Below, piece after piece: positions 1 to 21,609 of a stretch of 21,609 nucleotides of DNA. Each line of letters opens with the position of its first letter. Positions within the stretch are counted from its first letter, which is position 1. Made by a program: the position numbers and the translations under genes. Source of the DNA: a virus; IMG/VR virus record IMGVR_UViG_3300020202_000219, positions 1-21,609 of that record. One strand, written 5' to 3'. Under the pieces are notes generated by a model. That model did no database searches, had not been told where the DNA came from, and saw nothing but the letters and a program-made list of their open reading frames with translations.

Positions 1-315
1 AGCTAGCGTAGACTTTCCGCGACCCGATACGCCTCCGACAAGTACTAGGCCCTGACAGAGATAAAAGCCGTCGCAGATATCGGGGCTAATAAACGGGATA
101 CGGTTTTTAAGAGTCGCCTCACGAAGCGCCTTGTCTTTCGCATACTGCTCCTGCCTCGCTTTTTTATCTTTCGGTCGATAGGTTCTAGAATTTCTAGCTG
201 CTCCTGAGCGAATTTTAGCTGCGCCGCGCTCGTTGAACTCTTCAATAGTGCGCTTAACATCTGCGGGATTTTCGCTCATGCCAATAGACTTTAATGCCTC
301 ATCTTTCCCCATCAT
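1..315 (-). CDS. P-loop ATPase, N-terminal part (putative DnaB/RecA-like replication protein), cut by the window edge
   Basis: The frame stays open to base 1, so only the first 105 codons are visible. The last visible residues, GGVSGRGKSTLA, are a Walker A motif, preceded by the hydrophobic strand GLVLVGG as in RecA/DnaB-type ATPases. The region before it is basic and helical (many K, R, E, Q). I chose the ATG at 315 because it overlaps the stop of the upstream gene as ATGA and has AAGGAG about 10 nt before it; a second in-frame ATG lies at 279. Its place after the polymerase, nuclease and annealing genes suggests replication or recombination, for example a helicase. The P-loop is seen; the helicase role is inferred, and the diagnostic part lies outside the window. 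Confidence 0.75.
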   Translation of the reverse strand, partial: MMGKDEALKSIGMSENPADVKRTIEEFNERGAAKIRSGAARNSRTYRPKDKKARQEQYAKDKALREATLKNRIPFISPDICDGFYLCQGLVLVGGVSGRGKSTLA

Positions 316-638
316 GTCCCCCACTCCTTTTTCTTGTCGCACTTCTCGCAAAACAGGTATCGCTCGGTAAGCCCCACGTACTCCTTCCACGTGTGATACA
401 TGCACTCACTCTTGGGCCTGGTGGAACTTCCACTGGAAGAGGTTTGCCTGGATATCTCTTCTCTCATTTTCTTTACGAAGCTAAAAAAGCCGTCACCGTC
501 GTCGACCACTTCCCACTCATCGCGCCAGTCTGGATCGTTATTGTCGAGCATGGACTGAATGTCCTTAGTTAGGTTGGAGCCAAAAAATCCTGAAGAAAAG
601 TCGATGCCGCACCCACAGGGACAATCTAGTTTGTCCAT
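312..638 (-). CDS. hypothetical Cys-rich, probably zinc-binding protein
   Basis: A 108-residue protein I do not recognise. It begins MDKLDCPCGCG and ends with a second cysteine pair, CEKCDKKK. A CxC/CxxC pair at each end of a short acidic protein fits one structural zinc site that brings the termini together. The middle is acidic and aromatic (DNNDPDWRDEWEVVDDGDG), followed by a low-complexity SSSGSS stretch. Its start lies 13 bases inside the upstream transglycosylase gene and its stop overlaps the next ATG, so it is translated in the same leftward transcript. It could be a phage adaptor or nucleic-acid-binding protein; no family is claimed. Confidence 0.7.
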   Translation of the reverse strand: MDKLDCPCGCGIDFSSGFFGSNLTKDIQSMLDNNDPDWRDEWEVVDDGDGFFSFVKKMREEISRQTSSSGSSTRPKSECMYHTWKEYVGLTERYLFCEKCDKKKEWGT

Positions 639-961
639 ATATCCATTACCTTCTTTACATAGCGCCGGTTGCCGCAGGCGCTACCGCAGTTATAGGCGCT
701 CACTGCTTTACGAACATCGCCGCCGTATCGCTTGAGCTGGTAACGAAGATATTCGCTCGCGTATTTGCGATTCACTTCGCGATTGTGCCAAAGCTCGCTC
801 ACGTGCCCGCGAAAACCCATGTCTCGTGCGGTGCTGAGCTTTAACTGGCAGTAGCCGTAGCTTGCCGATCCGCCGTCACTCACATTGATTGCGTGAGGAT
901 TATGTCCGCTCTCGACAAAACAAACTGCTGAGAGCAAAGCTGCAAAAAGCTCGGGAGTCAT
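626..961 (-). CDS. lytic transglycosylase / lysozyme-like protein (SLT fold)
   Basis: A 111-residue murein hydrolase domain with the SLT arrangement. It has a helix with VESGHNPHAI, where Glu17 is the expected catalytic acid, then SYGYCQLKLSTARDMGF (the G-x-x-Q segment of the family), and near the end AVSAYNCGSACG, matching the A-Y-N-x-G motif. It is expected to cut the glycan between MurNAc and GlcNAc. There is no signal peptide, so it would need a holin or act in the virion. I chose the ATG at 961 rather than the upstream start at 991 because it overlaps the stop of the small membrane gene as ATGA and has GGAG 6 nt before it. Three extra cysteines (14, and two in NCGSACG) are unusual for a cytoplasmic enzyme and suggest an exported or oxidised form. 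Confidence 0.88.
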   Translation of the reverse strand: MTPELFAALLSAVCFVESGHNPHAINVSDGGSASYGYCQLKLSTARDMGFRGHVSELWHNREVNRKYASEYLRYQLKRYGGDVRKAVSAYNCGSACGNRRYVKKVMDIWTN

Positions 962-1113
962 GAAAGCTCCGTTGCGATGTAGTACCAGCAAATGGCAAGT
1001 GCTAGATTAAAGCCTGCTAGTGCGCCGATCGCTATGCCCGGCTGAATGATGAAAAACGCAAGCGTCGATCCGAAAACGAACGAATTAAATACACTAAAAA
1101 CCGTCGCCGTCAT
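958..1113 (-). CDS. small hydrophobic membrane protein, holin candidate (51 aa)
   Basis: A short gene starting ATG at 1113. It encodes 51 residues and its TGA is fused to the ATG of the transglycosylase (TCATGA). The protein is almost entirely hydrophobic: one segment around FVFGSTLAFFIIQPG and a second around IAIGALAGFNLALAICWYY, with a short polar C-terminus (ATELS). Two predicted membrane spans, small size and a position directly before a murein hydrolase are typical of class II holins. No sequence family is recognised, so the holin role is inferred from size, hydropathy and position. It lacks the charged C-terminal tail many holins have; another small membrane protein is possible. Confidence 0.7.
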   Translation of the reverse strand: MTATVFSVFNSFVFGSTLAFFIIQPGIAIGALAGFNLALAICWYYIATELS

Positions 1114-1115
1114 TC

Positions 1116-1328
1116 TCACACGCGCACCTTTTTCTTAAAACTGCCGTGATTCCTTGGGGAAGTGCTACCTCCGCCAAAACTGCCCTGATATCCGCCAATC
1201 AGGGGGAACAGCTTCTCGGTCCTGTTGCTTTCGCACTGAGTGCAGTTAACGGACTCATCCGGGTCTGAGAGGATGTCTTCGAATTTGTGTCCACAATCCA
1301 AACACAGGAAATCGTACATGGGGGCCAT
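1116..1328 (-). CDS. FmdB-type zinc ribbon protein
   Basis: A 70-residue protein with the FmdB/CxxC_CxxC_SSSS zinc-ribbon layout: MYDFLCLDCGHKFEDIL, a short acidic turn, then VNCTQCES and a basic, Gly/Ser-rich tail ending FKKKVRV. Four cysteines in two CxxC pairs would bind one zinc ion. Members are common in phages and bacteria and are called putative regulatory proteins, but their biochemical role is unknown. The start at 1328 follows AGGAGG at good spacing. It is the first gene after promoter 1352-1380, and its stop lies 2 nt before the start of the membrane protein gene. It heads the five-gene late-left transcript. Confidence 0.85.
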   Translation of the reverse strand: MAPMYDFLCLDCGHKFEDILSDPDESVNCTQCESNRTEKLFPLIGGYQGSFGGGSTSPRNHGSFKKKVRV

Positions 1329-1351
1329 AAAGCAATCCCTCCTTGTACTAG

Positions 1352-1380
1352 ACAGTACTAGATCGTACTACAGTTGTCAA
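1352..1380 (-). promoter_or_regulatory. leftward promoter with embedded palindromic operator (site 1)
   Basis: On the minus strand TTGACA (1375-1380) is followed by a 17-bp spacer and TACTGT (1352-1357). The spacer and -10 hold the inverted repeat AGTAC-GATCTA-GTACT (1354-1369). The core TGTAGTACGATCTAGTACT is identical at 4661-4689. The -35 begins directly after the polymerase stop codon. It should drive the FmdB, membrane protein, lysozyme and ATPase genes. Binding of a repressor between -35 and -10 would block RNA polymerase. Confidence 0.75.
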
Positions 1381-3177
1381 CTATTTCTGCCAGCGACCGA
1401 GCGGCTCTGAACAATCTACGGCAAGAGGAATGCGCAGCGAAATTTCTTTTCCAACCGCAACCATTTTGGACGAGATAAGCTCCCTGGCTTCAGCGACACA
1501 CGCCTCTTTAGGCTGCGCTAAAACTTCGTCGTGAATGGTGAACCAGGCGCGGCCGAGGTTACGGACCTGCATTTGCTCTGCGATAAGATAAAAAGCTCGG
1601 CTTGTAATATCGCCGCCCGTCCCTTGGATTAGGCTTGAATATGCTTGTCTGTAAGCAGCTTCTTTCTCCCAGGGCGCCTGGAATTTGGTCGGAAACCTGC
1701 GCCTACGGCCAAAAGGATTGACGATAGGCTCCCCCCGGTCAACTTTCGCCTTACACTCGTCGATGACTTTCTTCTCGCCTGCGTAAGTCTCCCAGTACTT
1801 ATTCCAAATCAGCTCAGCGTCCTTCTCCGAGCAGCCTACAATGTCCATTACTTTGCGGGGGCTGCATTGGTACTGCATCGCGAAGTTGAGCGTCTTAGCA
1901 ATGTGCCGAGGAAGTCCAACCCCCTCAGCCGTAAGGTCATGCTTACTCACACCCTCGTGGATAATCTTGAGCAGGTTCTTATCCATAGAGAAGTGGGCTG
2001 CAATACAGACCTCTAATTGTGAATAATCACACGTCACAAGCTTGTGTCCTGGATCGGGCACGAAAATGCCTCGGATCTTCGCCCAATCACCTTTGCTTGG
2101 CATCTGGCCCATATTTGGCTCAGAGTGCGAAATTCTTCCGGTAACCGTTCCGTTCACATTAAACGAAGGATAGATTCGGGATTCTTGAACTTTCTCTAGA
2201 GTATTTTCAATAAACGCCGTGTACATCTTTGAGTACTTACGTAGCTTACGGATCTCCGGAATAATCGGATGTTGTCCCTCAAGAAACTCTAGGGCTTTAT
2301 CATCTACAGTTCTATTCTTAGACTTCTTACTAAACTGTGCGGGAAGCCTGAGTTGATCATAAAGTAGGCGTGCCACTTGATCGGAAGACGAAAAGTTAAA
2401 CTCGGGCTTTGGAAGTGTCATCCACTTCTTACCTTTAGGAGTCCATGCCTTTTCAATTTCCTTAGACCACTGCTGAAGCTCTATAACGTCGCAGTGGTAA
2501 CCTCCAAGGGTTCGTAGCTCTTGCTCGGTCTTGATTATCTCGGCTTTCAGCTCTGAGCCCATCTGAATGCAGTAAGGGAGGTCAACCTTGATACCCTCTA
2601 ACTCAGTGTCCAGTAGAGCGCGAGCAAGGCGGTGCACATGATCAATAAGGCTATCAGGAATTGAATGAGTCCTAATAGCACGTAGTAGGCTGCGATAAAT
2701 GCGATCGGTATAAACAATATCGCGGCAACCGTAATCAAGGCGCTCCTCAAAAGGAGCCTCCAGATAGTTCTTGTACTTAGTCCAGAACTTCTCTTTGTAG
2801 TCATCTTTATACTTCTCCTGGATATGACTATCGAGATTGTGCTCGCGATTCTCATCAACTAGGTGATCAAGCAACATCCCGTCATGAACAAATTTTTCTC
2901 TCAAGTCTACGCCATGAAGGTAGGCAACTTTGAAATCGTACTTATAGTTCCACAAGACAAGTCGAGATTTAAGCTCTAGAAGTAGGGGCAAAAAGCTGCC
3001 ATCGAACATAACAGCAGTGTCTTTAACTTCTCCCGACATCTGTATGTCTATGAGCTTTGCTTTTCTTGGATCTTTGTCAGTTGTTTCAAAGTCGAGAACA
3101 ACATGAGTCGAATTCGCATTGTGGTATGCGATAAGCTTACGAATCTCTGCTTCTGATGTAAGATGAGTGAACTTCAT
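1381..3177 (-). CDS. family A DNA polymerase with 3'-5' exonuclease domain
   Basis: A 598-residue phage DNA polymerase of the Pol I family, without the 5'-3' nuclease domain. Exonuclease motifs are VVLDFETT (residues 26-33, Asp29 and Glu31), an NYKYD segment (Exo II) and YGCRD (Exo III), so proofreading should be active. Polymerase motif A is TCDYSQLE near residue 384, motif B is HIAKTLNFAMQY (usually NFGxxYG) and motif C is FTIHDEV near 548. It would be the replicative polymerase. The start is the ATG at 3177: the exonuclease motif follows at the usual distance, and the upstream in-frame TTG at 3201 lies inside a terminator hairpin. The odd points are no Shine-Dalgarno sequence and a rho-independent terminator directly before the start. 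The DFAMQYQ form of motif B is slightly unusual. Confidence 0.95.
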   Translation of the reverse strand: MKFTHLTSEAEIRKLIAYHNANSTHVVLDFETTDKDPRKAKLIDIQMSGEVKDTAVMFDGSFLPLLLELKSRLVLWNYKYDFKVAYLHGVDLREKFVHDGMLLDHLVDENREHNLDSHIQEKYKDDYKEKFWTKYKNYLEAPFEERLDYGCRDIVYTDRIYRSLLRAIRTHSIPDSLIDHVHRLARALLDTELEGIKVDLPYCIQMGSELKAEIIKTEQELRTLGGYHCDVIELQQWSKEIEKAWTPKGKKWMTLPKPEFNFSSSDQVARLLYDQLRLPAQFSKKSKNRTVDDKALEFLEGQHPIIPEIRKLRKYSKMYTAFIENTLEKVQESRIYPSFNVNGTVTGRISHSEPNMGQMPSKGDWAKIRGIFVPDPGHKLVTCDYSQLEVCIAAHFSMDKNLLKIIHEGVSKHDLTAEGVGLPRHIAKTLNFAMQYQCSPRKVMDIVGCSEKDAELIWNKYWETYAGEKKVIDECKAKVDRGEPIVNPFGRRRRFPTKFQAPWEKEAAYRQAYSSLIQGTGGDITSRAFYLIAEQMQVRNLGRAWFTIHDEVLAQPKEACVAEARELISSKMVAVGKEISLRIPLAVDCSEPLGRWQK

Positions 3178-3183
3178 AGGTAT

Positions 3184-3222
3184 AAAAAAGCCCCGGCGCA
3201 AGTTTGCGTTGGCACCGGGGCT
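3184..3222 (-). terminator. intrinsic terminator / attenuator directly upstream of the polymerase gene
   Basis: Reading leftward, AGCCCCGG (3222-3215) pairs with CCGGGGCT (3196-3189). The loop can form a further CGCAA/TTGCG stem, and six U residues follow (3189-3184). The polymerase ATG lies only 6 nt beyond the U run. It ends the nuclease-Rad52-88 aa transcript, and polymerase synthesis would depend on read-through. Confidence 0.8.
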
Positions 3223-3249
3223 ATGCTAGCGCTGCTGCGCTATCTGGTA

Positions 3250-3516
3250 TTACAAGGTCTCTGATTGCTCTCGCGCCTTCTCTCCTGCGCTGAAGAAAAC
3301 GATACGATAGTGAGGTTTCTTATCGTTGTCTTCGCGCTCGCTCTCGGGCACCTCTTGTAGATAGATTCGCCCGCCCTCTTCTGCCTTATTGAGCGCTTCG
3401 AGCACATCCCGTGTAATGCCAGCCGAAAATCCTCTTCCGTTCTTGGTCGGCCATAGTCCTACGCTTGGAGCGTATTCTTTCTGAGTTCCCGTTCCCTTTT
3501 TCCCCTTCAACGTCAT
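3250..3516 (-). CDS. conserved-looking hypothetical protein (88 aa)
   Basis: I do not recognise a family. The 88-residue protein starts with a basic tail (MTLKGKKGTGTQKEY) and has a compact middle (VGLWPTKNGRGFSAGIT) that could be beta-stranded. It ends acidic and charged, with YRIVFFSAG near the C-terminus. Its ATG overlaps the stop of the Rad52-type gene as ATGA, so it is translationally coupled to it. It is the last gene before the terminator at 3184-3222. Position suggests a small partner of the recombination or replication proteins, for example one that binds single-stranded DNA, but no motif proves this. Confidence 0.75.
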   Translation of the reverse strand: MTLKGKKGTGTQKEYAPSVGLWPTKNGRGFSAGITRDVLEALNKAEEGGRIYLQEVPESEREDNDKKPHYRIVFFSAGEKAREQSETL

Positions 3517-4292
3517 GCGATCATCTCCTTAGCTAGATATCGGTAAAATTCACTTGCCTGTTCGTTATTCATCTCTTCTTTTTTCTCGACTCCGTACCTG
3601 TCCTTCATTTCTTTCTTTAGGTCCCCGAAACTTTTTCTTTTCTTGGCGTTAAGCACTCGGGCCATGCTGTCGAGCATGCTGTTGAGTTGCGCCCGGTCGC
3701 TTGGCGGATTTTGCGGGACCGCGCCCTCAGATACCGGTTTACCCATGGATGCATCGTGCGTGCTGGTTCCTGCTTGAGGACTCTTTCCGATTGGGACTGA
3801 CTTTGGTGTTGATTTGGCGGCTGGGCGTTGCTCTTCTTCTCCATCATCCACGTTCTCCTGGTCTTTGCTATAAAGCGCGAGCCCCATGCTCATGCCCAAG
3901 TTCTTGGCACATCTTTTAAGAGCGTCAGTCACAGCTTCTTTAGCTGCAAGCTCGTGAGCCTTGCCGATATTCATTTTGTCTTGGCCGTCTCCGTAGCCTA
4001 CATCAGAGAATGTAGCGACTGAGCCCACCTGGTCTCTAAAGTGAGCCGCAAGCGTCACTGTAGCAATGTAGTGCACGGTTAACTTACCGTTCGTTTCTCC
4101 GGCGTGAACACAACGGATTTCATCCGTGCGATAACCCCAGTTACCCTGACCAAACACTTCGTTCAGGCGGTTAATGACGTAATGCCCTTCTAGGTAACTA
4201 AAGGACTGCCCGCCCCCGCCCGAACGTTCTTTCACGACGTCGCGCGGAATTTTTGCATTCAGTTGATCTAAGATCGTCTTTCTGTCGCTCAC
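3513..4292 (-). CDS. Rad52/Rad22-type single-strand annealing protein
   Basis: A 259-residue protein with an N-terminal Rad52-like domain. It shows a glycine-rich turn followed by FSYLEGHYVINRLNEVFGQG, then WGYRTDEIR, a beta-strand block, and the hallmark helix KEAVTDALKRCAKNLGMSMG (about residues 117-136) ending GLALY. The C-terminal third is low-complexity and charged, as in other phage annealing proteins. It should anneal complementary single strands in recombination. The start is GTG at 4292, 5 nt after AGGAGG. The upstream RecB/Cas4-like nuclease would supply resected ends, giving an exonuclease plus annealing pair like phage Red systems. The family call rests on motif order; a fold search would confirm it. 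Confidence 0.88.
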   Translation of the reverse strand: MSDRKTILDQLNAKIPRDVVKERSGGGGQSFSYLEGHYVINRLNEVFGQGNWGYRTDEIRCVHAGETNGKLTVHYIATVTLAAHFRDQVGSVATFSDVGYGDGQDKMNIGKAHELAAKEAVTDALKRCAKNLGMSMGLALYSKDQENVDDGEEEQRPAAKSTPKSVPIGKSPQAGTSTHDASMGKPVSEGAVPQNPPSDRAQLNSMLDSMARVLNAKKRKSFGDLKKEMKDRYGVEKKEEMNNEQASEFYRYLAKEMIA

Positions 4293-4307
4293 AATGACCT
4301 CCTCACT

Positions 4308-4541
4308 TCAGTCATCTTTCTTATTCTTTCCGTGATAGATCTTTGCCTCAGTTCCATCTGGGCAGGTGATCCTTGCTCCCCAGTTCTCTTTAGTCACAGA
4401 ACAACTCAGCCCTTGTTCACCTTGTGCTCCCGCCTCACCTTGAAATCCTTGTTCGCCCTGAACACCTCGTTCACCCGGCTCGCCTTTTGGCGCCGGTCCG
4501 CAGGCTGTTAGTAGAATTAGGATCAAGTACGCTCTGTTCAT
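4308..4541 (-). CDS. predicted lipoprotein with collagen-like Gly-X-Y repeats
   Basis: A 77-residue protein. It begins MNRAYLILILLTACG, a lipoprotein signal peptide with lipobox LTAC (Cys14 lipidated). Next come eight collagen-like triplets (GEP GER GVQ GEQ GFQ GEA GAQ GEQ) and a short domain with two cysteines (LSCSV and RITCPDG) that could form a disulfide. It would sit on a membrane surface as a trimer held by the Gly-X-Y rod. I chose the ATG at 4541, 3-7 nt after GGAGGAG; the upstream in-frame TTG is unlikely. Its first 71 bases overlap the end of the nuclease gene. Promoter 4661-4689, inside that gene, could express it separately. A superinfection-exclusion or surface-conversion role is possible, but not shown. 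Confidence 0.82.
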   Translation of the reverse strand: MNRAYLILILLTACGPAPKGEPGERGVQGEQGFQGEAGAQGEQGLSCSVTKENWGARITCPDGTEAKIYHGKNKKDD

Positions 4542-5289
4542 TACTCCTCCAGCAGTTCGCAAAGTTCGGGCAGACTATCGACCCGCGAACACAGCTCAGT
4601 GTGTTCATCGGGTACTGCTTTCGGGCCTTAATCTCTTCGATCGTGGCCTTCATGTTTTCAAGAGTACTAGATCGTACTACATATGTCAACTCGGATTTTA
4701 AGATTTGGATGCTCGGGTCGTTAAAGTCTTTTACAAAAACAACATAAACACGCTGCTCAGGAGTATAGCCAAGCTCCCTAGCCGACATCTCGCCATAGGC
4801 TGAGAGCTGCTCTTCGCATTCAATCTTTTCTTTAGCGTATTTTGCTGAGGAGGTCTTAAAGTCTACAATTGAGGGCACGCCCTTATACTCACCTAAGAAA
4901 TCTGGAGTCCCTTCAACAAGGTGCTGGTCAAACTTCGTATAAATACGCTCCTCGATCCGGAATGGCTTAAAGTGCTTGGCATGAAGTCTTGCAAAACGCT
5001 CAATGAAAATAGGGCCCATCTTCTCAAGCGCATCAGGTCCAAACTTGAATTTTCGGAGCCTTTTATCAACGGTACTCCAATACATCTGGAAACCTTCGAC
5101 ACCATCGCGGCCGGACAAACACTCAGCAATCCCGTAGTGCAAAGCGCTTCCGAACTCCGAATCTAGGCCCTTCTCTTCGGGCACAATGCCGTGGATGTGT
5201 TTAGCCTCGTAAAGCTTTGGGCATGTTCGATAGTCGTTAAGCTTGGAGAACCAAAACGCCTCGGGGTTGTAGGGGGTTTTATCGCTCAT
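4471..5289 (-). CDS. PD-(D/E)XK nuclease, RecB/Cas4-like, with probable iron-sulfur cysteines
   Basis: A 272-residue nuclease. Motifs in order are YRTCPKLY (Cys23), GSALH (His51), EGTPDFLGEYKG with Asp130, IVDFKTSS with Asp143 and Lys145, and EEQLSAYG (the Q-x-x-x-Y motif). This is the RecB-type nuclease core. Cys23 plus Cys233, Cys240 and Cys246 near the C-terminus resemble the four-cysteine iron-sulfur cluster of Cas4, AddB and related phage exonucleases. It would resect DNA ends for the Rad52-type protein downstream. The ATG at 5289 overlaps the stop of the 54-residue gene. Codons 200-209 encode the promoter/operator at 4661-4689, and the last 23 codons overlap the lipoprotein gene in another frame. 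Confidence 0.9.
   Translation of the reverse strand: MSDKTPYNPEAFWFSKLNDYRTCPKLYEAKHIHGIVPEEKGLDSEFGSALHYGIAECLSGRDGVEGFQMYWSTVDKRLRKFKFGPDALEKMGPIFIERFARLHAKHFKPFRIEERIYTKFDQHLVEGTPDFLGEYKGVPSIVDFKTSSAKYAKEKIECEEQLSAYGEMSARELGYTPEQRVYVVFVKDFNDPSIQILKSELTYVVRSSTLENMKATIEEIKARKQYPMNTLSCVRGSIVCPNFANCWRSNEQSVLDPNSTNSLRTGAKRRAG
4661..4689 (-). promoter_or_regulatory. intragenic leftward promoter with palindromic operator (site 2)
   Basis: TTGACA (4684-4689), 17-bp spacer, TACTCT (4661-4666) on the minus strand, with AGTAC-GATCTA-GTACT at 4663-4678. Nineteen bases of the core are identical to site 1. It lies inside the nuclease coding region and points at the lipoprotein start about 120 nt away, so the lipoprotein, Rad52-type and 88 aa genes could be transcribed without the nuclease. 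Confidence 0.7.
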
Positions 5290-5450
5290 AGCAGCCCTCG
5301 GCGTGCGGCCTCAGAAAGCATTGCCATATGCGCGGAGCTTGGTATTACTCGTTCGACCTCCGACCAGCGCTCCCAGTCCTTTTCGTACTGGTATTCATGG
5401 TCTTCAATAAGTCTCACAAGCTCCATATCGGTAAGTAATTCGTACTTCAT
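5286..5450 (-). CDS. small acidic hypothetical protein (54 aa)
   Basis: Starts ATG at 5450 with AGGAG 6 nt before it; its TGA overlaps the ATG of the nuclease as ATGA. The 54 residues are mostly helical and acidic/aromatic: MKYELLTDMELVRLIEDH, then EYQYEKDWERWSEVERV, and a short C-terminal helix with AHMAMLSEAARRG. No family is recognised. It is the first gene of the leftward replication/recombination transcript, behind the divergent region 5451-5541. The clear ribosome site and coupling make it a likely real gene despite its size. Confidence 0.75.
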   Translation of the reverse strand: MKYELLTDMELVRLIEDHEYQYEKDWERWSEVERVIPSSAHMAMLSEAARRGLL

Positions 5451-5506
5451 ACCGTACTCCTAATACTTTTGTACTATAATCAGGTATTCAAAGCAAGTGT
5501 TTATTA

Positions 5507-5535
5507 TTGATATTGTACTATATCTGTAGTATCAT
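5507..5535 (+). promoter_or_regulatory. rightward promoter with operator (site 3), leaderless start
   Basis: TTGATA (5507-5512), 17-bp spacer, TATCAT (5530-5535). The spacer holds TACTATATCTGTAGTA, the same 16 bp as at 14196-14211. Six nt separate the -10 from the ATG at 5542, so transcription should start at about the A of the start codon. Confidence 0.7.
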
Positions 5536-5541
5536 AGTACT

Positions 5542-5997
5542 ATGAAAAGATGGGAAGTAGTCCTGTTGTTTGTTTTAGGGTTGTTATTAATCGTCGCATC
5601 TAGGGCCGATGCCAGCTATCGACTAATAGAACTTAGAGAGCTATCAATCGACTACAAGAACTACGCCTGGCTCAATCCAAACGCCAGACATCCCCTACTT
5701 TATCCTGAGCATCCAAAAGAAGGTGTTGATCTCAATTTAAAGACGGATCTATTCGATTGGTTCTTTTGGGATAACTCAATCAAGAGCCTCACAACGGGCT
5801 CACAGTATCGAACGGTGGGATTAGAGACTAGGTTTGGCGTCTATGTCAGCGACTACCTGAACGTAGGCTACTATCATCAATCGCAGCATCTGCTAGAACG
5901 CTCTCATCACAGCATACCTAAATTCCCTGTTGAGGATGCCGTTGAATTCAAGCTCTACCTTTACCGCGACCGCCCTGCTCGCGACTCAATGTTTTAA
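5542..5997 (+). CDS. exported protein of unknown function (151 aa)
   Basis: A Sec-type signal peptide is clear: KR after the first Met, a hydrophobic core VVLLFVLGLLLIVA and a likely cut near ADAS. The mature part alternates polar and aromatic residues in strand-like segments (YRTVGLETRFGVYVSDYL, VGYYHQSQHLLER) and ends VEFKLYLYRDRP. This suggests a small beta-rich periplasmic or outer-membrane protein; no family is recognised. No Shine-Dalgarno sequence precedes the ATG. Instead the -10 of promoter 5507-5535 lies 6 nt away, which predicts translation from a leaderless mRNA. It heads the rightward unit that includes the endolysin. Possible roles are surface conversion or lysis timing (spanin-like), both inferred only from position. 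Confidence 0.8.
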   Translation: MKRWEVVLLFVLGLLLIVASRADASYRLIELRELSIDYKNYAWLNPNARHPLLYPEHPKEGVDLNLKTDLFDWFFWDNSIKSLTTGSQYRTVGLETRFGVYVSDYLNVGYYHQSQHLLERSHHSIPKFPVEDAVEFKLYLYRDRPARDSMF

Positions 5998-6005
5998 GGT
6001 GTGTT

Positions 6006-6437
6006 GTGGAAGACAAATCTAAAGACGATATCCGAAGCGCTCAGATTAAGCAGATTGCGGCACTTAGCTTAGACAACGTACCTGAATACAAAATCGCAAA
6101 AGAGATGAATCTATCTAGGCATGCTGTGCGAAAGCTTCGCAATTCTGATGAGTTTAAATCTCTCATGCAAGAACTTGGCGACCATGCTGTAGCTAATGCC
6201 AAAGAACAGTTTAAGTCGAAGATGGAAGAGCTAGCCCCGCTGGCATTCGAGGCGTTGAAGCACAATTTAGCTGAAAAGAAGATTGAAGCGGTTCGGGTCT
6301 TTATCGAAACCGTAGGCCTAAAAGACAAAGAAGTTGATAAGGGTGACACCGGAATTCTGCAAGTCATCTTTCCAGGCCAAAAGTCAGAAGTCGTCGTTCC
6401 AACTCAATCCAAAGTAATCGAGGAAGAAGATGCCTAA
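6006..6437 (+). CDS. helix-turn-helix protein, possibly terminase small subunit-like
   Basis: A 143-residue, mostly helical protein. Residues about 14-50 form a homeodomain-like HTH (IKQIAALSLDNVPEYKIA then NLSRHAVRKLRNSDEFK). Next come long charged helices (KEQFKSKMEELAPLAFEALK; KKIEAVRVFIETVGL) and a short acidic tail. An N-terminal HTH followed by helical oligomerisation segments is the layout of many phage small terminase subunits, but transcription regulators share it. The large terminase is 10 kb away, which weakens the packaging idea. The start is probably GTG at 6006, after AAGGTG. It overlaps the endolysin start by 8 bases. Confidence 0.78.
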   Translation: MEDKSKDDIRSAQIKQIAALSLDNVPEYKIAKEMNLSRHAVRKLRNSDEFKSLMQELGDHAVANAKEQFKSKMEELAPLAFEALKHNLAEKKIEAVRVFIETVGLKDKEVDKGDTGILQVIFPGQKSEVVVPTQSKVIEEEDA

Positions 6438-6822
6438 GTTTGGAAAAGCGTCCCTCGATAGGCTTGCTACGTGCCATCCTGACCTACAGCGCCTGTTTAA
6501 TGAAGTAATCAAACACTATGACTGTAGTGTGCTCTGCGGGCATCGAACTAAGCAAGAGCAAGACGCCGCAGTTGCATCGGGCAACAGCAAAACAACTTGG
6601 CCCATGAGTAAGCACAATAGCCTGCCATCCAAAGCCGTGGACGTAGCGCCCTACCCTATCGATTTCAACGACGTGAAGCGCTTCTACATGTTTGTGGGAA
6701 TTGTGCGGGGAATAGCTTCGCAGATGGGGATTAAGATCCGCTGCGGAGCTGACTGGGATGGGGATCTAGAAGTGAAAGATCAAAATTTCCACGACCTGCC
6801 CCATGTAGAACTTTTGGAGTAG
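6430..6822 (+). CDS. endolysin, M15-type L,D-/D-Ala peptidase (VanY/T5 Lys-like)
   Basis: A 130-residue peptidoglycan peptidase of the M15 zinc family. The zinc ligands are His62 in MSKHNSLPSKAVDVAPY, Asp71 in the same segment and His125 in FHDLPHVEL, with Asp122 as the likely catalytic acid. The early CGHRTKQEQ segment matches the family's S/G-x-R-T-x-x-x-Q strand. It cuts the peptide stems of the cell wall during lysis. Full length for a single-domain endolysin; there is no signal peptide, so a holin must release it. It is translated from ATG 6430, inside the end of the HTH gene. It is the second wall hydrolase in this window and belongs to a different transcription unit from the transglycosylase. 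Confidence 0.92.
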   Translation: MPKFGKASLDRLATCHPDLQRLFNEVIKHYDCSVLCGHRTKQEQDAAVASGNSKTTWPMSKHNSLPSKAVDVAPYPIDFNDVKRFYMFVGIVRGIASQMGIKIRCGADWDGDLEVKDQNFHDLPHVELLE

Positions 6823-6824
6823 CT

Positions 6825-6992
6825 ATGAATTACACGCTGGATATCATGCCCACGTTCGCTGAAGACGGAAGTGTAATAACTGTAATTATTAGCAGCCCTG
6901 AGAAAAAGCCTATCAGCGAGGACGAGCTTGCAGACGCTCTCTATGAATACGCGCACTATCTTGTAGACAAAGAACCTGAAACTAAAAATTAG
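6825..6992 (+). CDS. small acidic hypothetical protein (55 aa)
   Basis: Starts ATG 6825, 2 nt after the endolysin stop, with GGAG 5 nt before it. The 55 residues begin MNYTLDIMPTFAEDGSVITV, likely a beta hairpin, followed by an acidic helix EDELADALYEYAHYLVD and a polar tail. No family is recognised. It is the last gene of the rightward unit and converges on the leftward gene ending at 7000, with only 7 bases between them and no visible terminator. Confidence 0.7.
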   Translation: MNYTLDIMPTFAEDGSVITVIISSPEKKPISEDELADALYEYAHYLVDKEPETKN

Positions 6993-6999
6993 CTAAATG

Positions 7000-7227
7000 T
7001 CACTTCAGTTTTTGCATGGCGTGCTTATGTTTTTTGGCCGCCTTGCGGGTTGCCCTTTTCCATTTCTGGGACTTGATGGGAACAAGTTCAGTAGGCCGAG
7101 ATTCAGAAATGAATTTATCGATCGCCATACTAATGAGGCGCGAAAAGGTGACATCGTGCCTCTTCAGATACTTTGCAATTTTGCTCTTCAGTCTCTTATT
7201 TAAACGGACGTTTCTCGGAAGACCCAT
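7000..7227 (-). CDS. ribbon-helix-helix (Arc/CopG-like) DNA-binding protein
   Basis: A 75-residue basic protein. The strand RNVRLNKRLKSKIAKYLK, then DVTFSRLISMAIDKFI, is the strand-helix-helix pattern of Arc/CopG regulators, and a Lys/Arg-rich tail (KWKRATRKAAKKHKH) could add DNA contacts. It should bind DNA as a dimer and may be a phage repressor or an antitoxin-type protein. There is no toxin-like neighbour. It starts 6 nt after the stop of the secreted Cys-rich gene and lacks its own ribosome site, so it is probably coupled to that gene. It is a candidate for the factor that binds the shared 16-bp operators, without direct evidence. Confidence 0.7.
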   Translation of the reverse strand: MGLPRNVRLNKRLKSKIAKYLKRHDVTFSRLISMAIDKFISESRPTELVPIKSQKWKRATRKAAKKHKHAMQKLK

Positions 7228-7233
7228 AGAAAA

Positions 7234-7488
7234 TTAGCGCCGGTCAATGCATACACCTTCGCCAATTGAAGGTCTGTGGCAGAATTGACCTGCATTGCAA
7301 TCCATCGTCGAATCACAAATTTTAACAACCTTTTCGTTACTCTTAAGTCTAACATCTCGCTTAGTGCCTGGATTGCGCGATCTCTCAGATACATTCATCG
7401 GATGTCCGGGCGATAATGTTTCCATGTCTGCCTCAGTGACTGCATGGGCCTCGAAAGACACCAACATAAGCAATAAGAAAAGTTTCAT
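7234..7488 (-). CDS. small secreted Cys-rich protein
   Basis: An 84-residue exported protein. The signal peptide MKLFLLLMLVSFEAHA ends at a clean AHA cut site. The mature protein has a polar linker and a C-terminal module with four cysteines, VVKICDSTMDCNAGQFC and GEGVCIDRR, which could form two disulfides. The spacing resembles small disulfide-stabilised extracellular domains, but I cannot assign a family. It has no Shine-Dalgarno sequence. A TAGAAT -10 box ends 6 nt before the ATG, so it is another candidate leaderless gene. It lies among probable lysogenic-conversion genes (glycosyltransferase, metallopeptidase). Confidence 0.75.
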   Translation of the reverse strand: MKLFLLLMLVSFEAHAVTEADMETLSPGHPMNVSERSRNPGTKRDVRLKSNEKVVKICDSTMDCNAGQFCHRPSIGEGVCIDRR

Positions 7489-7494
7489 ATCAAT

Positions 7495-7522
7495 ATTCTA
7501 GCTAACTGCTAGAAGTTGGCAA
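7495..7522 (-). promoter_or_regulatory. leftward promoter, leaderless start for the secreted Cys-rich gene
   Basis: TTGCCA (7517-7522), 16-bp spacer, TAGAAT (7495-7500) on the minus strand, with 6 nt to the ATG at 7488. The -35 overlaps the last codons of the metallopeptidase gene. The 16-bp operator is not present, although TAGCAGTTAGC sits in the spacer. Confidence 0.5.
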
Positions 7523-7802
7523 TGAACAAATCGCCTATAGCTTTTTCAAGCTGGTGTACCGTCTTGTGCTCAATTTTAATTTCATACTCAAACTCAAGAG
7601 CATGTAGCACTTCATGTATAAACACTCGAAATGTCTGTGATTTTGTCAGATCTTTACGAATTAGGATTTCGTGTTTACCTGAATCGCAAATACCGTGAAC
7701 GTCCAGCTTCTCGCCCGGAATCTTATCCACAAAACGAACGCTATAAGTCTCTTCGTTTACATGAAGCTCTTTCGGATATTTTCGAAGCGGCGGCAGCCTC
7801 AT
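7509..7802 (-). CDS. HExxH metallopeptidase-like protein (ImmA/IrrE- or SprT-like)
   Basis: A 97-residue protein with a gluzincin motif: VFIHEVLHALEFEY, with His63, Glu64 and His67. His79 or His83 in IEHKTVHQLE could be the third zinc ligand. The N-terminal half is beta-rich (TYSVRFVDKIP, HEILIRKDL). Small phage proteins of this kind are usually annotated as ImmA/IrrE-like; ImmA cuts a phage repressor to start induction. It lacks a fused HTH. Its ATG overlaps the stop of the diphosphohydrolase-like gene. It could act on a phage or host repressor; the substrate is unknown. Confidence 0.78.
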   Translation of the reverse strand: MRLPPLRKYPKELHVNEETYSVRFVDKIPGEKLDVHGICDSGKHEILIRKDLTKSQTFRVFIHEVLHALEFEYEIKIEHKTVHQLEKAIGDLFIANF

Positions 7803-8119
7803 GCTGTGCTGTCCTTTTTGAATCTGTCATCAGTGGCTGTGCCAATATTGATGCACTCAAGGAGCATCGAGAGGCAGCACCGCGCGTGGGCCAAATGGGA
7901 TATTCCGCTTTCGGGATCATTGTCCTCGCCATCGTTAAAGGCGTGGATGTGTCGCAGTGCTGCGTCAAGCAAGCGAGAGTACTCAAATCCCTGCTTGTAG
8001 TTATGTCTGCCGTACTTTTTCGCTCCAAAGCCCATCACTTGTGCCTCAGCTTCGAGCGCAACTCGCGGAATCAAAGATAAAGGAGCTTTGCCGCTGTCGT
8101 GTTTAGTGCCGCCGCTCAT
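7799..8119 (-). CDS. dATP/dGTP diphosphohydrolase-like protein (DUF5664/MazZ-type, MazG-like)
   Basis: A 106-residue protein beginning MSGGTKHDSGKAPLSLIPR. The segment VMGFGAKKYGRHNYKQG is followed by a helix with LLDAALRHIHAF, then EDNDPESGISHLAHARCC. The order (GxKxDxGKxxLxLIP, then a G-A-x-K-Y-x-x-x-N-W/Y segment, R-H, D-x-E-S-G, H-x-A-H) matches the phage family described as dATP/dGTP diphosphohydrolase. MazZ, in phages with 2-aminoadenine DNA, belongs to it. It would hydrolyse a dNTP to dNMP and pyrophosphate. The ATG at 8119 is preferred: it overlaps the glycosyltransferase stop as ATGA and has AAGGAG 11 nt before it. No PurZ is visible here, so a modified-base role is open. Confidence 0.8.
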   Translation of the reverse strand: MSGGTKHDSGKAPLSLIPRVALEAEAQVMGFGAKKYGRHNYKQGFEYSRLLDAALRHIHAFNDGEDNDPESGISHLAHARCCLSMLLECINIGTATDDRFKKDSTA

Positions 8120-9126
8120 CGCTCTATAATCTCCTTCCATTTCCTAATTACTGAACTCATTCGAAACTCTGGCTTGCAGCTCACCGCTGGCCTAGTGTTC
8201 CGCTGCCACATCTCAAGTCTGTCGATCACTGCGCGCTCATCGCGGCAGTCGACAATCTGTGCCTCGCTGGGATTTAGTATTTCGGGGACACTCCCCATTC
8301 TGTGAGCAATGCAGGGAGTGCCGACTGCGTTTGCCTCGGCATAAACAAGTCCAAAGGTTTCAGGGAAAACATAGTTTGCGTGAAAGACGGCAAAGGCTGA
8401 GCGAACGTGCTGCAAAACTTCGGCGTGCGGTATAGCGCCGAGGTTTATAACACCCTCGGGCAGGCTTTCACGACATGGCATGTAACCAGGATTGGCAATA
8501 TAGAGTTCGTATTGATGATCAGTAGCTCGAATGCGCTCAAACAACTCTAGTGTGCGCTCTAATCCCTTGTGAGGAGATGCAAAGTAAACTAATCGCTTGT
8601 GATAGACAGTAGTGACATCAGGCTGCAGTGAATCATCGACGGGATTGTAAACAAAGTCGACCTTGAGTCCTTTGACTTCCTTAATCTGCGATAGAAGTGC
8701 GTCTGCGATGATGCTCTTATGGGTCCGCGAAACTCCAAGAATTCGAACACCTGTGTCTGCCAAAATTTCGTAATCTTCGACCAGCTCTTGATGATTATAG
8801 TCGTGGCACCATAGCGCCAACTTTGAGTTAAACCGATTCTGCAAGAACGGAATCGCCTTCGGCGTTCGGAGCGCGATTGCAAGTGCTGGGTCGCTAGAGA
8901 TCTGATCAAGCGCCTCAAAGCTTGTATAATTGGCAAGACCTTTGCCCTGCTCCAGCCTGTTGTGCTGAGCAACAACGAACTCATAACCTTCCGCGCTAAG
9001 TGCCTCAGCGATGCGAATGACGGTAGCTTCAGTGCCCCCAAGAGGCACTGACTTTAACGACTCTGCGTCGTATGGCTTTGGGCAGGTGAGATCTACTAGA
9101 ACGACTCTCTTAGGGGTACTGCTCAT
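8116..9126 (-). CDS. GT-B glycosyltransferase, GT4-like
   Basis: A 336-residue glycosyltransferase. The N-terminal Rossmann half contains VPLGGTEATVIRIAEAL, the usual acceptor-side loop and helix. A linker with LGVSRTHKSIIADAL and VYNPVDD leads to the C-terminal half: LVYFASPHKGLERTLELF, and the nucleotide-sugar motif PETFGLVYAEANAVGTP with the E-x7-E pair. It likely moves a sugar from a nucleotide donor to a surface polysaccharide or to another acceptor, in the cytoplasm; no membrane segment is seen. It has no Shine-Dalgarno sequence; the -10 box of promoter 9133-9161 ends 6 nt before the ATG. A role in serotype conversion, which blocks superinfection, is inferred from its presence in a temperate phage. 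Confidence 0.88.
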   Translation of the reverse strand: MSSTPKRVVLVDLTCPKPYDAESLKSVPLGGTEATVIRIAEALSAEGYEFVVAQHNRLEQGKGLANYTSFEALDQISSDPALAIALRTPKAIPFLQNRFNSKLALWCHDYNHQELVEDYEILADTGVRILGVSRTHKSIIADALLSQIKEVKGLKVDFVYNPVDDSLQPDVTTVYHKRLVYFASPHKGLERTLELFERIRATDHQYELYIANPGYMPCRESLPEGVINLGAIPHAEVLQHVRSAFAVFHANYVFPETFGLVYAEANAVGTPCIAHRMGSVPEILNPSEAQIVDCRDERAVIDRLEMWQRNTRPAVSCKPEFRMSSVIRKWKEIIER

Positions 9127-9132
9127 ACCCCA

Positions 9133-9161
9133 ATAGTACTATATATGTAGTATTATTTCAA
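9133..9161 (-). promoter_or_regulatory. leftward promoter with operator (site 4), leaderless start
   Basis: TTGAAA (9156-9161), 17-bp spacer, TACTAT (9133-9138) on the minus strand. The plus strand reads TACTATATATGTAGTA at 9137-9152, one base different from sites 3 and 5. Six nt separate the -10 from the glycosyltransferase ATG at 9126. Confidence 0.7.
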
Positions 9162-9166
9162 CCGCA

Positions 9167-9562
9167 TTATGAGTACTGCTTTAAGATCTCCTCGATAAAA
9201 GCGATTTTCCCGTCAGCGTCGGTCTTCATCTTCATAACTGAACGAATAAGTTCAAGTGCTCGATCTGAACCCTCTGCTGATGTCCTGATTGGGTGAGCAG
9301 AACCGCCCCACTGAGCAACCTTACGCTCTTCAACACGCCCTGGATTGTAGTAACGAAAACGAACCGTCATAACAGACAACGGTTTGCCATTTCTACGACT
9401 TTTATAGCCCATCTTGCCAAGACGATTGGCGATTTGACCCCAGGTCAACCGCTCTTCATCCTTGCACTTGCGGATAAACTCGTTCACCTCCGCCTCACTC
9501 ATCTGTAGGCCTGTCTTAGCCATTGCTGTCGTCTCCTCGTTTAGCTCAGTCGTCAATTTCAT
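9167..9562 (-). CDS. recombinase-type helix-turn-helix protein
   Basis: A 131-residue protein whose middle, RLTWGQIANRLGKMGYKSRR then GKPLSVMTVRFRYYNPG, matches the HTH segment at the end of the DNA-binding part of serine recombinases and of small phage regulators (G-x-I-A-x-x-L-N, G-x-x-T-x-x-G-K-x-W-x-x-x-T-V). No recombinase catalytic domain is present, so it is probably a stand-alone DNA-binding protein. The C-terminal helices (DRALELIRSVMKMK) could dimerise. Two starts are plausible: ATG 9562 with GGAGG 6 nt before it, and ATG 9523 after GGAG. It is a good candidate for the regulator of the shared operators because repeats with the same half-sites lie just before it. Confidence 0.75.
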   Translation of the reverse strand: MKLTTELNEETTAMAKTGLQMSEAEVNEFIRKCKDEERLTWGQIANRLGKMGYKSRRNGKPLSVMTVRFRYYNPGRVEERKVAQWGGSAHPIRTSAEGSDRALELIRSVMKMKTDADGKIAFIEEILKQYS

Positions 9563-9572
9563 AACACCTCCG

Positions 9573-9649
9573 TAGTATTACTGTGTATGGAATAATACTA
9601 CTGGATACTAATATATAGTTGCAACTGTGTCATTGCAACATAATTGCAG
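9573..9649 (-). promoter_or_regulatory. regulatory region before the HTH gene: operator half-sites and TTGCAA repeats
   Basis: Several TAGTA/TACTA half-sites (9573-9578, 9597-9601, 9606-9610) lie next to TTGCAAC at 9619-9625 and 9633-9639 and TTGCAG at 9644-9649. On the minus strand TTGCAA (9619-9624), an 18-bp spacer and TAGTAT (9595-9600) form a possible promoter for the gene at 9562. The arrangement is looser than at the six shared sites. Confidence 0.45.
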
Positions 9650-9662
9650 TTAATGAGACTCC

Positions 9663-9893
9663 TTAGCTCGCCCGAGCCAAGTTTAACGCGGAAGCGAACT
9701 CCCGTCGCAAATGAAAGCTTTCCTCGCCTCCATATTGCGCAGAGAACTCCTTGAAGAGGAGTTGTAATTGTGAATTATCGAGGGCCAGGTGAACCAGACA
9801 GTTCACTACACATTTGAGCGAGCCGTGGATAGCTTGCTCTTGGGTAATGAGCATATACTCATTGCGGTGTATTACCTTCATTAGGATCAACAT
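9663..9893 (-). CDS. hypothetical protein (76 aa)
   Basis: Not recognised. The 76 residues begin MLILMKVIHRNEYMLITQEQ and continue with amphipathic helices (SLKCVVNCLVHLALDNSQLQLLF) ending in a charged helix REFASALNLARAS. Two cysteines sit within one helix. There is no signal peptide; the hydrophobic stretches are helix faces rather than spans. The start at 9893 has AAGGA about 8 nt before it. It lies between the HTH gene and the divergent operator region 9988-10055, so it may be read from a leftward promoter there that I could not define. Confidence 0.6.
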   Translation of the reverse strand: MLILMKVIHRNEYMLITQEQAIHGSLKCVVNCLVHLALDNSQLQLLFKEFSAQYGGEESFHLRREFASALNLARAS

Positions 9894-9987
9894 ACGTACA
9901 TCCTTTTGGTTTAGGCTGCTATCTACATAGCCCGCATAAGCCTACAAAATTAGTCTAGCTTTCACTGTCAAAAAGTCAACCAAAAAT

Positions 9988-10055
9988 ACCGTAATTCTAC
10001 ACCGTAAATAAACTGCCAATGTTTCCGCTGGATTACGGTGTGGACAGCGGTGTAC
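9988..10055. repeat. ACCGTAA/TTACGGT operator cluster before the RHH gene
   Basis: Direct copies of ACCGTAA at 9988-9994 and 10001-10007 are followed by the inverse TTACGGT at 10033-10039 and a partial inverse GCGGTGTAC at 10047-10055. TACACCGTAA and TTACGGTGTG form an inverted pair with nine of ten matching bases. The inverted copies overlap the -35 region of the promoter at 10041-10069, as expected for an autoregulated RHH repressor. Confidence 0.6.
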
Positions 10056-10069
10056 GCTAATCCTATGGT
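10041..10069 (+). promoter_or_regulatory. rightward promoter for the RHH gene
   Basis: TGGACA (10041-10046), 17-bp spacer, TATGGT (10064-10069). The ATG at 10084 lies 14 nt beyond the -10, giving a leader of about 8 nt without a Shine-Dalgarno sequence. Confidence 0.55.
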
Positions 10070-10083
10070 GAATACATACACTT

Positions 10084-10401
10084 ATGGGCAAAGAATCAGA
10101 AGCAGAGGTGCGGGCGCTTATTGAGAAGTTGAAGCAGCATGGTTACCGCATACGCAAGCCCGGAGAATACGTTAAGTTTACTCAATACGTTCATGAAAAC
10201 ACCGTGCTGCGGTTTAAGCAGACAGCGGCTGAACTTGATTACAAGATGCAAGACGCTTCGACAGAAGCTTTAGAATTGTGGCTGGCCACAAAGGAGTCCG
10301 ACTTAGAAGCTCTGGCTGAGAAGCGCCGCAAAAGGGGGGAGAAACACAGGCCGAAGCCAGTCGAGCCTGACCCAGACGATAACGACTCACTCGAAGAGTG
10401 A
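10084..10401 (+). CDS. ribbon-helix-helix-like regulator with acidic tail
   Basis: A 105-residue protein. After a short helix (SEAEVRALIEKLKQHGYRI), the segment EYVKFTQYVHENTVLRFKQT then KMQDASTEALELWLAT has the strand-helix-helix pattern of plasmid and phage RHH proteins. The C-terminal part is a basic RRKRGEKHRPK stretch followed by an acidic end (DPDDNDSLEE). Its promoter overlaps an ACCGTAA repeat cluster that is a likely binding site, so it may repress itself. It is a single rightward gene between two leftward blocks. RHH proteins of this type act as plasmid copy, partition or lysogeny regulators; which one applies here is unknown. Confidence 0.72.
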   Translation: MGKESEAEVRALIEKLKQHGYRIRKPGEYVKFTQYVHENTVLRFKQTAAELDYKMQDASTEALELWLATKESDLEALAEKRRKRGEKHRPKPVEPDPDDNDSLEE

Positions 10402-10514
10402 CAGGTCATTTCACTACTTTGACTGTGTATCTAGAGTTGCAGGGGGCCTTAATAAATATTTTGACTGTAGAGATGGCGCCACAGCCCTACAAAATTGACA
10501 CAACATAGCTAAAA

Positions 10515-10772
10515 TCAGCCCGAACGTTTTGGTAACCTCCTCTCGCGTTCTCGAGCTTCTTGAAATTCCCAATAAGCCCTCTTCCGTGCCTCCTTTGCAT
10601 CCATGCCTGCATCAAATTCGTAGATAGCAGCGCGCTCTTCGACATCAGCCCAATCAGGAAGTGTAAGCGGGAAGTTCCGCCATCTCTCGTCGTCAAACAC
10701 TTGGATACTATGTAGCTCCTTTATTGCTTCGTGTTCACTGTTTGAATCAGTAATGGACTTCTTCCTGCCCAT
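10515..10772 (-). CDS. hypothetical charged helical protein (85 aa)
   Basis: The sequence starts MGRKKSITDSNSEHEAIKEL and continues with a Trp- and acid-rich middle (DDERWRNFPLTLPDWADVEE). It ends in helices, AGMDAKEARKRAYWEFQEAR and then RERRLPKRSG. No family is recognised. The segment DWADVEERAAIYEFDAGMDA is reminiscent of phage proteins that end many early leftward units, but I cannot name them. The start has only a weak ribosome site (GAGG 11 nt upstream). It is the last gene of the leftward small-gene train, with 113 bases of untranslated sequence before the convergent RHH gene. Confidence 0.65.
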   Translation of the reverse strand: MGRKKSITDSNSEHEAIKELHSIQVFDDERWRNFPLTLPDWADVEERAAIYEFDAGMDAKEARKRAYWEFQEARERERRLPKRSG

Positions 10773-10805
10773 TTCTTGGGTACCTCTATGTCCGATAAGT
10801 GTGAG

Positions 10806-11024
10806 TTATGTAAAGTTGATAGGCAAATTTGCCCCGGTTCGGTTCCAACCGAGATTCTTCACTTTCCCGCACTTGGTACACGCCCAGTAGTTCTCGCTTG
10901 TTCTCCAGTCTTTATGACCGACTAGCGCGAACTTGCGAGACGTCGGTGAGATCGGCGATTTCCAACGATCTTCAGTCCAATTGGGATGCATGCAGATTAG
11001 CTTTTTGAGAAACGCCTTAATCAT
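10806..11024 (-). CDS. hypothetical protein with zinc-finger-like CxxC
   Basis: A 72-residue protein beginning MIKAFLKKLICMHPNW. The C-terminal half has an aromatic, polar stretch ending YWACTKCGKVKNLGWNR. The first Cys-x-x-His (CMH) and the later CTKC could together form one zinc site. The ATG at 11024 is preferred to the upstream GTG at 11033 because AGGTGG lies 5 nt before it. The gap of 12 bases to the upstream stop and the shared strand put it in the same transcript as the four overlapping genes behind it. Function unknown. Confidence 0.65.
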   Translation of the reverse strand: MIKAFLKKLICMHPNWTEDRWKSPISPTSRKFALVGHKDWRTSENYWACTKCGKVKNLGWNRTGANLPINFT

Positions 11025-11036
11025 AGGTTCCACCTA

Positions 11037-11246
11037 TCACAAGTCACCTTCGGGTGGGGTTTGGGATGACGATCCAGGGAGAGGGGTTTCGGCGAGGACT
11101 GGATCAATGATCTCATAAATCAAATGACAGTGATCGCAGTCTTCATCGGCCCTACATTCGCCTTGGTCAATTGCGGTTCTTAGTTCCTTCAGAGCAGAAC
11201 GGAAGAGGGAGTTTTCGACGCGTAGCTTTTCGAGTTCGTCGGTCAT
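11037..11246 (-). CDS. hypothetical protein with N-terminal coiled coil (69 aa)
   Basis: The first 30 residues (TDELEKLRVENSLFRSALKE) have leucine heptads typical of a short coiled coil. A small cysteine cluster follows (ECRADEDCDHCHL), and the tail is Pro/Ser-rich (LPGSSSQTPPEGDL). Small phage proteins with this heptad start are common in early leftward transcripts and often have no assigned role. Its ATG overlaps the stop of the upstream gene as ATGA. The Cys/His cluster could bind metal. Confidence 0.68.
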   Translation of the reverse strand: MTDELEKLRVENSLFRSALKELRTAIDQGECRADEDCDHCHLIYEIIDPVLAETPLPGSSSQTPPEGDL

Positions 11247-11551
11247 AGAGAATCCTCTAGAGCATCTTGTGCTTCAGACCATTCAGCAAAAATCTCTGCC
11301 ATATCTTCCTCGGCCATCACAGACGACCCTGTGCTGTAGCAGAATATTTGATTCATCATTTTCTGAGATGCGTCCCTGACCTTCTCCAGCTTCTCGACTC
11401 GGGCGAGCAAGTAGGCAATATCTTCGGGTGCGTTGGCATAAAGAATTGCTCGCTCACGCTCACAAACATCAGACATTCCTATGGGCCAAGGGTAGGGTTC
11501 CGCCGCCTCAAGCCGCTTGCGAATCTCGGAATATCTCTCTTTAGAGGTCAT
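11243..11551 (-). CDS. Ea22-like phage early protein (102 aa)
   Basis: The sequence ERERAILYANAPEDIAYLLA followed by RVEKLEKVRDASQKMMNQ matches a segment found in many phage early proteins (N/H-A-P/R-x-D-I/V-x-x-L-L-x-x-V-x-x-L), often called Ea22-like. The family's function is not known. It has an N-terminal helix (SKERYSEIRKRLEAAEPYPW) and an acidic C-terminal helix (EEDMAEIFAEWSEAQDALED). Both its ends overlap neighbours by 4 bases (ATGA), so it is translated as part of a coupled chain. The assignment is from the pattern only. Confidence 0.7.
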   Translation of the reverse strand: MTSKERYSEIRKRLEAAEPYPWPIGMSDVCERERAILYANAPEDIAYLLARVEKLEKVRDASQKMMNQIFCYSTGSSVMAEEDMAEIFAEWSEAQDALEDSL

Positions 11552-11811
11552 GCAGACTCCTTAAACTCTTCGTAAAGCTCCTCTGTTATAAGCTCCTCAA
11601 TCTCTGCCTTCGCGCTGACATCGATATTCGGGTTGTGTACCTCAGCGTCTAGGAGGTCAATCACCTCGACAGCACTATCAATAACTAGCTTGCTAATATG
11701 CGGATGGAAGTTGTTGGGCTCGCAGTCACAAGCAAGGTCGATCTCGTAGAAGCCGGTGACAAACATAAGCCTGCCATCCTTGAGCCTCACCTCTGTCTCG
11801 AAGTAAATCAT
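11548..11811 (-). CDS. hypothetical acidic protein (87 aa)
   Basis: The first half is beta-like (MIYFETEVRLKDGRLMFVTG, FYEIDLACDCEP), the second half helical and very acidic (KLVIDSAVEVIDLLDAEV; AKAEIEELITEELYEEF). No family is recognised. An ATGA overlap links it to both neighbours. The strong negative charge is typical of phage proteins that mimic DNA, but the sequence gives no direct support beyond the charge. The gene before it (62 aa) has a similar acid-rich, strand-containing make-up, so the two may act together. Confidence 0.68.
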   Translation of the reverse strand: MIYFETEVRLKDGRLMFVTGFYEIDLACDCEPNNFHPHISKLVIDSAVEVIDLLDAEVHNPNIDVSAKAEIEELITEELYEEFKESA

Positions 11812-11996
11812 ATGACTAGCTCCCGCTCTAGTTCCGCGATTGCTGCCTTAAGCCAGCTCAACTGGAGCCCGTTGATAAACGCGCGCCCATGCCGAATTGT
11901 GATCTCCTCAAAGCCACTCTCCGAATCCATCTCGATCTCGTACTGAGATAGCTCTGGGTCACCGACCACGATCTTCACCGTCTTAGACTTTGTCAT
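11808..11996 (-). CDS. hypothetical protein (62 aa)
   Basis: A 62-residue protein starting MTKSKTVKIVVGDPELSQYE, followed by strand segments FEEITIRHGRAFINGLQLSW and a C-terminal helix LKAAIAELERELVI. The overall pattern (strand, strand, strand, helix) suggests a compact alpha/beta fold. There is a good ribosome site (GAGG 6 nt before the ATG at 11996). It begins the coupled chain 11996-11037 and lies 43 bases after the stop of the 136-residue gene. No family is recognised. Confidence 0.68.
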   Translation of the reverse strand: MTKSKTVKIVVGDPELSQYEIEMDSESGFEEITIRHGRAFINGLQLSWLKAAIAELERELVI

Positions 11997-12039
11997 AACA
12001 ACCTCACTGCAAGATAATTCTACAGATCTTGTACTTACC

Positions 12040-12450
12040 TTACGCCGCTACGTCTCCCTGCTCAGACTCGATGAGTTCAATCGCGCGCTCTAAGTCTAAA
12101 GTCAGTGCCAGGTTAAGAAGTCTGCTCTGGGCATACTTGAATCCGGCTCCGTCCTTATCCCTTTGGAACTCAGTCACAAGCTCCTGCTTCACACTCTGAA
12201 TAGCTTTTAGTTCTGCTAAGACCTTGTCGACGGCCTTGGAATCCGATGTGTAGATGAAGCAGCGATTAATTCCGAAGTGTGCAGTGTCGTGACTTTTGAG
12301 CGTCATACACTCAAGCGCAAATCCGATTTCATCCATGTCCATGTCGAGATCACGCAACATATGCTCCTTCACCGTCTGCCAATTGCCTTCAATCGTGTAG
12401 CTTTCCATAACGATCTTAAAATGCTTGTCAGCAAGCCTAACCAATTTCAT
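12040..12450 (-). CDS. hypothetical alpha/beta protein (136 aa)
   Basis: A 136-residue protein of unknown family. It starts with a strand-like stretch (KLVRLADKHFKIVMES), then an acidic helix (VKEHMLRDLDMDMDEIGFAL). After it come a strand with INRCFIYTSDSKAVDKVLAE and two long helices (KAIQSVKQELVTEFQRDKDG; AQSRLLNLALTLDLERAIEL). The Asp/Met-rich DLDMDMDEIG segment is unusual. The end of the sequence (LERAIELIESEQGD) resembles the end of the 87-residue neighbour (LSRAIELIEAYIM), suggesting the two share a C-terminal helix by duplication. Its ATG overlaps the stop of the 30-residue gene. Confidence 0.7.
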   Translation of the reverse strand: MKLVRLADKHFKIVMESYTIEGNWQTVKEHMLRDLDMDMDEIGFALECMTLKSHDTAHFGINRCFIYTSDSKAVDKVLAELKAIQSVKQELVTEFQRDKDGAGFKYAQSRLLNLALTLDLERAIELIESEQGDVAA

Positions 12451-12539
12451 ACAGCCCTCTTCCTAATACGTCCCGCGTATCGCTTTTTGGTTGTGCTCGT
12501 CCCTGTTACACCGATGTGCGTGCGACGAGCTGCACGCAC
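12447..12539 (-). CDS. very small basic peptide (30 aa), GTG start
   Basis: Reads GTG at 12539, 30 codons, and TGA overlapping the next ATG as ATGA. The GTG shares one base with the stop of the upstream gene (TAGTG). The peptide is strongly basic (VRAARRTHIGVTGTST then TKKRYAGRIRKRAV), with pI-raising Arg/Lys at both ends. Perfect stop/start coupling at both ends, as with its neighbours, supports a real gene, but there is no ribosome site of its own and no family. The open frame extends further upstream without a standard start. It may be a nucleic-acid-binding peptide. Confidence 0.45.
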   Translation of the reverse strand: MRAARRTHIGVTGTSTTKKRYAGRIRKRAV

Positions 12540-12802
12540 TAAACTGCAAGGCTTACGCTTTGTCGTGCTACCGCCATAATGTATGCCTCGATTAATTCGA
12601 TTGCTCTGCTCAGCAGTTCTCCTTCCACTTCATGGAGTTCGAACTGAACAATCTCGCGTGTGTTCCAATCAATTCGCGAGATGATGCCTTCAGTAAGTAG
12701 ATCTTCGAGCGTGTCTCCAGATGCAGTCAGATAGTATCCATAGTCTGGCTGTGGCTCTTGTTTATCCAACGCAAGGTGCATTTCTTGAATTTGGTACTTC
12801 AT
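12539..12802 (-). CDS. hypothetical protein (87 aa)
   Basis: An 87-residue protein that begins MKYQIQEMHLALDKQEPQPD, then YYLTASGDTLEDLLTEGIIS, a strand IDWNTREIVQFELHEV and a C-terminal helix LLSRAIELIEAYIMAVARQ. No family is recognised. It has a good ribosome site (AGGAG about 7 nt before ATG 12802). The C-terminal helix resembles that of the 136-residue protein two genes downstream. The stop (TAG) shares a base with the GTG of the basic peptide. It lies in the transcript driven by promoter 13173-13201. Confidence 0.7.
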   Translation of the reverse strand: MKYQIQEMHLALDKQEPQPDYGYYLTASGDTLEDLLTEGIISRIDWNTREIVQFELHEVEGELLSRAIELIEAYIMAVARQSVSLAV

Positions 12803-12803
12803 A

Positions 12804-12908
12804 CTAAACTCCTATTACTAATAGTCGCTTCAAACTGAGCTTCCTGCTCTTCTGGTGTCGCACTCCGTGCATGTCTAGCCAATTGATCAAGAATCGTTTA
12901 ATACTCAT
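12804..12908 (-). CDS. very small basic peptide (34 aa)
   Basis: ATG at 12908, 34 residues beginning MSIKRFLINWLDMHGVRHQK and ending KLSLKRLLVIGV; the stop lies 1 nt before the next ATG. It is basic and amphipathic, possibly a membrane-associated or nucleic-acid-binding peptide. The ribosome site is weak. It is listed because the whole interval 12804-13107 is filled by three tightly packed short frames in the same orientation behind one promoter. Confidence 0.45.
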   Translation of the reverse strand: MSIKRFLINWLDMHGVRHQKSRKLSLKRLLVIGV

Positions 12909-12912
12909 ATCG

Positions 12913-12999
12913 CTACTCGCTTGAAATCAGTCCTATGCCCATGATTGCTAGCATTGCGTATCCGTAAACCATCAATTGCGTTGCAGTTAGAATGAACAT
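12913..12999 (-). CDS. single-span membrane peptide (28 aa)
   Basis: ATG at 12999, 28 residues: MFILTATQLMVYGYAM, then LAIMGIGLISSE. It is hydrophobic throughout, with one predicted membrane span and almost no charge. GAGG lies about 8 nt before the ATG. Phages often encode such small inner-membrane peptides early; functions include inhibition of host enzymes and superinfection control. No family is recognised. Confidence 0.5.
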   Translation of the reverse strand: MFILTATQLMVYGYAMLAIMGIGLISSE

Positions 13000-13011
13000 C
13001 TTAAACCTCAC

Positions 13012-13107
13012 TTATTTAAGAATTACTGTTACGCGATACCCAAGCTTCTCTAGTCTCTTCAATGTCTCTGTGCTTACCGTCTTTACTTTCAGTACTAGTG
13101 GCCTCAT
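13012..13107 (-). CDS. small basic peptide (31 aa)
   Basis: ATG at 13107, 31 residues (MRPLVLKVKTVSTETLKRLE then KLGYRVTVILK). GAGGG lies 5-6 nt before the ATG. It is a strand-helix-strand-like peptide with alternating basic and hydrophobic residues. It is the first frame after promoter 13173-13201, with a leader of about 60 nt. Function unknown. Confidence 0.5.
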   Translation of the reverse strand: MRPLVLKVKTVSTETLKRLEKLGYRVTVILK

Positions 13108-13172
13108 ATCGCCCTCACTTACAGCTATCTATTGCACCGCATATGCCAGGCTGTAGCACTGTTTAATACGAT

Positions 13173-13201
13173 ATAATACTAAAAAGTACTAAAACTGTCA
13201 C
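13173..13201 (-). promoter_or_regulatory. leftward promoter with operator (site 6) for the small-gene train
   Basis: GTGACA (13196-13201), 17-bp spacer, TATTAT (13173-13178) on the minus strand. The spacer holds TAGTACTTTTTAGTATTA, a degenerate copy of the operator with one arm intact. On the plus strand the same bases contain TATAAT at 13172-13177, so a divergent rightward promoter is possible. Confidence 0.65.
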
Positions 13202-13641
13202 ACATGAATGACAAAGTACGTCACTGTGTATGGAAGATGTACATCGACAATGTGGATATGATGGCGTGGCTGTGTTGAACATGATCTAGCGCTGTACAAT
13301 TATAGGTAACTGCTTAGTGGTATTGGAGGATTAGCGAGGTGTTAATAGCGGCAAAGTATCGGGAGTGGTATTCCTCCTCATCCATACACTCGTGTCTTGC
13401 CCTGGCTAGCCTCCTCCAGTACGACAGACTTGAGTAGAACAGAGCCCCCCAGGAGATGGGAGACAGGGGGGGGGGCAAGAAAATGCTGGGGCGAAGTGAG
13501 GGGTAGGTACCATCCCACACAAATTTTTTGCTGTTTTAGCACTTTTTTTAACAAAGTCAATGTATTGCATTACAGAAGGATCAATTCGTACATAGTATTA
13601 GTAATACGATTTGAGTACTACAAATTACTATTGTTCTACTC
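13202..13641. other. long region without a convincing gene; G-rich, possible structured RNA and operators
   Basis: No frame here has both a start with a ribosome site and a plausible protein. Features seen: a run of ten G at 13466-13475, followed by GGGG and GGGG tracts to 13503 (possible G-quadruplex), a GGAGGA/TCCTCC inverted pair (about 13324-13329 and 13370-13375), the imperfect palindrome GGGTAGGTACCATCCC around 13500-13515, and a weak hairpin followed by seven T (13529-13549, rightward). At 13591-13628 several TAGTA/TACTA half-sites recall the shared operator and may belong to a promoter for the gene at 13673. Confidence 0.55.
13529..13549 (+). terminator. weak rightward intrinsic terminator
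   Basis: TGCT-GTTTT-AGCA hairpin (13529-13541) followed by C and seven T (13543-13549). The stem is only four base pairs, so termination efficiency is doubtful; it could end a short RNA from the G-rich region. Confidence 0.35.
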
Positions 13642-13676
13642 GCATCAGCTTCGGCTGGCGCCGTGAGCGCTGATGC
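13642..13676 (+). promoter_or_regulatory. strong hairpin that includes the start codon of the next gene
   Basis: GCATCAGC (13642-13649) is perfectly complementary to GCTGATGC (13669-13676); inside it CGGC-TGGC-GCCG forms a second stem. The ATG at 13673-13675 lies in the 3' arm, so the folded mRNA would hide the start codon. No U run follows, which argues against a terminator. Confidence 0.6.
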
Positions 13677-13918
13677 TTGGTTTCTTAGAAGCGATCCAGG
13701 CAACAGTCCGACAAGAGCGGATAAGAAACATTCCCAATTTCAAACCCACTTTTATGCTCATGCTGTTGCTTATATTCGTGTTTCTCCTAGTGCTTTTTTC
13801 GCTACTGTCGAAGCTCGACAAAGCAATAGCGCAGGAACAGCACGAATTGAACGAAACCTTTGTGCGTGAAGAACGCCGAAAGAAGCGCTTAGACGCTCTA
13901 TACGGTCGTGATGAATAA
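13673..13918 (+). CDS. single-pass membrane protein with basic cytoplasmic tail (81 aa)
   Basis: An 81-residue protein: an amphipathic start (LGFLEAIQATVRQERIRN), one strong membrane segment MLMLLLIFVFLLVLFSLL (about residues 28-45), then a charged helical tail (AIAQEQHELNETFVREERRK then KRLDALYGRDE). There is no ribosome site of note and the ATG lies in a stem. It overlaps the next gene by 8 bases. One span plus a coiled, charged tail fits a phage inner-membrane protein such as a spanin or superinfection protein, but no family is recognised. Confidence 0.7.
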   Translation: MLGFLEAIQATVRQERIRNIPNFKPTFMLMLLLIFVFLLVLFSLLSKLDKAIAQEQHELNETFVREERRKKRLDALYGRDE

Positions 13919-14195
13919 GCCTCCCAAGGCCGAGTACACAATTGTTCGGGTTAAGCATGGCAGAGCTATCGAGATTCAGCCGCAGGTGCTTTTGTGGCGT
14001 AAGCGTAATGAGCGCTTTAAGAAGCTTAAGGCTGAACTTGTGCAAATCTTCGGCGCAAAGAACATGGGCCCGGCTGAGATTAAGGCGTGGCTCAACTCCC
14101 CCATTCCCTCCTTGCGCAATCGCGCCCCTAAGGAAATGCTCAATCCGTACAGCATCGAGCAGCTGCTCCTATATGTTAGAAAAACGTTGAAATAG
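13911..14195 (+). CDS. protein with MbcA/ParS/Xre antitoxin-type toxin-binding domain
   Basis: A 94-residue protein. The C-terminal half, GPAEIKAWLNSPIPSLRNRA then PKEMLNPYSIEQLLLYVRKT, follows the pattern of the MbcA/ParS/Xre toxin-binding domain (A-x-x-W-L-x-x-P, a G/N-x-x-P-x-E-x-L segment, then a helix ending L). The usual N-terminal HTH of such antitoxins is absent; the first 50 residues are basic (VKHGRAIEIQ, LLWRKRNERFKKLKAEL). In known systems this domain sequesters a RES-type ADP-ribosylating or NAD-degrading toxin. No RES gene is visible nearby. It could neutralise a host toxin. Evidence is pattern-level; the alternative is an unrelated helical protein. The gene ends at the -35 box of promoter 14187-14215. 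Confidence 0.6.
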   Translation: MNKPPKAEYTIVRVKHGRAIEIQPQVLLWRKRNERFKKLKAELVQIFGAKNMGPAEIKAWLNSPIPSLRNRAPKEMLNPYSIEQLLLYVRKTLK

Positions 14196-14215
14196 TACTA
14201 TATCTGTAGTATTGT
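14187..14215 (+). promoter_or_regulatory. rightward promoter with operator (site 5)
   Basis: TTGAAA (14187-14192), 17-bp spacer, TATTGT (14210-14215), with TACTATATCTGTAGTA at 14196-14211, identical to site 3. The -35 overlaps the stop of the MbcA-like gene. The transcript starts a structured leader of about 180 nt. Confidence 0.7.
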
Positions 14216-14401
14216 ATCAATTCGAGCCTGTGCCTAGGCAGTGTTCCGCTACTAGAACGCGGTAATCGGGGTGCCGGTAATACGGGGCATATGTGGCGGG
14301 CGTCCGTTCACACCGGACTTAATCGGAAGTGTGGCCAGCGTCCCCGCAACACGACGGAGCGAAATGCCAAGACTGGCCCGCCGCAGTTTTTAGGAGTTGC
14401 C
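14216..14401 (+). promoter_or_regulatory. structured leader RNA (untranslated)
   Basis: The leader between promoter 14187-14215 and GTG 14402 holds nested pairings. TGCCTAGGCA (14231-14240) is a palindrome. CCGC/GCGG forms a short stem near 14245-14262. GTCCG/CGGAC (14302-14318) closes a 7-nt loop. GTGGCGGGC (14293-14301) pairs with GCCCGCCGC (14376-14384, one G-U). Five T and the ribosome site AGGAG follow at once. There is also a tandem GCGGTAATCGGGG / CCGGTAATACGGGG repeat (14260-14287). This looks like a cis-regulatory RNA that could hide or expose the ribosome site; the class is not recognised. Confidence 0.55.
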
Positions 14402-14620
14402 GTGAAGTTAGAGCAGTTTCAAAAAGGCGCCCGGATTAGACACAGAAATGCGTTGGATGTTGACCTGTGGATTACCAAGGTTATGGGCACCGGCCCTACA
14501 AGCATCACGTTCAACACCCTCTACCTCAACACTCACTACAACGGTTCTCTAATTTTCTCTGAGCCCGAGACGGTCACTATCGACCATCGCCATCTCGGCA
14601 ACTGGAAATTGGTGTCCTGA
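14402..14620 (+). CDS. hypothetical beta-rich protein (72 aa), GTG start
   Basis: The GTG at 14402 is preceded by AGGAG at a 6-nt spacing. The reading frame is open back to an ATG at 14291, but that part lies in the structured leader and reads as low-quality protein (WRASVHTGLNRKCGQRPRN). The 72-residue product (LEQFQKGARIRHRNALDVDL, TKVMGTGPTSITFNTLYLNT, YNGSLIFSEPETVTIDHRHL) is mostly strands and may form a small barrel, like the next protein. Its stop overlaps the next ATG (TGATG). Function unknown. Confidence 0.7.
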   Translation: MKLEQFQKGARIRHRNALDVDLWITKVMGTGPTSITFNTLYLNTHYNGSLIFSEPETVTIDHRHLGNWKLVS

Positions 14621-14877
14621 TGCCTGTTACACAAGTTCTATTTAAAGTCGGCGACCGAGCTTTCCATAAAGCTACACAGAGCTTCGGCACCGTTATCCAA
14701 GTCTTCCACGACGGGTACGAGCCTCGCTATTACGTGCGCATCGGGCTCGTTCTTTGGTCCATCCCTCAGTCAGCTCTCGACTCTAAAATTACCGAATTTC
14801 CGCATCAACAAAATCAACAGGTTACGGAGCCGAAAATCGTGAAAACGACCGGCGCAGGGCCTGACGAGAGCGCTTAA
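14620..14877 (+). CDS. small KOW/SH3-like protein (85 aa)
   Basis: An 85-residue protein. The first 50 residues, LFKVGDRAFHKATQSFGTVI then QVFHDGYEPRYYVRIG, fit the V-G-D-x-V/A-x-H-x-x-F-G-x-G/T-V pattern of KOW/SH3-like barrels seen in small nucleic-acid or protein-binding domains. The tail is polar and unstructured (HQQNQQVTEPKIVKT). It is translationally coupled to the upstream gene (TGATG). The pair may be two related barrels. No enzyme motif is visible; a role in binding RNA, DNA or RNA polymerase is an inference from the fold type. Confidence 0.68.
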   Translation: MPVTQVLFKVGDRAFHKATQSFGTVIQVFHDGYEPRYYVRIGLVLWSIPQSALDSKITEFPHQQNQQVTEPKIVKTTGAGPDESA

Positions 14878-14891
14878 GGGGTAAGGTGCAT

Positions 14892-15149
14892 ATGCCAAAG
14901 AAGAAGGCCTTAAATCTGATTTATACGCCTGAGGGTTTGTTTGCGGCGAATCGCAAGACGAGGCGTTACCTAGCCAAGAAACATATTCCCCACACTCCAG
15001 TTCCAATGCCGTGTTTGCAAGCTTACGCCAAGGCCCCAGACGGCACGACTCTCTACATGCTCGGAGAGAATGAATTCGCTCCCCTCTATGTCTGTGCAGT
15101 GAAGCGCACAAAGAAAAAGGGCGAAAGCCCCGACCCGCTGGCCGGCTAA
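14892..15149 (+). CDS. hypothetical basic protein (85 aa)
   Basis: An 85-residue protein starting MPKKKALNLIYTPEGLFAAN, then KTRRYLAKKHIPHTPVPM, a strand-like TTLYMLGENEFAPLYVCAVK and a basic Lys-rich end. No family is recognised. The ATG at 14892 and an in-frame GTG at 14886 are both possible; AAGGGG lies 5 nt before the GTG and 11 before the ATG. The strongly basic ends suggest nucleic-acid binding. It is the last gene before the attachment site. Confidence 0.62.
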   Translation: MPKKKALNLIYTPEGLFAANRKTRRYLAKKHIPHTPVPMPCLQAYAKAPDGTTLYMLGENEFAPLYVCAVKRTKKKGESPDPLAG

Positions 15150-15256
15150 GCGGCGAGGTCGCTCAGGGGAGCGGATAAGCCCGGCCAAGAAGCCCTCCCC
15201 GACAAGTTGACTGCTCTTTGAAAATTAGGTACTTAGGGCTCCGAAAGGATACATCG
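15150..15256. other. intergenic region left of attP with hairpin
   Basis: No gene. GGGGAG...CTCCCC can form a stem around 15166-15200, and GCTCCG/CGGAGC (15238-15260) a second one that runs into the tRNA-like segment. A weak promoter-like pair TTGACT, 17 bp, TACTTA occurs near 15208-15236. It may serve the integrase, but the -10 is poor. Confidence 0.4.
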
Positions 15257-15305
15257 GAGCTTTCCTAAAGCTTTGTTCCAAGTTCGATTCTTGGTGAGGC
15301 CACCA
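15257..15305 (+). other. attP core: 3' half of a tRNA-Arg(CCU) gene
   Basis: The bases fold as a tRNA from the anticodon arm to the end. The anticodon arm is GAGCT-TTCCTAA-AGCTT (15257-15273), with U33, anticodon CCU at 15264-15266 and A37-A38. A 4-nt variable region follows, then the T arm CCAAG-TTCGATT-CTTGG (15278-15294), an acceptor strand TGAGGCC, base A and CCA. No proper D arm or matching 5' acceptor strand (GGCCTCA) lies upstream, so it is not a full tRNA gene. Phages that integrate in tRNA genes carry just such a 3' half next to the integrase. Recombination would restore the host tRNA gene. Confidence 0.8.
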
Positions 15306-15353
15306 TTAATTCCCAAGTGATTTCATGGCTTTACTGGTTTCTGACGCAGTTCT

Positions 15354-15395
15354 GAAAATGGATATCTTTTTCCCGAAAATGGATATCGATATCCA
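15354..15395. repeat. GAAAATGGATATC repeats and palindrome between attP and integrase
   Basis: GAAAATGGATATC occurs at 15354-15366 and 15375-15387, 21 bp apart (two helical turns). The second copy is part of a perfect 16-bp palindrome TGGATATCGATATCCA (15380-15395). This is the layout of integrase arm sites or excisionase/repressor sites next to an att core. Confidence 0.65.
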
Positions 15396-15435
15396 GAAAT
15401 GAAGCTTTTGGCCCATCTCTCCGATAACGAAGGAG

Positions 15436-16512
15436 ATGAATAATAGTAGCTGGCACCTCACCTACGACGCCGGAAAGCCGCGTATTCGCCGTAAACGCAA
15501 CGGGAAGTGGGAAACATACCCGGCGAAGAAATTCCGAGATTTTACACAAGAGCAGTTGAACGACCTCGTTATAAGGCTCAATAACAAGAGCCCCGAGGAG
15601 GCGCGGATCAGGGCCAAGCTCGACTTAGACCACGCCTATATCTCACCTAATCTCCTATTCCAGTATTTTGAGCATTTGTGCCAGGAGATCCCAAGCCAGA
15701 AGAACGCCCGGCGCAACTTTGGATATCTTCAACGCCACGTTCTTGGCTTCTTTGTAAAGACGCATAAGATCCGCGACCCCCAGAACTGGCATAAGGCGCA
15801 GGATCGCTGGGCAAAGTACCTGACCGAGCGCAAGCTCTCAGGGGCCGCTATCAGACAGATTGTGATCGAGGCTAACCGATTCGTGGCCTGGCTCCATAAA
15901 GAGCGCCCAGACGAAGTGCCTCCTTTGAAGTTTCAACCGATTAACCGCGCCCGGATGAAGTACTTGGAAGCGCAACGGGAGCTAGATGGCGAAGTCAAAG
16001 AACGGAAAATCGTCCAAGAATCGGACTGGAAGAAAATCGTCAAAACCTGCCCTGCCGAACTCGCCCCTTTTATTCAGCTTGGGGCCAACTATGGTTTACG
16101 AAGGGCGGAGTCTCTTGGCGTTACTCCCGACGCTCTCCGAAAAGGATATCTCGTCATCAGCAAGCAGTACGTTGGTAGTGACCAATATAGACCGCTCAAA
16201 GGGCGAGATCACCGTAAGATCCCGCACTGGTTCTCTGGACCGGCGCTTGCCTACGAATGGATCGAAGCCGCGCAAAAGCTTTTAATGCATCCGGACACGC
16301 TTACTCACAAATGGGCGGACTTGATGCAGAAGCTCGGCATGGATTACGACTTCCACGACCTACGTCACACGTTTATTACCAAGGCAATCCGGCAATACGC
16401 TCCTCGCGACGTACAATTAGCAGCCGGACACAAGAACATGGAGACTACCATGCGCTACTCACACGATGACCGCGCACTCGATGATGAGCCTTTTGACCCA
16501 AAAGCAGCTTAA
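15436..16512 (+). CDS. int: tyrosine recombinase / phage integrase
   Basis: A 358-residue tyrosine integrase. The N-terminal part (WHLTYDAGKPRIRRKRNGKW) looks like an arm-binding domain. The core-binding helices follow to about residue 180. The catalytic residues are Arg222 in YGLRRAESLG, a Lys in LKGRDHRKIP (255 or 261), His307 and Arg310 in HDLRHTF, His332 in GHKNMETTMRYSH, and the nucleophile Tyr341. All six positions are present, so it should be active for integration and, with an excisionase, excision. It sits 130 bases from the tRNA-derived attP. The ATG at 15436 directly follows AGGAG with no spacer, and a 14-codon frame (15399-15443) ends across it, so reinitiation is a possibility. 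It overlaps the next gene by one base (TAATG). Confidence 0.95.
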   Translation: MNNSSWHLTYDAGKPRIRRKRNGKWETYPAKKFRDFTQEQLNDLVIRLNNKSPEEARIRAKLDLDHAYISPNLLFQYFEHLCQEIPSQKNARRNFGYLQRHVLGFFVKTHKIRDPQNWHKAQDRWAKYLTERKLSGAAIRQIVIEANRFVAWLHKERPDEVPPLKFQPINRARMKYLEAQRELDGEVKERKIVQESDWKKIVKTCPAELAPFIQLGANYGLRRAESLGVTPDALRKGYLVISKQYVGSDQYRPLKGRDHRKIPHWFSGPALAYEWIEAAQKLLMHPDTLTHKWADLMQKLGMDYDFHDLRHTFITKAIRQYAPRDVQLAAGHKNMETTMRYSHDDRALDDEPFDPKAA

Positions 16513-16712
16513 TGTCCCGTTCGTACAGAAAAAATCCTTACGTAACTGACCAACAAGGTAACCGCAGAACAAAATCCGTTAAGCGTGCTGCTGCTCGTGC
16601 TGTACGTGCTGCTAAAGAAGTGCCTTCCGGCAAAGCCTACCGTCGTTTCTTCAATCCCTGGGACATCCGGGATTGGAGTTTCTACGATCCAAAGCGCGCT
16701 AAGCGCAAATAA
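16512..16712 (+). CDS. small basic phage protein (66 aa)
   Basis: A 66-residue, very basic protein: MSRSYRKNPYVTDQQGNRRT, then SVKRAAARAVRAAKEVP, GKAYRRFFNPWDIRDWSFYD and a basic end. Similar short SRSYRKNP-type proteins occur in many phages, of unknown role. The KRAAARAVRAAKEVPSG stretch has a simple repeated Ala/Arg pattern suggesting a DNA- or RNA-binding helix. Its ATG shares a base with the integrase stop. A DNA-binding role in packaging or integration is an inference. Confidence 0.75.
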   Translation: MSRSYRKNPYVTDQQGNRRTKSVKRAAARAVRAAKEVPSGKAYRRFFNPWDIRDWSFYDPKRAKRK

Positions 16713-16740
16713 TCACCTCCAAAATAGGTCCTAGCTGTAA

Positions 16741-18201
16741 ATGCGTCTTGATCTCAATCTGATGTTCCCCGAGCCCCAACGCGAGGGCTTGGACCGGGGA
16801 CCACTCCCCAAGCAAAAGCTCTTTCTCGATAAGGCTTTAAGTTCCAACAACCCTAAATACCTGGCGTATTTCGGCGGCGTCGGCTCCGGTAAGTCTCTCG
16901 TATTATGCGCGACCATGATTTGTCAGGGAGTACTATACGGCGGAGAGTACGTTATCGCACGGCAGTTTATGCCGGAATTAAAGCGTACTACATATAAGAC
17001 ATTCCTGGAGATTTGCCCACCTGAGCTGATTGTCGACCACAAGATCGCACTCTCTGAAGTACATATTAAATCGGCGTCAGGAAAGCCCGCCATCTTCTAC
17101 TTTGTTGGCTTGGATGAGCCAGACAAGCTGCGATCTCTGAACTTGTCTGGATTCGGAATTGATGAGGCCTCACAGGTTTCTGAAGAGTCGTTTCTGCTTC
17201 TAATGAACCGACTTCGTAACCCGAAAGGACTGCGTAAGGGGCTCATCGTAGGAAACCCTGCCGGCCACAACTGGGTCTATCAGTACTTTGTTAAACAAGA
17301 CATGTTTAAGACGCTGGAGGCCAAGCAGCAGTTCGAACTTATCCTGGCCCCCTCCACGGAAAATGTGCATCTTCCGGTGGGATATGTACAGTCTATGCTA
17401 GCGACCTATTCCGAGGAACGCATTCAGCGCGAAATCATGGGCTCCTTTGATGCATTTGAAGGCGCCGTATACCCTGAATTTCGTAGAGATGTGCACGTCA
17501 TCCCACCGTTCAAGATTCCGACAAACTGGACTCGTATCGTTGGCGTTGACCACGGCTATAGAAATCCCGCAGCGTGGATCTGGGGCGCAGTGGACGGCGA
17601 CCAAAACATATATATTTACCGCGAGTTCTACGAGCGCGAATGGCTAATTGAGGAAATCTGCAAAGGCAAGAGCGGAAGACCTGGTGTAGCAGCTCTCATG
17701 AAGGGCGAAAAGATCGAGCAGGCGCTTATTGACCCGTCTACTCGTGCGGCACGGTCTGAAACCAAGGGAGAAAAGGTTTCGGACTTTACAATTTATACTC
17801 AGCACCTTCCCAGCGACTTCCCGCTCATACCCGCAAATAACGACGTAACTGTTGGAATTGACCGAGTTAAGAGCTACCTCAAGATTAACGAGAGTACAAA
17901 GAAGCCCAAGCTCTATATCTTCCGAAGTTGTACGAACCTAATCGATGAGCTCTGTAAGTACCGCTATAAAGAGCTGAATCACTCTCAACAAGGCAGGGTC
18001 AACGAGCGGGAGGAACCTTATAAGCACGATGACCACGCCGTGGATGCCCTCCGCTACCTCATTATGAGCCAACCGGAGCCTTACACCTCGCCTGACGATA
18101 TATACACAAAAATTAAATATAATTCCCTAGAAGGCAGTCTTCACCGGGACTTAGAGCGTATTCGCAAACCTGGAAACAGCTCTGATCCCTTTGGGATCTA
18201 A
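16741..18201 (+). CDS. terL: terminase large subunit
   Basis: A 486-residue terminase with both domains. The ATPase domain has Walker A GGVGSGKS (45-52), Walker B LNLSGFGIDEA (133-143, with Asp141 and Glu142) and the coupling segment GLRKGLIVGNPAGHN. The C-terminal RNase H-like nuclease shows the first acid in RIVGVDHGYRNPAAWIWG (Asp270), a second in ALIDPSTRAA (Asp331) and the third in KHDDHAVDALRYL (about Asp431-435). It cuts concatemers and drives packaging into the procapsid through the portal encoded 1 kb downstream. Start at ATG 16741, without a strong ribosome site (AGGT 11 nt before). Length is normal for the family. No HTH-type small subunit sits directly before it. Confidence 0.96.
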   Translation: MRLDLNLMFPEPQREGLDRGPLPKQKLFLDKALSSNNPKYLAYFGGVGSGKSLVLCATMICQGVLYGGEYVIARQFMPELKRTTYKTFLEICPPELIVDHKIALSEVHIKSASGKPAIFYFVGLDEPDKLRSLNLSGFGIDEASQVSEESFLLLMNRLRNPKGLRKGLIVGNPAGHNWVYQYFVKQDMFKTLEAKQQFELILAPSTENVHLPVGYVQSMLATYSEERIQREIMGSFDAFEGAVYPEFRRDVHVIPPFKIPTNWTRIVGVDHGYRNPAAWIWGAVDGDQNIYIYREFYEREWLIEEICKGKSGRPGVAALMKGEKIEQALIDPSTRAARSETKGEKVSDFTIYTQHLPSDFPLIPANNDVTVGIDRVKSYLKINESTKKPKLYIFRSCTNLIDELCKYRYKELNHSQQGRVNEREEPYKHDDHAVDALRYLIMSQPEPYTSPDDIYTKIKYNSLEGSLHRDLERIRKPGNSSDPFGI

Positions 18202-18354
18202 AGAATCAGGATCAGATCGCACATATACCTATTAGGGGATTCTACTCCCCATTCGGACTAACCCTCCCACGGGTATTCAAAACGAAGCCGGGAGTGCACC
18301 CCGGCATCATACCGCTTCAAGCTAAGCGAAATATAGCAAGAGAAGGAAATAAAT
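18202..18354 (+). promoter_or_regulatory. leader between terminase and structural genes with two hairpins
   Basis: About 150 bases without a gene. GGGGA-TTCTAC-TCCCC (near 18235-18250) and GCCGGG-AGTGCAC-CCCGGC (near 18286-18305) form two stems. No U run follows either, so they are not clear terminators. They may protect the downstream mRNA. AAGGA lies about 8 nt before the ATG at 18355. Confidence 0.4.
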
Positions 18355-18621
18355 ATGGCCCTTACAGCATCCAATCCATCTGGCATCACTTCCGGCGCAT
18401 GGTCACTCGGAAAGGTGAAATGCCAAAAGAAAAAGTTTTCGGTCGCAAGTGCGGATACCTCCGGCACTGTTACCTTTGACGGCCTCGTCAGCATTGACCA
18501 TGTAGAAGTTGAAGGAGTGGTTCTAACTGCTGAACCCACGTTTTCTGGCAACGTTGCAACGCTCGCGTTTGTTGATCCAGCTGCTACTCGTTACGGTTCA
18601 ATCACGGCTTACGGACGCTAG
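18355..18621 (+). CDS. small beta-rich structural protein (88 aa), possibly head decoration
   Basis: An 88-residue protein, Ala/Ser/Thr/Val-rich, with strands KKKFSVASADTSGTVTFDGL, DHVEVEGVVLTAEPTFSG and ATLAFVDPAATRYGSITAYG. Composition and size fit a small head decoration or stabilisation protein. It lies between terminase and portal. It has a good ribosome site (AAGGAAATAAAT before ATG). The family is not recognised; a scaffolding role is less likely because charged helices are absent. Confidence 0.68.
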   Translation: MALTASNPSGITSGAWSLGKVKCQKKKFSVASADTSGTVTFDGLVSIDHVEVEGVVLTAEPTFSGNVATLAFVDPAATRYGSITAYGR

Positions 18622-18694
18622 TTTCTTTCCCTCACCGCCTACCCTGATCGAGTCGTTACCAGAAGCGGCTCACAGGGTGGGCTCTCTTTCTCCT

Positions 18695-18886
18695 ATGTCA
18701 CAAAAAGCAAAAGCCATCATGGATCAAGTCGCTTCTATGTTCTCAATGGAGCATCGAAAGCCAGCAAAACCAAAGATGACGCCCGAAGTGATTCGTGGCG
18801 CGCGCCAAGATATTGCCAAGACTTTCAAAGTCAATCCCGAGCGCGACCTAAATTCCAAAATAAAGAAAGCTCTAGGACTCGAATAA
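18695..18886 (+). CDS. hypothetical helical protein (63 aa)
   Basis: 63 residues, MSQKAKAIMDQVASMFSMEH, then KPAKPKMTPEVIRGARQDIA and NPERDLNSKIKKALGLE. It is basic and helical, without cysteine or a membrane segment. The start at ATG 18695 is the first in the good part of the frame; the upstream extension (to 18554) overlaps the previous gene and has an unlikely composition. No clear ribosome site. The stop TAA is followed at once by the next ATG. It may be a scaffolding or adaptor protein. Confidence 0.6.
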   Translation: MSQKAKAIMDQVASMFSMEHRKPAKPKMTPEVIRGARQDIAKTFKVNPERDLNSKIKKALGLE

Positions 18887-19144
18887 ATGCTGTTTCGTTG
18901 CCGAGTGTGTGCTGAGAAAGATCAGCGCATCTCTGATCTCAAAGAGCAGGTTGCATTTCTTAAATCTCAACTTGTTGTTTCAAATGATCCGGAACACGCA
19001 CCGATTGGACAATATGAAGCTGACGGGATTCTGTCAGCCCAGCAGCACGTAATTGAAGTTCCCACTCCTGAGCAGTTTTCTGAAGACCGCCAAGCCGAAG
19101 CCGAGCGTTCTGAACGCGAGCGCTTACTCGCCGGCACTTACTGA
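18887..19144 (+). CDS. Cys-motif and coiled-coil protein (85 aa), possible scaffold or adaptor
   Basis: 85 residues. The N-terminus MLFRCRVCAEKDQRISDLKE has a CxxC pair, followed by a helix KEQVAFLKSQLVVS with leucine heptads. A Gln/Glu-rich middle and an acidic helical end (AEAERSERERLLAG) follow. A CxxC next to a coiled coil, directly before the portal, could mark a scaffold, an adaptor or a regulator; none is proven. It starts right at the stop of the previous gene (TAAATG), so it is coupled to it. Confidence 0.65.
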   Translation: MLFRCRVCAEKDQRISDLKEQVAFLKSQLVVSNDPEHAPIGQYEADGILSAQQHVIEVPTPEQFSEDRQAEAERSERERLLAGTY

Positions 19145-19151
19145 GAGTTAA

Positions 19152-21326
19152 ATGGCAGAACAAAATTTCCAGCGCGACATTACCGATATTGACGATATCG
19201 ACGAGCTTGCTCGACGGATCGAACAAGATTACCGCTCTGATACAAGCCAGAAAAGTGCGCTTGCGTACAACTGGGAAAGAAACCACCTTTTCTTAGACGG
19301 TAAGCAGTGGATTGTCTTCGACGGTGAGCGCGGGCGTGGTGGACAGTGGAAGCAGCTAACCGTTTCTCGTGCTAATGAGTATATCCCTCGTCCAGTCACA
19401 AACTACACGATGGATATCTATCAAACGCTCAAAGCGTATCTGACCCAACATCGTCCACGTTCTACTGTAACACCTAATACCCAAACGTATCGCGATAAGA
19501 TGGCAGCAAAGATCGCAAATCTGTGCGCCGAAGCCAATTGGGAGCGCTTGAAAGAAGAAAAGAACTACGAGCTGGCCGCCTCCGGCGGAATTTCCTACGG
19601 TACCATTTTCAAGAAAGACTACTGGGACAACACGACGCTTACGATGGCAAGAGTGCCTCGCGTTGTAGAGCAACCACTTACTGATCCAATGACTGGACAA
19701 GTGCTCGGATATGAAGAGCGCGAAGTAGTCGATCCTGAGACCGGCGAGGTAATGTATGACGAACTCCCGCTTGGCGACGTTAATACGGCGGTTGTCGAGC
19801 CATATCGTATTAGCCTTGATCCTTTGGCTAGTGATCTTCATAACTGCCGTTGGATCACTGAAAGCAGCATTCAAACGCTTGAGTGGATCAAAGAACAGTA
19901 CGGAAAATCAGCCCCAGGATACACAGGTCGAGTAGAAGAAGTTAAACCTGATAATTCTCTATCAAACGCCATGCGTCGCTTTGTCAATCTCAAGACATCA
20001 AGCGGAACACGCAGCGGAGCCGGCTATTCTCCTTCAGGCGCAGAATCAGAAGACGTTGGAGCAAACACTGCGATTGTACATGAGCGCTACGAGGCGCCAA
20101 GCCGCAAGCACCCCAAAGGGCGCATGATTGTAGTCGCAAACCACATTCCTCTTTACGCGGGCGAAAGCCCATACTCCGGCCCTGAACTCGGCGATTGGCA
20201 CCCTTACAGTGAATTCCGCTGGGAAGTGCTGCCTGGCCGCTTCTGGGGCAAGAGCCCAATTGATGACGTTGTCGAAATTCAAAAACACATTAATTCGATC
20301 GATGCAGCAATTATTCTCGTTCGCAAAACTATGGCGATACCTCAAAAGCTTATACCGCTCGATTCAGGCATTAAGCCTGGAGAGTGGAACGGACGCCCAG
20401 GACTCGAAGTGCGTTTCCGCACAAGCGGCACGCCTCCATCCACGATCCCGTCAGCGGGAGTTGATGCGCAGGTATTCCAAGAGCGCGCGCAGAAACTAGA
20501 GGACATGAAAAACATCTCCGGCGCAGTCGATATCCTTAAAGGAGATCGGCCCCCAGGTGTTACTGCTGCCTCTGCTCTTGAAATGCTGTACGAAGTTGGT
20601 ACCGGAAAGCTTCGTCCGGCCCTAGACCGTTGGAAGATGTTTATTGAGAGTTCGCAGAAAAAACAACTTCGGCTACTTGCGCGAAAGTACCGCGAACCGC
20701 GCCCGGAATTTATACGCTTACTTCACTCTAAGAACAGAGACGTACCGAAAGAAGCGATTGACCGTTTTATTGGATCAGACCTTTACGACAACTGTAATGT
20801 TGTTATCGAAGCTGGAAGCAATATTCCTAAGCTTCAGAGTGCAGAAAAGGCGCTCCTGCTGCAACTCGCACAAGTCGGATCACTCAATCTCGAATCACCG
20901 CAGAACAAACTTGAATTCAATCGCCGCATGGGCGTTGTCGGTTTCGATAATGAAGTTGGCCCAGACGTTAAGCGTGCAGAGTGGGAAAACGACGTCTTAG
21001 AAAACCTTCAATTCTCCGCAGACAACACTCCAATTGTGCTTGCAGATGAGATGCACGAAGTTCACAAGGAAATTCATATGCGGAGAGTGAAGGAACCTTC
21101 ATTCTTATCACTCCCTGCGGAAGTGCAGCAGGCATTCATGCAGCACATTCAAGAGCACGATCAATTTATTGAAATGCAACAGGCCATGGAGATGGAACAA
21201 TCCTTGATGTCTGGCATGCCCCCAGAGCCAGCGGAACCAGAAGTATCTACTCGGTCACAGGGCCGAGGGATTTCTCAGGAAATGCAGAAAAAGGTCATTT
21301 CGCCTGATGTTCCTGAACTCGAATGA
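19152..21326 (+). CDS. portal protein, P22-like
   Basis: A 724-residue portal, close to the 725 residues of the P22 portal. The N-terminus is acidic (DITDIDDIDELARRIEQDY), followed by a clip/wing region with NWERNHLFLDGKQWIVFDGE and YIPRPVTNYTMDIYQTLKAY. The middle has IDDVVEIQKHINSIDAAIIL, the long-helix part typical of portals. The C-terminus is helical and Gln/Met-rich (IEMQQAMEMEQSLMSG). The dodecameric ring sits at one capsid vertex, works with the terminase in packaging and later joins the tail. The call rests on length, position after terL and overall layout. It ends in an ATGA overlap with the next gene. Confidence 0.9.
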   Translation: MAEQNFQRDITDIDDIDELARRIEQDYRSDTSQKSALAYNWERNHLFLDGKQWIVFDGERGRGGQWKQLTVSRANEYIPRPVTNYTMDIYQTLKAYLTQHRPRSTVTPNTQTYRDKMAAKIANLCAEANWERLKEEKNYELAASGGISYGTIFKKDYWDNTTLTMARVPRVVEQPLTDPMTGQVLGYEEREVVDPETGEVMYDELPLGDVNTAVVEPYRISLDPLASDLHNCRWITESSIQTLEWIKEQYGKSAPGYTGRVEEVKPDNSLSNAMRRFVNLKTSSGTRSGAGYSPSGAESEDVGANTAIVHERYEAPSRKHPKGRMIVVANHIPLYAGESPYSGPELGDWHPYSEFRWEVLPGRFWGKSPIDDVVEIQKHINSIDAAIILVRKTMAIPQKLIPLDSGIKPGEWNGRPGLEVRFRTSGTPPSTIPSAGVDAQVFQERAQKLEDMKNISGAVDILKGDRPPGVTAASALEMLYEVGTGKLRPALDRWKMFIESSQKKQLRLLARKYREPRPEFIRLLHSKNRDVPKEAIDRFIGSDLYDNCNVVIEAGSNIPKLQSAEKALLLQLAQVGSLNLESPQNKLEFNRRMGVVGFDNEVGPDVKRAEWENDVLENLQFSADNTPIVLADEMHEVHKEIHMRRVKEPSFLSLPAEVQQAFMQHIQEHDQFIEMQQAMEMEQSLMSGMPPEPAEPEVSTRSQGRGISQEMQKKVISPDVPELE

Positions 21327-21604
21327 AGAAAACAAAAGTTTACGTTGCAATCCCAAGCGTAGGTACCGTGAGCGATCTCATGCCTTACGCGTTTCGCCAG
21401 TATGAAAGAGAATACGGCGATCGGATTGAATTCGTCTATCCCAAGCATTGCGTTCAAAGGAAGTTTCACGACTTTGCTAGAAACGCGATGGTAGACGACT
21501 TTCTAGAAACCGACTGCGACATTCTGTGGTTTCTAGACTCTGACGTAGTGCCTCCGCCGCATGTCTTAGACTTAATTACTAAGTACGGCGAGCACTGGGA
21601 GTGA
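21323..21604 (+). CDS. GT-A-like glycosyltransferase, short version ending at the window edge
   Basis: 93 residues with the GT-A start: KVYVAIPSVGTVSDLMPYAF, a helix and ARNAMVDDFLETDCDILWFL then LDSDVVPPPHVL, which holds the DxD-type (DSD) nucleotide/metal site. Phage proteins of this class normally run 200 or more residues with the acceptor part after the DxD, but here a TGA (and a second stop, TAA) comes right after HWE. Either the gene is truncated, or reading continues in another frame beyond the window. It is coupled to the portal gene (ATGA). A glycosyltransferase next to a portal gene is unusual, and so is an apparent half-length protein. Confidence 0.7.
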   Translation: MKKTKVYVAIPSVGTVSDLMPYAFRQYEREYGDRIEFVYPKHCVQRKFHDFARNAMVDDFLETDCDILWFLDSDVVPPPHVLDLITKYGEHWE

Positions 21605-21609
21605 TAAGA

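Follow-up and report, generated by a model that had tools for sequence, protein, structure and literature searches.

A putative phage attachment site formed by the 3' part of an Oligoflexia-type tRNA-Arg(CCU) gene

Genes and tRNA-like segment at the locus

The window (the whole stretch of DNA analyzed here, 21,609 nucleotides) is a 21.6 kb virus record from IMG/VR, IMGVR_UViG_3300020202_000219. To the left of the site described below it encodes a DNA polymerase, an exonuclease and an Erf/recombinase-like protein, and to the right an integrase, a terminase and a portal protein. Genes of the left arm as well as of the right arm (terminase, portal) have homologues in another phage, L043, which places the site inside the phage genome and makes it an attP rather than an attL or attR. 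The integrase is a 358-aa tyrosine integrase (15436-16512, plus strand; PHROG phrog_1, E-value 2e-19; Pfam PF00589, 38.9 bits with a cut-off of 27.1) with the candidate catalytic residues R222, K255, H307, R310, H332 and Y341, assigned by eye from the motif positions. Among named phages its sole match is Cyanophage SS120-1 (31% identity over 40% of the protein), and no close relatives were found in viral contigs.

The segment 15257-15305 lies upstream of the integrase gene, which reads away from it, at a measured distance of 131 bp (about 130 bp in the original prediction). Direct reading of this segment bears out the tRNA parts previously proposed for it: an anticodon arm (15257-15273, GAGCT TTCCTAA AGCTT) with U33, CCU and A37, the variable bases TGTT, a T arm (CCAAG TTCGATT CTTGG), the acceptor strand TGAGGCC, the discriminator A and CCA (15303-15305). 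ARAGORN reported no tRNA gene in the whole window. The Rfam tRNA model aligns end to end with 15237-15302, with a shortened D arm and a score of 26.9 bits, which is lower than the gathering score of 29; the region lacks the complete cloverleaf of a functional tRNA gene. The segment 15257-15305 comprises everything from the anticodon arm through CCA in a tRNA-Arg(CCU) but no functional 5' half.

Identity with tRNA-Arg(CCU) genes of Oligoflexia

When 84,980 species genomes were scanned for exact copies of a 45-mer (15257-15301), two contigs only matched, JAMPXJ010000035.1 and JAMPXZ010000009.1, both from Oligoflexia MAGs (G001 and G002). At both contigs ARAGORN calls a complete tRNA-Arg(cct), which confirms the proposal that a host tRNA-Arg(CCU) ends in this segment, and both genes begin with GGCCTCA, exactly as had been forecast. 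The identity runs through CCA, as expected, and is slightly longer than proposed: it covers 15255-15307 (plus strand, 53 bp, nt 25 to CCA plus TT) in G001 and 15255-15306 in G002, and thus encloses 15257-15305. The phage segment corresponds to the final two-thirds of the host gene. BLAST reported a single full-length match of the att region in each of the two MAGs. Where other Oligoflexia genomes gave a match, their tRNA-Arg(CCU) gene region is mostly 74-92% identical, which indicates that the exact match is specific and goes beyond the plain conservation of tRNAs, while the exact identity of 52-53 bp to two host genes excludes a chance resemblance. This comparison supports the attachment of the phage at the tRNA-Arg(CCU) gene in a host of the Oligoflexia type; this host lineage, as read from the tRNA alone and with both host genomes being MAGs, is likely.

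A window-phage lysogen bounded on either side by the repeat, which the original prediction would lead one to expect, was not found in the two host genomes or in viral contigs, and neither was a pair of empty and filled sites. Neither a 36-mer from the att segment nor a relaxed 33-mer matched any of the viral contigs searched. Neither G001 nor G002 contains a relative of the integrase, and their class shows weak matches only; among 369 genomes of the phylum, the search for a prophage with the terminase of the window phage returned a single 30% match. A split tRNA in genome G039 was ruled out as the site of an inserted element, as all that joins the two contigs is an overlap of 20 bp, with no integrase beside it.

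Units of about 250-290 bp were observed to follow tRNA-Arg(CCU) or ssrA in Oligoflexia genomes (L054:2034-2325 in G002, L053:3487-3712 in G001, L065 in G038, L057:1517-2025 in G017 and L061:1526-1770 in G050). In G002, G017 and G050 the unit comprises a long hairpin, an antisense copy of the T arm of the RNA and a sense copy of the final 19-30 bases of that RNA. No other sequence is common to the ssrA units and the tRNA-Arg units. These units are reminiscent of the tyrT repeats of E. coli.

Sequence elements around the core

Immediately left of the segment, AAAGGATACATCG (15244-15256, plus strand) agrees at 10 of 13 positions, and in register with the tRNA, with the D loop and the 3' part of the D stem of the host gene (AATGGATATAACG); matches as good as this occur at 4 of 43,192 window positions. 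The statement of the original prediction that no D arm or 5' acceptor strand exists therefore stands as far as a working D arm is concerned, but it overlooked this degenerate D-loop-like stretch, a putative left core site of the integrase. We rejected the possibility that the preceding heptamer GGCTCCG (15237-15243) is a hidden 5' acceptor strand, the pairing being within chance: the heptamer can form 6 of 7 pairs with TGAGGCC, for which the chance expectation is 14-27% for 10-21 placements. The predicted RNA fold has no D stem, and 15237-15244 pairs instead with the 5' strand of the anticodon stem. The corresponding element in the DNA is a perfect 7-bp inverted repeat, GCTCCGA / TCGGAGC, with a 9-base loop (15238-15260, plus strand), which in RNA transcribed from free phage DNA would be predicted to sequester that strand of the anticodon stem.

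Further to the left lies TGCTCTTTGAAAATTA (15212-15227, plus strand), the core of which, GCTCTTTGAAA, also occurs in L043 at the equivalent position left of att. The 15238-15260 hairpin is located just 3' of the GCTCTTTGAAA motif, and the pair looks like a putative boxA-hairpin antitermination site. The candidate host ribosomal RNA leader motif TGCTCTTTGAAAATT was rejected, as it gave two matches in 58 genomes, with neither an rRNA nor another Rfam match in the vicinity.

Between the core and the integrase gene there are two 13-bp direct repeats GAAAATGGATATC (15354-15366 and 15375-15387, plus strand, 21 bp apart) and a perfect 16-bp palindrome TGGATATCGATATCCA (15380-15395), which overlaps the second repeat. 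The repeats and the palindrome are candidate arm-type integrase sites, judging from their sequence and position, or the repeats could be an operator. Direct repeats spaced by 21-23 bp are also found in G140 and G127, and not clearly in G325 or G252, all of which contain relatives of the integrase.

Integrated relatives of the integrase

Relatives of the integrase were detected in 20 of the 369 genomes of the phylum, with the best identity of 45%. In 17 of these genomes no more than about 1.5 kb separates the integrase relative from a complete tRNA, which is Met, Leu(GAG), Leu(CAA), Arg(TCT), Arg(TCG), Arg(CCT) or Thr(CGT). The closest relatives (45% identity or less) use tRNA genes other than tRNA-Arg(CCU), with the exception of G270, where tRNA-Arg(CCU) occurs in a different configuration. 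Five genomes carry a second copy of the 3' part of the tRNA beyond the element: G140 (53 bp, nt 25-77), G325 (nt 31-87), G252 (nt 23-87), G127 (45 bp, nt 33-77) and G306 (nt 30-74). These copies are 45-65 bp long and begin at nt 23-33, and each is separated from the intact tRNA by some 3 to 14 kb that include the integrase gene. An intact tRNA, an integrase and a displaced 3' copy in these five relatives represent the integrated form predicted by the window; this arrangement of intact tDNA and displaced fragment was seen for the five relatives only, and not for the window phage. In G140 (L115) a diverged second copy of the 3' part of tRNA-Met is located past the first (C24:37869-37913), which suggests a tandem or an older integration at the same gene.

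In the relatives, the corresponding side of attR is derived from the element, and there too likeness to the D loop was found, at 68 of 126 positions over seven sites (null: mean 30.8, maximum 56 in 200,000 draws), with the two G140 sites contributing nothing and with G325, G252 and G306 being similar to each other. Part of this match may be leftover identity.

A different arrangement was observed in G333, G270, G249, G232, G231 and G251 (L122, L129, L128, L126, L138 and L139), in which a relative of the integrase is flanked by a 5' half-tRNA on one side and a complete tRNA on the other. The half and the complete tRNA have the same anticodon wherever the half is readable (CGT in G333, CCT in G270, TCT in G249 and G232). 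In G232 the complete tRNA-Arg(TCT) adjoining the integrase is the sole full-length close match found, and in G231 and G251 the integrase is partial and the tRNA complete. This arrangement matches the signature of tRNA-dependent lysogeny, which has been described for actinobacteriophages (Guerrero-Bustamante and Hatfull 2024, PMC10865867).

A sister phage with a different integrase

L043 (IMGVR_UViG_3300020202_000088) resembles the window phage in its terminase (73% identical), in similar genes in both arms, in an integrase gene just upstream of the terminase and in the GCTCTTTGAAA motif left of att. Its integrase (PHROG phrog_1 at 1e-6), however, shows no significant similarity to that of the window despite occupying the same place. 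Between this integrase and the GCTCTTTGAAA motif (L043:8690-8752) we found CTCCCACCGGCTCCACCAT, the 3' end of an Oligoflexia-type ssrA; the match is short (about 20 bp) and constitutes weaker evidence than the segment in the window. It appears from these sequences that the window phage and L043 have exchanged int-att modules (tRNA-Arg(CCU) vs ssrA) within one phage group.

Proposed integration and alternative explanations

We consider it very probable that 15255-15307 is the attP core, which the adjacent 358-aa integrase recombines with an Oligoflexia-type host tRNA-Arg(CCU) gene so that the tRNA is restored. The crossover would most likely fall in the 7-bp anticodon loop TTCCTAA (15262-15268, plus strand), the putative overlap region, which is bordered by the dyad of the anticodon stem (15257-15261 / 15269-15273); strand exchange at this point is suggested by the dyad together with the identity of the relatives' repeats, which starts at nt 23-33. 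Integration would join the 5' half and the promoter of the host gene to the 3' half carried by the phage, so that the tRNA would be regenerated unchanged, and the host's original 3' half would come to lie at the distal end of the prophage. When recombination at the anticodon loop is carried out in silico, the tDNA is indeed regenerated: attL contains the unchanged 75-nt tRNA, while attR and attP contain none. We infer where the crossover falls and where the left core and the arm sites lie, and also that the window phage itself integrates at all.

Sites of this type are well known. In Islander, 3760 of 3919 islands have a 3' fragment and 2083 have an anticodon-centred site, and att sites in tRNA genes that combine the two are the commonest kind (PMC4383910). 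The window shares with them a terminal tDNA fragment in attP that is identical to the target, an adjoining tyrosine integrase and the restoration of the target tRNA (here in silico), but differs in that neither the Oligoflexia host lineage nor the phage group has been cultured and that the site is known from the free phage form alone. The anticodon loop and stem correspond to the 7-bp overlap and the core of lambda-type sites (review: PMC8371274). Like lambda attP, the window has a short symmetric core, an adjacent int and, with the repeats between core and int, candidate arm-type sites; unlike in lambda, the core is the anticodon arm of a tRNA, and the arm sites are putative.

The simplest reading of the D-loop-like stretch is that the left core site of the integrase covers the D loop, so that attP would retain this likeness. 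More tentatively, and with somewhat less than an even chance of being right, we speculate that in this integrase family the left core copies the D loop of the tRNA (TGGATA / TGGTA-like, in register), that the enzymes read the D loop together with the anticodon arm in many different tRNA genes, and that the family spans tRNA-restoring members and members with tRNA-dependent lysogeny in one phylum.

The segment could alternatively be a decayed tRNA of host origin, i.e. a vestigial attP or a tRNA pseudogene no longer used for integration, as its 5' part resembles a degraded D arm and no lysogen was found in the two host genomes or in viral contigs. We regard this as highly improbable: 53 bp have remained unchanged beside a diverged 5' part, the reading frame of the integrase retains intact candidate catalytic motifs, its relatives use tRNA genes, and the same half-conserved pattern is seen at the att sites that they use.

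Still less credible is a shortened but functional phage tRNA-Arg(CCU), in which the 69 nt of 15237-15305 would be transcribed and would work without a normal D arm. The end-to-end alignment to the Rfam model and the potential pairing of GGCTCCG with TGAGGCC speak in its favor, but the score falls short of the gathering threshold, ARAGORN finds no gene, the acceptor pairing is within chance, the anticodon arm is disrupted in the predicted RNA fold, and identity to the 3' but not the 5' part of the host gene is the pattern of an attP. Finally, it is extremely unlikely that the window phage disrupts the host tRNA and replaces it with a phage-encoded tRNA of the same isotype: it resembles the actinobacteriophages with tRNA-dependent lysogeny (PMC10865867) in that a tyrosine integrase targets a tRNA gene, and several relatives of this integrase in the same phylum show the matching signature, but in place of a short non-restoring core and a tRNA of the same isotype the window contains a shared core of 52-53 bp that restores the tRNA in silico, and no complete tRNA gene.

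Implications

The preferred reading, attP recombining with a host tRNA-Arg(CCU) gene, involves a textbook mechanism, and the novelty lies in the link between phage and host. If the left core site is read correctly, a copy of the D loop is kept even though that side of attP never has to form a tRNA. Sequence alone allows a likely host lineage, together with the gene in which insertion is likely, to be named for a group of uncultured phages.
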